64,000 bases of DNA from an uncultured Prevotellaceae bacterium (lineage in GTDB: Bacteria > Bacteroidota > Bacteroidia > Bacteroidales > Bacteroidaceae): positions 30,023 through 94,022 of the forward strand of contig CADCDK010000001.1 of the NCBI GenBank assembly GCA_902800185.1, written 5' to 3'. Every line of letters starts with the position of its first letter. Position 1 is the stretch's first letter. A program made the position numbers and the translations under genes. Shown one piece after another: positions 1 through 64,000 of the stretch. The notes below the pieces were generated by a model. The model did no database searches. It was not told the DNA's origin and saw nothing but the letters and a program-made list of their open reading frames with translations.

Positions 1-196
1 TGTTTTAAAAGAGGGTTTCGAGTTGAATTGTGACTTTATTTGCAACTGAGACTGAGATTTGAGACTGTCTGTTGTTTCACTCTTTCCCTACGAGGCCCTT
101 GCCTTTCATCAGCATAAAATTAACATTACGAGCCAAAATATTAATTTAATGCTATATTTGATTGCTATAATGAAGCGACATGCGGGAAAAAATTCG

Positions 197-204
197 TAAC
201 TTTG
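197..204 (+). promoter_or_regulatory. Candidate −7 promoter box for fucI
   Basis: TAACTTTG fits the Bacteroidota −7 consensus TAnnTTTG and would leave a leader of about 60 nt before the fucI start. No TTTG lies 19–21 bases upstream, so the −33 half is weak. The preceding bases (1–196) hold no gene that I can support. Confidence 0.45.
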
Positions 205-273
205 TAGCCGTGACTACTACCTGACACGCTGCGAGAGTACTGCAAAGAATTGAAATACTAAATAGATAAGACA

Positions 274-2094
274 ATGAAGAATTATCCTAAGATTGGCATC
301 CGTCCGACCATCGATGGTCGTCAGGGCGGCGTCCGCGAGAGTTTGGAAGAGAAGACTATGTCCTTAGCTAAGGCTGTGGCCGAGTTGATAACCAAGAACC
401 TGCGTAACGGAGACGGCTCGCCCGTGGAGTGCGTCATCGCCGATACAACGATAGGTCGCGTGGCAGAGAGTGCTGCTTGTGCTGAGAAGTTTGAGCGCGA
501 GGGTGTAGGTAGTACTATCACCGTGACATCGTGCTGGTGCTACGGCTCAGAGACGATGGATATGAACCCGCACTACCCAAAAGCCGTGTGGGGCTTCAAC
601 GGCACAGAACGACCGGGCGCCGTGTATCTGGCAGCTGTGCTTGCGGCTCACGCCCAAAAGGGTTTGCCCGCATTCGGCATTTACGGCCACGATGTGCAGG
701 ATATCAACGATAACACCATCCCTGCTGACGTAGCAGAGAAAATTCTGCGCTTCGCCCGTGCTGCCCAGGCTGTGGCCACGATGAAGGGTAAGAGCTACCT
801 GTCGATGGGCAACACCTGTATGGGAATCGCGGGTAGTATTGTCGATGCAGACTTCCTGCAGCACTATCTGGGAATGCGCACGGAATACGTTTCACTCGTG
901 GAAATCCTGCGCCGTGTGGACTTCAATATCTTCGACCCCGAGGAGTTTAAGAAGGCGATGGCATGGGTGGAGAAATACTGTAAGCCGCAGGAGGGGCACG
1001 ACTACAACGAGGAGCGTCCGCTTTTCCCTGGGATACCCATGACCACTTTCAACGGCAAGGGAAAGGGCAAAAACCGCGAAGAAAAAGATGCCGACTGGGA
1101 ATTCACCGTGAAGACAATGATCATTATACGCGACTTGATGCACGGCAATCCACGTCTGTTGGAGATGGGCTACAAAGAAGAGGCGCTTGGACACAACGCT
1201 CTCTTCGGCGGCGTGCAGGGGCAGCGCCAATGGACCGACTACAAGCCCAACTTCGACTTCCCCGAGTCCATGCTCTGCACCAGCTTCGATTGGAACGGCG
1301 TACGTGAGGCTGACGTGCTCGCTACGGAGAACGACTTCCTCAATGGTCTGTCGATGCTCTTCGGGCACCTGCTGACTAACCGCGGCGTGATGTTCTCTGA
1401 CATCCGAACTTACTGGAGCCCTGAAGCCGTGAAACGCGTCACCGGTACTGTACTGAGCGGTACGTCCGCCCAGGGTTTCATACATCTTATCAATAGCGGT
1501 GCCACTACTCTCGATGCTACGGGCGCAATGACGGCCGCCGACGGCCAGCCCACGATGAAGGAACCTTGGAACATCACCGATGCCGATGTGGAAGCCTGTC
1601 TGAAAGCGACCTCGTGGATGCCTGCCGATCGCGACTACTTCCGTGGCGGTGGCTACTCGTCGCACTTCGTCACCAAGGGCGGTATGCCGATGACCATGAT
1701 GCGCGTGAACCGCGTGGCAGGTCTTGGTCCTGTGCTGCAATTGGCCGAGGGCTGGACGGTAGAACTCGACCCGAAGACCCACGACATCCTTGATAAGCGC
1801 ACCGACCCCACTTGGCCCACCACGTGGTTCGTACCTCGCCTCGACCCCTCGAAGGACTGCTTCAAGGATGTCTATAGCGTGATGAACTGTTGGGGAGCCA
1901 ATCACGGTGCCATCGCCTACGGACACATCGGTGCCGACCTCATCACACTCTGCTCCATTCTCCGCATCCCCGTATGTATGCATAATGTAGCTGATGCAGA
2001 TATTTTCCGTCCCGCCGCATGGAACGCCTTCGGCATGGACAAGGAAGGTGCCGACTACCGCGCCTGCCAGAACTTCGGCCCCATCTACAAGTAA
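274..2094 (+). CDS. fucI: L-fucose isomerase
   Basis: Cytoplasmic ketol-isomerase converting L-fucose to L-fuculose (it usually also accepts D-arabinose), the first step of fucose catabolism. The 606-residue length is close to the ~590-residue family norm. The segment around residues 350–380 (ATEND ... SDIRTYWSP) and NHGAIAYGH near residue 544 correspond to the FucI active site. By spacing, E352, D376 and H544 match the Mn ligands Glu337, Asp361 and His528 of E. coli FucI. The ATG at 274 follows a plausible promoter and begins directly at the family N-terminus. No fuculokinase, aldolase or fucose permease is adjacent, so the rest of the pathway must lie elsewhere. Transcription probably stops or restarts before phoH, which has its own promoter. 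Confidence 0.95.
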
Positions 2095-2135
2095 TCTGTC
2101 ACAGTACGGTCTCGGAAAAAAACAAAAGGATTTAT

Positions 2136-2166
2136 TTTGTCCTGCCCCCGACTTTTCGTACCTTTG
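2136..2166 (+). promoter_or_regulatory. Promoter of the phoH–purC–ubiE–aroE run
   Basis: TTTG at 2136–2139 and TACCTTTG at 2159–2166 are separated by 19 bases, an almost perfect −33/−7 Bacteroidota promoter. The phoH ATG begins only 4 bases after the −7 box, so the transcript would start at or within a few bases of the start codon. Confidence 0.75.
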
Positions 2167-2170
2167 CACC

Positions 2171-3157
2171 ATGATTGAGAAACATATCGTTCTGGAAGAC
2201 ATTGAACCCGTGGTGTTCTACGGCGTGGGCAACACGCACCTACAGATGGTAAAGTCGCTCTATCCGAAACTGCGCATCGTGGCGCGAGACAACGTGCTAC
2301 GCGTACTCGGCGACGAGGAGGAGATGGCAAGGCTGCAGGAGAACGTGGAGCGCATGCGCCGACATATCGTGAAGTACAACACCATCAACGAGGAAGATAT
2401 CCTCGACATCGTGAAGGGACGGCAAACAAAGGCCGACAGCGTAAAGGGAGTGGTGTGCTACAGCCTCTCGGGGCGACCCATCAAAAGCCGCTCAGAGAAC
2501 CAGCAGCGGCTCATCGATGCCTTCGAGAAAGACGATATGGTCTTTGCCGTAGGACCCGCGGGAACGGGCAAGACCTACCTGAGCATCGCCCTCGCCGTGA
2601 AAGCCCTGAAGGAGAAAACTGCCAAGAAAATCATCCTCTCACGCCCCGCTGTGGAGGCCGGAGAGAAGCTGGGATTCCTGCCGGGCGATATGAAGGACAA
2701 GATTGACCCCTATCTGCAACCGCTCTACGATGCGCTGGAGGACATGATACCGCAAGCAAGGCTGCAGGACATGATGGAGAAGCACGTCATACAGATTGCT
2801 CCTCTCGCCTTCATGCGCGGTCGCACGCTGAGCGATGCCGTCGTCATCCTTGACGAGGCCCAGAACACCACGCCGCAGCAGATAAGGATGTTCCTCACCC
2901 GTATGGGCTGGAACACGAAGATGATCATTACGGGCGACATGACGCAGATTGACCTGCCACGACAGCAGCTCAGCGGATTGAAGGAGGCGCTGCGCATCCT
3001 CACGGGCATCGAGGGGATTGGCGTAGTGGAGCTTGGACAGAAAGACATCGTGAGACATAAGCTCGTCACACGCATCGTGAATGCATACGACGCATACGAC
3101 AAGGAGGCAAACAATAAAAACATACCATATCACAATGAAAGCATTAACAAGGACTGA
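2171..3157 (+). CDS. phoH: PhoH-family ATPase
   Basis: Cytoplasmic P-loop NTPase of the PhoH/YbeZ family, thought to act in RNA metabolism or ribosome-linked processes; its substrate is not firmly known. The protein has 328 residues with Walker A GPAGTGKT at 128–135 and Walker B VVILDEAQ ending near D228–E229, and an N-terminal RNA-binding-like region before residue 110. An in-frame start at 1994 exists, but it lies inside fucI and upstream of the promoter, so the ATG at 2171 was chosen. The 3' end overlaps purC by 23 bases, which implies co-transcription and probably coupled translation. Confidence 0.9.
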
Positions 3158-4082
3158 CTTCCACTTTGAGGGACAGAAAAGCGTGTACCACGGAAAGGTG
3201 CGCGACGTGTATAACATCAACGACGACCTGATGGTCATGGTGGCAACCGACCGCATATCGGCTTTCGACGTGGTGCTGCCCAAGGGGATTCCCTTCAAGG
3301 GACAGGTGCTCAACCAAATTGCGGCCAAGTTTCTCGACCAGACGGCAGACATCTGCCCCAACTGGAAGCTGGCAACGCCAGACCCGATGGTGACCGTAGG
3401 ACTGAAATGCGAGGGATTCCGCGTGGAGATGATCATCCGCAGCATCCTCACCGGCTCTGCCTGGCGCGAATACCAGAAGGGCTGCCGTGAGCTCTGCGGT
3501 GTGAAGCTCCCCGATGGCATGCGTGAGAACGAGCGTTTCCCGGAACCCATCATCACACCCACGACCAAGGCCGACGAAGGACACGACATGAACATCTCGA
3601 AGGAGGAAATCATCCGTCAGGGAATCGTCTCGGCTGAGGACTATGCCGTGATGGAGGACTACACACGCCGCATCTTCGCACGCGGACAGGAGATTGCCGC
3701 CAGTCACGGACTCATCCTCGTGGACACGAAGTACGAGTTCGGCAAACGTGACGGCAAGGTGATTCTCATCGACGAGATTCACACACCCGACAGCAGCCGC
3801 TACTTCTATGCCGACGGTTACGAGGAGAAGCTGGCCAAAGGGGAACCGCAGCGACAGCTCTCGAAGGAGTTCGTGCGCCAGTGGCTCATCGAACACAACT
3901 TCATGAACGAGCCAGGACAGGTGATGCCCGAGATTACAGACGACTATGCAGAGTCGGTCAGCGAGCGATATATCGAGCTCTACGAGCACATCACGGGCGA
4001 GAAGTTTGACAAGGCTGCCGAAAGTGCCGACATTGCCGCACGCATCGAGAAGAACGTGGCGCAATGGCTGGCATGCAGATGA
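3135..4082 (+). CDS. purC: Phosphoribosylaminoimidazole-succinocarboxamide synthase (SAICAR synthetase)
   Basis: Catalyses the ATP-dependent joining of CAIR and aspartate in de novo purine synthesis. The 315-residue protein belongs to the longer (~300 residue) form rather than the ~240-residue E. coli form. GKVRDVY near residues 20–26 is the phosphate-binding start, and [10 protein letters not shown] at 213–222 is the conserved family signature. The ATG at 3135 was chosen because the family N-terminus ([15 protein letters not shown]) begins there; an upstream in-frame ATG lies deep in phoH. It sits between phoH and ubiE in one transcription unit, away from the other purine genes except purM, which is 3.5 kb downstream. 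Confidence 0.95.
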
Positions 4083-4098
4083 GGAATGGAGTGTGGGA

Positions 4099-4833
4099 AT
4101 GTATAGGCAGGAAAAGATAAAACCGTACAGCGGCGAGGGCGAGAAAGCGAAACAGGTGGAGGCGATGTTCGACAATATTGCGCCCACCTACGACACGCTG
4201 AACCACCGCCTGTCGTGGGACATCGACAAGGGCTGGAGGAAACGGGCCATCAGACAGCTTGCACCCTACCGACCGCAAAAAATGCTCGATGTGGCAACGG
4301 GAACAGGCGACTTTGCCATCCTCTCCGCACAGATGCTGCACCCGCAACAGCTGACGGGCATCGACATCTCGGAGGGGATGATGCGAATTGGCAGGGAGAA
4401 GGTGATGCGGGCTGGACTGCAAGACATCGTCTCCTTCCGAAAGGAGGACTGCCTGTCACTCTCCTTTGCCGACGAGACCTTCGACGCGGTGACCGCCGCC
4501 TTCGGTATCAGGAACTTCCAAGACCTGGATCGGGGACTTAGCGAGATGTGCCGCGTGCTGAAAAAAGGAGGACACCTGAGCATCGTGGAACTGACGCAGC
4601 CTGTCGGCTTCCCCATGCGACAACTCTTCAAGGTGTACTCTCACACGGTGCTCCCCATCTATGGCAGGCTCATCTCCAAAGACCGCAGCGCCTACGAGTA
4701 TCTGACGGCAACCATAGAAGCCTTCCCGCAGGGGGAACGCATGGTGGAGATTCTCCATCGCGCCGGATTCACGGAAGCCTCCTTCCGCAGGCTCACCTTC
4801 GGCATCTGCACACTCTATACAGCGACGAAATAA
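4099..4833 (+). CDS. ubiE: Demethylmenaquinone methyltransferase (UbiE/MenG)
   Basis: SAM-dependent C-methyltransferase that converts demethylmenaquinone to menaquinone, the last step of the quinone pathway in an anaerobe that has no ubiquinone. The 244 residues show the UbiE signature [10 protein letters not shown] (31–40), SAM motif [13 protein letters not shown] (62–73) and [10 protein letters not shown] near 133–142. The start at 4099 gives the family N-terminus and follows purC by 16 bases. The gene lies next to aroE, which feeds the chorismate branch that supplies menaquinone, so the pairing makes metabolic sense. Confidence 0.93.
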
Positions 4834-4841
4834 GCATAATT

Positions 4842-5591
4842 GTGAACAAATACGGACTTATCGGCTATCCTTTGGGACATTCGTTCTCACGCGACTACCA
4901 CAACCGGCGGTTCGCAGAGTGGGGCATCGACGCAAGATATGAGAACTTCGAGATTCCCTCGATAGAGGACTTCCCGGAAGTGCTTCGCGCAAACCCCGAG
5001 CTCAGGGGGCTGAACGTCACCATTCCCTACAAGGAGAAGGTCATCCCCTTCCTCGACCGGCTCAGCGACGAGGCACGCGCCATCGGAGCCGTCAACGTCA
5101 TTCGCGTCAGACAGGAGAGCGACGGCATCCACCTCAAGGGATTCAACTCCGACGTCATCGGTTTTACCCGAAGTATCCGCCCGCTGCTGAAAGACTATCA
5201 TCGGAAGGCTTTGGTACTGGGGACGGGCGGCGCATCGAAAGCCGTCACCTACGGACTGAGAACCCTCGGCATACTGCCGCTCTATGTCAGTCGCCAGAAA
5301 AGACCCGATACCATAACCTATCAGGACATCACGCGCGAAATGCTCCAAGAATACAACGTCATCGTGAACTGTACGCCCTTAGGCATGTACCCGAAGACCG
5401 ACGACTGTCCACCCCTACCCTACGAGGTTCTCGACGAGCACCATATTCTGTATGACCTCGTTTACAACCCGCAAGAAACGCTCTTCCTAAAAAGAGGAAC
5501 CGCGCGGGGCGCGCAGACAAAGAACGGACTGGAGATGCTACAGCTACAGGCTGATGCCTCATGGGAGTTCTGGGAAGGGAAAGAAGCATAA
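4842..5591 (+). CDS. aroE: Shikimate dehydrogenase
   Basis: NADPH-dependent reduction of 3-dehydroshikimate to shikimate in aromatic amino acid and chorismate synthesis. The first recognised residues (NKYGLIGYPLGHSFS) require a GTG start at 4842; no ATG is available nearby. In this 249-residue protein GYPLGHS is the substrate-binding serine motif. NVTIPYK places the catalytic lysine at K64, and FNSD places the paired aspartate at D104. GTGGASKA is the NADP-binding glycine-rich loop. The start is 8 bases after the ubiE stop, which implies translational coupling. Confidence 0.93.
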   Translation: MNKYGLIGYPLGHSFSRDYHNRRFAEWGIDARYENFEIPSIEDFPEVLRANPELRGLNVTIPYKEKVIPFLDRLSDEARAIGAVNVIRVRQESDGIHLKGFNSDVIGFTRSIRPLLKDYHRKALVLGTGGASKAVTYGLRTLGILPLYVSRQKRPDTITYQDITREMLQEYNVIVNCTPLGMYPKTDDCPPLPYEVLDEHHILYDLVYNPQETLFLKRGTARGAQTKNGLEMLQLQADASWEFWEGKEA

Positions 5592-5609
5592 GACTCACAA
5601 ACAGGAGAA

Positions 5610-6932
5610 TTGAAAACGAAGAACAACATATCGGTGACGAAGATCATGCTGGGCACATTGGCCGGTATGGTCGGGGCTGGAATGGCTGTCTCGGCAGGAG
5701 CAAGTGCCGGTTCGACAGAGACTGCATGGACCCTGCTGACGATGCTGTGCGGCATCTTCATACCCACCTGTATTGGAACCGTTGTCGCCGACAGGCAAAA
5801 GAACAAGGAACTGCAAGGAAGGCAACTGACAAGGCTACACGAACTGACAAGGATTGCCAATAAATACAATTCGGCAACCGACATGCTCGTCAGTTCCTAT
5901 AAGAGCGAGAAAAGGATGCTCGGATTGTTTGACAGCCTACGAAAAGAACAACTGCGAAGCCGCTACGAAGGGCTCTACTACCGGAACAAAGCCGAGTTCG
6001 AGGCGGAATGCAAGGCTTACAGCCAGTCGCATCAGATGGAGACACCCGAGGTCAGCCGCTTCAAGAAGATATGGAAGTACATCATCGGCGTGGGAATGAT
6101 CCTACAACTGATGGCCTGCAGCTATACCTTCGGCATCATGATGGACGACGGAACGGAAACTGCCGTTGAAACCACAGCCGCCCCAACCTCGCAGGAGAGT
6201 ATCGGATGGAATGCCGAAAACATCCCAATGCCCCACCTCACAGACGGCTCACGCTATGTGTCGAACCCCGACAAGGTGGTCTCCGCTAACACCGAGCAGC
6301 TGCTGAACCGCATGCTGAAACGGATGGACGACTCGCTGAAGATTGAATCGGCAATGGTCATCGTGAACCACGTGGAGAATGAAGATGTCTTTCGACTTGC
6401 GCAAGACCTCTTCGACAAATACAAAATCGGAAAGGATGACCGCGGAATGGTCATCGTGCTGGCATACCAAGACCACCAAGTGAGAACTCACACGGGACGC
6501 GCCCTGGAAGCCGACCTCACCGACATTGAATGTTCTCGGCTGCAACAGACCTATGCCGTCCCCTTCATGAAATCCGAACAGCCCGACAGCGGTATGCTCT
6601 ACCTGACGGAAGCCATCTACAACCTGCTGCAGAAGAAGGAACTCCCCGTGACCTATTCGCAAAGGAAAGAGCAGCAAGCAGAAGAGGCCTCCTGCATCTT
6701 TGTCATCTATCTGATGCTCTTCGGAGGCTGGGCAGCCCTGATTGCCTACCTGAACCGTCGCTATAACGGCATAAGCGGCAGAAGTCTGCTACACGCCAAT
6801 CCCTTTGCCAAAGCTCCCGTCGTAGTTGTTGGAGGCAACGGCAGCGGAGGTGGCTTCGGTGGCGGTGGTTTCAGCGGAGGAGGATTCAGCGGAGGAAGCT
6901 CGGGCGGTGGCGGTGCCACGTCGAGATGGTGA
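5610..6932 (+). CDS. TPM-domain membrane protein with glycine-rich tail
   Basis: The 440-residue protein starts with TTG at 5610, just after AGGAGAA; an in-frame ATG 12 codons later is an alternative. Hydrophobic segments lie at about 9–32, 36–62, 145–166 and 362–384. A TPM (TLP18.3/Psb32/MOLO-1) domain covers about 215–345, recognisable from ...DDRGMVIVLAYQDHQVRTHTGR. The C-terminus (about 405–438) is a GGGFSGGG-type low-complexity tail, as in YgcG-like proteins. Unusually, about 200 residues with two membrane segments and a charged helical stretch precede the TPM domain. It is followed by lemA, a pairing common in bacteria, so a joint envelope role is likely, but no specific activity can be stated. 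Confidence 0.8.
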   Translation: MKTKNNISVTKIMLGTLAGMVGAGMAVSAGASAGSTETAWTLLTMLCGIFIPTCIGTVVADRQKNKELQGRQLTRLHELTRIANKYNSATDMLVSSYKSEKRMLGLFDSLRKEQLRSRYEGLYYRNKAEFEAECKAYSQSHQMETPEVSRFKKIWKYIIGVGMILQLMACSYTFGIMMDDGTETAVETTAAPTSQESIGWNAENIPMPHLTDGSRYVSNPDKVVSANTEQLLNRMLKRMDDSLKIESAMVIVNHVENEDVFRLAQDLFDKYKIGKDDRGMVIVLAYQDHQVRTHTGRALEADLTDIECSRLQQTYAVPFMKSEQPDSGMLYLTEAIYNLLQKKELPVTYSQRKEQQAEEASCIFVIYLMLFGGWAALIAYLNRRYNGISGRSLLHANPFAKAPVVVVGGNGSGGGFGGGGFSGGGFSGGSSGGGGATSRW

Positions 6933-6971
6933 GAAGAAAGATGAAAGTTGAACAATAAAAACATAAAGATT

Positions 6972-7559
6972 ATGAAACTCAGTAAAGGACTTATTGCAAT
7001 CATCGTAGCCGTCGTCGCTATCGGCCTATGGGCTACAAGTGCTTACAACGGAATGATCGGTGTGGAGGAAGATGCCACTACCGCACTGGCCAATGTGCAG
7101 TCAACCTACCAGCGCAGGGCCGACCTCATCCCCAACCTCGTCGAGACCGTGAAAGGCTATGCCGCACATGAAAAAGAGACGTTGGAAGGCGTGGTCAGCG
7201 CACGTTCCAAAGCCACACAGGTAACACTTGACCCCGAGAACATGACTCCCGAGAAGCTGAAGGAATTCCAGCAGGCCCAGGGTGAGCTCTCAACAGCACT
7301 CGGAAAGCTCATCGCCATTCAGGAGAACTATCCCGACCTGAAAGCCAACGAGAACTTCCGTGACCTGCAGGTGCAGCTCGAAGGAACAGAGAACCGCATC
7401 AACGAGGCTCGAAACAAATACAACACAGCCGTACAAGCCTATAACGTGAAAATACGTCGCTTCCCCAACTCCCTGCTTGCCGGCATCTTCGGCTTTGACA
7501 AGATGACAAAGTTCGAAGCCGAGGCTGGAGCAGAAAAGGCACCGCAGGTAAAGTTTTAA
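6972..7559 (+). CDS. lemA: LemA family protein
   Basis: A 195-residue single-pass membrane protein. A hydrophobic helix (about residues 6–24) is followed by the LemA signature YQRRADLIPNLVETVKGYA and a helical bundle ending in the usual NxYNTAVQAYNVKIRRFPNS motif. The start at 6972 was preferred to an in-frame ATG 24 bases upstream, because the basic-hydrophobic N-terminus MKLSKGLIAIIV begins there. LemA proteins have no settled biochemical role. Co-occurrence with TPM-domain proteins, as here (39-base gap), is a known pattern and suggests a shared membrane complex or stress function. Confidence 0.92.
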   Translation: MKLSKGLIAIIVAVVAIGLWATSAYNGMIGVEEDATTALANVQSTYQRRADLIPNLVETVKGYAAHEKETLEGVVSARSKATQVTLDPENMTPEKLKEFQQAQGELSTALGKLIAIQENYPDLKANENFRDLQVQLEGTENRINEARNKYNTAVQAYNVKIRRFPNSLLAGIFGFDKMTKFEAEAGAEKAPQVKF

Positions 7560-7590
7560 TTGACAACCGATAGAGATAATTAAAGATTCA

Positions 7591-8754
7591 ATGGATAACC
7601 GCTATATGATGCGTGGCGTAAGTGCCGCCAAGGAAGACGTACACAACGCCATCAAGAATATTGACAAGGGAATCTTTCCGCAGGCTTTCTGCAAGATTAT
7701 CCCCGACATCCTCGGAGGTGATCCCGAATATTGTAACATCATGCATGCCGACGGAGCAGGAACCAAGTCGTCGTTGGCATATATGTACTGGAAGGAAACC
7801 GGAGACCTCTCGGTATGGAAGGGCATCGCACAGGATGCCATCGTGATGAACACCGACGACCTGCTGTGCGTGGGTGCTGTAGATAACATCCTTGTCAGCT
7901 CCACCATCGGACGCAACAAGAATCTTGTTCCGGGGGAAGTCATCTCGGCCATCATCAACGGCACGGACGAGCTGTTGGCAGAACTGCGAGACATGGGAAT
8001 CGGCATTTGGCCGACCGGCGGTGAGACAGCGGACGTGGGCGACCTTGTGCGCACCATCATCGTTGACTCTACGGTCACCTGTCGCATGAAGAGAAGTGAT
8101 GTCATCAATAATACGAACATCCGCCCGGGCGACGTTATCGTAGGACTCTCCTCCACAGGACAAGCCACTTACGAGAAACGATACAACGGCGGTATGGGCA
8201 GCAACGGACTCACCTCCGCCCGACACGATGTATTCTCCAAGTACCTTGCCGGGAAATATCCCGAAAGCTATGACCACGCAGTTCCCGAGGAGCTCGTGTA
8301 TAGCGGCAAGTACAAGCTGACGGATGTGGTCGATGGTTCCCCCGTCGATGCCGGTCAGCTCGTGCTCTCTCCCACCCGCACCTACGCTCCGGTCATCAAG
8401 AAGCTGCTTGACGAGATGCGTCCGGAGATTCATGGTATGGTGCATTGTACAGGCGGAGCCCAAACCAAGGTGCTACACTTCGTGAACGACAATTGTCGGG
8501 TGGTGAAAGACAACATGTTCCCCGTACCACCACTTTTCCGCACCATTCACGATTGCTCGGGAACGGATTGGAAAGAGATGTACCAAGTGTTCAACATGGG
8601 GCATCGCATGGAAATCTACGTGCGTCCGGAGACAGCAGAGCAAGTCATCGCTCTTTCAAAGAGCTTCAACATCGATGCACAGGTTGTCGGTCGTATCGAG
8701 GAAGGCAAGAAGAGCCTAACCATCAAGAGCGAGTTTGGAACATTTGACTATTAA
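7591..8754 (+). CDS. purM: Phosphoribosylformylglycinamidine cyclo-ligase (AIR synthetase)
   Basis: ATP-dependent ring closure of FGAM to AIR in purine synthesis. The 387-residue protein shows DGAGTKSS at about 54–61 and NTDDLLCVGA near 90–99, both conserved in PurM. A GGETADVGDLV segment near 140–150 also fits. The divergent Bacteroidota PurM type is longer than the ~345-residue E. coli enzyme. The short gaps on each side (31 and 33 bases) keep it in the same run as lemA and prfA. Confidence 0.9.
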   Translation: MDNRYMMRGVSAAKEDVHNAIKNIDKGIFPQAFCKIIPDILGGDPEYCNIMHADGAGTKSSLAYMYWKETGDLSVWKGIAQDAIVMNTDDLLCVGAVDNILVSSTIGRNKNLVPGEVISAIINGTDELLAELRDMGIGIWPTGGETADVGDLVRTIIVDSTVTCRMKRSDVINNTNIRPGDVIVGLSSTGQATYEKRYNGGMGSNGLTSARHDVFSKYLAGKYPESYDHAVPEELVYSGKYKLTDVVDGSPVDAGQLVLSPTRTYAPVIKKLLDEMRPEIHGMVHCTGGAQTKVLHFVNDNCRVVKDNMFPVPPLFRTIHDCSGTDWKEMYQVFNMGHRMEIYVRPETAEQVIALSKSFNIDAQVVGRIEEGKKSLTIKSEFGTFDY

Positions 8755-8787
8755 CCCCACATATTTTATATATAACCAAGAAGAAAC

Positions 8788-9903
8788 ATGGCAGATACGA
8801 CAAACACGATATTACAAAAACTCGATGGGCTGGAGGCCCGCTTCGAGGAGGTATCGACCCTGATTACCGACCCCGACGTGATAGCCGACCAGAACCGATT
8901 TGTCAAACTGACGAAGGAATACAAGGATCTGGGCGACATCATGGATGCCCGCAAACGCTACATCGCCTGTCTGAACGGCATCAGGGAGGCCAAGGATATC
9001 CTTGCCAACGAGAGCGACCCGGAGATGAAGGAAATGGCACGCGAAGAACTCGCCGCCAACGAGGAGCTGCAACCCAAGCTGGAAGAGGAAATCAAGATTG
9101 CCCTCATTCCGAAAGACCCAGAGGATGCCAAGAACGTACAGATGGAGATTCGTGCCGGAACAGGCGGTGACGAAGCCTGTCTCTTTGCGGGCGACTTGTT
9201 CCAGATGTACAAGCGTTTCTGTGAGTCAAAAGGTTGGCAGCTCTCCATTACCGACTTCAACGAAGGGGCTGTGGGAGGCTACAAGGAAATCGACTTTGCC
9301 GTAAGCGGTACAGACGTATATGGAACGCTCAAGTATGAATCTGGCGTTCATCGCGTGCAGCGTGTCCCCGTGACAGAATCCAACGGTCGCATGCAGACTT
9401 CTGCCGCAACGGTTGCCGTACTGCCCGAGGCCGACAAATTCGAGGTACATGTCAACGAGGGTGAAATCAAATGGGACACCTTCCGCTCGTCAGGAGCCGG
9501 CGGGCAGAACGTGAACAAGGTGGAATCGGGTGTCCGTCTGCGCTACATGTGGAAGAACCCCAACACCGGGGAAACCGAGGAAATCCTGATAGAATGTACG
9601 GAGACCCGCGACCAGCCGAAGAACAAGGAGCGTGCCCTCTCCCGACTCTACACCTTTATATATGATAAGGAGCACCAGAAGTATGTAGATGACATCGCCA
9701 ACCGCCGAAAAAGTCTTGTCTCGACCGGTGACCGCTCGGCAAAAATCCGCACCTACAACTTCCCGCAGGGACGTGTCACCGATCACCGCATCGGTTTTAC
9801 CACGCATGACCTGAGCGGTTTCCTTGCCGGTAACATCCAAGACATGATTGACGCGCTGACCGTTGCCGAGAACGCAGAACGAATGAAAGAATCTGAACTA
9901 TAA
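8788..9903 (+). CDS. prfA: Peptide chain release factor 1
   Basis: Recognises UAA and UAG stop codons and triggers hydrolysis of the finished peptide on the ribosome. The 371-residue protein has the catalytic GGQ at 238–240 within SGAGGQNVNKVESG. The codon-reading PxT motif appears as PVT at 194–196 (PAT in E. coli), which marks RF1 rather than RF2. No programmed frameshift is present or expected. The ATG at 8788 follows AAGAAAC, a weak ribosome site typical of this phylum. It is followed 6 bases later by pyrF. Confidence 0.96.
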   Translation: MADTTNTILQKLDGLEARFEEVSTLITDPDVIADQNRFVKLTKEYKDLGDIMDARKRYIACLNGIREAKDILANESDPEMKEMAREELAANEELQPKLEEEIKIALIPKDPEDAKNVQMEIRAGTGGDEACLFAGDLFQMYKRFCESKGWQLSITDFNEGAVGGYKEIDFAVSGTDVYGTLKYESGVHRVQRVPVTESNGRMQTSAATVAVLPEADKFEVHVNEGEIKWDTFRSSGAGGQNVNKVESGVRLRYMWKNPNTGETEEILIECTETRDQPKNKERALSRLYTFIYDKEHQKYVDDIANRRKSLVSTGDRSAKIRTYNFPQGRVTDHRIGFTTHDLSGFLAGNIQDMIDALTVAENAERMKESEL

Positions 9904-9909
9904 ATCAAT

Positions 9910-10740
9910 ATGAACAGGAAAGAGCTGATACAACAAATCAAGGAGAAGAAGAGCTTCCTCTGTGTCGGACTTGATACCGACGAGAAGAAGATTCCTGCCC
10001 ATCTGCTTGACAGGAAGAACCCTCTGTTTGAGTTCAATAAGGAAATCATCGATGCCACCGCCCCCTACTGCGTTGCCTATAAGCCAAACCTGGCATTCTA
10101 CGAGGCACACGGACTAAAAGGAATGGAGGTCTTTGAACAGACTATCCAGTATCTCAAGGAGAACTACCCGCGGCATTTTGTCATTGCCGATGCCAAGCGC
10201 GGCGACATAGGCAACACGTCCAAGATGTATGCCCGCACGTTCTTCGAGGAGTATCAGGTGGATGCACTGACCGTCGCTCCCTACATGGGAGAAGACTCGG
10301 TAACGCCCTTCATGGAATACGAGGACAAATGGGTTATCCTGCTGGCTCTGACCAGTAACAAGGGCTCCTTCGACTTCCAGCTAACGAAGGACGAAAACGG
10401 CGAACAACTGTTTGAGAAAGTTATCAAGCGCTCGCAGCAATGGGGCAACGAGGATAACATGATGTATGTTGTCGGCGCCACAAGGGGAAAGATGTTTGAA
10501 GACATCCGCAGGATTGCCCCCGACCATTTCCTGTTGGTTCCTGGTGTAGGTGCTCAAGGCGGTTCGTTGGAGGAAGTGTGCAAATACGGAATGACCAAGG
10601 ACTGCGGCCTGCTTGTCAATTCCTCAAGGGGAATCATCTATGCGTCGGCAGGCGAAGACTTCGACCAAGCTGCAGCCAAGGCAGCGCATGAACTCCAAAA
10701 GGAGATGGAGACGCTCCTGACAACAATGTGCGCTTTTTAG
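9910..10740 (+). CDS. pyrF: Orotidine-5'-phosphate decarboxylase
   Basis: Final step of UMP synthesis. The 276-residue length and sequence place it in the longer type 2 PyrF subgroup. The catalytic motif reads D94-A-K96-R-G-D99 (DAKRGDIGN), carrying the Lys–Asp tetrad. [10 protein letters not shown] near 215 and [10 protein letters not shown] near 237 form the phosphate-binding loops. It sits 6 bases after prfA and 3 bases before the HD gene, so all three are likely one transcript. Confidence 0.95.
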
Positions 10741-10743
10741 GAC

Positions 10744-11961
10744 ATGGATAAAATCATCAATGATCCGGTTTTTGGATTCATCAAAATCCCCCGGGGGTTG
10801 CTTTACGACATCGTCAAGCACCCTCTCATCCAACGCCTTACACGCATCAAACAGCTCGGCCTGGCATGTGTTGTTTACCCGGGAGCACAACACACACGCT
10901 TCCAGCATTCCCTCGGTGCCTTCCATCTGATGAGCGAAGCCGTACGCTCACTCTCACAGAAAGGAATCTTCATCTTCGACAGCGAAGCGGAAGCTGTGCA
11001 GGCAGCCATCCTCATGCACGACATTGGGCATGGACCGTTCTCACATGTCCTGGAGGACACCCTCATTTCAGGCATCTCCCACGAAGACATCTCCCTGCTC
11101 ATGATGGAACAAATCAACAAGGAGATGAACGGAGCCCTGAATCTTGCCATCGCCATCTTCAAAGACCAGTATCACAAACGATTCCTGCACCAGCTCATCA
11201 GCAGTCAGCTGGATATGGACAGACTGGACTATCTCCGCAGGGACAGCTTCTTCACAGGAGTTACCGAAGGCAACATCGGCTCTGCCCGCATCATTAAAAT
11301 GCTGAATGTCGTTGATGACCAACTGGTCGTTGAGCACAAGGGAATCTATTCCATAGAAAACTATCTGACCACAAGACGACTGATGTACTGGCAGGTGTAT
11401 CTGCACAAGACGACGGTCGCATACGAGAAAATGCTGGTCAATATTCTCAGAAGAGCCAAGCAGCTGGCACGGGAAGGAAAGGACATCTTTGCAGCTCCTG
11501 CCCTGCGCTACTATCTTTATAATGACGTGGACGCAAAGTTCTTCAGCGAACACCAAGAAGCACTTCATAACTATGAACTGTTGGACGACAACGATATCTG
11601 GAGCTCGGTGAAGGTGTGGGCTGGAAGTGATGACAAAATCTTGTCATTACTGGCACATAATCTTCTCTACAGAAATATCTTCCGAGTAGAAATCAGGGAG
11701 GAACCGATACCCGAGGAGGAAATCGCTGAGAAGCAGCAGGAATTAGCTCTTCGGGCGGGTGTTGGTTTTGACGACGCAAGCTACCTGATGAGTGTGAATA
11801 CCATTCAGAAGGACATGTACAACGTCAACGATGACAAAATCTCAATTCTTTACAAAGACAATACATGCAAAGACATTTCCGAAGCCTCGGAAATCCTGAA
11901 CGTGGCACTTCTTTCAAAAAAAATTCGTAAATATTATCTTTGTTATCATCGTTTTTCATAA
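10744..11961 (+). CDS. HD-domain phosphohydrolase (SAMHD1/dNTPase-like)
   Basis: A 405-residue cytoplasmic protein of the HD superfamily. The metal site is visible: H55 in [12 protein letters not shown]92–D93 in [12 protein letters not shown], and [11 protein letters not shown] near 157–165, the pattern of SAMHD1-type and dGTPase-like phosphohydrolases. A role in hydrolysing dNTPs or related nucleotides is an inference from the family; the substrate is unknown. The gene follows pyrF by 3 bases. Its last ~30 codons contain a TATCTTTG box (11935–11942), which may serve as an extra promoter for lpxD. Confidence 0.85.
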
Positions 11962-11969
11962 AAAAGTGT

Positions 11970-11977
11970 TATATTTG
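11970..11977 (+). promoter_or_regulatory. Candidate −7 box of the lpxD–lpxC/fabZ–lpxA run
   Basis: TATATTTG, 28 bases before the lpxD ATG, matches TAnnTTTG. A second box, TATCTTTG at 11935–11942, lies inside the end of the HD gene. Neither has a TTTG at the expected −33 position. They mark a probable transcription start between the nucleotide cluster and the lipid A cluster. Confidence 0.5.
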
Positions 11978-12005
11978 CGGATTAAATCAAATAAATTACA
12001 AGAAA

Positions 12006-12995
12006 ATGGAATTCAAAGCTGGTCAAATAGCACAACTTATTGAAGGAAAAATCGAAGGTGATGAAAACGCCGTTGTCAATTCTTTTGCAAAAATCGAAGA
12101 GGGCAAACCTGGTGCCATCTCCTTCCTTTCCAACCCCAAATACACTCACTTTATTTACGACACAGAGTCTTCGGTAGTCTTGATTGACGAGAAAGTAGAA
12201 CTGGAGAAGCCCGTCAAGGCAACCTTGATTCGTGTGAAGAATGCATACGAAAGCGTTGCCAAGCTCTTGCAGCTTTATGCATCGATGATGCCCAAGAAGA
12301 CGGGCATCGATCCTCTGGCCTTTGTTTCTCCTTCTGCCAAGATTGGCAAGGACACCTATATCGCACCATTCGTTTATGTCGGTGATAACGTCGTCATTGG
12401 CGACAACTGTCAGATCAATCCCAATGTAACCATCTATCACGACTGCCGCATTGGTAACAATGTCATTATCCATGCGGGAAGCGTCATCGGTGCCGATGGC
12501 TTTGGATTTGCCCCGACTCCTGACGGCTACGACAAGATTCCTCAGCTCGGTATCGTGACAATTGAGGACAATGTGGAGATTGGTGCCAACACTTGTATCG
12601 ACCGCTCCACCATGGGTAGCACCTATGTGCGGAAGGGTGTCAAGCTCGACAACCTTGTTCAAATTGCCCACAACACGGATATTGGCGAGAACACGGTGAT
12701 GTCGGCACAAGTCGGCGTGGCAGGTTCAACCAAGGTCGGCCAGTGGTGTATGTTTGGCGGACAGGTTGGTATTGCCGGACATATCACGATTGGAAACAAA
12801 GTGATGCTTGGTGCCCAGTCGGGTGTTCCCAGCAGTTTGAAAGACAACCAGACGCTGATTGGCACCCCGCCTATGGAGAAGCTCCCCTACTTCAAGTCTC
12901 AGGCTTTGTTCCAGCGTCTGCCCGAACTTTACAAGCAGATTCAAGCTTTGCAAAAGGAAGTAGCATCGTTAAAAGAACAATTGAATCAAAACTAA
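12006..12995 (+). CDS. lpxD: UDP-3-O-(3-hydroxyacyl)glucosamine N-acyltransferase
   Basis: Third step of lipid A synthesis, adding the N-linked hydroxyacyl chain to UDP-3-O-acyl-glucosamine. The 329-residue protein has an N-terminal uridine-binding domain (about 1–100) and a left-handed beta-helix of hexapeptide repeats (about 105–300). A helical C-terminus ([15 protein letters not shown]) follows. QIAHN places the presumed catalytic histidine at H222. The start at 12006 ([12 protein letters not shown]) is the family N-terminus and lies downstream of the promoter; a longer in-frame start at 11940 was rejected. lpxC/fabZ follows after 6 bases. Confidence 0.95.
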
Positions 12996-13001
12996 TACAA
13001 A

Positions 13002-14393
13002 ATGGAGACGGTAAAACAAAAAACCTTGAAAGGCAGTTTCTCGCTGTTTGGTAAAGGCTTGCATACAGGTTTGAGCCTGACAATCACCTTCAACCCCGCC
13101 CCCGAGAACACAGGCTATCGGATTCAGCGTATTGACTTGCCGGGTGAACCCATCCTTGAGGCCGTAGCTGAAAAGGTGACCGACACGCAACGCGGAACCG
13201 TGATTGCCAATGGTGATGTTCGTGTGTCAACCATCGAGCATGGTATGGCAGCCTTGTACGCATTGGGCATCGACAACTGTCTGATTCAGGTGAACGGCCC
13301 CGAGTTCCCCATCCTTGACGGTTCTGCCGCCATGTATGTTGAAAAAATCAAGGAAATAGGCATCGTGGAGCAGAATGCCCCGAAAGACTATTACATCATC
13401 AGGCATAAAATTGAGGTGAAGGATGAATCGACAGGTTCCTGCATCACCATCCTTCCCGACGAGGACTTCAGCATCACCGCCATGTGCTCTTTCGAGTCGA
13501 AGTTCATCAACAGCCAGTTTGCCACCCTTGACAATATTGTAAAGTTCCCGAAGGAAATCGCTCCCGCCCGAACCTTTGTCTTCGTGCGCGACATCATGCC
13601 GCTGCTGGAAGCCAACCTAATCAAAGGAGGCGACATGGACAATGCCATCGTGATCTATGAGCGGGAGGTGAGTCAGGAGAAGCTCGACCACCTGGCAGAC
13701 GTGTTGAACGTTCCTCGGATGGATGCCACCAAGATTGGCTACATTCAGAACAAGCCCCTGATGTGGGAAAATGAATGTACCCGCCACAAGTTGCTTGATA
13801 TCATCGGCGATATGGCGCTCATCGGCAAGCCCATCAAGGGACGTATCGTTGCCACTCGCCCAGGGCATACCATCAACAACAAGTTTGCCCGACTGATGCG
13901 AAAAGAGATTAGGAAGCATGAGATACAGGCACCTATCTACGACCCCAATGAAGAGCCGATCATGGACAACATCCGCATTCGAGAGTTGCTTCCACATCGT
14001 TACCCTATGCAGTTGGTTGACAAGGTAATAGCTATGGGACCCAACAGTATTATTGGAGTCAAGAATGTCACAGCTAACGAGCCGTTCTTCGTTGGTCATT
14101 TCCCGCAAGAGCCCGTCATGCCTGGTGTCCTGCAGATCGAGGCCATTGCACAATGTGGCGGACTTCTTGTGCTGAACCAGATGGAGGAACCAGAACGTTG
14201 TTCAACATACTTCCTGAAGATTGACAACGTGAAGTTCCGTCAGAAAGTGGTTCCAGGCGACACACTTCTCTTCAAAGTCGAGATGATAACCCCCATTCGT
14301 CATGGTATCAGCACCATGCGCGGCTACGTGTTTGTGGGCGACCAAGTCGTATCGGAAGCCACATTTACCGCACAAATCGTTAAAAACAAGTAA
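13002..14393 (+). CDS. lpxC/fabZ: Bifunctional LpxC deacetylase / FabZ dehydratase
   Basis: Two enzymes in one 463-residue chain. Residues 1 to about 305 are LpxC, the zinc deacetylase committing UDP-3-O-acyl-GlcNAc to lipid A. The zinc ligands are H80 (STIEHG), H262 and D266 (TRHKLLD), with general acid H289 (PGHTINNKF). Residues about 320–463 are FabZ, the 3-hydroxyacyl-ACP dehydratase of fatty acid synthesis, with H366 (GHFP) and E380 (LQIEAIAQ) as the catalytic pair. The fusion is known in Bacteroidota and ties fatty acid flux to lipid A production in one protein. lpxA follows after 2 bases. Confidence 0.96.
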   Translation: METVKQKTLKGSFSLFGKGLHTGLSLTITFNPAPENTGYRIQRIDLPGEPILEAVAEKVTDTQRGTVIANGDVRVSTIEHGMAALYALGIDNCLIQVNGPEFPILDGSAAMYVEKIKEIGIVEQNAPKDYYIIRHKIEVKDESTGSCITILPDEDFSITAMCSFESKFINSQFATLDNIVKFPKEIAPARTFVFVRDIMPLLEANLIKGGDMDNAIVIYEREVSQEKLDHLADVLNVPRMDATKIGYIQNKPLMWENECTRHKLLDIIGDMALIGKPIKGRIVATRPGHTINNKFARLMRKEIRKHEIQAPIYDPNEEPIMDNIRIRELLPHRYPMQLVDKVIAMGPNSIIGVKNVTANEPFFVGHFPQEPVMPGVLQIEAIAQCGGLLVLNQMEEPERCSTYFLKIDNVKFRQKVVPGDTLLFKVEMITPIRHGISTMRGYVFVGDQVVSEATFTAQIVKNK

Positions 14394-14395
14394 GT

Positions 14396-15166
14396 ATGAA
14401 TCAGATAAGTCCTTTAGCCTACGTTCATCCCGAAGCCAAACTGGGTGACAATAATATCATTGGCCCCTTCTGCTTTATCGACCGAAACACGGTCATGGGT
14501 GACAACAACGTTCTGCAGAACAGCGTGACTATCAATTACGGTATGCGCATGGGTAGCAACAACGAAATCATGCCAGGTGCCAGTCTGTCAACCAAGCCGC
14601 AAGACCTGAAGTTCCAAGGCGAAGAATCCATCTGCGAGATTGGCGACAACAACAGCATCCGAGAGAACGTGACCATCTCAAGAGGTACGGCCTCCAAAGG
14701 AACGACCCGCATAGGCAATCACAACCTACTGATGGAAAACATGCACATCGGACATGACTGCGAGATTGGCAACGGATGTATCATTGGCAACTCCACCAAG
14801 TTAGCAGGCGAGGTGATTATCGACGACAACGCCATTCTCAGCGCAACGGTTCTGGCACACCAGTTCTGCCGCGTGGGTGGATATGTGATGATTCAGGGAG
14901 GATGCGGATTCAGTCAGGACATTCCACCCTACATCATCGCCGGCAAGCATCCCATTCGCTATGCAGGACTGAACTTGGTTGGCCTGCGCCGTCGTGGTTT
15001 CAGCAACGAACTGATTAATCATATACACGAAGCCTATCGGTTATTGTATGGCAAGGGCCTGATTGCCGAAGGTATCGAGGATATCAAGAAAAACCTGCAG
15101 ATAACGCCAGAGATTCAATACATCATCGATTTTGTTACGTCTTCCAAGCGTGGCATTATTCGTTAA
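14396..15166 (+). CDS. lpxA: Acyl-ACP–UDP-N-acetylglucosamine O-acyltransferase
   Basis: First acyl transfer of lipid A synthesis. The 256-residue protein matches the family length (262 in E. coli). Hexapeptide repeats (for example IGDNNSI, IGNHNLL, IGNGCII) form a left-handed beta-helix over about 1–190, and a helical C-terminal domain follows. HIGHDC places the presumed catalytic base at H120, equivalent to His125 of E. coli. The order lpxD–lpxC/fabZ–lpxA, with gaps of 6 and 2 bases, makes this a lipid A operon. Confidence 0.96.
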
Positions 15167-15170
15167 TGAA

Positions 15171-16067
15171 ATGAATACGCTGATCGTACTATTAGGTCCG
15201 ACAGGTGTCGGCAAGACGGAGCTTTGTCTTCGTCTTGCCGATAGTTTTTCTATCCCCATCATCAATGCCGACTCCCGACAGATCTTCCGAGAGATTCCTA
15301 TCGGCACAGCTGCTCCCACCAAGTCACAGCAGGAACGGGTGCGCCATTATTTCGTCGGCACCCATGCCCTTGAAGACTATTACAGCGCATCGATCTATGA
15401 ACAGGAAGTCCTTCAGCTGCTTGAGAACCTTTTCAAGCAGTCGTCTGTTGCCCTCATAGCAGGTGGAAGCATGATGTACATCGATGCCGTGTGCAAAGGA
15501 ATTGACGATATTCCTACGGTCGATGACGTCACACGGAGCCTGATGAAGAAACGGTTGGAGACGGAAGGGCTGGAGGTGTTGCTGAACGAACTGAAAGAGC
15601 TGGATCCCGAGCACTATGCGATTGTGGACCATCATAATCCCCGACGTGTGGTACATGCATTGGAAATCTGTCACATGACGGGAAGGACGTACACCTCCTA
15701 CCGTACCAACTCTCAAAAGCAACGTCCGTTCAACATCCTCAAAATAGGATTAAACCGCCCTCGTGAGGAACTCTACGAGAGAATCAACCAACGTGTCCTC
15801 CAGATGATGGAACAGGGACTGCTTGAAGAGGCTCGCAGCGTCTATCCATTACGCGGTCTGAACTCCCTGAACACCGTTGGCTACAAGGAACTGTTCAACT
15901 ATTTCGACGGGAAGATTCCCCTGGAAGAGGCCATCCGGCAGATTCAGTCAAACACACGCCGCTACATGCGCAAACAACTCACGTGGTTCAAGCGCGACGA
16001 AAGCATCCGCTGGTTCCATCCCGACAATATTGAAGAAATTATAAATTATATCAAGAGTTCTCTTTGA
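15171..16067 (+). CDS. miaA: tRNA dimethylallyltransferase
   Basis: Transfers a dimethylallyl group to N6 of A37 in tRNAs that read UNN codons. The 298-residue protein opens with the P-loop GPTGVGKTE (9–17), followed by INADSRQIF, the DSR motif that binds the tRNA base. [13 protein letters not shown] near 245 is another conserved block. The ATG at 15171 gives the expected N-terminus directly before the P-loop; an in-frame start at 15132 overlaps lpxA and was rejected. It follows the lpxA stop by 4 bases. Confidence 0.95.
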
Positions 16068-16091
16068 GAAGAGAATATTTTTGTATATTTG
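16063..16091 (+). promoter_or_regulatory. Candidate promoter of the penicillin-binding protein gene
   Basis: TTTG at 16063–16066 and TATATTTG at 16084–16091 are separated by 17 bases, slightly short of the usual 19–21. The gene's ATG begins 8 bases after the −7 box, which would give a transcript with almost no leader, as at phoH. Confidence 0.5.
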
Positions 16092-16099
16092 CAGTCACT

Positions 16100-18529
16100 A
16101 TGGAGCAAGTAAAAAGAATCTTGGCATGGCTATGGCAGAAAGTTCTCCAGGCATGCAAATGGTATAAGAACCTTTACAAAGGTCGTCGGTGGTACACCAA
16201 GGCAACTGTTGTCGTCTTGTCCTGTGTAGTTGCCCTGTTTCTGTATTTGGGCATGGTTGACATCAATTTCCTCTGGCTTTTCGGCAAATCGCCCGGCTTC
16301 ATCTCCGGATTGGAGCCTCAGATCAGTCAGGCATCAGAGATCTATAGTGCCGATGGCAAGATGATAGGCAAGTTCTTCAACGAAAACCGCACGCCTGTGA
16401 AGTACGAGGATGTCAACCCCACCTTCTGGAAGGTTCTGATTGACACCGAGGATGAGCGCTTCTACAGTCACTACGGCATAGATCCCCTTGCCATGTTCGG
16501 TGCCGCGAAGGATGCCCTGCTCCACCACGATGCCCGCGGAGCATCCACCATCACCCAGCAGCTTGCCAAGAACATGTTCAAGATGCGCTCCAAGTACTCC
16601 AACGGTCTGCTGGGCAACATCCCGGGGTTGAAGATGGTCATCATCAAGACCAAGGAGTGGATTATCGCCACGAAACTTGAGATGCTTTATTCCAAGCAGG
16701 ACATACTCACAATGTATGCCAACACCGTTGACTTTGGCTCCAACTCATTTGGCATCAAGACGGCAGCCAAGACTTATTTCGGTACTACACCGAAGGAACT
16801 CACCACCGAACAGGCTGCCGTACTGGTGGGCATGCTGAAGGCAACGACCTATTACAACCCCATCTCACATCCCGAGAACTCCCTGAAGCGTAGGAACATC
16901 GTCCTGAGCAACATGATTCCTCATAAGGACCTGACACGCGCCGAGTTCGACTCGCTCTCACGCCTCCCCATCGAGATGAAGTACAGCGTCGAGAGCAACT
17001 ACGACGGTCAGGCAACCTACTTCCGTAATGCCGTTGCCGAGAATCTGAAAGACTGGTGCCGTGAGAACGGTTACGACCTCTACAACAGCGGTCTGAAAAT
17101 CTATACCACCATCGACACCCGCCTCCAGAAATATGCTGAGGAGGGAGCCATCAAGCAGATGAAGCAGATACAACGGAACTTCAACAGCCACTGGGGTAAA
17201 AACGATCCATGGATTGACGAGCGCCACAATGTGATTCCGGGCTTCATCGAGGGCATAGCCCGCCGGCAACCGGTCTATAAATACTTGCAAGCCAAGTACG
17301 ACGGCAATACCGACTCCATCGACTACTATCTCAACCTCCCCCATACCGTCAAGCTCTTCGACTATGAGAAGGGAACAATAGAAATGGAGATGTCAACCAT
17401 GGACAGCATTCGCTACATGGTACACTTCATGCATTGTGCCTTTGTTGCTATGGAACCCCAGACGGGACATGTCAAGGCATGGGTGGGCGACATTGATTTC
17501 AATTCGTGGAAGTATGACAAAGTGACCGCCATGCGTCAACCCGGCTCCACCTTCAAGCTCTTCGTTTACACGGAGGCCATGAATCAGGGACTGACCCCTT
17601 GCGACAAACGGCGCGATGAATATTTCGCCATGAAGATATATGATGCCAAAGCGAAGAAAGAAGTCACCTGGGCACCCACCAACGCCAACGGTTACTTCAC
17701 CGGCGACTCCATGCCCCTGAAGGCTGCTTTCGCGCAGAGCATCAACAGCGTTGCCGTGAGGCTTGGACAGGAAATGGGCATCAAGCGCATTGCCGAGACC
17801 GCCCACCGCATGGGCATCAACAGCCCTCTTGACGAGACCCCCTCTCTCGCCCTCGGAGCCAGCGATGTCAATCTCTTGGAGCTGACGAATGCTTATTGCA
17901 CGATTGCCAATGACGGTCTGCATCACGACCCGGTTCTTGTGACCCGCATTCTCGACAAAGACGGGAACGAGGTTTATACCGACCCCGACCACAGCGAACA
18001 GGCCGTTCCTTACAAGAGTGCCTTCCTCACGCAGCAGCTCCTTCTTGCCGGATTGCATGAGCCTGGTGCAACATCCATGAATCTCTGGGGATACATCCGC
18101 AACCACAACGACGTGGAGTTCGGTGGCAAGACCGGCACCTCCAACAACCATTCCGACGCCTGGTTCATGGCAGTCAGTCCCCGCTTGGTCGTTGGCGCAT
18201 GGGTGGGCGGTGAATACCGTTGCATCCACTTCCGAACCGGAGCTCTTGGTCAAGGTTCACGCACGGCACTCCCCATTTGCGGCAACTTCATAGAGTCCGT
18301 GTTGAACGATCCCGCTTTCAAACAGTATCACGCCAAATTTGAGAAGCCCAAGGATGCCGACATCACCAACGGCATGTATAACTGCCAGAGCTACTATTCG
18401 TCAAGACGCGACACACTCGATGCCGACAGTCTCGGTGCCGAAGGCGACTTCATCCTTCACAACGACGACGCGCTCCCCCATGGAGAAAGCAGCGCCGATG
18501 GTGAAGAGAATATTGAAGTCTCCCTTTGA
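16100..18529 (+). CDS. Class A penicillin-binding protein (transglycosylase/transpeptidase)
   Basis: Bifunctional peptidoglycan synthase of the PBP1A type, anchored in the inner membrane. The 809-residue protein has a basic cytoplasmic N-terminus and one membrane helix near 33–55. The GT51 domain shows EDERFYSHYGID with catalytic E117, and GASTITQQLAKN near 147. The transpeptidase domain has S483-T-F-K486 (SxxK), SIN near 545, and KTGTSNN near 678. The ATG at 16100 was chosen because the upstream in-frame start (16064) overlaps miaA and precedes the promoter. A C-terminal tail rich in Asp, Glu and Ser follows the catalytic domain. Confidence 0.94.
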   Translation: MEQVKRILAWLWQKVLQACKWYKNLYKGRRWYTKATVVVLSCVVALFLYLGMVDINFLWLFGKSPGFISGLEPQISQASEIYSADGKMIGKFFNENRTPVKYEDVNPTFWKVLIDTEDERFYSHYGIDPLAMFGAAKDALLHHDARGASTITQQLAKNMFKMRSKYSNGLLGNIPGLKMVIIKTKEWIIATKLEMLYSKQDILTMYANTVDFGSNSFGIKTAAKTYFGTTPKELTTEQAAVLVGMLKATTYYNPISHPENSLKRRNIVLSNMIPHKDLTRAEFDSLSRLPIEMKYSVESNYDGQATYFRNAVAENLKDWCRENGYDLYNSGLKIYTTIDTRLQKYAEEGAIKQMKQIQRNFNSHWGKNDPWIDERHNVIPGFIEGIARRQPVYKYLQAKYDGNTDSIDYYLNLPHTVKLFDYEKGTIEMEMSTMDSIRYMVHFMHCAFVAMEPQTGHVKAWVGDIDFNSWKYDKVTAMRQPGSTFKLFVYTEAMNQGLTPCDKRRDEYFAMKIYDAKAKKEVTWAPTNANGYFTGDSMPLKAAFAQSINSVAVRLGQEMGIKRIAETAHRMGINSPLDETPSLALGASDVNLLELTNAYCTIANDGLHHDPVLVTRILDKDGNEVYTDPDHSEQAVPYKSAFLTQQLLLAGLHEPGATSMNLWGYIRNHNDVEFGGKTGTSNNHSDAWFMAVSPRLVVGAWVGGEYRCIHFRTGALGQGSRTALPICGNFIESVLNDPAFKQYHAKFEKPKDADITNGMYNCQSYYSSRRDTLDADSLGAEGDFILHNDDALPHGESSADGEENIEVSL

Positions 18530-18532
18530 TTG

Positions 18533-19471
18533 TCAGAACTCAAATTGTGCCACAAGCGGAAGGTGGTCGCTGAATCCTCCGATGTAGCGTGGTCCCAGAT
18601 AGGTTCGGAAAGGTTTCTTTCCGCCGTACTGCTCATCGTTCTCCAGCAGGAAAGGCACATCGAGGATGAAGCACCTGCGGAGAAGCTGCTGCAGAGGAGG
18701 ACTTGTGAGAACATGGTCGAGGCTGCGCCACTCTCCGCGATAACGGTAAGTACCCTTTGCACCATGCAGCCCTCGGGCATGTTCGGAAATGTCGCTGAGA
18801 GCACACTTCTGCAGACTGCGGATGCTCTTCTCCTTGGTGTAGGCATTAAAATCTCCTGCGACAAGGATGCGAGCAGAAGGATGCAGCTGTTGAATGGAGT
18901 CAACGGCGGCACAAATACATTGGGACACCCGCAAACGATATTTTTCCGATTCCCTTCTCCCTCCCAACCGACTGGGTGCATGCACCACGAAGACGTGCAA
19001 CGTGTCGCCACCCTGCGTTTGCCCATAGGCATAGAGCACATCACGTGTGGGTGGCAGCTTTCCCCACGGCTGTATGCGGAAGGACGAACTGCCCAAGAGC
19101 CGGAACGTGAAGGGCGACCAGAGTAACGCCACGTTAATCCCTCGTCGGTCAGGCGAATGGGTCATCACATACTCATAGCGTGCAGAACGAAGCAATGAAC
19201 GGCGGGTGAGGTCGAAGAGACAGGTGTCACTTTCCACTTCGCACAGGGCAATCAAGTCGGGCAATGTCCCCGACGCATCCTCACCGCCACACGCCGCGAT
19301 GGTCTGTCCCACCCCGTTCAGCTTCTGCCAATAGCGGGTGCGAGTCCAGGCGTAGCTTCCTTCCGGAAGAAACTCCTCGTCGTGCTTCAGCGAGTCGTTG
19401 ATGCAGTCGAACAGATTTTCACAGTTCAGCTCCACAAAAGTAAACAGCCCTGCAAGTAGCCAGGTAATCAT
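18533..19471 (-). CDS. Endonuclease/exonuclease/phosphatase-family protein
   Basis: A 312-residue member of the EEP superfamily (Mg-dependent nucleases and phosphatases). ELNCENLFDC near the N-terminus carries the metal-binding Asn–Glu. LVAGDFNAY near 220 is the conserved DxN motif, SLDHVL supplies another acidic site, and GFSDHLPLVAQF at the C-terminus is the SDH signature. A short hydrophobic N-terminus (about residues 1–13) may act as a weak signal or membrane anchor. The substrate is not predictable. It faces the penicillin-binding protein gene tail to tail with 3 bases between the stops. A TAGTTTTG box on the minus strand (19494–19501) may be its promoter. Confidence 0.8.
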   Translation of the reverse strand: MITWLLAGLFTFVELNCENLFDCINDSLKHDEEFLPEGSYAWTRTRYWQKLNGVGQTIAACGGEDASGTLPDLIALCEVESDTCLFDLTRRSLLRSARYEYVMTHSPDRRGINVALLWSPFTFRLLGSSSFRIQPWGKLPPTRDVLYAYGQTQGGDTLHVFVVHAPSRLGGRRESEKYRLRVSQCICAAVDSIQQLHPSARILVAGDFNAYTKEKSIRSLQKCALSDISEHARGLHGAKGTYRYRGEWRSLDHVLTSPPLQQLLRRCFILDVPFLLENDEQYGGKKPFRTYLGPRYIGGFSDHLPLVAQFEF

Positions 19472-19595
19472 TTTTTCCTTATCGTTAGCCCTGCAAAACT
19501 ACAATTATTATCCGACAAAGACAAGGCCATAAGGACAAAAAATCCTCCGATTAAAAAAAAACAGGCGATTCAATGTTTATTCCATATTTTTTTAT

Positions 19596-19603
19596 TATCT
19601 TTG
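19596..19603 (+). promoter_or_regulatory. Candidate −7 box of pgk
   Basis: TATCTTTG, followed by a 38-nt leader to the pgk ATG, matches TAnnTTTG. The −33 position holds TTTA rather than TTTG (about 19576). Confidence 0.6.
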
Positions 19604-19641
19604 CAACATTATATATTAACCCTTTTTAAATTAAAAGCAAT

Positions 19642-20892
19642 ATGACAATCAACGAATTCAACTTTGCCGGTAAGAAGGCAATCGTGCGCGTTGACTTCAA
19701 CGTGCCCCTTGATGAGAATGGTAAGATTACTGACGACACCCGTATCCGCGGTGCCCTGCCCACACTGAAGAAGATTCTCAACGATGGTGGCGCGCTCATC
19801 ATCATGAGCCACATGGGTAAGCCCAAAGGCAAGGTGAACCCCAAGTTCTCACTCGGACAGATCAAGGACGCAGTAGCCGCTGCCCTGGATGCTCCCGTTA
19901 CATTCGCTCCCGACTGTGCAAAGGCTCAGGACGAAGCTGCTTCCCTGAAGGCCGGCGAAGTGCTCCTGCTGGAGAACCTCCGCTTCTATCCCGAGGAAGA
20001 AGGAAAGCCCGTTGGCGTGGAGAAAGGCACACCCGAGTACGACGAGGCTAAGAAAGCCATGAAGGAGAGCCAGAAGGAGTTTGCCAAGACATTGGCTTCC
20101 TATGCCGACTGCTACGTGATGGATGCCTTCGGAACCGCTCACCGCAAGCACGCCTCCACCGCCGTCATCGCCGACTACTTTGATGCCGACGAGAAGATGT
20201 TGGGTCTGCTCATGGAGAAAGAGGTGAATGCCGTTGACAATATCCTCTCCAACATCAAGCGTCCGTTCACAGCCATCATGGGCGGCTCGAAAGTCTCCAC
20301 CAAGATTGGCATCATCGAGAACCTGCTCGGTAAGGTTGACAACCTCATCCTCTGCGGTGGTATGACCTACACTTTCGCCAAGGCTCAGGGCGGCGAGATT
20401 GGTAACTCCATCGTTGAGATGGACAAGCTCGACGTTGCGCTCGACGTGATCAAGAAGGCCAAGGAGAACGGTGTGAACCTCGTGCTCGGTACCGACTGCA
20501 TCGCTGCTGACAAATTTGCCAACGATGCCAACACACAGGTATGCCCCGCCAACGCCATTCCCGAGGGATGGGAAGGCCTCGATGCAGGTCCCGAGACCCG
20601 CAAGGCTTTCGCTGCCGCCATCGAGAATGCCAAGACCATCCTGTGGAACGGTCCTGCCGGCGTATTTGAGTTCGACAACTTCATCGGCGGTTCCAAGGCC
20701 ATTGCCGACGCTATCGCCAAGGCTACTGCCAACGGTGCCTTCTCACTCATTGGAGGCGGTGACTCCGTGGCTTGCATCAACAAGTTCGGCATGGCCGACC
20801 AGGTGAGCTACATCTCTACTGGTGGCGGTGCCCTGCTCGAGGCCATCGAGGGCAAGGTACTCCCAGGCGTAGCAGCCATCAAAGGAGCATAA
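19642..20892 (+). CDS. pgk: Phosphoglycerate kinase
   Basis: Glycolytic enzyme that transfers the 1-phosphate of 1,3-bisphosphoglycerate to ADP. The 416 residues match the family length. [13 protein letters not shown] near 14–26 is the N-terminal signature, SHMGKPKGK follows near 56, and [13 protein letters not shown] near 373 is the nucleotide-binding glycine motif. Codon use is strongly biased, as expected for a highly expressed gene. It has its own promoter and a strong terminator and appears monocistronic. Confidence 0.97.
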
Positions 20893-20907
20893 TCAAAATA
20901 GTGGACA

Positions 20908-20950
20908 GGGGAAGAATGAAAAGGCATAAGAGCCCTCATTCTTCCCTTTT
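20908..20950 (+). terminator. Rho-independent terminator after pgk
   Basis: An 11–12 bp stem (GGGAAGAATGA pairing with TCATTCTTCCC at 20936–20946) is followed by TTTT. It starts 15 bases after the pgk stop. Confidence 0.75.
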
Positions 20951-20980
20951 CCCATTCATGAACAAACAGCATGTAGAAAT

Positions 20981-22672
20981 ATGGACTGGTTAATCAACCT
21001 GTTTACAAACTCAGAGTCCGTGGCGCATATCACATTGCTTTATGCACTTGTCATCGCCATCGGAGTACTGTTGGGCAAGGTGAAGATATTCGGCATCTCC
21101 TTAGGAGTGACCTTCGTTCTCTTCGCAGGAATCCTGGCTGGACATATAGGCTTCACGGGCCCCACCCCCATCCTCACCTTCGTGCAGGACTTCGGACTGA
21201 TTCTTTTTGTCTTCTGCATCGGTCTGCAGGTCGGTCCCGGCTTCTTCGAGAGCTTCCGCAAAGGTGGAGTGACGCTCAACCTGCTCTCCACGTCAGCCAT
21301 CCTGCTGAACATCGCGGTGATGTTTGCCTGCTATTATCTTTTCTTCGACACCACCAATGCCCATAACCTTCCCATGATGGTCGGCACACTCTACGGAGCC
21401 GTCACCAACACGCCCGGACTCGGTGCCGCCAACGAGGCGCTGACATCAGTCTTTGCCGCAGGCGACGTTCCGCAGATTGCCTCAGGCTATGCCTGTGCCT
21501 ACCCCTTGGGCGTTGTCGGCATCATCGGAGCCACCATTGCCGTCCGCTACATCTGCGGTATCGACTTGGAGAATGAAGAGGAGAAACTGAACGAGGCAGA
21601 GGCCGAGAATCCGCATGCCAAACCCTATCAGCTCCACCTGAAGGTGACCAACGAGTTCATCACCGGGCGCACGCTGATGCAGATTTCCGAGTTCCTGAAC
21701 CGCGACATCGTCTGCACGAGAATCCTCCACGAGGACGACATCCTCATTCCCAACCGCAACACGACGCTTAGCCTTGGCGACAAGATGCTCGTCGTCTGTG
21801 CCGAAGCCGACGCCGATGCCATCCAAGCATTCATCGGCCCGAAAATTGACGAGGATTGGGTCGTTGAGGACACCAAGCAGCCCATGATCTCCAAGCGCAT
21901 CGTCGTGACGAATCCGAAGATGAACGGAAAGACTCTTGGCAAGATGCACTTCTCCAGCGTTTACGGTGTCAACGTGACCCGTATCACACGCCAGGGCATC
22001 GACCTCTTTGCTTCTCGCGACCACCACTTCCACGTGGGCGACAAGATCATGGTTGTAGGACCCGAGGAGAACGTCAACCGTGTTGCCGACCTCATGGGTA
22101 ACTCCGTGAAGCGTCTCGACGCACCCAACATTGCCACCATCTTCATCGGCATCATCGTGGGAATACTCTTCGGAAGCCTGCCCATTGCCATTCCGGGCAT
22201 GCCCGTTCCCCTGAAGCTCGGTATTGCAGGCGGACCGCTCATCATAGCCATCCTCATCGGACGCTTTGGCTACCGCATGAAGCTCGTCACCTACACCACG
22301 ACGTCTGCCAACATGATGCTGCGCGAGATTGGTCTTGTGCTTTTCCTCGCCAGCGTGGGCATCAAGGCAGGAGCAGGGTTCTGGGACACCGTCGTTGCCG
22401 GAGACGGACTGAAGTACGTCGGCACGGGTTTCCTCATCACCATCATCCCAATTCTGATTGTGGGAACCATCGCGCGCCTGCGCTACAAGTTCAACTACTT
22501 CACCATCATGGGAACGCTTGCAGGAACCTATACCGACCCGCCAGCACTGGCCTACGCCAACGCTTCGTGCTCGAAGGAGGCTCCCGCCATCGGCTATTCC
22601 ACAGTCTATCCCCTGAGCATGTTCCTGCGAATTTTCACGGCGCAGCTCATCGTTCTCTTCTGTTGCGGGTAG
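20981..22672 (+). CDS. AspT/YidE-family putative antiporter with RCK_C domains
   Basis: A 563-residue inner-membrane protein. Two halves of about five to six hydrophobic helices (about 15–195 and 385–560) surround a cytoplasmic region at about 205–370 with two TrkA-C (RCK_C) domains ([16 protein letters not shown] and [13 protein letters not shown]). The halves carry the repeated family motif ([18 protein letters not shown], then [18 protein letters not shown]). This is the architecture of the AspT/YidE/YbjL group, which includes an aspartate:alanine exchanger; the substrate here cannot be told. The gene stands alone between two terminators. Confidence 0.85.
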
Positions 22673-22722
22673 TGCGAGGCACTTCCAAGCATGCATTACG
22701 ATGCAATTTAATCACAAAAAAA

Positions 22723-22755
22723 TGGCAATCTCAGAACGGGATTGCCACTTTTTTT
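22723..22755 (+). terminator. Rho-independent terminator after the antiporter gene
   Basis: TGGCAATC pairs with GATTGCCA around a 9-base loop, followed by a run of eight T residues. It lies 50 bases after the stop codon. Confidence 0.8.
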
Positions 22756-22756
22756 G

Positions 22757-22820
22757 CATCATTTTATGTCATTTTCCATCATTTTTTGCATTATTTTCCA
22801 TCATTTTCTCCATCATTTTG
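22757..22820. repeat. Degenerate CATCATTTT tandem repeats
   Basis: Five or more imperfect copies of CATCATTTT with 2–5 base spacers run directly after the terminator T-tract. They lead into a stretch with AAAATGACAAAA repeats (about 22850–22884). No coding frame is supported here. Confidence 0.7.
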
Positions 22821-22920
22821 TACCCAAAATTGGTAAATGGTAGGGGGTGAAAATGACAAAAGTAGGGACAAAAATGACAAAATTGGAGTTAAAAACGCCT
22901 AAAAATAGGGGTAAAATGTA

Positions 22921-23374
22921 AAAATGTCAATTTTGTCAATCGTCAATTTTGTCATTTTCGGGAGTCACGGGGGCCATTCTCATGCGCGGGGAATAAGTTA
23001 ACTATATTAATTATATATATATTTATTTTATTATATATTATATATATAGGCGGAAATTTTTCTGCACGGCCAAAACGCCCCTGAATTGACAATTGACAAA
23101 ATTGACAAAATTGACATTTACGTTTTTGTCCAGTAAAAAAAATGCCCATCATCCATCAGTTTCCGATGTTGGTTGGAAGGTAAGTAAACGACCATCACGG
23201 AAGCAGCTTCCGTCGGCCACCTTCCATCGAAATGCCCGCCACAGGGCAGGCTAACGACGGGCTCGGAACAGCCGTAACTCATTTGCATGTCGGTTTTTAG
23301 TTAACGTCCGTTAAATGAAAGATTTTGCGAGCGGAAAATTTTTCCCGTCCTGCTTTTGGGCGTAAATTTGCAGT
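22921..23374 (+). repeat. Intergenic repeat element, copy A
   Basis: This gene-free stretch is related along much of its length to 49337–49844. The order is: a left arm of TGTCAATTTTG units (22921–22958); a core of about 110 bp with ATTCTCATGCGCGGGG and an alternating AT tract (22960–23069); AAAACGCCCC; a right arm of TTGACAAAA units (23084–23119), inverse to the left arm; a GC-rich part (about 23180–23270); then a block with palindrome TTAACGTCCGTTAA (23301–23314) and TAAATTTG (23363–23370). The copies look about 85% alike in the core by eye. No protein frame is credible. The element ends 12 bases before the cdd stop codon. Confidence 0.8.
23301..23370 (+). promoter_or_regulatory. Palindrome plus −7 box at the end of repeat copy A
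   Basis: TTAACG-TC-CGTTAA (23301–23314) lies 48 bases upstream of TAAATTTG (23363–23370). The same arrangement with the same spacing occurs in copy B. If active here, it would transcribe toward cdd on the antisense strand, because no plus-strand gene follows. Confidence 0.5.
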
Positions 23375-23385
23375 AGAAAAAGCCT

Positions 23386-23865
23386 TTAATGCATGTTGGA
23401 ATCAACGAAGATGAGGGGCATGAGATCTTTGACACTTTGAACACGATAAATACCTCGAGTACCGTAGAGGAGTACTTCCAGGGGGCGTTGATAGCGGTCT
23501 TCCATCTCAAGCATCACCTGCCGGCAGGCACCACACGGCGAGATGGGGTCGGGCATAAGACCGTTACTGTTCTTGGCGGCAATAGCGAGCATTGTGATGG
23601 CCTCATGGGGTTTCTGGGACTGTGCAGCGAAGATGGCGGAACGCTCGGCACAAAGTCCCGAGGGGAAGGCGGCATTCTCCTGATTGGCTCCAATGACGAT
23701 GGAACCATCGGCAAGCCTCAAAGCGGCTCCCACGTGGAAATGGCTGTACTTGGCATAGGAATTGTCGGTAGCCTTGATAGCAGCCTCCACCAGTTCGCGC
23801 TCATCGACGGAAAGCTCCTCCATCGAACAGAACTGCATCTGTATTTCTATTCTGATATTCTTCAT
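23386..23865 (-). CDS. cdd: Cytidine deaminase
   Basis: Zinc enzyme deaminating cytidine and deoxycytidine to the uridine forms in pyrimidine salvage. The 159-residue protein has the motif CAERSAIF (zinc Cys plus the proton-shuttle Glu) and PCGACRQVM with the two other zinc cysteines. NAAFPSGLCAER binds the substrate. It is the last gene of a minus-strand cluster, 29 bases after the lipoprotein gene. Repeat copy A begins immediately beyond its 3' end. Confidence 0.95.
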   Translation of the reverse strand: MKNIRIEIQMQFCSMEELSVDERELVEAAIKATDNSYAKYSHFHVGAALRLADGSIVIGANQENAAFPSGLCAERSAIFAAQSQKPHEAITMLAIAAKNSNGLMPDPISPCGACRQVMLEMEDRYQRPLEVLLYGTRGIYRVQSVKDLMPLIFVDSNMH

Positions 23866-23894
23866 GATGGTTATGTATTTAGGATTTAAGTTCT

Positions 23895-25355
23895 CTATTC
23901 TTGAGGTTTGTATTCATACGCTCCGATGTCGGGTGTTTCCTTGCGGGTGATGCCGTTGCGGTCAACGGGGAAGGCTGTTGCGGGGTCAGCCTTGCCAATG
24001 GCAACGCTCAGGCTGTCGAGCCGGAAGTCGTATTGAAGGTTGTTAAGGTCAATCTTGGCGAAGTGGTTGTATCCGAGACCCAGGGTGTCTTGAGGGTCTT
24101 CGTAGATGACATGGGTGAAATGGACGCTATCAGCGGTCTCGATGCGCGGGGTGCGAATGACGCAATGGTCGAACTGATAGCTGTTGAGGGAGGTGGTATC
24201 CGCATAAATGAGGAAGACATCAGAGCCGTAGCCTGTAATCAGGGTGTTCGTACAGGTAAAGCGCTCCATGGGGAATCTCTCATCAGTACAGCTAAGGGCG
24301 ACGGCCGATCCACCCAGAGGATAGAACTGGGCAATGGTGCAGGAGTTGATATCGACGATTCCACCCTCGAACTCAGCACAGAAGTACTCCGTATTGGTAA
24401 TCTGGCTGTTGATGACGCGCATCTGGCAATGCTGCGCCAACAGTCCTCCCCCCTGACAGTTGTGGATGGTGGAGGAAAGCAGTTCCAACTTGAGCTTCTC
24501 GATGTCTGCCGAGTCAGCGACAATCCCGTCGAAAGCGGAATGAAGGTCGGTATAGAGCAGTTGGTTTCCGTAGGAAGACTCATGGAGGTGAATGCCTTGC
24601 CACTGTCCGCTCACGTTGTCGTAGGGCAGGTAATCGAACATGCGGTCGATGCGATCTCCACGAAGCACGACGTTGTCGGTTGCAGTTCCCTGACAGAACA
24701 GGCGCCCATAGACATCGATGCCGGCATCGTTATGAAAATAGAGGGTGGTTCCTGCTCCAATCGTCAGCGTGACAAGGCTGTCCACCTTGATGCCGCCATA
24801 GATGACGATGGGCTTCGACGAGGCTATCAGGGTGTCGGTGGTGATATGCACGTCGCGCAAGAGGGTCGCGTCCCACGAATAGGCGTTGAGGTTCACCTTC
24901 TGCTCCACTCCACTCTCCAACCGGAAGACGAGGTTGTCTTCAAGATATGACGGGGAATCGCCATGATTATAGGCCGACGTCAGCTCCACGAAGACGCGGA
25001 TGCTATCGCCCTTGCGAATCTCGACATCGCTTGTCTGATAGCCAGCGGAGGAGCCTAAGTAGATGCCGTCCACATTGACGCGAAAGCCGCTTTGGTTGCC
25101 GTGCTCAAGCCGGATGTTGGAACAGCGGAGACCGTCGCCAGAATGATTATAGACCCAGAAGGAGCGCATGGCCGAGGGTACGTTGCTGAACACGGTGTCG
25201 AGCCTGACGGAATCGGTGGAAAAGGTCAGGAGCTTGTCGGGGGATGAGGAGAACGAATCGAAATCATCACTACACGAAGTGAAAAAAGACAGGCTCAACA
25301 TGCCCGTCAGAAGCAACCATCCTCCAATATTCAGCAAGCGTTTCAACATACTCAT
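23895..25355 (-). CDS. Lipoprotein with parallel beta-helix fold (choice-of-anchor Q type)
   Basis: The 486-residue protein starts with a signal peptide and lipobox (hydrophobic helix about 10–24, then FFTSC), so it is probably a surface or periplasmic lipoprotein. A second ATG two codons in is an equally good start. The middle (about 150–420) has repeated short beta segments with right-handed beta-helix spacing. The C-terminus ends in DRNGITRKETPDIGAYEY, the GAYEY ending of 'choice-of-anchor Q' proteins. No catalytic motif was recognised; binding or cleavage of a polysaccharide is only a guess from the fold. It begins 3 bases after the HAD stop. Confidence 0.75.
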   Translation of the reverse strand: MSMLKRLLNIGGWLLLTGMLSLSFFTSCSDDFDSFSSSPDKLLTFSTDSVRLDTVFSNVPSAMRSFWVYNHSGDGLRCSNIRLEHGNQSGFRVNVDGIYLGSSAGYQTSDVEIRKGDSIRVFVELTSAYNHGDSPSYLEDNLVFRLESGVEQKVNLNAYSWDATLLRDVHITTDTLIASSKPIVIYGGIKVDSLVTLTIGAGTTLYFHNDAGIDVYGRLFCQGTATDNVVLRGDRIDRMFDYLPYDNVSGQWQGIHLHESSYGNQLLYTDLHSAFDGIVADSADIEKLKLELLSSTIHNCQGGGLLAQHCQMRVINSQITNTEYFCAEFEGGIVDINSCTIAQFYPLGGSAVALSCTDERFPMERFTCTNTLITGYGSDVFLIYADTTSLNSYQFDHCVIRTPRIETADSVHFTHVIYEDPQDTLGLGYNHFAKIDLNNLQYDFRLDSLSVAIGKADPATAFPVDRNGITRKETPDIGAYEYKPQE

Positions 25356-25358
25356 TTT

Positions 25359-26003
25359 TTATATGAATAACGTGGAAAGTTCCGCATTATTATAATCATC
25401 CACCACTATATCTGCAAAGGGAGCAATGGCCTCGCAACTGTTTGTCGTGGCAAGTCCTACCACGAGCATGCCAGCCGAGCGCACCGAGCGCAAGCCGTTG
25501 AAGCTGTCTTCGAAACCCACGCACTCGCCGGGGCTGACGCCCAGTCTCTCCGCAGCCTTCAGATAGCAGTCGGGATGGGGTTTGCTCTGCGTGAAATCCT
25601 CTGAGGTCAGCACGGCGTCGAAGTACAAATCGAACTCGGGATGTTCGCGGCGCACGTTCTTCATCTTCTCCTGATTACTGCTCGTCACTACCGCCGTCAG
25701 GATTCCCTTTTCCTTCAGTCCTTTAATGAACAGCTCGAAGCCTCTCACATAGTCGAAGCTCATCTGCCGCTCGAAGTCATTCAGGCGCTGCGTGATCTTA
25801 GGTTGCTCATCCTGCAGGGATGCAAAGACCGACCCGTAGATCTGGGTAAGTGTCTGCCCCTTGATCTCATTCTCAAGCCCCGGACGCTCAGGGAAGTAGC
25901 GGCGACACTCACCACCCCAGAAGATGGAGTACTGGGGCTCGGTGTCGAAGATGACTCCATCGAGGTCGAACAGGGCTGCCCGTTTCTTTTGTCCGTCAAT
26001 CAT
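25359..26003 (-). CDS. HAD-superfamily hydrolase (beta-phosphoglucomutase-like)
   Basis: A 214-residue HAD-IA protein. Motif I is FDLDGVIFDTE with the nucleophile and second aspartate (DxD) near residues 13–15. VVTSSN near 105 is motif II, K-P-H-P-D near 142 is motif III, and GFEDSFNGLRSVRSAGM carries motif IV. The cap insert after motif I and the SFNGLRSVRSAGM segment resemble phosphoglucomutase or sugar-phosphate phosphatases. The substrate is unknown. It sits 12 bases after the tetR stop and directly before the lipoprotein gene. Confidence 0.85.
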   Translation of the reverse strand: MIDGQKKRAALFDLDGVIFDTEPQYSIFWGGECRRYFPERPGLENEIKGQTLTQIYGSVFASLQDEQPKITQRLNDFERQMSFDYVRGFELFIKGLKEKGILTAVVTSSNQEKMKNVRREHPEFDLYFDAVLTSEDFTQSKPHPDCYLKAAERLGVSPGECVGFEDSFNGLRSVRSAGMLVVGLATTNSCEAIAPFADIVVDDYNNAELSTLFI

Positions 26004-26015
26004 ACGCTCACCTCC

Positions 26016-26651
26016 CTACTCTTTCTCCTCCTTCATCCGCATGTCAATCTCGGCAATGCCCTTCTCCGTGCAGAACCCCCGGATAAAGAGCAGGATGATG
26101 TTGCGGAAGATGTGTTTCAATTCGTAGTCATTATACATGCGCGACTCCATCACGTGGTTCATCGATGCCTCGCCGATGCGAGAAACAATCTCATAGTCCA
26201 CGTCGGCACGGAAATAGCCGTCGGCAACCCCGCGCTGGAAGAAATCCCTCTTCTGTATGTCACGGAGCTTGCGGCACTCTCCAATATACTCCATCACGAG
26301 CGGATAGCGCTGAAGCTCCAACAGGAACTCCGGGATGATGTGGGAAAGCATGTCCATCTGCATGTGGTAGAACTCCATGAGAATATCTATCACATGATAC
26401 TCCTTGCTTGCAGAGAACTCCATCATGTGGCGGTTGTTCTGCTCCTCCATGTAGCGGATGCTCTCCAAGAGCAGAACTTCCTTGTTGGAATACACCTCAT
26501 AGAGGGTTCGTTTGGAGATTGTCAGATGATAGGCAATATCGTCCATCTTCACGGCTCGGATGCCTTTAGACATGAACTCGCGCATGGCGACCTGGAGAAT
26601 CTTCCACCTCAGGCTTTCTCTGTAGGCTTCGGGATTGATGTTCTTAGCCAT
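26016..26651 (-). CDS. TetR/AcrR-family transcriptional regulator
   Basis: A 211-residue repressor-type protein. The N-terminal helix-turn-helix covers about residues 18–62 (MREFMSKGIRAVKMDDIAYHLTISKRTLYEVYSNKE), matching the TetR_N pattern. The remaining ~150 residues form the ligand-binding region and share no recognisable motif. It is the first gene of the minus-strand cluster with the HAD, lipoprotein and cdd genes, and is divergent from the malic enzyme gene. It may regulate itself or the neighbours; no clear palindromic operator was identified in the intergenic region. Confidence 0.85.
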   Translation of the reverse strand: MAKNINPEAYRESLRWKILQVAMREFMSKGIRAVKMDDIAYHLTISKRTLYEVYSNKEVLLLESIRYMEEQNNRHMMEFSASKEYHVIDILMEFYHMQMDMLSHIIPEFLLELQRYPLVMEYIGECRKLRDIQKRDFFQRGVADGYFRADVDYEIVSRIGEASMNHVMESRMYNDYELKHIFRNIILLFIRGFCTEKGIAEIDMRMKEEKE

Positions 26652-26672
26652 AATTCAACACATTGTTTTCGG

Positions 26673-26680
26673 CAAAGATA
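26673..26680 (-). promoter_or_regulatory. Candidate −7 box for the tetR–HAD–lipoprotein–cdd cluster
   Basis: On the minus strand this reads TATCTTTG, 21 bases before the tetR start. The −33 element is poor. Confidence 0.5.
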
Positions 26681-26762
26681 CAAAAAAAGCAGGAAAACCG
26701 CTGTCAATTTAATGGTTTTTCTACTAACATTTCATGAAAAAAACCATTTTTCTTCACTTCTG

Positions 26763-26794
26763 TTTAACTATTTCGGGATTTTTGTGTAAATTTG
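26763..26794 (+). promoter_or_regulatory. Candidate promoter of the malic enzyme gene
   Basis: TTTA (26763–26766) and TAAATTTG (26787–26794) are separated by 20 bases, one base off the −33 consensus. The leader would be about 25 nt. Confidence 0.55.
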
Positions 26795-26823
26795 CGCAAG
26801 ACTTCACATAAACAAACATCATT

Positions 26824-29124
26824 ATGGTAAAGATTACGAAAGATGCCGCCCTGGCATATCACCAGTCGGGCAGGCCTGGAAAGATTGAGGTTAAACCCAC
26901 CAAACCCTATCGCACACAAACCGACTTAAGCCTGGCTTACTCACCTGGTGTGGCATACCCTTGTCTGGAGATTCAGGAGAACGCCGACAATGCCTACAAA
27001 TACACCGACAAGGGAAACCTCGTGGCTGTCATCTCCAATGGAACAGCCGTGCTGGGACTTGGCGACATCGGTGCCGTCAGCGGCAAGCCCGTCATGGAAG
27101 GAAAAGGACTGCTCTTCAAAATATACGGCGGTATTGACGTTTTCGATATCGAGATAGACGAGAAAGACCCGGAGAAATTCTGTGAGGCGGTGGAACGCAT
27201 CGCCCCCACTTTCGGAGGCATCAACCTCGAAGACATCAAGGCACCTGAATGCTTCTACATTGAGAACCGATTGAAGAACACGCTCGACATTCCCGTCATG
27301 CACGATGACCAACACGGTACCGCCATCATCTCCGCAGCAGGTCTGAAGAACGCCCTCGAAGTGGCTGGCAAGCGCATCGAGAACGTGCGCATCGTCGTGA
27401 ACGGTGCCGGAGCAGCTGCCATCTCATGCACCAAGCTCTACATGGCATTGGGAGCACGGAAGGAGAACATCGTCATGCTCGACTCGAAGGGAGTCATCAC
27501 CAGCGACCGCGAGAAGCTGACCGAACAGAAGCGTTTCTTTGCTACCGACCGATTAGACATTCATACATTGGAGGAAGCCATCAAGGATGCTGATGTCTTC
27601 GTAGGACTGTCAAAGGGAAACATCCTCACACAGGACATGATACGCTCAATGGCTCCCAAACCGATCGTCTTCGCGCTGGCCAATCCCGTCCCGGAGATTT
27701 CCTATGAGGATGCCATAGCCAGCCGCTCGGACGTACTGATGGCAACAGGCCGCTCCGACTATCCCAACCAAATCAATAACGTCATTGGATTCCCCTACAT
27801 CTTCCGCGGGGCACTCGACGTGAACGCACGCGCCATCAACGAAGAAATGAAAATGGCAGCCGTGCTCGCTATTGCCGACCTTGCCAAGCAACCCGTTCCC
27901 GACGTAGTCAACGATGTCTATAAGGTGAACAACCTCACCTTTGGCCCCGACTACTTCATCCCGAAACCCGTCGATCCGAGACTCATCACCGAAGTCTCTG
28001 CAGCGGTGGCAAAAGCCGCCATCGACAGCGGAGTCGCACGCCGACAGATTGAGGACTGGGAAGCCTACAAAGACTCGCTCTCCGTCATGCTCGGGCAGGA
28101 GACGAAATTGACACAGAAACTTTATACCACAGCGGCAGCTCACCCACAACGGGTGGTCTTTGCCGAGGGTACCCATCCCACCATGCTGAAAGCAGCTGTG
28201 CAGGCAAAGTCGGAAGGAATCTGCCAACCCATCCTGCTGGGCAACGACGAAATTATCGCACACATGGCCGACGAGCTCGACCTCAGCCTTGAAGGAATCG
28301 AGGTGGTGAACCTGCGACACCCCTCTGAACAGGAGCGACGGGAACGCTACGCACAGATTCTCACCAACAAGCGCCAACGCGAGGGCTACACCTATCAGGA
28401 GGCCAACGACAAGATGTTCGAGCGCAACTACTTCGGCATGATGATGGTCGAGACAGGAGAAGCTGACGCATTCATCACTGGCCTCTATACAAAATACTCG
28501 AATACCATCAAGGTTATCAATGAAGTCATCGGTATAAGACCCGAATATAAACACTTCGGTACCATGCACATCATCAACTCACCACGCGGAACGCTCTACA
28601 TCGCTGACACGCTGGTGAACGAGAACCCCGATACCGACACGCTTGTTGACATCACCAAACTCAGCTCCAACGCCGTGGAATTCTTCAATGAAAAGCCCGT
28701 CATCGCACTCATCAGCCACTCTAACTTCGGCAGCTCGTTCAGCGACGGAGCCTTGAAAGTGAAAAAGGCAGTCGAAAAGCTTCACAAGGAGGTTCCAGAA
28801 CTGGTGGTCGATGGTGAAATCCAGATCGGCTTCGCACTCGACAAGGAGCTGCGCGACACCCAGTATCCGTTCACGAAACTTTTAGGCAAGGATGTCAACA
28901 CGCTGGTGTTCCCGAACCTGACTTCCGCCCGCTCAAGCTACAAGATGCTGCAATCGCTGAATGCAGATGTGGAAATTATCGGTCCTATCCAGATGGGACT
29001 GAATAAAGCCATCCACTTCATCGACTTTGGCGCAAGTGTTCGCGATGTGGTTAACATCACGGCTGTGGCGGTCATCGATGCCTACGTTGGTAAGATAAAA
29101 GAAGCAAATAGTCAAAGAAAATAG
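26824..29124 (+). CDS. maeB: NADP-type malic enzyme with phosphotransacetylase domain
   Basis: Oxidative decarboxylation of malate to pyruvate, supplying reducing power. The 766-residue chain has an N-terminal malic domain (about 15–160, with [12 protein letters not shown] and [11 protein letters not shown]). A dinucleotide-binding domain follows (about 165–410, [14 protein letters not shown] and [11 protein letters not shown]). A C-terminal phosphate acetyl/butyryltransferase-like domain covers about 430–766. In characterised MaeB proteins this last domain is regulatory, binding acetyl-CoA rather than acting as an enzyme. The gene stands alone between its promoter and a bidirectional terminator. 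Confidence 0.93.
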
Positions 29125-29136
29125 ATAAAAACAAAC

Positions 29137-29180
29137 AGAGGGTTGTACCGATTCAAATCGACACAACCCTCTTCTTTTTT
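29137..29180. terminator. Bidirectional terminator between maeB and the GH2 gene
   Basis: AGAGGGTTGT (29137–29146) pairs with ACAACCCTCT (29163–29172), followed by CTTTTTT on the plus strand and preceded by A-rich sequence. It serves maeB and, on the other strand, the convergent GH2 gene, whose stop lies at 29179–29181 beside the stem. Confidence 0.8.
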
Positions 29181-31596
29181 ACCTCACAGGAATGTCAATT
29201 GTTGCTTTGAGCGCACGATGGGTCTTGTCTTTAACAAGCAGTCGAAGCTGACCAGGAGTCGTTGCTGCCTGAACAGTAACAACAAGCTTTCCACTGAAGA
29301 GACGCATGCGAGGCTCCGTGAAAGGTTCGAGAGAGGTGGCATCACCGTTACATGCTCCACGGTAATGCCCCGCCCCCGTGACCTGGAACTCAAACTGGTC
29401 TGTGGCATTAGGAATCTCATTACCCTGCTTGTCGGTAAGTGAGACGGTGATATACGCAAGGTCATCTCCATCGGCATGGAGCCACTCACGGTCACTCTCC
29501 AACTTCACACATGCGGGTTTGCCTGCCGTGCGTAATGTCTGTTCCCCAGCCTGATTTCCCTGAGCATCATAGACAACGACACGAATCTCCCCTGGTTCAT
29601 ACTTCACGTCGTTCCAACGAAGGCGGTAGCGGTCGAGCGACTGCTCGGAATTGAGCTTTGTAAGATTGGGATTCTTCGAGATACGCCCCTGGCTCTTGCC
29701 ATTCACAAAAAGTTCTGCCGACGGGTAGTCGGTGTAGCAATAGACAGGAGTCGTCTGTCCCTCGCGACCAGGCCATGTCCAATGAGGCAACAGATGGATG
29801 GTGTGCTCTTGTTTGTTCCACACTGAGCGATAAAGATAGTAACGGTCTTTGGGGAGACCCGCAAGGTCGCAGATCCCAAAATAGGAACTGCGGGAAGGCC
29901 AGTAGCCGTCGTAGGGAGTGGGCTCACCAAGATAGTCAAAGCCCGTCCACACGAATTGGCCGATGGTCCACGGACGGTCATCCTGCAGAATGAAATCATC
30001 ATCAGGAAGGTTGCTCCATGAGCAGTATTCCACATCGTAGCTGGAGCATTGTCCGTCTTCGTAGGTTTTATGGTTGGAATACTCCACAGGGAACTTATAG
30101 ACACCACGAGAGCTGACAGTAGATGCCGTCTCGGAACCCAGCAAGAACCCCTGCGGAAGCAGAGGGAAGCCCGTATCATACTTGTGTATTCGATAGTTGA
30201 AACCTGGAACGTCCATCACCTGTGCGAAACCCGATGCAAGCGCGTTGTCAACACGGTCCATTCCCTGTGTGACTGTGCGCGAAGGGTCGAGACGATGGCA
30301 GATGTCTTGCAGACGCTTGGCATAATAGACTCCCTCCTGACTCCACTGCTCAGGAATCTCATTGCCGATAGACCACATGACAAGTGAGGGATGGTTGCGA
30401 TGATTACGCACAAGGTTCTCCATGTCGCGGTCGCTCCACTCCTTGAAAAAACGAGCATATCCATTCTTGCATTTGGGATATATCCACATATCGAAACTCT
30501 CCGCCATCACCATCATTCCCAGCGAGTCATAAACCTCCATCTGCATGGTGGACGGCATATTATGAGAAGTACGGATGGCATCACATCCCATATCCTTGAG
30601 AATGCGTACCTGACGGATAAGGGCTGCCTTGTTGACGGCCGCTCCAAGGGGACCGAGATCGTGGTGCAGACACACGCCCTTCAGCTTCCGACTCTCACCA
30701 TTGAGACGGAATCCGTGCTCGGCATCGACGCTCAATGTGCGAATGCCAACGTTCTGCACATAGTGATCAACGAGTGTATCTCCCTTATATAAGCGCATGT
30801 CCAAACGATAGAGCGCAGGATGCTCTGGTGACCACAGCTGGGGTTGTGCAATACGTGCAACAGCATTCACCACACCGCCCGCAACAGGCTGGGAATCGAA
30901 GACCTTGTGCTCACGGCCATCAGCATCGGTCAACATCACATTTAGACGAAAATCCTTGTCGCGGTCGATGCCACGGAGTGACGTCTCCAAAGAAACCCAA
31001 GCCTCTTTCTCATCGGCACTAAGCGTGCGGAAGTAGGTTGACCACGGATCTACCGAAGACTCTTGGGTCAACACCAACTTGACAGGACGATAGAGACCGC
31101 CACCTGGATACCATCGGCTGCTCTCCTCCACATTGTTCAGACGAACCTCAACCGTGTTGTCTCCTTTAATTAAATAAGGTGTTGCGTCTATACGAAATGC
31201 GTTATAGCCATACGCCCAATGTCCAGCCTCGTTTCCATTGACATAGACAACGGGTTCACTCATGGCACCATCAAACACAAGCTCGGCTCGGCCAAATGGT
31301 TCATCAACATGAATCGAGGTTTTGTAAAAGCCCTTGCCAATCCAAGGCAGAGAACCTGAACGACCGGATTTCTCCGATTTCTCCTTCTCTCCGTTCTGCA
31401 CAATGGCAACAACCTGCAAGTCCCACTTCTTATCAAAAGGGCCGCTGATGGCCCAGTCATGAGGTACTTGCACAGATTCCCAACTGTGTTCGTCGTGAGA
31501 GAACTGCCAATCGCGAAGTGAAATCTCATGGCGTTGTTGTGCCAATGACACAGACGACCCCAATAACAATAGGGCAAATAACATCTGATTTTTCAT
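29179..31596 (-). CDS. Glycoside hydrolase family 2 beta-galactosidase-like enzyme
   Basis: Exported enzyme of 805 residues with signal peptide at 1–19 (…SSVSLAQ). The GH2 sugar-binding domain covers about 25–180, an immunoglobulin-like domain 185–290, and the TIM barrel about 295–590. Acid/base E413 sits in WSIGNEIPEQ and nucleophile E489 in LGSETAST. The C-terminal part has DUF4982-like and further beta-sandwich domains, as in Bacteroidota GH2 enzymes of polysaccharide loci. GH2 covers beta-galactosidases, mannosidases and glucuronidases; the galactosidase call is from overall sequence and is not certain. No SusC/SusD pair or sensor is adjacent, so this is a lone enzyme. Confidence 0.85.
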   Translation of the reverse strand: MKNQMLFALLLLGSSVSLAQQRHEISLRDWQFSHDEHSWESVQVPHDWAISGPFDKKWDLQVVAIVQNGEKEKSEKSGRSGSLPWIGKGFYKTSIHVDEPFGRAELVFDGAMSEPVVYVNGNEAGHWAYGYNAFRIDATPYLIKGDNTVEVRLNNVEESSRWYPGGGLYRPVKLVLTQESSVDPWSTYFRTLSADEKEAWVSLETSLRGIDRDKDFRLNVMLTDADGREHKVFDSQPVAGGVVNAVARIAQPQLWSPEHPALYRLDMRLYKGDTLVDHYVQNVGIRTLSVDAEHGFRLNGESRKLKGVCLHHDLGPLGAAVNKAALIRQVRILKDMGCDAIRTSHNMPSTMQMEVYDSLGMMVMAESFDMWIYPKCKNGYARFFKEWSDRDMENLVRNHRNHPSLVMWSIGNEIPEQWSQEGVYYAKRLQDICHRLDPSRTVTQGMDRVDNALASGFAQVMDVPGFNYRIHKYDTGFPLLPQGFLLGSETASTVSSRGVYKFPVEYSNHKTYEDGQCSSYDVEYCSWSNLPDDDFILQDDRPWTIGQFVWTGFDYLGEPTPYDGYWPSRSSYFGICDLAGLPKDRYYLYRSVWNKQEHTIHLLPHWTWPGREGQTTPVYCYTDYPSAELFVNGKSQGRISKNPNLTKLNSEQSLDRYRLRWNDVKYEPGEIRVVVYDAQGNQAGEQTLRTAGKPACVKLESDREWLHADGDDLAYITVSLTDKQGNEIPNATDQFEFQVTGAGHYRGACNGDATSLEPFTEPRMRLFSGKLVVTVQAATTPGQLRLLVKDKTHRALKATIDIPVR

Positions 31597-31662
31597 CTCT
31601 TTTGAATTTTTGATTATGATGTATGTAGATTGCTTGAACGGGTTTTAAACCATTCTCGCATG

Positions 31663-31670
31663 CAAAGTTA
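31663..31670 (-). promoter_or_regulatory. Candidate −7 box of the GH2 gene
   Basis: Reads TAACTTTG on the minus strand, 66 bases before the GH2 start. No good −33 TTTG was found. Confidence 0.5.
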
Positions 31671-31727
31671 ACATAAAAAATCAAGAAAAAAGTGTGTGTT
31701 TGTGTTTTTTCTATACCCATCTGAAAT

Positions 31728-31743
31728 TGTGCGGGCACACAAA
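31728..31743. repeat. Shared palindromic motif, copy 1
   Basis: TGTGCGGGCACACAAA is an inverted repeat (TTGTG…CACAA). It differs at one base from the motif at 35325–35340, which also lies in a divergent intergenic region upstream of a strong plus-strand promoter. Its form resembles a CRP/FNR-type operator, but no binding protein is implied by context. Confidence 0.55.
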
Positions 31744-31773
31744 AACTTTTTTACAAAAAACTTTCAAAAAAGC

Positions 31774-31804
31774 TTTGTTCATATTAAAAAATGACTTATC
31801 TTTG
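31774..31804 (+). promoter_or_regulatory. Consensus promoter of a candidate small RNA
   Basis: TTTG (31774–31777) and TATCTTTG (31797–31804) are separated by 19 bases, matching the −33/−7 consensus. No coding frame follows before a terminator 60 bases on. Confidence 0.75.
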
Positions 31805-31809
31805 CAACG

Positions 31810-31896
31810 TTATCCTGAAAACAATCTTTTTACCTTAAAGAGGACTAATACCTATTGAAGATAAAAGCGATAGCCTGCGAAGGTCGTCGCTTTTTT
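31810..31896 (+). ncRNA. Candidate small non-coding RNA, ~85 nt
   Basis: A complete unit of promoter, short RNA and terminator. The terminator stem is AAAAGCGA (31863–31870) with TCGCTTTT (31887–31894). An inner GCCT/AGGT stem (31873–31876 with 31881–31884) is capped by a GCGA tetraloop of GNRA type, and the T-run ends at 31896. The 5' part can form a small AGG…CCT hairpin (about 31840–31853). No start codon with a useful frame is present. rplU has a separate −7 box 70 bases downstream, so this is probably not simply its leader. Function is unknown; a leader that attenuates transcription into rplU is the main alternative. Confidence 0.55.
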
Positions 31897-31967
31897 CATT
31901 ATGGTTAATCTAAGTTAAAAAATGAGGTTCTTTCATCTTACAACTCTCGTCTCTCAACAATATTTAG

Positions 31968-31975
31968 TAACTTTG
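31968..31975 (+). promoter_or_regulatory. Candidate −7 box of rplU–rpmA and ~80 nt leader
   Basis: TAACTTTG precedes an ~80 nt leader before the rplU ATG. The leader (about 31982–32059) contains GTCC…GGAC complementary segments and could fold as an autoregulatory ribosomal protein leader. I could not match it to a known leader family. Confidence 0.5.
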
Positions 31976-32059
31976 TGCCCGATTTAGTCCGTACAGGCTC
32001 GGAAAAGCATGGACACGAAGCCCATCGCCTGGCGGAAAAAACCGTTTATATATTTAATA

Positions 32060-32377
32060 ATGTACGCAATCGTAGAAATTAACGGTCAACAGTTCAAGGT
32101 TGAGCAGGGCATGAAGCTCTTCGTCAACCGCATCAAGGATGCCGAGGAAGGCAAGACTGTTGAGTTTGACAAAGTGCTGCTCGTTGATAACGAGGGTGCT
32201 GTCACAGTGGGCGCACCTACTGTAGAAGGTGCCAAGGTAGTAGTTGAAGTAGTGAACCCGCTCGTGAAGGGCGAGAAAGTCATCGTCTTCAAGATGAAGC
32301 GCCGCAAGGACTATCGCAAGAAGAACGGTCACCGCCAGCAGTTCACTCAGGTTGAAGTTAAACAAGTAATCGCTTAA
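32060..32377 (+). CDS. rplU: 50S ribosomal protein L21
   Basis: Large-subunit ribosomal protein binding 23S rRNA. The 105-residue protein begins [17 protein letters not shown], the L21 N-terminus, and ends with the basic [21 protein letters not shown]-binding region. The start at 32060 was chosen over an in-frame ATG at 32009, which gives 17 extra residues unlike any L21. rpmA follows after 12 bases, the usual L21–L27 pair. Confidence 0.97.
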
Positions 32378-32389
32378 GGAGGACACGGT

Positions 32390-32653
32390 ATGGCACATAA
32401 AAAAGGTGTAGGTAGTTCTAAGAACGGACGCGAATCAGCTTCGCAAAGATTAGGCATCAAGATTTTCGGTGGTCAGAAAGTGATTGCCGGCAACATCATT
32501 GTTCGCCAGCGCGGCACTAAGCACAACCCAGGTAACAACGTTGGTATCGGCAAGGACGACACCCTGTTCGCTCTCGTTGACGGAACCGTCAACTTCCACA
32601 AGGGCTCACACAACAAGAGTGTTGTTTCAGTAATACCTGAAGCCGAGGCTTAA
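32390..32653 (+). CDS. rpmA: 50S ribosomal protein L27
   Basis: The 87-residue protein starts [16 protein letters not shown], so the N-terminal tail that reaches toward the peptidyl transferase centre is present without the cleaved leader found in Firmicutes. [20 protein letters not shown] is the conserved middle. An AAGGAGG ribosome site ends about 10 bases before the ATG. Co-transcribed with rplU. Confidence 0.97.
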
Positions 32654-32688
32654 GCCCATTATAAAAACATCTTATTCCAAACAAACAA

Positions 32689-32726
32689 TATGGGGATATG
32701 TCAGCCGACATATCCCCATACCTTTT
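32689..32726. terminator. Strong terminator after rpmA
   Basis: A perfect 14-bp stem (TATGGGGATATGTC, loop AGCC, GACATATCCCCATA; 32689–32720) is followed by CCTTTTT. It separates rpmA from the convergent glycosyltransferase gene and may act in both directions. Confidence 0.88.
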
Positions 32727-32748
32727 TATTGACAAGTCCTACTTTTCC

Positions 32749-33774
32749 TCATACCAGCGGAAGTTCGGAATAGCAACGATGACGCTTCGCATAATATTGC
32801 CATAACAAAGAGAAGTCCTTTCGCTCGGGAACTCGCTTTACTACCCTACTCTTCTGAATACGCTCACGATCGGCTCTGAACTCTGATTTCCACTTGCAAA
32901 AAGCCTTACGAGCACGGTAGATGGCACAGAAGTCTCCCCAGTTTCTGTTCAATATCAGCGTCTGCCACGCCGCCAAATAATCCAAGAACCAACGCCAACG
33001 CATCACAGACCGCAATTCTTTGTCAGGCAAATTCTTGTATAGCATGGTCAGATTGTTGCGGAAATTGAGGAAAGTCTTCATGGGATTCCCCTTTGCTAAA
33101 GTTCCACCTCCAACATGGTAAACAACACTTTGAGGCAGACATAAAACAGAGCGTCCCATGAGACGTAAGCGCCAACACAGGTCAATCTCTTCGTTATGGG
33201 CAAAGAAACGTCCGTCAAGTGCCCCCACCTCCCAATAGTCCTTGCTACGGATAAACAGACAGGCACCCGTCGCCCACATCACTTCACACGGCTCGTCGTA
33301 TTGTCCATTATCTGATTCCACGGTATCAAACAAACGACCGCGACAGAAGGGATAGCCCATGCGATCAATAAAACCGCCACAACCACCTGCATATTCAAAA
33401 CTTTGACGGCTAAAAACGGAGAGCAACTTCGGCTGGCAAGCAGCAATACTCGGATGGGCATCCATATAAGAAACGAGAGGCGTAAGCCAATGTTCGGTGA
33501 CTTCGACATCGCTATTAAGCAAAATGTAGTATTCAGCCTCCACCTGGCGCAAGGCTTGATTATACCCTTCCGCAAAACCATAGTTCTTATTGAGCACAAT
33601 CACGCGCACCTGCGGAAAGTTCTCTTGCAAGTAGCTCACAGAGTCGTCGGTGGAATGATTGTCTGCCACCACGACCTCGGCCTCTTCAGCAGAATAATGC
33701 AACACAGTTGGAAGATACTGTTCAAGCATCTTCCTGCCGTTCCAATTAAGAATGACTATCGCCGTTTTTGTCAT
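32749..33774 (-). CDS. Glycosyltransferase family 2
   Basis: A 341-residue GT-A enzyme. AIVILNWNG at the N-terminus starts the nucleotide-sugar domain, VVVADNHSTDDS continues it, and LLNSDVEV near 90 carries the metal-binding DxD-like acid pair. DGRFFAHNEEIDLCWRL near 200 resembles the catalytic ED region of rhamnosyl- and dTDP-sugar transferases. The C-terminal third is basic and probably contacts the membrane. It likely builds a surface polysaccharide or O-antigen, but no polysaccharide cluster surrounds it. Its 3' end faces rpmA; mtaB is 29 bases upstream on the same strand. Confidence 0.88.
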   Translation of the reverse strand: MTKTAIVILNWNGRKMLEQYLPTVLHYSAEEAEVVVADNHSTDDSVSYLQENFPQVRVIVLNKNYGFAEGYNQALRQVEAEYYILLNSDVEVTEHWLTPLVSYMDAHPSIAACQPKLLSVFSRQSFEYAGGCGGFIDRMGYPFCRGRLFDTVESDNGQYDEPCEVMWATGACLFIRSKDYWEVGALDGRFFAHNEEIDLCWRLRLMGRSVLCLPQSVVYHVGGGTLAKGNPMKTFLNFRNNLTMLYKNLPDKELRSVMRWRWFLDYLAAWQTLILNRNWGDFCAIYRARKAFCKWKSEFRADRERIQKSRVVKRVPERKDFSLLWQYYAKRHRCYSELPLV

Positions 33775-33803
33775 ATACCTTATTTATATATAATGTCGTC
33801 ATC

Positions 33804-35156
33804 TCAAAGGACCTCTGCCCTCAATGCAGTCTTGTCGTGATTGAACTCACCAAGTCGAACCTGCAACAGTTCGTTGTCATACTCCTCGCATGCCATCGAC
33901 GGGGGAAGTTCCACACGGATATAATTGCGGGTAAAACCATGCATAGCCCTACCTCTTGGTGCACGCTCAAAAAGCACTTCCGCTTGCTGACCTATATGTC
34001 GCTGATAGAAAGCATGGGTCTTCTCGTCGGAAAGTTCCAGTAAACGTTTGGAGCGAAGCTTCTTTTCTTTGTCAGAAACGACATAGGGGATATTCAATGC
34101 CGCTGTTCCTGGACGCTCGCTGTATGGAAAGACATGCAGTTGGGTGACATCCAACGACCGTAGGAAATCATAGCAAGCCTCGAAATACTCCGGCAACTCA
34201 CCACGCGTCCCAACCATTACATCAACACCAATAAAAGCATCGGGCATGAATGACTTGATGAGCTGTATCTTATGAGCAAAAAGAGAGGTGTCGTAACGAC
34301 GATGCATCAACCTCAACACTTCATCGGAACCACTCTGCAGGGGGATGTGGAAATGAGGCATGAAAGCACGACTCTGGGCACAATACTCTATCAGCTCGTC
34401 CGACAACAGATTGGGCTCAAGACTGCTGATTCGATACCGCTTCACGCCTTCTATTTGATCAAGAGCCTTGATCAAGTCAAGAAAATGCTCACCGGTTGTT
34501 TGTCCGAAGTCTCCGATATTTACCCCCGTCAAAACAATCTCTTTACCTCCTTCGTCTGCCACTTGCTTTGCTTGCCGAACCAAAGAATCGATGGAAGGAT
34601 TACGGGAGAATCCACGTGCATAGGGAATGGTGCAGTAGGTGCAGAAATAATTGCAACCGTCCTGAACTTTCAGGAAATAGCGGGTTCGGTTGCCACGTGA
34701 ACATGAAGGAGCAAAAGAAGTAATATCTTTCGTCTTATCCACAGCATGATATTCATGTAAGGACAACGATTCACTCATAGCAGTTCGCCTTACCCACGCC
34801 TCAGAGAGAAATTGAATTAAACGAGCCTTTTCCTGAGCCCCCAGGACAAGGTCAACCCCATCAAAGCGACTCACTTTTTCAGCTTCAAGCTGAGCATAAC
34901 ATCCTGTCACAACAACCAAAGCCGTAGGATGCTGACGAACCATACGATGAATCATTTGACGGCATTTGTGATCGGCCGTCTCTGTAACAGAACAGGTATT
35001 GATTAAACATATATCCGCCTGCTCACCCTTTTCCACCGTGCGAACCCCCATCTGACGAAGCAACTCACCAAAGGTTGAAGTCTCAGAGAAATTCAGCTTA
35101 CAACCCAACGTATAGTATGCCGCCTTTTTGCCTTGAAAGATTGAACTATCTATCAT
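33804..35156 (-). CDS. mtaB: tRNA t6A37 methylthiotransferase MtaB
   Basis: Radical SAM enzyme that converts t6A37 to ms2t6A37 in tRNAs reading ANN codons. In the 450-residue protein three N-terminal cysteines (C19 in TLGCKLN, C55 in NTCSVT, C86 in TGCYAQ) bind the auxiliary cluster. CNYFCTYC supplies C168, C172 and C175 for the radical SAM cluster. TLGCKLNFSET is the MtaB form; MiaB typically has TYGCQMN. A TRAM-like segment closes the protein. tsaD, whose product makes the t6A substrate, is also in this window (60.2 kb). Confidence 0.93.
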   Translation of the reverse strand: MIDSSIFQGKKAAYYTLGCKLNFSETSTFGELLRQMGVRTVEKGEQADICLINTCSVTETADHKCRQMIHRMVRQHPTALVVVTGCYAQLEAEKVSRFDGVDLVLGAQEKARLIQFLSEAWVRRTAMSESLSLHEYHAVDKTKDITSFAPSCSRGNRTRYFLKVQDGCNYFCTYCTIPYARGFSRNPSIDSLVRQAKQVADEGGKEIVLTGVNIGDFGQTTGEHFLDLIKALDQIEGVKRYRISSLEPNLLSDELIEYCAQSRAFMPHFHIPLQSGSDEVLRLMHRRYDTSLFAHKIQLIKSFMPDAFIGVDVMVGTRGELPEYFEACYDFLRSLDVTQLHVFPYSERPGTAALNIPYVVSDKEKKLRSKRLLELSDEKTHAFYQRHIGQQAEVLFERAPRGRAMHGFTRNYIRVELPPSMACEEYDNELLQVRLGEFNHDKTALRAEVL

Positions 35157-35221
35157 ATAATCACAGATTCTGAGAAATCCGTCATATTGCGTTATACCTT
35201 ATTATATTATATAAGCGGATG

Positions 35222-35229
35222 CAAAGGTA
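35222..35229 (-). promoter_or_regulatory. Candidate −7 box of mtaB
   Basis: TACCTTTG on the minus strand, 65 bases before the mtaB start. The −33 region is A/T-rich without a clear TTTG. Confidence 0.5.
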
Positions 35230-35324
35230 CAAAAAAGTTAAGAAAAAACATTCGAAACACCATGAAAAAGACAAAGGCAAGAAAAGACCTATAAAACGCT
35301 TTATTTATATAAAATTCACCTCTC

Positions 35325-35340
35325 TGTGCGGGCGCACAAA
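35325..35340. repeat. Shared palindromic motif, copy 2
   Basis: TGTGCGGGCGCACAAA, a perfect TGTGC…GCACA inverted repeat around GGGC and 15 of 16 bases identical to the motif at 31728. It lies about 115 bases upstream of the −7 box of the small lipoprotein gene and about 95 upstream of that of mtaB. Confidence 0.55.
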
Positions 35341-35455
35341 CTTATTGACAAAAATTAACAATTTGTAATTGTCTGATTTTTAGCGATTTGCAAAAAAGTT
35401 ACAAAAAGAGACAAAAAAAGTTTAGAAAAAAAGAACAACGTATAAAAAAAATACT

Positions 35456-35463
35456 TACCTTTG
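35456..35463 (+). promoter_or_regulatory. Candidate −7 box of the 54-residue lipoprotein gene
   Basis: TACCTTTG is preceded by a very A-rich stretch (35395–35450) that could act like an UP element. It lies 51 bases before the ATG. Confidence 0.6.
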
Positions 35464-35514
35464 CATCGTTTTAATAAACAAATGATTGTTTTACAGATTT
35501 AAAAAGCAAAGAAA

Positions 35515-35679
35515 ATGAAGAAATTGGTTTTAATGTTCGTAGCTGTAGCAGCTATCTCATTCGCATCTTGTGGTAACAACGCTAAGCCCGCTGAGGCTGC
35601 TGATTCTACAGCTGTTGACACTCTCGTTGACACTGCTGCTGTTGATACCGCTGCTGTTGACACCGCTGCTGCTGAGTAA
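35515..35679 (+). CDS. Small lipoprotein with acidic VDTAA-repeat tail, 54 residues
   Basis: The ATG at 35515 follows AAAGCAAAGAAA. The first 18 residues form a basic-hydrophobic signal (MKKLVLMFVAVAAISFAS) ending in the lipobox cysteine C19 (FASC). The mature part is only about 36 residues and is Ala-, Asp- and Thr-rich, with VDTAAVDTAAVDTAAAE at the end. It has its own promoter and a strong terminator, so it is a real monocistronic gene. Small lipoproteins of this form are common in Prevotella and Bacteroides, with no known role. The complementary strand also has an open frame, but that lacks a promoter or ribosome site. Confidence 0.8.
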   Translation: MKKLVLMFVAVAAISFASCGNNAKPAEAADSTAVDTLVDTAAVDTAAVDTAAAE

Positions 35680-35711
35680 TTCAAGCAACGAACAGAGAAA
35701 ATGAGAAAATT

Positions 35712-35742
35712 CCGCTGAGTCTTGAAGACTCGGCGGTTTTTT
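35712..35742. terminator. Terminator after the small lipoprotein gene
   Basis: CCGCTGAGTCT pairs with AGACTCGGCGG (one G·T pair), followed by TTTTTT. It ends at the stop codon of the convergent comEC gene and probably serves both. Confidence 0.88.
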
Positions 35743-37243
35743 ATTGTCCCATACGCCATCTATTCCAGACACGATAAACGACATATACTGAGGATAAGAT
35801 CAGAATATATGATAGCAACGTCTGAATCGGTGACAAACGACAGCAAACATCTGCATAGGGCCACGATGCTATCATGCGCAACATCTTATAGAATGCTGCG
35901 ATGACATAAGAAAGAATCTCTGCGAAAAAAGTATGGCACAAACCGATAGACGAAAGGAAAAGTAACGCTATCGCCCCCATGATAATAAAGGCAGAGACAG
36001 TTATCGCAAAAAGGTTCGTCAAAAGGAAATAAACAGGAACACGCCCAAAATAATGCATAACAAGAGGCATGACCATGAGCTGAGCCACAAACGAAACAAG
36101 CAAAGCTGAACATAAATACTGAAAAATCCCTATTGAAGAAAACCTTATATTCAGACTACAGACCAAAAGAATTCCCAAGACCGAAATAAACGAAAGCTGG
36201 AAACCAACATCCCACAAACACAAAGGAAAGGTAATCAGTATCAAAAATGCCGATAACGCCAACACATTCAACGACACCTTATCTCGGTTGAGCAAGGAGA
36301 CAAGACCATAAACAGTACACATAATGGCAGAACGTACCACGGAAAAGGGCATTCCAACAAAGAAGACATAACACCAGATGGCTGACAAAGCAATACTCTG
36401 TCCCACAATTCCATTCCGTCTGCCTCCAAAACATACCATAAGTAAACCATATAAAATACCAAGATGCATGCCTGATAAGGCAAGAAGATGCCCTACTCCA
36501 GCAATAGCAAACACGTTCTTTGTCTCTCGAGAAAGACCACTCCTATCACCCAGTGTCATCGCAGACAGAATAGGCAAAGCCTCCTCTGTAACACCTGCTT
36601 CCGAAAATTTCTCCTTCACGTGTTCCCTGAGTCTTAGTAGGCGAAGACGTGCACGCTCAAAACGAGAAACAGATGTCAAGGGAACCGAAACAGAACTCCA
36701 ATTGTGGGAAGCGATAAAGGTTGTACCAGAAAGACCTTGTACATGCAGTCTTTGCAAATCCAAATACGACGAAACATCATCCATATCAACAGGTTCTTCC
36801 AATAAAGAAAACGCCTCTATTCCGTCACCGACCCTCAAAGACCGAGCCCTGCCTGATGTCGGATCATTTAACAACGATGCCTTTACAACGAAAGGGTGTT
36901 CTTTTGAAACAATTAGCAAATCGAAACGAAACACCTTACCATACATTTGAGGTTGAGAAGCGACGAAACCCTGATAATGAACAGGACGATTAGGAAAAGA
37001 GATTCGTAAATAATTTTCGCAATGATTCAGAAGCCATCCACCTAAAAAGAAAGTTGAAAGGAAAAGTGAAATCGTGGAAGTAATAGGCTTTTTATTACAA
37101 ACAATAGAAGTACAGACGGTCACACAGATGCCGACAAGTAACAGCCACGTAGGAACATAGAATGGAACCTCACGACAAAATAAAACGCCCATTATCAACA
37201 CACCGACTATTCGTATTAACGGATAGTTTTGTAAACAATTCAT
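35741..37243 (-). CDS. ComEC/Rec2-family membrane protein (competence domain only)
   Basis: A 500-residue polytopic inner-membrane protein. Hydrophobic helices near 8–60 precede a DUF4131-like soluble region (about 65–210). The ComEC competence domain (about 230–490) follows, with AIAGVGHLLALSGMHLGIL as its signature and many membrane helices. ComEC in competent bacteria is the channel for single-stranded DNA uptake. This protein ends after the membrane domain and lacks the C-terminal metallo-beta-lactamase-like domain of longer ComECs, a short form seen in other Bacteroidota. The region is more AT-rich than the neighbouring core genes. Confidence 0.85.
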   Translation of the reverse strand: MNCLQNYPLIRIVGVLIMGVLFCREVPFYVPTWLLLVGICVTVCTSIVCNKKPITSTISLFLSTFFLGGWLLNHCENYLRISFPNRPVHYQGFVASQPQMYGKVFRFDLLIVSKEHPFVVKASLLNDPTSGRARSLRVGDGIEAFSLLEEPVDMDDVSSYLDLQRLHVQGLSGTTFIASHNWSSVSVPLTSVSRFERARLRLLRLREHVKEKFSEAGVTEEALPILSAMTLGDRSGLSRETKNVFAIAGVGHLLALSGMHLGILYGLLMVCFGGRRNGIVGQSIALSAIWCYVFFVGMPFSVVRSAIMCTVYGLVSLLNRDKVSLNVLALSAFLILITFPLCLWDVGFQLSFISVLGILLVCSLNIRFSSIGIFQYLCSALLVSFVAQLMVMPLVMHYFGRVPVYFLLTNLFAITVSAFIIMGAIALLFLSSIGLCHTFFAEILSYVIAAFYKMLRMIASWPYADVCCRLSPIQTLLSYILILSSVYVVYRVWNRWRMGQ

Positions 37244-37264
37244 AAGGAGCAGGATTTCAATTAA

Positions 37265-38566
37265 TTAAAATGAATATGAGAATCCCATTGACATATACTC
37301 CTTATACTGCCAGTAGCCATGATGATCGTCCCGTTTAGTGGAGTCATCGAAGCGAGGATACACAAAGATGTTGGTGGAAATATATTTATTGAATTGAAAG
37401 GTGAACGTGTTTTCTGAAGTAAACTCTGTCCGCTCGTAAGTTGTATATCCGTATATATGTGTCTTCCACTTCAAATTGTTCAAAATTTTCCATTCCAAAT
37501 CAATCGTTACCAAAGAACCATAGTCGTTCTTCACCTTACGCCCCTCATCAATGCCATTTCGTGCTGCCAAATACTCACGATTGACATATTTCATGTTGTA
37601 CGCCAGGGGACCCATGTGAACTGTTCCCGTCAGTCTTTTCTTGAACCACTCAATATTGTAATCCATACCGAGAGACATACTCAACGTTACAGGAGCAAAG
37701 AAATCAGCCGTAATAGTATGACTATTACTGTTATAATGCTTCATAAACTGAGTTGTCGCTATCGATTGGAAAGTATAATACCACCGGCGCGAAGCCTGTA
37801 TGCCAAGCTTGCTCGTGTATCGAATCATGTCTTCTGAGGTTTTCACGCTATGAACCGTGTCGTCACGAGAGGTTTGCATACCCAGTTTCAGTTCCAGTTT
37901 ATTATCCCACTTCACTTTCTGTTTATTGTTATAGTTAGCCTGAAGCGTCAAGCTGGACATCATCGAATAGTTGCTTTCACCGCCTTTGTACCAGTTGGTG
38001 GACACATAGTTCTGAAGCAGTTGGAAATACGTGTCAGCTGAGAATTTCCAGAAATTAGGTTTCTTCACAACAATATTTACAGGAGCCAGTTCCGGCTCCG
38101 CCACTTTCTGTACCTCTTTTTGTGAGATAATGGTTTCAAGCTGCGTATTCTCTCTTGCGACGGGAGCCTCTATCTGATTAACCGACTCAAGCTGCGTTTC
38201 AGTCATCGTTACGAGGTCAGGACGGTTCAGATACGTATTAAGCAGGGCATTGTCAAGCTCTCTTTCCACCAGTGAACTGCCCTTGCTCTGCAAGCTGAAT
38301 TGATTATGAGATATACCTTTGTAGAAAGTCAAGGGAACAAAGAGCTTATAGAGACGGGAGTCCATACGGGCCTCTAACTGTGAATTCGCCCTTTCCATGC
38401 TATCCAACATTGCTTTATACACAAGCAATGAATCCTGATATTGTCTAACGAGCTCGGGCACCGTGTCAACTGGAGCCTGAGCATTGCCTCTGCTCTTGCG
38501 CGACTGGGAAAAGCTTGCTGTCCAAACAAAGAGTAACACTATGATAAAAACAAATCTGAGTCTCAT
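37265..38566 (-). CDS. DUF3078 outer-membrane beta-barrel protein
   Basis: A 433-residue exported protein. A signal peptide (about 1–20, ending SFSQ) precedes a charged, helix-forming stretch (about 35–160). The C-terminal half (about 170–433) is built of alternating beta strands and ends in FSYSF, with a terminal aromatic typical of outer-membrane barrels. NYVSTNWYKGGESNYS near 200 is the DUF3078 signature. Function unknown. It shares a strand with comEC (21 bases apart) and is divergent from pyrG. Confidence 0.85.
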   Translation of the reverse strand: MRLRFVFIIVLLFVWTASFSQSRKSRGNAQAPVDTVPELVRQYQDSLLVYKAMLDSMERANSQLEARMDSRLYKLFVPLTFYKGISHNQFSLQSKGSSLVERELDNALLNTYLNRPDLVTMTETQLESVNQIEAPVARENTQLETIISQKEVQKVAEPELAPVNIVVKKPNFWKFSADTYFQLLQNYVSTNWYKGGESNYSMMSSLTLQANYNNKQKVKWDNKLELKLGMQTSRDDTVHSVKTSEDMIRYTSKLGIQASRRWYYTFQSIATTQFMKHYNSNSHTITADFFAPVTLSMSLGMDYNIEWFKKRLTGTVHMGPLAYNMKYVNREYLAARNGIDEGRKVKNDYGSLVTIDLEWKILNNLKWKTHIYGYTTYERTEFTSENTFTFQFNKYISTNIFVYPRFDDSTKRDDHHGYWQYKEYMSMGFSYSF

Positions 38567-38582
38567 ATATCATATTTTGGGG

Positions 38583-38590
38583 CAAAGTTA
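38583..38590 (-). promoter_or_regulatory. Candidate −7 box of the DUF3078–comEC unit
   Basis: TAACTTTG on the minus strand, 16 bases before the DUF3078 start. The −33 element is not clear. Confidence 0.5.
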
Positions 38591-38662
38591 CTAAATTTTT
38601 CCGAGACAATCATATCTAAGCATTAAATAACATACATTTTAGCGAGTTTAACAAACCATTTA

Positions 38663-38694
38663 TTTGCTCAATTCGGGAAAAAGCAGTAACTTTG
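38663..38694 (+). promoter_or_regulatory. Consensus promoter of pyrG–yidC
   Basis: TTTG (38663–38666) and TAACTTTG (38687–38694) are separated by 20 bases. The leader to the pyrG start would be about 35 nt. Confidence 0.75.
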
Positions 38695-38735
38695 CACTAA
38701 TTTTAAGGAAAACAGACAATTAAAATTTCATCATT

Positions 38736-40343
38736 GTGGCTGAAACAAAGTATATCTTCGTGACAGGCGGTGTGGTTTCCTCACTCGGAAAAGGCATCAT
38801 CTCGTCATCTATCGGTAAACTCTTGCTAGCAAGAGGTTACAACATTACCATCCAGAAATTCGACCCGTACATCAACATCGACCCAGGTACGCTGAACCCT
38901 TACGAGCACGGCGAATGCTACGTAACCGTGGACGGCATGGAAACCGATCTTGACTTAGGACACTATGAGCGTTTTACGGGCATCCAGACAACCAAGGCGA
39001 ACTCGTTAACGACGGGCCGAATCTACAAAGCCGTCATTGACAAAGAGAGGCGCGGCGACTATTTGGGCAAGACCATTCAGGTCGTTCCCCATATCACCGA
39101 TGAGATCAAACGCAACGTAAAACTGCTCGGCAAGAAATACGGCTACGACTTCGTCATCACCGAGATTGGTGGAACCATCGGCGACATCGAGAGCGCACCA
39201 TTCATGGAAGCCATCCGTCAGCTTCGCTGGGAGATGGGTCACAATGCTATCAACGTGCATCTGACCTACGTACCCTATCTAAGAGCCGCAGGCGAACTAA
39301 AGACCAAACCCACGCAGCACTCCGTAAAGGAACTGCAGAGCGTAGGAATACAACCCGACGTGCTCGTGCTGCGCACGGAAAAGCATCTTAATGATGATAT
39401 TCTCAGGAAAGTGGCTTCATTCTGTAACGTTGACCACGACTGCGTCATCCAGAGCGAGGATATGCCAAGCATTTACGAAGTTCCCGTCAACATGCAAAAT
39501 CAAGGGTTGGATGCTGCCATCCTCAAGAAATTAGGGATGCCCGTGGGTGAAAAGCCTGCCTTGGGACCTTGGCGCAGTTTCCTTGACCGCATGGGCAAGG
39601 CAAAAAAAGAGGTGCACATCGGACTTGTTGGTAAATACGATTTGCAGGATGCATATAAGAGCATTCGCGAGGGACTTATGCAGGCAGGTGTATATAATGA
39701 CTACAAAACCATCCTAAAGTTTGTGAACTCAGAAAACCTGACAGAGGAAAACGTTGCAGAGAAGTTACAGGGACTTGACGGAGTGATGATCTGTCCAGGA
39801 TTTGGGCAGCGTGGCATCGAAGGCAAGATTGTGGCTGCTCACTATACCCGCACCCACGACATTCCAACTTTCGGAATATGTCTCGGAATGCAAATGATGG
39901 TCATCGAGTTTGCCCGTAACGTCCTTGGCTATACCGATGCCAACAGCCGTGAGATGGACGAGAAGACACCCCATAACGTCATCGACATCATGGAGGAGCA
40001 AAAGAACATCACCAATATGGGTGGCACCATGCGACTCGGAGCCTATGAGTGCGTGCTCCGCCAAGGCTCTCGCGTCCTCGACATCTACAAAGAAAGTATT
40101 GTTCATGAGCGTCATCGCCATCGTTACGAATACAACAACAAATACCAACAAGAGTTCGAGCGCGCTGGTATGCAATGCGTAGGGCGCAATCCCGAAAGCG
40201 ACCTCATCGAGATTGTGGAGATTCCCGGTTTGAAATGGTACATCGGAACCCAATTCCACCCAGAATATCAATCGACCGTATTAAAACCCCATCCACTTTT
40301 CGTGGATTTTATTAAAACAGCAATAGAAAACAAAAAGAAGTAA
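38736..40343 (+). CDS. pyrG: CTP synthase
   Basis: Makes CTP from UTP with glutamine-derived ammonia. The 535-residue enzyme has an N-terminal synthetase domain (KYIFVTGGVVSSLGKGI, about 1–270). The class I glutamine amidotransferase domain (about 290–535) has nucleophile C382 in FGICLGMQ and H508/E510 in QFHPEY. The start codon is GTG at 38736; no ATG lies upstream in frame after the promoter. The stop codon shares a base with the yidC start (TAATG), so the two are translationally coupled. Confidence 0.96.
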   Translation: MAETKYIFVTGGVVSSLGKGIISSSIGKLLLARGYNITIQKFDPYINIDPGTLNPYEHGECYVTVDGMETDLDLGHYERFTGIQTTKANSLTTGRIYKAVIDKERRGDYLGKTIQVVPHITDEIKRNVKLLGKKYGYDFVITEIGGTIGDIESAPFMEAIRQLRWEMGHNAINVHLTYVPYLRAAGELKTKPTQHSVKELQSVGIQPDVLVLRTEKHLNDDILRKVASFCNVDHDCVIQSEDMPSIYEVPVNMQNQGLDAAILKKLGMPVGEKPALGPWRSFLDRMGKAKKEVHIGLVGKYDLQDAYKSIREGLMQAGVYNDYKTILKFVNSENLTEENVAEKLQGLDGVMICPGFGQRGIEGKIVAAHYTRTHDIPTFGICLGMQMMVIEFARNVLGYTDANSREMDEKTPHNVIDIMEEQKNITNMGGTMRLGAYECVLRQGSRVLDIYKESIVHERHRHRYEYNNKYQQEFERAGMQCVGRNPESDLIEIVEIPGLKWYIGTQFHPEYQSTVLKPHPLFVDFIKTAIENKKK

Positions 40344-42256
40344 TGGATAAGAATACTATCACAGGATTTGTGCTCATCGCACTCGTTCTCATCGGATTCA
40401 GCTGGTGGTCGAGTCCATCAGAAGAAGAACAGCGTGCGGCTTTTGTCAAAGACTCTATTGAGCAGGTTGCCCGCGAGAAAGCCGAAGCACAAAAGACATT
40501 GGCACTGGAGAAAAAGGCAGAAGCCAACAAACAGAAAGCATTAGCAGACACTACAGCCCTCTTCCACAATGCCTTTGAAGGAACGGAACAGAAAGTTACC
40601 TTGCGTAACTCGAAGCTCGAGCTTACGCTAAACTCAAAAGGAGCCGCTGTAGAGAAAGTCGTCATCAAAGGTTTCAAGGACCGAGACGGCAACCCCGATC
40701 TCACCCTTTTCGACAAGGAAGACCAAAGCATCAGTTATATGTTGTCTGCCAAGGAAAGCAACATCATCACGAGCGACCTCTATTTCGAGCCGTCTCAGGT
40801 GACCGACTCCACTGTTGTTTTCACAGCACAGGCTGGCGAAGGCAAGGATGTAACAATGACCTATCGCTTAGGCCAAGACTACATGCTTCACATGCAGCTG
40901 CAAGTCAACGGTATGGATGGACTTTTTGCTCCCAATACCAACACGATGGATGTTAACTGGAGAGACATGTGTCGCCAACAGGAGAAAGGGTTTACCTTTG
41001 AAAACCGCTATGCTTCGCTCACGTGGCACAAGGTGGAGGGCGGAACCGATTATCTGCGCGAAACCAGCGAGTACAAGGACGAGCCCATCGAGGAAGATTT
41101 TGACTGGGTTGCCTATAAGAACCAGTTCTTCTCTGCTGTGATGATTACCAAGAACGACTTCAAGTCAGGCGCCCTCGCCACATCAGTTCCCCAAAAGAAG
41201 GGAAGCGGCTACCTGAAAGAATACGACATCCAGATGAAGACCTTTTTCGACCCCACAGGCAAGCAGGCTTCCGAGTTTGAATTCTACTATGGCCCCAACG
41301 ATTTCCACCTGCTGAAGACCGTAGAGGAACAGAGCACCTTCGGCAAGGACCTGGAGATGCAAGATCTTGTTTATTTGGGATGGACAATTTTCCGCTTCAT
41401 CAACCGATGGTTCACGCTGCCGCTTTTTGAAATGATTGCCGGTTTTGGCATCAATATGGCTATTGTGCTTATCCTTATCACGTTTATCCTCAAAGGCATC
41501 ACCTATCCTTTGGTCAAGAAGAGCTACATGAGCTCTGCGAAGATGCGTGTGCTAAAGCCCAAACTCGAAGAGGCAACCAAACAATTCAACAAGCCCGAGG
41601 ATGCCATGCAGAAACAGCAGGCTATGATGGCAGAATATTCAAAGTATGGTGTAAGTCCGCTGAGCGGTTGCCTGCCCATGCTTATCCAAATGCCAATCTG
41701 GATTGCTATGTTCCAGTTCGTACCTAACTCCATCCAACTGCGTGGACAGGGTTTCCTCTGGATTGACGACCTCTCTACCTACGACCCCATCATCGAGTGG
41801 GGCACTAATCTCTGGCTCATCGGCGACCACCTGTCACTGACGTGCATCCTCTTCTGCGCAGGACAGCTACTCTATTCTTGGATGATGGCCCGTCAGCAGC
41901 GCGACCAGATGGTCGGCGCACAGGCTGAGCAAATGAAAATGATGCAATGGATGATGTACATCATGCCGCTCATGTTCTTCTTCATGTTCAATGATTACAG
42001 CTCTGGTTTGAACTTCTACTATTTCGTTTCGCTCTTTATGAGTGCCGCCATCATGTTCGTGCTCCGCAAGACCACCAACGATGAGAAGCTGCTGAAGATT
42101 CTTGAAGCCCGCTATCAGGAGAACAAGAACAATCCCCAAAAGTTAAGTGGACTTGCCGCACGTCTGCAAGCCATGCAGGAACAGCAGAAAGAGATGCAGA
42201 GAAAACGCGAGGAACTGGAACGCAAGAAACGCGACCTTGGGAAGAAAGGGGTTTAA
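40343..42256 (+). CDS. yidC: Membrane protein insertase YidC
   Basis: Inserts and folds inner-membrane proteins, alone or with SecYEG. The 637-residue protein has the Gram-negative form: an N-terminal helix (about 5–22), a large periplasmic domain (about 50–350), and the conserved five-helix core (about 360–590). Core motifs include KSYMSSAKMRVLKPKLEEATK and YSKYGVSPLSGCLPMLIQMPIW. A charged C-terminal tail (about 600–637) may bind ribosomes. The start overlaps the pyrG stop by one base. Its stop codon lies in the first unit of an 8-bp tandem array. Confidence 0.95.
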   Translation: MDKNTITGFVLIALVLIGFSWWSSPSEEEQRAAFVKDSIEQVAREKAEAQKTLALEKKAEANKQKALADTTALFHNAFEGTEQKVTLRNSKLELTLNSKGAAVEKVVIKGFKDRDGNPDLTLFDKEDQSISYMLSAKESNIITSDLYFEPSQVTDSTVVFTAQAGEGKDVTMTYRLGQDYMLHMQLQVNGMDGLFAPNTNTMDVNWRDMCRQQEKGFTFENRYASLTWHKVEGGTDYLRETSEYKDEPIEEDFDWVAYKNQFFSAVMITKNDFKSGALATSVPQKKGSGYLKEYDIQMKTFFDPTGKQASEFEFYYGPNDFHLLKTVEEQSTFGKDLEMQDLVYLGWTIFRFINRWFTLPLFEMIAGFGINMAIVLILITFILKGITYPLVKKSYMSSAKMRVLKPKLEEATKQFNKPEDAMQKQQAMMAEYSKYGVSPLSGCLPMLIQMPIWIAMFQFVPNSIQLRGQGFLWIDDLSTYDPIIEWGTNLWLIGDHLSLTCILFCAGQLLYSWMMARQQRDQMVGAQAEQMKMMQWMMYIMPLMFFFMFNDYSSGLNFYYFVSLFMSAAIMFVLRKTTNDEKLLKILEARYQENKNNPQKLSGLAARLQAMQEQQKEMQRKREELERKKRDLGKKGV

Positions 42257-42314
42257 GAGTTTAAGAGTTTAAGAGCTTAAGAGTTTAAGAGTTTAAGAGT
42301 TTAAGAGCTTAAGG
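42251..42314. repeat. 8-bp tandem array (GTTTAAGA ×8) after yidC
   Basis: Eight contiguous 8-bp units: three GTTTAAGA, one GCTTAAGA, three GTTTAAGA, then GCTTAAGG. This gives a 32-bp higher-order repeat. The first unit contains the yidC stop; the last flows into AAGGAG, a ribosome-site-like sequence 24 bases before the S9 peptidase ATG. Confidence 0.9.
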
Positions 42315-42337
42315 AGAATAAAAGGAGAATTGAGAAC

Positions 42338-44560
42338 ATGAACCATTCATTCAAAACAATAGTAGTGGCTGCTCTGCTCATTATGAGTGGAGTGAGCGCT
42401 TCCGCACAGACGATGATTCAGAGAAACAACATCAAGCTCACGAGTGACAGGATGACACCCGAGGCTCTATGGGCGATGGGCCGCATCGGGGGTTATGCCG
42501 CTTCGCCCGACGGCAAACACATTGTTTACAACGTCGCATACTATAGTGTCAAGGAGAACAAGAGTCATCACATATTATATATGATGGATGCCGATGGCAA
42601 AAACCAGAAGAAGCTGACCACCTCCACCAAGAGCGAAACCGATGCTGCATGGCTCTCCAATGAGCGTATTGCCTTTATCGTCGATGGCGAGGTATGGAGC
42701 ATGAACTCCGATGGCAGCAACCGCCACCAGCTCTCCAAGACCAACGGCAAAGTGGAGGGATTTCTCTTTTCGCCTGACCAAAAGCACATTGTGCTCATCA
42801 AGTCCATCCCCTACCACGAAAGCATACAAGAGAATCCGAGCGACCTGCCCAAGGCTACGGGTCGGTTGGTCACCGACCTGAACTACCGCCACTGGGATCA
42901 TTATGTGGAAAGCATTCCTCACCCGTTCCTTGCCCCTGTTGCCGACGATGGCACCATTGGCGAGGCGAAAGACATCTTAGAGGGAATGCCCTACGAGTGC
43001 CCGATGGCTCCGTTTGGTGGCATTGAGCAGTTGGCATGGAGTCCCGACTCCAAGAAGATTGCCTACACCTGCCGTATGAAGAAGGGTGTGGAGTATGCCA
43101 TCTCCACCGACTCCGACATCTTCCTCTATGATTTGGAAGCCGAGGAGGGAATGGTTGATAAGAATCGCAATCTGTGCAAAGAAGGTGTTGACCTTCCCAA
43201 CAACCCTTTTGCCAAGCAATCGGAAAATCGCGTTGATCCCACCAAGTCGATGAAGAATCAGCACATCAACAGCATTGGCAAGGAGAATGGATTTGATTAC
43301 AATGTCGGTTACGACCAGAATCCCAAGTTCTCGCCCGACGGTCGCTATGTGGCCTGGCTTTCGATGGAACGTGACGGCTATGAGAGCGACCGCAACCGTC
43401 TGTTGGTCTTCGACCTGAAGGAATGGAAGAAAACATACGTTACGGAAAGCTTTGACTCCAATGTGGACGACTTCTGCTGGTCGCCCGATTCCAAGACTCT
43501 CTATTTCATCGGCGTATGGCATGCAACAGAGAACATGTATCAGACGAATCTGAAAGGCGAGGTTACGCAGCTGACCAACGACTGGGCGGACTTCGGTTCC
43601 CTTCAGATGCTCAATGACAAGCAGATTCTCGCTGAACGTCACGACTATTTCAACGCAGCAGACCTCTATGTCGTCACACCCAACGCCAAAAAGCCTGAGA
43701 AGACAGAGGTGAAGCAGATAACCGAGGAAAACAAGCATATCTTCGACCAGTTGGCAAAGGGCAAGGTGCAGCAGCGCTGGGTGAAGACCACAGATGGCAA
43801 GGACATGCTCTACTGGGTCATCTTGCCTCCCGACTTCGACGAGAGCAAGAAGTACCCCACCCTGCTTTTCTGCGAGGGAGGTCCGCAAAGTCCTGTCAGC
43901 CAGTTCTGGAGCTACCGATGGAATTTCATGATCATGGCCTCACAGGGCTATATCGTCATCGCGCCCAACCGTCACGGGCTTCCTGGCTTCGGAAGTGAGT
44001 GGTGCGAGGAAATCTCCGGCGACTGGACAGGTCAGTGTATGGATGACTACCTGACGGCCATCGACGATGCTGCCGCCAACCTCCCCTATGTTGACAAAGA
44101 CCATCTGGGTGCCGTCGGTGCCTCTTTCGGGGGCTTCTCCGTCTATTACCTGGCAGGTCATCACAACAAACGTTTCAAGTGCTTCATCGCTCACGACGGA
44201 GCCTTCAACCTTGAATCCATGTACACCGACACCGAGGAGGTATGGTTCTCCAACTGGGAATATGAGGATGCCTATTGGAACAAGGACCTCAGCGAGAACG
44301 CACGCAAGACTTACGAGAACTCCCCTCACAAGTTTGTTGATCAGTGGGACACCCCCATCCTCTGCATCCATGGCGAGAAAGACTATCGCATCAATGCCAA
44401 TCAGGGAATGGGAGCGTTCAACGCTGCCCGTCTGCGTGGTATCGAGGCCCAACTGCTCATCTTCCCCGACGAGAACCACTGGGTGCTGAAGCCACAGAAC
44501 GGTATCCTTTGGCAGCGCACTTTTTTCAACTGGCTCAACAAATGGCTGAAGAACGAATAG
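42338..44560 (+). CDS. S9-family prolyl-oligopeptidase-like serine peptidase
   Basis: A 740-residue secreted peptidase. A signal peptide (1–23, ending SASAQ) precedes a beta-propeller (about 40–480) with SPDGKHIVY, SPDSKKIAY and SPDGRYVAW WD40-like repeats. The alpha/beta hydrolase domain covers about 490–740. The catalytic triad is visible: S596 in GASFGG, D682 in HGEKDYR and H714 in PDENHW. This is the dipeptidyl peptidase IV/acylaminoacyl peptidase layout, acting in the periplasm or at the surface on peptides. Two ribosome-site-like AAGGAG segments precede the ATG. 8-bp tandem arrays lie on both sides. Confidence 0.92.
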   Translation: MNHSFKTIVVAALLIMSGVSASAQTMIQRNNIKLTSDRMTPEALWAMGRIGGYAASPDGKHIVYNVAYYSVKENKSHHILYMMDADGKNQKKLTTSTKSETDAAWLSNERIAFIVDGEVWSMNSDGSNRHQLSKTNGKVEGFLFSPDQKHIVLIKSIPYHESIQENPSDLPKATGRLVTDLNYRHWDHYVESIPHPFLAPVADDGTIGEAKDILEGMPYECPMAPFGGIEQLAWSPDSKKIAYTCRMKKGVEYAISTDSDIFLYDLEAEEGMVDKNRNLCKEGVDLPNNPFAKQSENRVDPTKSMKNQHINSIGKENGFDYNVGYDQNPKFSPDGRYVAWLSMERDGYESDRNRLLVFDLKEWKKTYVTESFDSNVDDFCWSPDSKTLYFIGVWHATENMYQTNLKGEVTQLTNDWADFGSLQMLNDKQILAERHDYFNAADLYVVTPNAKKPEKTEVKQITEENKHIFDQLAKGKVQQRWVKTTDGKDMLYWVILPPDFDESKKYPTLLFCEGGPQSPVSQFWSYRWNFMIMASQGYIVIAPNRHGLPGFGSEWCEEISGDWTGQCMDDYLTAIDDAAANLPYVDKDHLGAVGASFGGFSVYYLAGHHNKRFKCFIAHDGAFNLESMYTDTEEVWFSNWEYEDAYWNKDLSENARKTYENSPHKFVDQWDTPILCIHGEKDYRINANQGMGAFNAARLRGIEAQLLIFPDENHWVLKPQNGILWQRTFFNWLNKWLKNE

Positions 44561-44613
44561 TAAAATCGGAAATCGTGAAATAGTGAAATAGTGAAATCGT
44601 AAAATCGTAAAAT
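44561..44613. repeat. 8-bp tandem array (T[GA]AAAT[CA]G) before the MFS gene
   Basis: Six units of about 8 bp (TAAAATCG, GAAATCG, TGAAATAG twice, TGAAATCG, TAAAATCG) fill the whole gap between the S9 peptidase stop and the MFS start. No ribosome binding site is visible inside. Confidence 0.85.
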
Positions 44614-44616
44614 AAA

Positions 44617-46239
44617 ATGACACAAGCAATCCAAAAGACGCTGCGCGACTCGGCAGCCATGAGATGGACAGCACTCTTGCTGCTGGCACTCGCCATGTTC
44701 TGTTCATACATCTTTATGGACATTCTCTCCCCTATCAAGGACCTGATGCAAGAAACGCGCGGATGGGACTCCACCGCATTCGGTACCATGCAAGGTTCCG
44801 AGGTATTCCTCAACGTCTTCGTCTTCTTCCTCATCTTTGCGGGAATCATCCTTGACAAGATGGGCGTACGTTTCACCGCTGTTCTCTCTGCGGCAGTCAT
44901 GCTGGTCGGTGCGCTTATCAAGTGGTATGCCATCAGCGAGGCCTTCATGGGGAGCGGACTGGAGACCTGGTTTACCAACAACCTGAACTACATCCCTGTT
45001 TTCGACGAGTTAGGAGTTTCCCCCTTCTATGCCGGAATGCCTGCCTCCGCTAAGTTTGCCGCCTGTGGCTTCATGATTTTTGGTTGCGGCTGCGAGATGG
45101 CGGGTATCACCGTAAGCCGTGGAATCGTGAAGTGGTTCAAGGGTCGTGAGATGGCACTGGCCATGGGTTCTGAGATGGCGCTGGCCCGTCTGGGTGTCGC
45201 CACCTGCATGATTTTCTCCCCCTTCTTTGCCAAGTTGGGCGGCGAGGTGAGCGTCAGCCGTTCCGTTGCCTTCGGTGTGGTGTTGCTCTGCATTGCCCTC
45301 ATCATGTGCATCGTCTATTTCTTCATGGACAAGAAACTGGATTCCCAGACAGGTGAGGCCGAGGAGAAGGACGATCCCTTTAAAATCAGCGACCTGGGAC
45401 AGATTCTCACTTCAAGCGGCTTCTGGCTAGTTGCCTTGCTTTGTGTGCTCTACTACTCGGCCATCTTCCCCTTCCAGAAGTATGCCGTCAACATGCTTCA
45501 GTGCAACCTCACGCTTGTCGAGCCTTCCAGCGATTCCTTCTGGGCAAGTTCGTCCGTAACGATTGTCCAGTACATTATCATGCTCCTTGTGGCAGCAGCC
45601 GGCTTTGCCAGCAACTTTCAGAAAGCCAAGAGCCGCCAGTATGCCATGCTCGGTGTCTCCATCATCGCCTTAGTGACCTACTGCTACATGGGCTACATGC
45701 GCCAGTCAGCCGAGAGCATCTTCGCCGTATTCCCCCTGTTGGCGGTACTTATCACCCCCATTCTCGGCAGCTACGTTGACCACAAGGGCAAGGCCGCGTC
45801 AATGCTCGTACTCGGTTCCCTGTTGCTGATTGCCTGCCATCTGACCTTTGCCTTCATCCTGCCCCTGTTCAAGGACAGCGCTGTCGGAGGCATTGTCATT
45901 GCCTATGCCACCATCCTTGTGCTCGGCTCCTCCTTCTCGCTTGTTCCCGCCTCTCTGTGGCCCAGCGTACCCAAGCTCGTAGATGCGAAAGTCATTGGTT
46001 CTGCCTACGCCCTCATCTTCTGGATTCAGAACATCGGGCTCTGGCTGTTCCCCCTGCTCATCGGCAAAGTCCTCGATGCCACCAATCCCGACGTGACCGA
46101 CCCCACCCAGTTCGACTACACCGCCCCCCTGGTGATGCTGGCAAGCCTCGGCGTGGCAGCCCTCATCCTCGGCTTCATCCTCAAGGCTGTTGACAAGAAA
46201 AAAGGACTCGGCCTCGAAGCCCCAAACATCAAAGCATAG
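44617..46239 (+). CDS. Major facilitator superfamily transporter
   Basis: A 540-residue inner-membrane protein with about 12 hydrophobic helices, starting near residues 17–38, and a hydrophilic loop between halves (about 240–265). FAGIILDKMGVRFTA near 80 resembles the MFS loop 2–3 motif (GxLaDrxGrr). Helices in the second half are long, and a basic C-terminus follows. The substrate is not predictable. Location between a peptidase and a sialate-type symporter fusion suggests uptake of a small nutrient such as a peptide or sugar acid. The coding sequence is visibly C-rich in third positions. Confidence 0.82.
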   Translation: MTQAIQKTLRDSAAMRWTALLLLALAMFCSYIFMDILSPIKDLMQETRGWDSTAFGTMQGSEVFLNVFVFFLIFAGIILDKMGVRFTAVLSAAVMLVGALIKWYAISEAFMGSGLETWFTNNLNYIPVFDELGVSPFYAGMPASAKFAACGFMIFGCGCEMAGITVSRGIVKWFKGREMALAMGSEMALARLGVATCMIFSPFFAKLGGEVSVSRSVAFGVVLLCIALIMCIVYFFMDKKLDSQTGEAEEKDDPFKISDLGQILTSSGFWLVALLCVLYYSAIFPFQKYAVNMLQCNLTLVEPSSDSFWASSSVTIVQYIIMLLVAAAGFASNFQKAKSRQYAMLGVSIIALVTYCYMGYMRQSAESIFAVFPLLAVLITPILGSYVDHKGKAASMLVLGSLLLIACHLTFAFILPLFKDSAVGGIVIAYATILVLGSSFSLVPASLWPSVPKLVDAKVIGSAYALIFWIQNIGLWLFPLLIGKVLDATNPDVTDPTQFDYTAPLVMLASLGVAALILGFILKAVDKKKGLGLEAPNIKA

Positions 46240-46255
46240 CATAGCTCACCACCAC

Positions 46256-46280
46256 TCCACCGACCTTCAGGGTCGGTGGA
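46256..46280 (+). terminator. Hairpin after the MFS gene
   Basis: A perfect 10-bp stem (TCCACCGACC / GGTCGGTGGA) with a TTCAG loop lies 17 bases after the stop. The following ATTACTTCTT is a weak T-tract, so it may be a leaky terminator or an RNA stability element before the next gene. Confidence 0.6.
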
Positions 46281-46317
46281 ATTACTTCTTAGAAACCTAA
46301 ACTTTATCTATCACGAC

Positions 46318-48954
46318 ATGCGAAACTTAAGATTCCTATTCCTATTGACATGTCTGCTGCCCCTGAGCCTGTTTGCGGCAGACAACGAGAAACATTTCAA
46401 CAAGGGTCATTTCACCCTCTATCCCTCCCTTCAGGTGAACGGGAACGAGGGCGTTGCCGCAGCCTTTGCCGGCAGAAGCGACCACTTCGTCATTGTGGCC
46501 GGAGGCTGCAACTTCCCCGAGACCCCTGCGGCCGAAGGCGGGCAGAAAAAGTTCTACGACGATATCTGGGTACTCGAGCTCGACAAGGACAGAGGATACT
46601 ACATCAAAAGAGCCTATGCGAACTGGAAAAAAGTCGGCTCCCTCCCCCGTCCCATCGCCTACGGAGCCAGCGTGAGTGTTGCTGATGGCGTGGTATGCTT
46701 GGGCGGTACGTCCGACGGTCAGACCTCCCTGAACGAGGTCTGCCTCCTTTCCTTCAAGAACGGCAAACTCGCCATCAAGCCCCTGCCACCCCTTCCCGTA
46801 GGTCTTGACCAAATGGCAGCAGCCTATGGCAACGGCAACATCTACGTACTGGGCGGACAGAGCAACGGCAAGCCTAACACCCACGTATATTCCCTGGCAT
46901 ACGATGAAAACGCCACGGCATGGACGGAGATTGACGTGCCCGCCGAAACAGCCAATACACTGGCCGCCCTCCAGCCCTGTGCCATCGTACAGAACGGCTC
47001 CGTCGGCATGGAGCTCTACTTCTTCGGCGGCTACTATCCCGATAGGAAAGTTGCCAACACCACCGCCTGCTCCTACACCCCCAACAGGCGCGAGCCGTGG
47101 CAGCAACTGAAGCCCACCGACTTCGCCCTTGTCGGAGCAAGCGCCGTCACCTGCGGAGCCTCCAACATTCTCTTCTTCGGAGGCGTCAACAGACAGGTCT
47201 TCGAGGCTGCCATCCAGCACCCACGCCCCGACTATCTCACCCACCCCGCCGAGTGGTACCAGTTCCGCGACTCCATCCTCGTCTATAACACCGTCACCCA
47301 TGCTTGGTCCACACACTTCCCCAGCAAGCGCATCGCCCGTGCCGGCGCATCTGTTGTCCCAGGCGTCACCAACAACTCTTGGATTGTTATCGACGGCGAG
47401 GAGAAGCCCGGCATCCGCTCTGCCGACGTCACCTCCGTGGAAATCAGCTACACCGCCCACTTTGGCTGGATCAACTGGACCGTACTCGTGCTCTACCTGA
47501 TTGGCATGCTCTGGCTCGGCTACTACTTCATGAAACAAGAAGGCAACGCCGACGACTTCTTTAAGGGCGGCAACCGCATCCCCTGGTGGGCGGCCGGCAT
47601 CAGCATCTTCGCCACCATGCTCTCCGCCATCACCTACATGTCCATCCCTGCCAAGGCGTTCATGACCGACTGGACCTACTACCCCATGCAGGTATGCATC
47701 CTCCTTGTGTCGTTCCCCGTCATCAAGTACTTCCTCCCCTTCTTCCGCCGCCTGAACATCACCACCGCCTACGAGTATCTTGAGCACCGCTTCAACTATC
47801 CCATCCGCCTCATGGCGAGCATCCTCTTCATCGTCTTCATGGTGGCGCGCATGGCACTGGTGCTCTTCCTCCCCTCGCTCGCCATGACCGCCGTTACCGG
47901 CATCAATATCTACCTCTGCATCGTCATCATGGCCATTGTCACCATCATCTACTGCACCATGGGTGGCGTGGAGGCCGTTGTCTGGGGCGATGTCGTCCAG
48001 GGCATCATCCTTGTGGGCGGTGCCATCCTCGCTGCCGCCTATCTCATGACGAACACTGGCAACGGAGCCTCCGACTTCTTCCAGATTGCCTGGGACAACG
48101 ACAAGTTCCGCCTATTCGACTGGTCCTTCGACTATCGCACCGCTACCTTCTGGGTTGTCATCCTCGGCGGCATTGCCAACAACCTCATTAGCTACACCAG
48201 CGACCAGACCGTCATCCAGCGCTACCTCACCACCAAGGACGAGCAGAGCGCCGCCCGAAGCATCATGACCAACGGTCTGATGAGCGTCTTCGTTACCATC
48301 GCCTTCTTCACCATCGGCACCGGTCTCTACACCTTCTACCAGACCCACCCCGTGGCCATGGACCTCACCATGCAGAAGAACGACGCCATCTTCCCCTTCT
48401 TCATGATGAGCCAACTGCCCACCGGCTTGGCAGGCCTGCTCATTGCCGCCGTCTTCGCGGCAACCATGTCCACCATCTCCTCCAACATCAACAGCATCTC
48501 CACCGCCTTCACCGTTGACATCTACAAGAAAGCGCGCCCACACGTCAGCGACAGGGGCACTCTCCTCACCGCCCGCGTCACGGGCATCATCTCCGGACTT
48601 ATAGGCATGTTCATCGCCATCCTCATGGCAACGGTCAACATCCAGTCGCTGCTCGACTACTTCAACACCATTCTCGGGCTCCTTTCCGGTGGCATCGGCG
48701 GTCTGTTCATCATGGGAATCTTCTTCAGCCATATCAGTTCGCGCGCTGCCTTCGCCGGCTTCCTTGTCGGCACGGCAACCGTATTCTGGATGAACTTCTG
48801 CACGCCCGCCAACTTCCTGCTCTTCGGTTTCGTCAGCATGGCCGTCTCCGTCATCGTCGCCCTGCTCTGCTCCCTCGTCTGGAAGGAGCGCCGTCCCCTG
48901 AAGGGCTTCACCTGGAAGACGTTAGGCAGGCCAGCACAGTCAAAGCAAGGCTGA
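46318..48954 (+). CDS. Kelch mutarotase – sodium:solute symporter fusion (NanM-SSS type)
   Basis: An 878-residue two-part protein. A signal peptide (about 1–21) leads into a six-bladed Kelch domain (about 30–375) of the cyclically permuted mutarotase/NanM type; blades show VAGGCNFPE, CLGGTSDG, VLGGQSNGK, FFGGYYPD and FFGGVNRQ. From about 385 a sodium:solute symporter domain with about 13 helices follows (WLGYYFMKQEGNADDFFKGGNRIPWW…), with NNLISYTSDQTVIQRYL in the conserved core. The layout suggests a periplasmic epimerase tied to its own transporter, most simply for sialic acid. No nanA or nanE is adjacent. The start at 46318 gives the signal peptide; an in-frame start at 46276 overlaps the hairpin. 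Third positions are strongly C-biased. Confidence 0.9.
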   Translation: MRNLRFLFLLTCLLPLSLFAADNEKHFNKGHFTLYPSLQVNGNEGVAAAFAGRSDHFVIVAGGCNFPETPAAEGGQKKFYDDIWVLELDKDRGYYIKRAYANWKKVGSLPRPIAYGASVSVADGVVCLGGTSDGQTSLNEVCLLSFKNGKLAIKPLPPLPVGLDQMAAAYGNGNIYVLGGQSNGKPNTHVYSLAYDENATAWTEIDVPAETANTLAALQPCAIVQNGSVGMELYFFGGYYPDRKVANTTACSYTPNRREPWQQLKPTDFALVGASAVTCGASNILFFGGVNRQVFEAAIQHPRPDYLTHPAEWYQFRDSILVYNTVTHAWSTHFPSKRIARAGASVVPGVTNNSWIVIDGEEKPGIRSADVTSVEISYTAHFGWINWTVLVLYLIGMLWLGYYFMKQEGNADDFFKGGNRIPWWAAGISIFATMLSAITYMSIPAKAFMTDWTYYPMQVCILLVSFPVIKYFLPFFRRLNITTAYEYLEHRFNYPIRLMASILFIVFMVARMALVLFLPSLAMTAVTGINIYLCIVIMAIVTIIYCTMGGVEAVVWGDVVQGIILVGGAILAAAYLMTNTGNGASDFFQIAWDNDKFRLFDWSFDYRTATFWVVILGGIANNLISYTSDQTVIQRYLTTKDEQSAARSIMTNGLMSVFVTIAFFTIGTGLYTFYQTHPVAMDLTMQKNDAIFPFFMMSQLPTGLAGLLIAAVFAATMSTISSNINSISTAFTVDIYKKARPHVSDRGTLLTARVTGIISGLIGMFIAILMATVNIQSLLDYFNTILGLLSGGIGGLFIMGIFFSHISSRAAFAGFLVGTATVFWMNFCTPANFLLFGFVSMAVSVIVALLCSLVWKERRPLKGFTWKTLGRPAQSKQG

Positions 48955-48999
48955 ACGCTCGGAACGCCAAGAGAGGAGAGAGCCGAGGGGGAAGCGGAC

Positions 49000-49089
49000 A
49001 AAACGCCCCGCAATTAACAATTAACAAAAATAACATTTTTAACAGGAAAGAGGGAGTTGACACCATGCTTGTGTGCTAACTCCCTCTTT
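49000..49089 (+). repeat. Left inverted repeat of copy B
   Basis: Starts AAAACGCCCCGCAATTAAC and pairs with 50016–50104 in inverse orientation. The outer 65 bases differ at about four positions. The inner 43 bases form a hairpin with the same fold at both ends. Confidence 0.8.
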
Positions 49090-49091
49090 TT
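49047..49091 (+). terminator. Terminator-like hairpin in the left inverted repeat
   Basis: AAAGAGGGAGTT (49047–49058) pairs perfectly with AACTCCCTCTTT (49078–49089), then TT. It is the first hairpin after the Kelch–symporter gene and likely ends that transcript. Confidence 0.7.
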
Positions 49092-49336
49092 CAGTTGCTT
49101 AGATTGAGCCATCTGTTGTTCCAACTGCTATTACGGTGAGCAGCTAACCGATGATTTTTGGTATTTGCTGGCAGTTAACTTGCACGTTTTTCAGTGTTTT
49201 TCCTCCTTAAACGGGCTATTTGATGACAAATTCGTAGCCGTAATGGTTCTTTTGCGGGCTTGGGCACATCGGATTCCCCCTCTTAGTGACCGTACGAAAA
49301 TGGGGGGTGCATGCAGAAAACGTGGTTAAGAAATGT

Positions 49337-49844
49337 GAAAATGTTATTTTTGTTAATTGTTATTTTTGTTATTTTGGGGGTCATGGGGGCAATTCTCATG
49401 CGCGGGGGGTTAGTTAAATATATTAATATATATATATTTATTTTATTATATTATATATATATTTAGGCGGCGATTTTTCTGCACGGAAACGCCCCGCAAT
49501 TAACAAATAACAAAATTAACATTTTTGATGCGGATACTGTGTGGCACCCTTCATCCTGTCAGAAAAACTTGACGGTGGGCAGCGCAGCCCATCGACACCC
49601 ACAGGCTCCGCGCGCGCAGGCGGCGGTGCTCCCCATCCGTTGCGATGGCGTTTCCCCACGCCCTGCCCGGAAGCCGCTTCTGTCAGCCACAGGGCAGCGC
49701 AACGTCTGCCACAAGTCAGGTTTCCGTCAGGTTCACAATGGGCGTAAGTCATTTGCAGGGCGGTTTTTAGTTAACGTCCGTTAAATGAAAGATTTTGCGG
49801 TAAAAATATTTCCACCATCCTGCTTTTGGGCGTAAATTTGCAGT
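49337..49844 (+). repeat. Core and promoter block shared with copy A
   Basis: Left arm 49337–49375 (TGTTATTTTTGTTAATTG units); core 49376–49486 with ATTCTCATGCGCGGGG and an alternating AT tract; AAACGCCCCGC; right arm 49497–49527 (TTAACAAA units). A GC-rich part with CGGAAGC…CACAGGGCAG elements also found in copy A follows, then the block TTAACGTCCGTTAA to TAAATTTGCAGT (49771–49844), nearly identical to copy A. Confidence 0.8.
49771..49840 (+). promoter_or_regulatory. Palindrome and −7 box driving the truncated element frame
   Basis: TTAACG-TC-CGTTAA (49771–49784) lies 48 bases upstream of TAAATTTG (49833–49840), followed by a ~55 nt leader with AAGGAGG before the ATG at 49903. Conservation of this block in both copies argues that it is functional or recently was. 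Confidence 0.55.
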
Positions 49845-49902
49845 GGAATTCGTTCCAAGAGAATCATTTTTCGGCAAATCAAATAAAAGGAGGAATCAAA
49901 TT

Positions 49903-50040
49903 ATGGAAGTTTTGAATTACAGTACGAATTACAAGGGAACATTCCCGCTGGCCATGCTCAGGGAACTGGCTGAATGGGTGGCAAGAGAAATCCAAGAAAA
50001 AAGTAGATATCTGAAAAAGAGGAGGCTAGCACAAAAGTTA
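49903..50040 (+). pseudogene. Truncated reading frame in copy B, unknown protein
   Basis: MEVLNYSTNYKGTFPLAMLR begins 8 bases after AAAGGAGG, an unusually strong ribosome site for this phylum. About 46 element-specific codons follow (…ELAEWVAREIQEKSRYL, then a basic KKRRLAQK stretch). The frame then runs into the right inverted repeat and stays open antisense to leuB until 50406, which is probably accidental. It looks like the N-terminus of a gene whose body was lost when the right repeat joined. I do not recognise the family. Confidence 0.45.
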
Positions 50041-50104
50041 GGTGCCAGCTCCCTCTTTCCTGTTGAAATGTTATTTTTGTTAATTGTTAATTGCGGGGCG
50101 TTTT
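50016..50104 (-). repeat. Right inverted repeat of copy B
   Basis: Inverse copy of 49000–49089, including a hairpin AAAGAGGAGGCTAGCAC (50016–50032) with GTGCCAGCTCCCTCTTT (50042–50058). Bases 50087–50104 are also the last five codons and stop codon of leuB. On the minus strand the hairpin lies just past the leuB stop, so it may terminate the leu operon. Confidence 0.8.
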
Positions 50105-51160
50105 TGACAGGATGTAGTTCACAATCCAGGCACCGACTTCCTTGGTTCCGTACTTGGCACCGCCCTCGACCTGTATCTCGGGCGTGCGGACGTTGTGGGC
50201 AAGGCTGGCATCAACGGCCTCGCGGATTAGGGAGCCCTCGTCGTTCAGGCCAAAGTGCTCCAATAGCATGGCGGCGGAGAGGATCTGGGCTACAGGGTTG
50301 GCAATGTTCTGTCCTGCCGCCTGCGGCCAGGAACCGTGGACGGGCTCGAACAGAGGGGTGTGCTCACCCAATGAGGAGGAGGGTTGCAGCCCCATGGAGC
50401 CGGTGATGCAGGAAGTCTCGTCCGTCAGGATGTCGCCAAAAGTGTTCTCCGTGACGATGACATCGAAGAAGGTGGGCTCGGTCAGGACGCGCATGGAGGC
50501 GTTGTCGATGAACATGTAGTCGGTGTGGACATCGGGATACTGGGGTTCCATCTCCTTGGCAATCTGGCGCCAGAGACGGCTGCTGGCCAAGACGTTGGCC
50601 TTATCAACGACGGTGAGGTGCTTCTTGCGCTTCTGGGCGCAGGTAAAGGCGACTTTCAGAATGCGCTCGATCTCGTGACGGTAGTAGATGTCAGTGTCGT
50701 AGGCTTTGTCGTTGTCCTGATACTTCTCGCCGAAGTACATGCCGCCGGTCAGTTCGCGGATGACGATGAAGTCGGCACCGCGCAGCAGCTCGTCCTTCAG
50801 GGGACTTTTGTGCAGGAGGCAGTCGAAGGTGGCCACGGGGCGGATGTTGGCAAACAGTCCGAGCTTCTTCCTCATAGCCAGGAGTCCTTGCTCGGGGCGC
50901 ACCTTGGCCGTGGGGTCGTTGTCGAACCGCAGGTCGCCCACGGAGGCAAAGAGCACAGCATCCGCACGCATGCAAGCGTCATGGGTGGCCTCGGGATAGG
51001 GGTCGCCGACGGCATCAATCGCATGGGCTCCGCAAAGGGCTTCTTCATACTCAAACTCGTGATGGAACTTTTGGGCAATGGCATCGAGCACGGCCACGCC
51101 CTGAACCATGATCTCCGGTCCGATACCGTCACCGGGGAGGATTGCTATTCTTAGTTTCAT
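50087..51160 (-). CDS. leuB: 3-isopropylmalate dehydrogenase
   Basis: NAD-dependent oxidative decarboxylation of 3-isopropylmalate, the third committed step of leucine synthesis. The 357-residue protein starts [29 protein letters not shown] near 139 is the substrate-binding segment and [13 protein letters not shown] near 238 holds the metal-binding aspartates. [18 protein letters not shown] near 280 binds NAD. The last residues KTPRN and the stop are encoded by the right repeat of the adjacent element, so the native C-terminus appears replaced or extended by a few residues, probably without loss of activity. It starts 3 bases after the upstream synthase gene. Confidence 0.94.
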
Positions 51161-51163
51161 GTT

Positions 51164-52714
51164 CTATGGTTTTTGGGATTCGTCTTCGTATATGTTCAGC
51201 ATCTTGAAAGTTGCCTTGATAGCGGCTTCCGTCTGGTCGGCATCGAGGCCTCTGGTCTTGACAATCCTGTCGCCGAAATGCCAGGTGATGATGGTCTGCA
51301 CGAGTGCGTCGGTACGCCCGCCGGGGGGAATGGACACAGCATAGTTGGCAAGGACAGGGAAGGTGCGGCCAAGGTATTTCTTGTAAATATAGCGCAGGGC
51401 CTTGACGAAGGCATCGTACTGTCCATCGCCAGTGGCACCGGCCTCGTACTGACGGCCGTTGATCTCAACCTTGATGTTTGCACCGGGCTTGAGGCCATAG
51501 GATGTTGACACAACATAGCTGATTAGCTTGACTCGGTTCTCGGGGGTGCTGTGCTTCAACACGTCACTGACGATGTAGGGCAGGTCTTCCTGCGTCACTA
51601 ATTCCTTCTTGTCACCAAGCTCGGTGATGCGTGCCGTCACCTTACGCGTCTGTTCCGGGGTGAGCTCCAGGCCGAGTTCCTCAAGGTTCTTGGCGATATT
51701 GGCGCGGCCGGAGTTCTTGCCAAGGGCATATTCGCGCTTGCGTCCGAAGCGCTCGGGTACGAGTTCGTTGTAGTAGAGCTTGTCCTTCGTGTCGCCGTCA
51801 GCATGGACGCCCGCCACCTGTGTGAACACGTTCTCGCCCACGATGGGCATGTTGGGTGCGATGGCAATGCCGCTGTAGCCCTCGACAAGACGGCTGATGT
51901 CGTTAAGCTTGTTCTCGTGTATGCCCGTCCGGGCGTTATAATGGTCTTTGAGGATGACCTGCACGCTCGACAGGGGGGCGTTTCCGCAACGTTCCCCAAG
52001 TCCATTCACCGTGGTATGGAGTCCCTTGCAGCCACTCAGCACGGCCGCTAAGGAGTTGGAGACCGCCAGGTCGTAGTCATTGTGGGCATGGAAGTCGAAA
52101 TGTTTGTCGGGGTATCTCCTGACCATCTTGCGGATGTACTCCACGCATTGCAGGGGATGCATGATGCCCAACGTGTCAGGCAACATGAAGCGCCTGATGT
52201 CCATCTGGCTCAGGGCATCCATCAAGGTGTAAACATAGTCGGAGGAATCTCGCATGCCGGAACTCCAGTCCTCAAGATATACATTCACCTGCATGCCCAA
52301 GGAGACTGCATATTCTACGCTTCGGCGAATATCAGCGATGTGCTCACAGGGTTGTTTGCCCAGTTGCTGGACACAATGTTTCAGCGAGCCTTTTGCCAAC
52401 AGGTTAACAACCTTACCGCCACACGCCCGGATCCAGTCGATGGAAACGCCGTCGTCAACAAACCCGAGCACCTCTACCCTGTCGAGCTTGTCAATGCTCT
52501 GGGCATAACGGCATATCATGCTCACTGCATCCCGCTCTCCATCTGAGACACGTGCCGAGGCCACCTCAATGCGGTCGATGTTCACCTCGCTCAACAGCTT
52601 GCGGGCTATCATCAGCTTCTCATGGGGAAGGAAGGAAACGCCGCTGGTCTGTTCACCGTCGCGAAGCGTGCAGTCCATGATCTCAACGTAGGGCTGCTGC
52701 AGCTGCGCATTCAT
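51164..52714 (-). CDS. Second LeuA-type synthase, probable citramalate synthase
   Basis: A 516-residue DRE-TIM acyltransferase with the LeuA regulatory domain at the C-terminus (about 395–510). MDCTLRDGEQ carries the catalytic and metal residues, DFHAHNDYDLAVSNS the metal histidines, and VNGLGERCGNAPLSS the flap. It is distinct from the true LeuA upstream. Leptospira CimA, a citramalate synthase for isoleucine, has similar length and layout, so citramalate (pyruvate plus acetyl-CoA) is the best guess; a second isopropylmalate synthase is the alternative. The ATG at 52714 overlaps the leuD stop in an ATGA arrangement; a start 7 codons earlier is less likely. Confidence 0.8.
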   Translation of the reverse strand: MNAQLQQPYVEIMDCTLRDGEQTSGVSFLPHEKLMIARKLLSEVNIDRIEVASARVSDGERDAVSMICRYAQSIDKLDRVEVLGFVDDGVSIDWIRACGGKVVNLLAKGSLKHCVQQLGKQPCEHIADIRRSVEYAVSLGMQVNVYLEDWSSGMRDSSDYVYTLMDALSQMDIRRFMLPDTLGIMHPLQCVEYIRKMVRRYPDKHFDFHAHNDYDLAVSNSLAAVLSGCKGLHTTVNGLGERCGNAPLSSVQVILKDHYNARTGIHENKLNDISRLVEGYSGIAIAPNMPIVGENVFTQVAGVHADGDTKDKLYYNELVPERFGRKREYALGKNSGRANIAKNLEELGLELTPEQTRKVTARITELGDKKELVTQEDLPYIVSDVLKHSTPENRVKLISYVVSTSYGLKPGANIKVEINGRQYEAGATGDGQYDAFVKALRYIYKKYLGRTFPVLANYAVSIPPGGRTDALVQTIITWHFGDRIVKTRGLDADQTEAAIKATFKMLNIYEDESQKP

Positions 52715-53304
52715 GATTTGTTCTGCTGTTCCCATGCCTCGGTTTTGTCCTGATTCTGAACAAGATAGTCTATATCATCGAGTCCATTCATCAGACAATG
52801 CTTCTTGTATCCATTGATATCGAAGTGCTCACTCCTGCCCGTCGCCTTATTGGTGACCATCTGACGGGGCAAGTCCACTTCCACCTCTGTCTGGTGGTTG
52901 GCGGCAATGCTTTGGAAAAGCTCCTGTAGGAAGGGTTCGCTGACGACAACGGGAAGCACGAAGTTGTTCAGCTCGTTGTTCTTGTGAATATCCGCAAAGA
53001 ACGAACTGATGACCACCCTGAAGCCATAACCGGCGATGGCCCATGCCGCATGCTCACGGCTCGAACCGCAGCCGAAGTTCTTACCCGCAACGAGTATAAC
53101 CCCAGAGTATGACGAATCGTTCAGCACGAAGTCCTGCCTGGGGGTGCCGTCGGCATGGAACCTCCAGTCACGAAACAGGTTCTCTCCCATCCCGGCCTTG
53201 TCCGTTGCCTTCAGGAAACGAGCAGGGATAATCTGGTCTGTATCGACATTCTCCAACGGAAGGGGAATGCACGTGCTTGTTATGACATTGAATTTCTGTT
53301 TCAT
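52711..53304 (-). CDS. leuD: 3-isopropylmalate dehydratase small subunit
   Basis: Partner of LeuC in isomerising 2- to 3-isopropylmalate. The 197 residues match the family length (201 in E. coli). VDTDQIIPARFLK near 20–32 is the start of the swivelling domain, and GKNFGCGSSREHAAWAI near 72–88 is the aconitase small-subunit signature. It starts 6 bases after leuC and overlaps the next gene by 4 bases. Confidence 0.95.
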   Translation of the reverse strand: MKQKFNVITSTCIPLPLENVDTDQIIPARFLKATDKAGMGENLFRDWRFHADGTPRQDFVLNDSSYSGVILVAGKNFGCGSSREHAAWAIAGYGFRVVISSFFADIHKNNELNNFVLPVVVSEPFLQELFQSIAANHQTEVEVDLPRQMVTNKATGRSEHFDINGYKKHCLMNGLDDIDYLVQNQDKTEAWEQQNKS

Positions 53305-53310
53305 AGCTTT

Positions 53311-54708
53311 CTATTTCATCAATTCACGAGGATCTGTAATGACTCCGGTAACGGCTGCTGCCGCTGCTACCAACGGACTGGCGAGAATGGTTCTCGAGCC
53401 GGGACCTTGTCTTCCTTCAAAATTACGGTTGCTTGTCGATACACAGAGCTTGCCCGCCGGAACCTTATCGTCATTCATGGCAAGACAGGCAGAGCAACCC
53501 GGCTGACGGATTTCAAAGCCTGCCTCCTGAAGAATCTGATCCAGCCCCTCTTCTACAGCCTGTCTATATACAGCCCATGAACCGGGCACAAGCCACGCCG
53601 TGATGCTGGCAGCCTTCTGGCGACCTTGAACGATGGAGGCAAAGGCGCGGAAGTCTTCTATCCTGCCATTCGTGCAGGCTCCCAAGAAGACATAATCGAC
53701 AGGCTTTCCTATCAAGGACTCGACCGGGGTGAAACCCATGTAACCGAGACTCTTCAGGAAGGAAGCCTGACCGACCTCGGGAATGGACTCCAGCGCGGGA
53801 ATCTTCTCGTTAATGCCGATGCCCATACCAGGATTTGTTCCGTATGTGATGCGCGGCTCAATGTCAGCGGCATCAAAAGTGAGCTCCTTGTCAAAGACAG
53901 CATCTTCGTCACTCTTGAGAGTCTTCCAGTAAGCAACAGCCTTGTCCCACTCTTCACCCTTCGGAGCATATTCACGCCCCCTCAGATAGGAGAATGTCGT
54001 CTCGTCGGGAGCAACAAAGCCGCCACGGGCACCCATCTCTATTGAGAGATTGCACAACGTAAGACGGCCCTCCATCGACAGCTCTCGAACTGCGTTGCCG
54101 GCATATTCGACAAAATATCCAGTCGCTCCGGAAGTTGTCAGCTTTGCCATCAGATACAAGGCTATGTCCTTGGCTGTAACGCCTTTCTTCAGAGAGCCAT
54201 TGATGCTGATGCGCATGGACTTGGGCTTCTGTTGCAGGATGCACTGGGAAGCCATCACCATCTCAACCTCGCTCGTTCCGATACCAAAGGCTACGGCTCC
54301 GACAGCACCATGAGTTGACGTGTGGGAGTCACCACAGACAATCGTCATACCAGGAAGCGTAAGTCCCTTTTCCGGCCCGACAACATGGATGATACCATTA
54401 TCCTTCGTGTTCATCGCAAAATGAGTCAATCCGAACTCTTGGCAGTTCTTAGCCAGCGTATCAACTTGATGCTTGGAAACGGGATCCTCAATCGGTTTAT
54501 CCTGATCGTGTGTGGGAGTATTATGGTCTGGCATGCAGAAAATCTGATTCGGTCGGAAACATTTTAAACCGCGCTCCCTGATTCCCGCAAAGGCCTGAGG
54601 CGAAGTCACCTCGTGACAATACAAACGATCTATGTATAACTGGGTTGGCCCATCGTCAACAATCTGAACGACGTGCTTGTCCCATATCTTGTCAAATAAT
54701 GTATTCAT
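53311..54708 (-). CDS. leuC: 3-isopropylmalate dehydratase large subunit
   Basis: Iron-sulphur subunit of isopropylmalate isomerase, aconitase family. The 465-residue protein starts [29 protein letters not shown] near 130 supports the active site. Cluster cysteines lie in FLGACTNGR and in GCSACLAMN. The start at 54708 was chosen because an in-frame ATG at 54828 overlaps the leuA coding region and adds 40 unrelated residues. It follows leuA by 22 bases. Confidence 0.95.
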
Positions 54709-54730
54709 GTTGTCTCTTCCAAAATGTGTT

Positions 54731-56233
54731 TTAAACCTTCTTGAACTTGTTGATACAATCAATGTAGGCTTCAACAGAGGCGGTAACAATGTCCGTATTG
54801 GCTCCAAAGCCATAATACAGCTGACCATCGTATTCGACTTGCATGTGTACCTTACCTACATCGTCCGAGCCCTTAGAGATGGCCTGAATGGTAAACTCCT
54901 TCAGGGTCATCTGTTTCAGGATAATCTTCTTCAGGGCCTTGATAGCGGCATCAACAGGACCGTTACCCGTAGAAGCTGCCTCAAACTTCTGGCCACTAAT
55001 ATCCAAGCCAATACTGGCAACGCTCTTGACACCCATGCCTGTTGTCACCTGCAGGAAGTCGAGCTTGATAGCACGCGACTCGGCCGTATCAGCTCCTGCC
55101 AGTACCAGGATATCCGCATCCGTGATTTCCTTCTTCTGGTCGGCAAGCTTCAGGAACTTCTGGTAAAGTTTGTCGAGCTTCTCCTCGTCATCAATCTCCA
55201 AGCCATTCACATGTAACCGATACTTCAACGCCGCACGTCCGCTGCGAGCCGTAAGAACGATGGAGTTATCATCGAGTCCGATGTCTTTCGGGTCGATAAT
55301 CTCGTAGGTCTGCACATTCTTAAGGACACCATCCTGATGGATGCCACTTGAATGCGCGAAAGCATTGCGTCCGACGATAGCCTTGTTCGGCTGGACAGGC
55401 ATGTTCATCAAACTCGAGACCATACGGCTTGTCGGATAAATCTTCGTTGTGTTGATATTCGTGTCAATATTCAGATGCTTGTGACACTTCAAGATCATGG
55501 CTATTTCTTCCATAGACGTGTTTCCGGCACGCTCGCCAATACCATTAACGGTAACCTCAACCTGTCGGGCACCATTAATGACACCGCTAAATGTGTTGGC
55601 GGTAGCCATACCCAAGTCATTGTGACAATGCGTGGAGATAATCGCATTCTGGATTCCATCTACATGTTCAACAAGATACTTGATCTTCTCTCCATACTCA
55701 GCGGGCAGACAATATCCCGTCGTGTCAGGGATGTTGACAACAGTTGCGCCAGCCTTGATGACAGCCTCCACGACACGTGCCAGATATTCATTATCCGTAC
55801 GTCCGGCATCTTCTGCGTAGAACTCCACATCTTCTACATAGCGTTTCGCATACTTGACGGCTGCCACGGCACGCTCAATAATCTCCTCCCTGTTAGAGTT
55901 GAATTTATATTTGATGTGAGAGTCGCTCGTGCCAATACCTGTGTGAATACGCTTATGCTTGGCATATTGCAAGGACTCTGCCGCAACGTCAATGTCCTTC
56001 TGAACCGCACGTGTCAACGCACAAATCGTTGGCCACGTAACAGCCTTGGAAATCTCAATGACAGAATTAAAGTCACCAGGACTTGAAATAGGGAAACCTG
56101 CTTCAATTATATCTACGCCAAGCTGTTCCAACTGACGCGCTACCTGAATCTTCTCTATCGTGTTCAATTGGCAACCAGGAACTTGTTCACCATCACGAAG
56201 AGTTGTGTCGAAAATAAACAATCTTTCACTCAT
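54731..56233 (-). CDS. leuA: 2-isopropylmalate synthase
   Basis: First committed step of leucine synthesis, condensing acetyl-CoA and 2-ketoisovalerate. The 500-residue protein has the catalytic barrel ([13 protein letters not shown] at 8–20, [14 protein letters not shown] near 200). The GIGERAGN flap and a C-terminal leucine-sensing domain (about 385–500) follow. Feedback inhibition by leucine is expected from that domain. It heads the operon leuA–leuC–leuD–second synthase–leuB with gaps of 22 bases or less. The leader is very short, so no attenuator or leader peptide is present. Confidence 0.95.
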
Positions 56234-56252
56234 ATCTATTCAAAATAAATGC

Positions 56253-56283
56253 AAAGGTACTACTTTTTATGAACACGGACAAA
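56253..56283 (-). promoter_or_regulatory. Consensus promoter of the leu operon
   Basis: On the minus strand TTTG (56283–56280) and TACCTTTG (56260–56253) are separated by 19 bases. The −7 box ends 19 bases before the leuA start, leaving a leader of roughly 15 nt. Confidence 0.75.
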
Positions 56284-56374
56284 TAATTTGATACTATTTT
56301 CTTCTTTATTCTACCAAATTGACACGAAACCAGTAAAAGAGATAAGAAATTGATGTCCGTCTTCTTACATGATG

Positions 56375-57862
56375 TCAGATATCAGCAGGTTCTCCTATAG
56401 GAGGCCCAAACGGATCTTCATCGTTATTGATGCGACTCCCGATGATTTCTCCTTCATTCGTATCTGCTGTGTCGCCGTCCTCTGGGTTTTGGAAACGTGT
56501 GAATTCGCCTCGGAATGTCAGGAGGACATCACCTGTCGCACCCTTACGATGCTTGGCAATAATAATCTGGGCTTTCCCGTGTAGGTCGTTTCCCTTTTCA
56601 TCCTTAAAAATTCTGTAGTATTCCGGTCGATGAACAAACAACACCATATCGGCATCCTGCTCGATGGCTCCAGACTCACGCAAGTCGCTCAACTGAGGAC
56701 GCTTACCCTCAATTCCTTCACGATTTTCCACATTACGACTCAATTGCGAGAGGGCCAAGATGGGAATATCCAACTCTTTTGCGAGTCCCTTCAATGAACG
56801 TGAAATGGTTGACACCTCCTCTTGTCGATTGCCGAATCTCATTCCATTGGCATTCATCAACTGCAGGTAGTCAATCATGATAACCTTCACCCCTTTCTCA
56901 CGGACAAGTCGGCGGGCCTTCGTACGCAATTCGAAGATCGACAATCCAGGCGTGTCATCTATATAAATAGGAGCACCCTGAAGATTGCGGAGTCGTTTGT
57001 CAAAACGTTCCCATTCGTCATCAGTAAGCTGTCCGTTAAGAATCTTGGTGCCTGGAATCTCGCACGTGTTTGATATCAGACGTTGTACCAACTGTACATT
57101 ATTCATTTCCAACGAAAAGAATGCTATCGGTTGTCTGTAGTCCACGGCAATGTTCTTGGCCAAGCTAAGCGCAAACGAAGTCTTACCCATCGCAGGACGA
57201 CCGGCAATGATAACCAAGTCACTCGGTTGCCAGCCAGATGTGTAGTCGTCAAGTTTGGTATATCCCGTAGGAATGCCTGTCAGTCCATCCGTGTTGGCTG
57301 ATGCCTTTTGCAGAATCTCAACAGCCTTCTCAATAACAGGGTCTATCTGTGTGTAATCCTGCTTCATGTTCTTCTGTGATATCTCGAAAAGACTGCCTTC
57401 TGCCTCCTGCATCAGTTCATCTACGTCCACAGTCTCATCAAAAGCTTTTGTCTCGATAACGCTGGCAAACGATATCAGCTGGCGGGCCAGGAACTTCTGA
57501 GCCAAAATGTGAGCATGATACTCGATATGTGCAGAAGATGCAACGTGTGAGCTTAGTTCAACAATATATGCAACACCTCCAACATCTTCTATTGTTCCGT
57601 CTCTCTTCAACTGTTCGGCAACAGTCATAATGTCAACAGGCTTCTCTTCCATATTGAGTGTCTGGATAGCCCGATAGATTTTCTGATGGCGGGGCTCGTA
57701 GAAGCTTTCCGGGCGTATAATCTCCGATATCATTGAGAAGGCATCACTATCAATCATCAATGCTCCCAACAACACGCGCTCTATGTCCAAGGCCTGCGGC
57801 TGTAGGTGTCCATAGGAAGAGTCTATGGTTATTTGTTGTTTTTTAGATGTACTTTGTGGCAT
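56375..57862 (-). CDS. dnaB: Replicative DNA helicase
   Basis: Hexameric helicase that unwinds DNA at the replication fork. The 495-residue protein has the N-terminal DnaB domain (about 20–125, PQALDIERVLLGALMIDSDAF). A RecA-like C-terminal domain follows, with Walker A GRPAMGKTSFAL near 222 and VIMIDYLQLM as Walker B. LSQLSRNVENR follows and an acidic tail closes the protein. No intein is present. The start at 57862 (MPQSTSKKQQ) follows its promoter; longer in-frame starts run into the promoter of the divergent ispE and were rejected. Confidence 0.95.
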   Translation of the reverse strand: MPQSTSKKQQITIDSSYGHLQPQALDIERVLLGALMIDSDAFSMISEIIRPESFYEPRHQKIYRAIQTLNMEEKPVDIMTVAEQLKRDGTIEDVGGVAYIVELSSHVASSAHIEYHAHILAQKFLARQLISFASVIETKAFDETVDVDELMQEAEGSLFEISQKNMKQDYTQIDPVIEKAVEILQKASANTDGLTGIPTGYTKLDDYTSGWQPSDLVIIAGRPAMGKTSFALSLAKNIAVDYRQPIAFFSLEMNNVQLVQRLISNTCEIPGTKILNGQLTDDEWERFDKRLRNLQGAPIYIDDTPGLSIFELRTKARRLVREKGVKVIMIDYLQLMNANGMRFGNRQEEVSTISRSLKGLAKELDIPILALSQLSRNVENREGIEGKRPQLSDLRESGAIEQDADMVLFVHRPEYYRIFKDEKGNDLHGKAQIIIAKHRKGATGDVLLTFRGEFTRFQNPEDGDTADTNEGEIIGSRINNDEDPFGPPIGEPADI

Positions 57863-57881
57863 AGTTTTACATTTTGAGATG

Positions 57882-57889
57882 CAAAAATA
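57882..57889 (-). promoter_or_regulatory. Candidate −7 box of dnaB
   Basis: TATTTTTG on the minus strand, 19 bases before the dnaB start. Confidence 0.5.
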
Positions 57890-57932
57890 CAAAAAAATAA
57901 ATAGAAACCTTAAGATTTTCATTTGAAAATCG

Positions 57933-57940
57933 TATTTTTG
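57933..57940 (+). promoter_or_regulatory. Candidate −7 box of ispE
   Basis: TATTTTTG, 22 bases before the chosen ispE ATG. It argues against the earlier in-frame ATG at 57942, which lies only 1 base past the box. Confidence 0.5.
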
Positions 57941-57962
57941 CATGGGATTAATAATAAAGCTT

Positions 57963-58802
57963 ATGATAAACTTTCCATGTGCTAAAATCAATTTGGGACT
58001 GAATGTTGTTTCTAAAAGAAACGACGGGTACCACAATTTGGAAACCGTCTTCTACCCCATTCCATTGACAGATGCCTTAGAGATTAAGTTGATGGACGAA
58101 GGTTTTCCCTCTCCTGTGGCCTGTGATTTGAAAGTAACAGGAAATGAGATTCTCGGCAACGAACAGGACAACCTTGTAGTCAAGGCATATCATCTAATTG
58201 CTGAAGACTTTCAGATTCCACGCATCCATGCTCATCTATACAAGCGCATTCCCTCTCAGGCTGGTTTGGGAGGCGGCTCGAGTGATGCCGCTTTCATGAT
58301 AAGGCTCTTGGACGAAAGATTCAGATTAAATATCGGCATAGCGGAAATGGAACGCTATGCTGCAAAAATTGGTGCCGACTGTGCCTTCTTCATCACAGCA
58401 GAACCATCCTACGCGACAGGGATAGGTGATATTCTCGCTCCTGTTGACGGACCGAAAGGAAATCTGAACAAATACTATATCACAATCGTCAAGCCCAACG
58501 TTGCCATCCCAACCAAAGAAGCATACCAGATGATAACACCCAAGCAGACCACCAAATCATGTCAGGATATTGTCAAGCAACCCATAGAAACTTGGCGGGA
58601 CGAATTGACAAACGACTTTGAGGAACCTGCATTTGCCCAGCATCCAGTCCTGAAGGAAATCAAAGAGCATCTTTATGCCTCTGGTGCGCTCTATGCACAA
58701 ATGAGCGGAAGCGGAAGCGCCATGTTCGGAATCTTCAGGGAGAATCCTCAAGGAATTGAGAAGCTTTTCAACAACATGTTTGTTACAACCCTCAAGCTGT
58801 AA
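57963..58802 (+). CDS. ispE: 4-diphosphocytidyl-2-C-methyl-D-erythritol kinase
   Basis: GHMP-family kinase of the non-mevalonate isoprenoid pathway. The 279-residue protein has FPCAKINLGLNV at the N-terminus (substrate lysine). PSQAGLGGGSSDAAF near 95–109 is the ATP-binding glycine loop, and QMSGSGSAMFG near 250 is the C-terminal GHMP motif. It has its own promoter, divergent from dnaB, and stands alone. Confidence 0.94.
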   Translation: MINFPCAKINLGLNVVSKRNDGYHNLETVFYPIPLTDALEIKLMDEGFPSPVACDLKVTGNEILGNEQDNLVVKAYHLIAEDFQIPRIHAHLYKRIPSQAGLGGGSSDAAFMIRLLDERFRLNIGIAEMERYAAKIGADCAFFITAEPSYATGIGDILAPVDGPKGNLNKYYITIVKPNVAIPTKEAYQMITPKQTTKSCQDIVKQPIETWRDELTNDFEEPAFAQHPVLKEIKEHLYASGALYAQMSGSGSAMFGIFRENPQGIEKLFNNMFVTTLKL

Positions 58803-58848
58803 AGAAAATACAATTAAGAAAGAAAGCTTAAGCATATAATAAAAGAAG

Positions 58849-58873
58849 GCGGATCTAAATCTTAGATCCGCCC
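58849..58873. terminator. Terminator between ispE and the ribosomal protein unit
   Basis: GGCGGATCTAA pairs perfectly with TTAGATCCGCC around a 3-base loop. On the minus strand it is followed by TTCTTTTA, so it mainly ends the rpmB–rpmG–DUF4295 transcript; on the plus strand the T-tract is weak. Confidence 0.78.
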
Positions 58874-58899
58874 TCTCTATGATATATAATTTGAATCAA

Positions 58900-59058
58900 T
58901 TAGTTCTTGAAGAAATCTTTTACTGCTTCGTTGGGAACCATCTGCTCATCAAAAATATAAGCACCAGTCTTGGGGCTCTTCACCATTTTGATAACTTTTG
59001 TATATGCGCGACCATCCTTTGAGCCTTCGTGGAGGGTAGCAACGGTTTTCTTTGCCAT
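58900..59058 (-). CDS. DUF4295 family small protein, 52 residues
   Basis: Short basic protein beginning MAKKTVATLHEGSKDGRAYT and ending EAVKDFFKN. It matches the Bacteroidota-specific DUF4295 family that sits directly after rpmG. Its position in a ribosomal operon and its basic N-terminal half suggest a ribosome-associated protein, but its function is not established. It starts 33 bases after rpmG. Confidence 0.88.
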   Translation of the reverse strand: MAKKTVATLHEGSKDGRAYTKVIKMVKSPKTGAYIFDEQMVPNEAVKDFFKN

Positions 59059-59091
59059 ATCTCTTTCTTAGTTTTGAATATTAAAGAAATA

Positions 59092-59283
59092 TTACTTAAT
59101 CTCTTTGTGAACAGTCATGCGCTTCAGGATGGGGTTGTACTTCTTCAACTCCATACGCTCGGGAGTGTTCTTGCGGTTTTTAGTCGTTACATAACGGCTT
59201 GTACCGGGAAGACCACTATTCTTCATCTCTGTGCATTCGAGGATAACCTGAACTCTATTTCCTTTTGCTTTCTTAGATGCCAT
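59092..59283 (-). CDS. rpmG: 50S ribosomal protein L33
   Basis: The 63-residue protein [20 protein letters not shown]… has a single cysteine, so it is the zinc-independent (C−) form. [24 protein letters not shown] is the L33 signature. It lies 5 bases after rpmB. Confidence 0.95.
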
Positions 59284-59288
59284 AATGA

Positions 59289-59552
59289 TTATTCTCCTAT
59301 AACTTTAATGTCCTTCCAGTTTACGAATCCCTTCGAAACGGCCTGCTTCAAGGCTGCGTCAAGACCTACTTTATTGATGAGACGAAGACCAGCGGCGCTG
59401 ATCTTAAGGCTTATCCAGCATTGTTCTTCTACATAGTAGAATTTCTTGCTGAACAGATTAACATCAAAGCTTCTCTTCGTGCGATGCTTTGAGTGAGACA
59501 CATTATTGCCTATTTGTGCCTTCTTTCCCGTAATCTGACAAATTTTCGACAT
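59289..59552 (-). CDS. rpmB: 50S ribosomal protein L28
   Basis: The 87-residue protein starts [20 protein letters not shown] and contains KTRSF-like basic RNA contacts ([11 protein letters not shown]). The C-terminal [18 protein letters not shown] is typical. First gene of the L28–L33–DUF4295 unit, with its own consensus promoter. Confidence 0.96.
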
Positions 59553-59604
59553 TGCTATCTAAAAATTTTTAATTCGTTTTTTGATACTTATTCCAAACAG
59601 GGTG

Positions 59605-59635
59605 CAAAATTACAAATATTTCTTGAACAAACAAA
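59605..59635 (-). promoter_or_regulatory. Consensus promoter of rpmB–rpmG–DUF4295
   Basis: On the minus strand TTTG (59635–59632) and TAATTTTG (59612–59605) are 19 bases apart. The leader to rpmB is about 45–50 nt. Confidence 0.72.
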
Positions 59636-59681
59636 ATAATTCCAAAAAGAATATTCGGAATTAAGGATTTTTTTGTTTTTC

Positions 59682-60188
59682 TCAGTCATCTTGTTGCGAA
59701 TCTTGCTCTTTCAGGTACTCAAGAAAGAGTCTCAATGCCTTGTTTGTTGCGTTCATGAGATTCACATCCCTACCCTCGTCTTCGGTCAGCTTATACGTCT
59801 TGATATTGTCTTTGCTTCCATAGGCAAGCCAGATAGTACCAACAGGAATCTCAGAGGTTCCTCCTCCAGGACCTGCTATGCCCGTAACGGCGATGGCATA
59901 ATTTACATTCAAAACCTCACATGCACCCATAACCATCTGGATGGCGACCTCTTCGCTGACAGCTGTCTTCTCTTGCAGCGTCTCATGAGATACATGAAGA
60001 ACGTTCTCCTTGATTTCATCTGTATATGAGATAATTCCTCCCTTGAAATAGTTAGAGGAACCAGGCACCGCGATGATGGCCTCCGCAATACGTCCGCCTG
60101 TACAACTTTCTGCCGTACCAAGAGTCATACCGTTATCGTAAAGAATCTGTTGGATTTCCTTACTTAAAATCTTACTTTCTAATCCCAT
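59682..60188 (-). CDS. CinA C-terminal family protein (nicotinamide-nucleotide amidohydrolase)
   Basis: The 168 residues cover only the CinA C-terminal (PncC-like) domain: LGTAESCTGGRIAEAI holds the catalytic serine and lysine region, and AIAVTGIAGPGGGT is the second motif. PncC deamidates NMN to nicotinate mononucleotide in pyridine nucleotide recycling. The N-terminal MoCF domain of full-length CinA is absent, as in E. coli YgaD/PncC. It follows tsaD by 39 bases. Confidence 0.9.
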   Translation of the reverse strand: MGLESKILSKEIQQILYDNGMTLGTAESCTGGRIAEAIIAVPGSSNYFKGGIISYTDEIKENVLHVSHETLQEKTAVSEEVAIQMVMGACEVLNVNYAIAVTGIAGPGGGTSEIPVGTIWLAYGSKDNIKTYKLTEDEGRDVNLMNATNKALRLFLEYLKEQDSQQDD

Positions 60189-60227
60189 ATTACAATCTAT
60201 TTTAGTTGTTAATGTTTCTATTTGGAT

Positions 60228-61256
60228 TTACTTAAACGTCACTTTTGAGAAAGCCGGTTTTTCTATCGGACAGAAATCATTGTCCAGATATTTATAGTAA
60301 CCGGTTATACCAATCATAGCCGCATTATCCGTAGTGTAGCTGAACTTGGGTATATAGATTGTCCAACCATACCTTCTTGCGTGATCACGGAATGCGTTGC
60401 GAAGTCCGTTGTTGGCGGAGACTCCTCCAGCCACTGCCACATGCTTTATGCCAGTTTCCTTGGCTGCTATCCGCAGCTTTTTCATGAGAATATCCACGAT
60501 GGTGAACTCAAGGCTTGCTGCTAAGTCTTCTTTGTGATGCTCAATAAAATCAGGGTCATCCTGAATCCACTTTCTCAGATTATACAAGAAAGAAGTCTTC
60601 AAACCCGAGAAGCTGTAGTTCATGCCCGGGATATGTGGCTCCGCAAATTGAAAAGCCTTGGGGTTACCCTGACGGGCAAGCCTGTCGATGATGGGACCGC
60701 CAGGATAGCCCAACCCCATCACCTTGGAACATTTGTCGATGGCTTCGCCTGCCGCATCGTCTATCGTCTGTCCGAGAACCTCCATGTCATTATAGGCATT
60801 CACCTTGACAATCTGCGAGTTTCCACCACTTACCAGCAAGCAGAGGAACGGAAACGGAGGTGCCGAATGGTCATCTTCATTCTCCTTGATGAAATGTGCC
60901 ATGACATGTCCTTGCAGATGGTTCACGTCTATCAGGGGGATGGATAATGAACGCGCAAAGCCTTTGGCAAAGCTCACACCGACCAACAAGGAGCCCATCA
61001 GCCCCGGACCTCTTGTGAATGCAACTGCCGAGAGGTCGTTCTTGGTAATACCCGCTTGTTTCATGGCTTGATCAACAACAGGAACGACGTTCTGCTGGTG
61101 TGCCCTTGAAGCCAACTCGGGAACGACTCCGCCGTATGCCTCATGAACAGCCTGTGAAGCCGTTACGTTACTCAACAAGACCCCATTGCGCAGCACAGCT
61201 GCCGAAGTGTCGTCACAGCTGCTTTCTATACCTAATATATATATATCCTTTTCCAT
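60228..61256 (-). CDS. tsaD: tRNA t6A37 threonylcarbamoyltransferase TsaD
   Basis: Adds the threonylcarbamoyl group to A37 of ANN-reading tRNAs together with TsaB and TsaE. The 342-residue ASKHA-fold protein has GIESSCDDTSAAVL (9–22). The metal-binding HQQN near 108 and HLQGH near 136 follow, along with LVSGGNSQIV and the C-terminal VAGGVSANNGLR. Its product is the substrate of MtaB, encoded at 33.8 kb. It lies 6 bases after map. Confidence 0.95.
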   Translation of the reverse strand: MEKDIYILGIESSCDDTSAAVLRNGVLLSNVTASQAVHEAYGGVVPELASRAHQQNVVPVVDQAMKQAGITKNDLSAVAFTRGPGLMGSLLVGVSFAKGFARSLSIPLIDVNHLQGHVMAHFIKENEDDHSAPPFPFLCLLVSGGNSQIVKVNAYNDMEVLGQTIDDAAGEAIDKCSKVMGLGYPGGPIIDRLARQGNPKAFQFAEPHIPGMNYSFSGLKTSFLYNLRKWIQDDPDFIEHHKEDLAASLEFTIVDILMKKLRIAAKETGIKHVAVAGGVSANNGLRNAFRDHARRYGWTIYIPKFSYTTDNAAMIGITGYYKYLDNDFCPIEKPAFSKVTFK

Positions 61257-61262
61257 TGGCGT

Positions 61263-62123
61263 TTAATATGTCAATATCTCCACCCCATGTTCCGTCATCA
61301 ACAGCGTATGTTCCCATTGGGCACTTGGGAGCTCATCCTCGGAAATGACTTCCCATCCGTATGGGTCATCCCCATCGATAAACACCCTCCAAGTTCCCAT
61401 GTTGATCATGGGTTCTATTGTGAACACCATACCCGGTACCAGCAGCATACCAGTACCCCTATGACCATAATGGCAAACCTCCGGTTCTTCGTGGAATTTC
61501 AATCCCACACCGTGACCACACAAGTCTCTGACAACTCCATAGTGATATTTTTTACAATGCTTTTCAATAGCATGACCTATATCTCCAACGAAGGCATATG
61601 GCTTTGCCGCTTCCATTCCAATCTCAAGACACTCTTTGGCAACCCTGACAAGCTGTTCCTTTTCAGGAGTTGTCTTTCCGATGATGAACATACGCGAGGC
61701 ATCAGCATAATAGCCGTCCAATATCGTTGTGAAATCCACATTGATGATATCACCTTCCTCCAGCACGTCTTCTGCCTTCGGGATTCCATGGCACACAACC
61801 TCGTTGATACTCGTACAGACACTCTTGGGGAAGCCCTCATAATTGAGACATGCGGGGGTGGCGTTTCGCTCTTTGCAATAGTTCATGCAAATCTCGTCGA
61901 TTTCAAGCGTTGACATTCCCGCACGGATATGCTTGGCAACTTCGTCAAGTACGCCGGTATTGACAACACCCGATCTCCTGATTCCTTCTATCTGTTCGGG
62001 TGTCTTGATCAAGTCTCGTGTCGGCACAAGCTTTCCTTTGTTTTCCCAGAACATCACCTGTTTGTCCATATCGGTAAGCGGCTGACCAGGAATCGCATGC
62101 CATCTTTTCTTTTTTAGCTTCAT
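61263..62123 (-). CDS. map: Methionine aminopeptidase, type I
   Basis: Removes the initiator methionine from nascent proteins. The 286-residue protein has the five metal ligands in the expected contexts: NVDFTTILDGYYADASR (two Asp), CGHGVGLKFHEEP (His), FTIEPM (Glu) and QWEHTLL (Glu). About 35 extra N-terminal residues precede the catalytic domain compared with E. coli MAP; the stretch is basic and includes a PGQP motif. It follows the HAD gene by 13 bases. Confidence 0.93.
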   Translation of the reverse strand: MKLKKKRWHAIPGQPLTDMDKQVMFWENKGKLVPTRDLIKTPEQIEGIRRSGVVNTGVLDEVAKHIRAGMSTLEIDEICMNYCKERNATPACLNYEGFPKSVCTSINEVVCHGIPKAEDVLEEGDIINVDFTTILDGYYADASRMFIIGKTTPEKEQLVRVAKECLEIGMEAAKPYAFVGDIGHAIEKHCKKYHYGVVRDLCGHGVGLKFHEEPEVCHYGHRGTGMLLVPGMVFTIEPMINMGTWRVFIDGDDPYGWEVISEDELPSAQWEHTLLMTEHGVEILTY

Positions 62124-62136
62124 TACTTCTCTTTCT

Positions 62137-62757
62137 CTATTTCAGATATTCATATATGTCTTTCGTCCAGTCAGCCCCATTCTCCGGACAATACGTGCGG
62201 AAACCTATCTGACTGGCAGCTGCCACGTTGCGAGGGCCGTCGTCCACAAACAACGTTTCGTGCGGGAACAGACGTTCTTGCGACAAAACGTGTCTAAAGA
62301 ACATATCAGCGGGCTTCATCAGCTTCACCTCGTAGCTTCGGTAGATGGCATCGAAATAATCTCTCACGCCATGTCCTTCGCCGTCGAACTCAGGACTTTC
62401 CGCCCAGCTTTGCATAAACTCGTTGGTGTTGGAGAGCATGATAATCCGATAACCCTCAGCCCTGAGCTTACGAAGAGCCACAAGATTCCGTCGGGGCAGT
62501 TCACCGCAATAGCCCAGCCAGGCATATCGACATTCCTCATACGACACGTCCCTGTTAACAAGACGGCTCAGCTCCTGGCGAAACTCCTCACCAGAAATCT
62601 TTCCCAGTTCCAAATCTCCGAAGATGCCTTGTTGCGTATAGGGGTCGAGCCGTTCTTCCGCATCAGCAAGTCCGAGTTGCTTGAAGCGTTCTATGGCTTG
62701 CTGCTGGTTCAACGTGATAACAACACCACCGAAGTCAAAAACAATATTTTTAATCAT
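62137..62757 (-). CDS. HAD-superfamily phosphatase (YihX-like)
   Basis: A 206-residue HAD-IA protein. Motif I reads FDFGGV: the usual second aspartate is replaced by glycine, as in the YihX/glucose-1-phosphatase group (FDLGNV). MLSNTNEF near 108 is motif II, KLMKPADMFF motif III and FVDDGPRNVAAA motif IV. Substrate unknown, probably a sugar phosphate. It lies 3 bases after metH and leads into map, tsaD and cinA, so all are likely co-transcribed. Confidence 0.85.
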   Translation of the reverse strand: MIKNIVFDFGGVVITLNQQQAIERFKQLGLADAEERLDPYTQQGIFGDLELGKISGEEFRQELSRLVNRDVSYEECRYAWLGYCGELPRRNLVALRKLRAEGYRIIMLSNTNEFMQSWAESPEFDGEGHGVRDYFDAIYRSYEVKLMKPADMFFRHVLSQERLFPHETLFVDDGPRNVAAASQIGFRTYCPENGADWTKDIYEYLK

Positions 62758-62760
62758 ACG

Positions 62761-64000
62761 TTATTTGAATAATTCAAGTTTACTATTGCGTGCTTCCTCT
62801 ATCGACAGGAGTTTTTGTTGCTCTGTCTGGAAACTTGTGCGAAGCTCCTGATATTTCTCTGTCAGCTCACGTTTGTATTCTTCCTTCTCTACAGGATTCA
62901 AAATTCTGGATAGCGAGACGACATTCTGCGCAGCATCCTTCATCCAGAGGACAGGCCCCCCATACACGGGTGCAATCTTCAACGCCACATGCATCTGGCT
63001 CGTTGTCGCGCCACCTATCAGGATAGGAATCTGCAATCCCGCATGCTCCATCTCTACGGCGACGTTGACCATTTCCTCCAGCGACGGTGTTATCAGACCG
63101 CTCAATCCGATAGCATCAGCATGCTCTTCCTGGGCTTTTCTGACAATCTCCTCTGCGGGCACCATCACGCCCAAGTCTATCACTTCATAGTTATTGCAAG
63201 CCATCACGACTCCAACGATATTCTTGCCGATGTCGTGAACATCACCCTTCACGGTAGCCAGTACTACCCTGCCCGCCTTTGCCGAACCTTCCTTCCGCTC
63301 TTTCTCTATGAATGGCTGAAGTACGGCGACAGCCATCTTCATGGTACGGGCAGCCTTGACAACCTGCGGCAGAAACATCTTTCCCTGACCGAAGAGTTCG
63401 CCCACCTCATTCATCCCACTCATCAGCGGTCCTTCAATGATATCCACGGCATGCGGATAGACCGCCAACGCCTCCCGAATATCTTCTTCTATATGGTCTC
63501 CGATTCCTTTCCTGAGTGCATAGGCGAGGCGTGCGTCCAAGGGAAGTCCACGCCATTCCTCCTGTTTCTGAACCGTTTCCACCGTTCCTGCATTTTGCAG
63601 CTCTTTCTCATGGAGTTCATTTGCCAACGCAATCAATCGGTCTGCCGCATCTGAAGAGCGATTCAGGATAACGTCCTCTATGACCTCAAGCTGGTCGGCA
63701 GGAATATCCGAATATGCCACCTTGGTGGCAGGGTTGACAATGCCCATATCCATACCTGCCTTGATGGCATGATAGAGGAACACCGCATGCATGGCCTCGC
63801 GGATATAGTTGTTTCCACGGAACGAGAAGGAAAGGTTGCTCACTCCGCCACTCACATGAGCATGAGGCAGATGCTGCCGAATCCAAGCCGTTGCCCTGAT
63901 GAAGTCCAGCGCATAGCTGTTGTGTTCCTCCATTCCCGTCGCGACAGCAAGGATATTGGGATCAAAGATGATATTTTCCGGCCGCATACCCACGACATCG
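62761..64000 (-). CDS. metH: Methionine synthase, cobalamin-dependent (3' part; start outside the window)
   Basis: The reading frame continues past the window edge. The visible part holds the end of the pterin-binding domain ([24 protein letters not shown]), the cobalamin cap domain, and the B12-binding domain with [13 protein letters not shown] (the DxHxxG motif with the cobalt-ligating histidine) and GLSGLITPS. The protein stops after [14 protein letters not shown], where longer MetH proteins continue into the AdoMet reactivation domain; that domain is missing. This may be a natural short form, with reactivation supplied by another protein. The stop is 3 bases before the HAD start. Confidence 0.92.

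Follow-up and report, generated by a model that had tools for sequence, protein, structure and literature searches.

Inverted arms of element-specific repeat units around an A/T-rich centre in a putative mobile element family of Prevotella-type bacteria

Why would the two arms of an intergenic inverted repeat match each other within one copy and not between two copies in the same genome? The question is raised by a 64,000-nucleotide stretch of an uncultured Prevotellaceae genome (the window), in which two such copies, A (22914-23378) and B (49331-49850), lie between genes. Using blastn, we found that they have a centre (A 22914-23107, B 49331-49521; 84% over 196 columns) and a putative promoter block (A 23198-23378, B 49668-49848; 79% over 183 columns) in common, in agreement with the initial annotation, which had proposed a shared core and promoter block. 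The inverted arms of A (22925-22948 and 23084-23107) are 24 nt long and 96% complementary, those of B (49338-49365 and 49498-49525) are 28 nt long and 89% complementary, and the arms consist of TTGACA units in A and of TTAACA/ATAACA units in B, so that the described agreement within a copy and disagreement between copies is borne out. Copy A has a permease gene as one neighbour and, convergent with it, a cytidine deaminase gene as the other, and its putative promoter block stops just short of the 3' end of the latter (23386-23865, minus strand). A 30-base block, GTTAACGTCCGTTAAATGAAAGATTTTGCG, is exact in both copies and was found in 0 of 100 shuffles, far beyond chance. The motif CATGCGCGGGG, which had been called invariant, is indeed exact in A and B; it is weak by itself, because three matches with at most one mismatch occur in the window vs 1.4 expected by chance, and it is absent from those copies of a related species (G014) that were read. 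The features of both copies are collected in Table 1, together with the units of the complete elements found in other genomes.

Table 1. Parts of copies A and B, with positions in the window, and repeat units of six complete elements from related loci.
Feature	Position	Strand	Sequence or remark
A centre-left arm	22921..22959	-	read outward from core: AAAATGACAAAATTGACGATTGACAAAATTGACA
A core	22960..23071	.	CATGCGCGGGG at 22981-22991 and alternating A/T tract
A centre-right arm	23072..23119	+	AAAACGCCCCTGAATTGACAATTGACAAAATTGACAAAATTGACATTT
A putative promoter block	23198..23378	+	palindrome TTAACGTCCGTTAA at 23301-23314
B left terminal arm	49000..49040	+	AAAACGCCCCGCAATTAACAATTAACAAAAATAACATTTTT
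Hairpin AAAGAGGGAGTT...AACTCCCTCTTT	49047..49089	.	just inside B left end
B centre-left arm	49337..49375	-	
B core, putative DNA-unwinding region	49376..49486	.	CATGCGCGGGG at 49397-49407 and alternating A/T tract
B centre-right arm	49487..49526	+	AAACGCCCCGCAATTAACAAATAACAAAATTAACATTTTT
B putative promoter block	49668..49848	+	TTAACGTCCGTTAA at 49771-49784
B remnant reading frame	49903..50010	+	read by eye
B right terminal arm	50066..50104	-	reverse complement AAAACGCCCCGCAATTAACAATTAACAAAAATAACATTT
Complete element L265			unit ATTGACAA
Complete element L266			unit TTTTGAC
Complete element L269			unit AAAAGTGC
Complete element L275			unit ATGAAC
Complete element L279			unit GGAGAC
Complete element L283			unit TTTTGTAAC

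Upon examining the rest of the assembly (G000; 2.63 Mb in 54 contigs, 84% complete), we observed extra full or partial copies on contigs C30 (in two places), C11, C34 and C35. The element is therefore not confined to two copies. Each element has a unit of its own, namely AATTGACA in A, AATAACA/AATTAACA in B, AAATGACC in C30 and AAATGACA in C34/C35. Arrays of three TGACA units (gaps of 1-4) occur four times in the whole assembly, all in A, C34 and C35 (reversed-pattern control, 0), and arrays of three TAACA units occur six times in the 2.63 Mb, all in the four arms of B (reversed-pattern control, 3). Between B and C34/C35 the TAACA/TGACA difference is present in nine of ten units across three arms when compared by eye, in elements whose compared half of the centre is 95% identical, and C34 retains a single TTAACA unit, as expected of an intermediate. 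In G014, a centre that lies beside a cytidine deaminase gene, like A, has mostly AAATGACC units in both arms; if G014 and A go back to one shared insertion, both arms have changed, and two insertions are also possible.

These copies bear directly on the earlier proposal that selection acts on a hairpin, of DNA or RNA, into which the two centre arms fold. The centre arms remain complementary in A, B, C30 and the centres of relatives, and single-stranded DNA folding is strong in both copies (z = -6.2 for A and z = -5.3 for B), as such a hairpin would lead one to expect, yet scores of this size are what any good inverted repeat gives, and the search against Rfam returned no match in the window at the gathering threshold, on which count a known structured RNA was rejected. 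The mirrored substitutions themselves are real, and the additional copies strengthen rather than refute them; the interpretation first placed on them is supported in part. The same unit change is found within an arm and at the two ends of the element, kilobases from the centre in full-length relatives; because arms so far apart change together, pairing of the central arms cannot be the whole reason, and two-arm pairing does not require units within one arm to change jointly. Furthermore, the joint change of all units confounds any covariation test of arm pairing. Selection for a folded structure fails to account for this pattern and we consider it highly improbable; sequence-specific recognition of the repeated unit, or recombinational homogenisation of the repeats, fits better.

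The ends of the element are visible in B, whose arm recurs at both termini, inverted at the right one, with the repeat unit of the centre; copy B thus forms the central part of an element that is 1.1 kb long (49000-50104). The original extents of both copies accordingly had to be redrawn: A runs from about 22914 to 23378, and B gains two further arms. The ends of B align in inverted orientation (49001-49040 and 50066-50103), which gives it terminal inverted repeats of the kind by which MITEs are recognised. The hairpin just inside the left end has counterparts inside the right end of B and inside the two ends that C34 and C35 carry, and may be a transcription terminator; the terminator scan listed none at 49047-49089. 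B is flanked by a symporter-type gene ending at 48954 and, in convergent orientation on the other strand, by a gene of the isopropylmalate/isocitrate dehydrogenase family. When read by eye, the remnant frame of B starts like the HU-HIG gene of C35 and continues with sequence like the end of the last right-half frame of C35 (...RELAEWVAREI), a junction that points to an internal deletion. B is probably a deletion derivative that has kept all four arms, and A would have kept the centre and promoter block only. Like MITEs, B is short, derived by deletion and bounded by inverted ends; it differs from them in having no known transposase parent, in retaining a centre and in showing, by eye, no target site duplication.

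A fuller version of the element is found on two further contigs, where C34 stops within a centre and C35 starts in the right half of one. Judging by these contig ends, which are not joined in the assembly, the two appear to be halves of a single, longer element, 5.5 kb or more in length. Its order is left end, SSB-like protein (a weak match, below the cut-off), M15-type endolysin, small protein, BT4734/DUF3987 primase-helicase, 107-aa protein and centre; past the centre, HU-HIG and then two small frames precede the right end, with the putative promoter block of C35 upstream of the HU-HIG gene. The same stretch of the element lies at two contig ends (C30:1-88 and C35:10699-10786), and the assembly seems to be broken at element repeats because C30 and C35 end in this stretch. 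In the C11 copy (L029), the matched part follows a tRNA-Cys gene (1817-1892) at a distance of about 190 bases.

The main protein of C34 scores above the cut-offs for the BT4734-like family (PF08800; 37.2 bits, cut-off 22.4) and for DUF3987 (PF13148; 31.1 bits, cut-off 27), and the main protein of a related locus, L073, is also above the cut-off for both. In an alignment of seven proteins, residues of primase motifs I and II (IDID, H125) do not vary, and neither do G424 and K425, which we take to be the Walker A motif. The primase motifs are those given in PMC5862659, which, in the portion available to us, lists the BT4734-like proteins as a primase family and DUF3987 as a predicted helicase of mobile elements, and which in that portion does not describe the arms or ends reported here. 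A and B themselves have no primase-helicase gene, and are placed in its family because of the shared centre and, for B, the ends. Wall hydrolases accompany the primase-helicase, as the M15 endolysin in C34, as an endolysin-type protein (phrog_873) in L073 and, by eye, seemingly in the other complete elements too; the SSB-like frame of L073 has no match in Pfam or PHROGs. In the right half, HU-HIG (PF18291) is matched above the cut-off by one gene of C35 and two genes of L269, and is seen by eye in L279 and L283, whereas the right halves of L073 and L275 encode proteins without a Pfam match. By eye, L283 also has extra genes in between, one resembling a DNA methyltransferase.

Named genome contigs were then searched with the alignment of the seven primase-helicases alone. 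This gave 30 loci, of which 21 carry a Prevotella or Prevotellaceae label and six are not new (judged by length and place, L261, L265, L276, L278, L280 and L283 are the contigs of L072, L073, L077, L075, L076 and L074, respectively, from the earlier locus set). An end arm and both centre arms are present in 10 of the 30, and six of these 10 have all four arms, two of the six (L265 and L283) being on contigs of the earlier set; the other 20 loci do not show three arms, some because of a contig end. The arms are ordered as end-left forward, centre-left inverted, centre-right forward and end-right inverted. The complete elements span about 5.9 to 10.7 kb, and the cores of the 10 elements are 83-182 bp long with 65-79% A+T, vs 49-58% for their loci. 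When compared by eye, many of the units seem to have in common a pattern with AC as its end. Among the three-arm elements (L262, L271, L276 and L282), no right end was found within 3 kb in L262 and the sequence of the other three ends soon after the centre; the right-hand centre array of L271 has forward units followed by inverted ones, against the predicted geometry. No integrase or transposase was recognised in the six complete elements (one by a Pfam and PHROGs scan, five by eye), and no target duplication or attachment-site repeat was seen by eye at the element ends, nor was a circular form found. The left end arm of L283 begins 3 bases after a tRNA-Pro gene (11363-11438), which is suggestive only as a hint of an integration site. 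Additionally, in 8 of 11 elements the end-left arm is closer to centre-right than to centre-left, and in four of seven four-arm elements its best match is end-right. We considered whether the four arms arose from two adjacent half-transposons or from duplication of an integration site, and set both aside, the comparison of arm resemblance having given no clear pattern.

Relatives of the DUF3987 primase-helicase were found in 67 of 150 genomes of the genus (E <= 1e-20). We took 100 of the listed places; 95 loci, C34 included, have enough upstream sequence. An inverted pair (score >= 16, gap 30-350) lies within 4 kb upstream in 31 of the 95, vs 15 of 95 in the downstream control and none in shuffles; some of the 31 are G/C-rich repeats of another kind, and 16 were judged iteron-like. 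Unit arrays are alike at >= 90% in 75 of 983 within-locus pairs vs 19 of 6000 between-locus pairs. Furthermore, 35 of 36 arms have their best match in an arm of their own element (0 of 2000 label shuffles), a figure that is descriptive because the arms were chosen for matching. Across the primase-helicase tree (n=32), units differ among related proteins; within a seven-member GGTCACA clade, L103 and L124 have GGTTACA throughout both arms. The GGTCACA subgroup has centre arms, with no end arm found and two loci having almost no sequence past the gene.

Next, we compared the arms of each locus with those of swapped partners, under a rule that had been suggested by the discovery loci in both of the following tests. 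By the fixed rule, an A/T-rich centre is present in 35 of 93 loci of the genus set and in 7 of 32 loci of a second set, mostly from other genera of the family. At a score of >= 16, the centre-right arm matches the 3' region of its own gene in 9 of 35 and 1 of 7 loci (10/42), vs 3/504 swapped pairs, and at >= 14 in 11/42, all in the predicted orientation, vs 13/504. The pattern is thus clear in part of the genus and thin outside it. In the automated test of the 30 loci, upstream sequence was available in 25 and a centre was found in 11; at a score of >= 20 a centre arm matches its own 3' side in 8/11, all in the predicted orientation, vs 0/165 swapped pairs, and at >= 16 in 8/11 vs 7/165. The end arm lies at most 273 bases from the gene stop in 10 of 11 cases of the fixed-rule test.

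A contrasting explanation involves no recognition at all, and regards the arms as ordinary Prevotella-type tandem repeats that are kept alike by slippage and gene conversion, with A and B as insertion relics. Short tandem repeats are widespread in these genomes, and heptamer arrays are abundant around the loci and within coding linkers, because of which background repeats are kept as a rival; in some elements (L265, L279 and B) the likeness between an end arm and another arm extends far past single units, as copying would produce. Gene conversion within an element, the second option of the initial annotation, can also account for joint change in distant arms, and the comparison of arm resemblance does not separate conversion from selection. 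On the other hand, the same arm geometry recurs across loci, and array density peaks at 11.3 per 10 kb at 500-1000 bp past the matched primase-helicase stretch, a match that often ends before the gene does, with 6.6 and 5.0 per 10 kb in the next bins and mostly 1 to 4 in the others. In the genome of the window, moreover, the searched arrays are confined to the elements, by which background repeat as the sole cause was rejected. Overall, we regard the explanation without recognition as rather unlikely. The arm units do resemble short tandem repeats of the heptamer type, yet they are element-specific.

The reading that we consider likely is that a protein of the element reads the arms as iterons, that the centre serves as an origin of replication and carries divergent promoters, and that A and B are what is left of members of a mobile element family that is integrated in the chromosomes of Prevotella-type bacteria. 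The intergenic element would then be a centre of control from which two gene sets diverge. One set encodes a primase of the archaeo-eukaryotic type linked to a DUF3987 helicase, along with a peptidoglycan hydrolase and small proteins, and the other encodes HU-HIG or other proteins without an assignment. The A/T-rich core of the centre lies between inverted arrays of a 6-9 bp unit, which recurs at both ends in complete elements. The iterons would be bound by a protein that the element encodes, possibly the primase-helicase, its small neighbour or HU-HIG; binding would open the A/T-rich core for the start of replication and would also control the divergent promoters, and the end arrays could let the same protein recognise the ends of the element. 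Units would diverge between elements because each keeps only the sites that its own protein reads, possibly with the aid of recombination among arms. A replication origin can take the form of an A/T-rich core bordered by iteron arrays and close to the gene of a primase-helicase, and different units in related elements fit an initiator and its site changing together. We infer movement because of the patchy occurrence, the several copies in a single genome, the deletion derivative and the inverted ends.

The units could instead serve as operators only, bound by an element-encoded repressor that controls the divergent promoters, with replication uninvolved. The centre does lie between divergent gene sets and adjoins the conserved putative promoter block, and an A/T-rich core is expected of promoters as well; the same units, however, stand at the ends, outside the genes, and what an operator would do there is not obvious; furthermore, the main gene is a predicted replication gene. 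This makes an operator-only function unlikely in our judgement. A more far-reaching version of the iteron and origin reading, which we advance tentatively, is that these are mobile elements free of an integrase, in which the primase-helicase or HU-HIG reads its own private iteron at the two ends and the two centre arms, replication excises or inserts the element, and the fast-changing unit acts as a self/non-self code that separates sister elements in one cell. If the iteron reading is true, a widespread gene set would be recognised as a defined mobile element whose ends and origin have been mapped, it would offer many natural protein/iteron pairs for studying how initiator and site change together, and HU-HIG proteins would acquire a testable role; it would be categorically new if the initiator itself proves to use the ends.

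Phage satellites are among the closest known systems. In SaPIs, the origin has an A/T-rich stretch with iterons to either side of it, and the initiators are element-specific. Like the P4, SaPI/PICI and PLE satellites, the elements described here are small, integrated and equipped with primase and helicase; they differ in having no recognised integrase, packaging or helper-phage gene, in repeating iteron-like arrays at both element ends and in that no relative was found in viral contigs. The reported HU superfamily expansion of Bacteroidetes, to which the HU-HIG genes in the right halves of C35 and L269 can be compared, was reportedly proposed in a 2017 study to recognise mobile elements. According to the part of PMC7145576 available to us, PLE has an origin with iterons bound by its own initiator, and primase and helicase of satellites are fused in P4. 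The 188-bp repeat of Prevotella intermedia/nigrescens was rejected as a match and set apart from these elements because its published description, in the portion accessible, says that it is without terminal inverted repeats. A literature search, with most subscription journals lying outside it, returned no description of these arms.

Beyond the genus, the order-wide search at a stringent cut-off gave 0 of 119 genomes, and the DUF3987 profile matched 81 of 201 genomes of the family, in which the arms were rarely found. The HU-like protein alone, used as a query against genome contigs, gave 39 pattern matches, none of them confirmed; the plasmid search gave no relative, and in viral contigs no relative was confirmed. 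Four linear, unannotated stool scaffolds labelled 'Bacteriophage sp.' (L221-L224; MT838840, MT838077, MT839699 and MT839686) have weak DUF3987-like matches (20-27% identity), and may be pieces of bacterial chromosomes; in L223 a GGTCATTAA array immediately follows the DUF3987-like frame.

Several further repeats were observed at these loci. In L077, L091, L102, L105 and L108, part of the primase-helicase frame is encoded by in-frame short repeats or by a G/C-rich repeat of intergenic type, and in several loci the in-frame repeats fall between primase and helicase, as if repeats had entered coding sequence; the in-gene arrays of L081 and L100 are similar to the arm unit of the same locus. L088 has four palindromic GGTCACA arms (9147-9538, oriented) at a spacing of ~113-123 bp with A/T-rich spacers, which resemble a tandem multiplication of the centre. 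L034 (G018, ~1400-1640) has a centre in which a long alternating A/T tract is flanked by GAAACAAA/TTTGTTTC arms. In the window, an imperfect array of CATCATTTTC-like units lies beside A (22750-22819), with TGACAAAA repeats at 22846-22885, and may be an earlier relic of that element. Finally, two octamer arrays, GTTTAAGA (42251-42313, 7.9 copies) and AATAGTGA (44556-44614, 7.5 copies), each lie between consecutive plus-strand reading frames.
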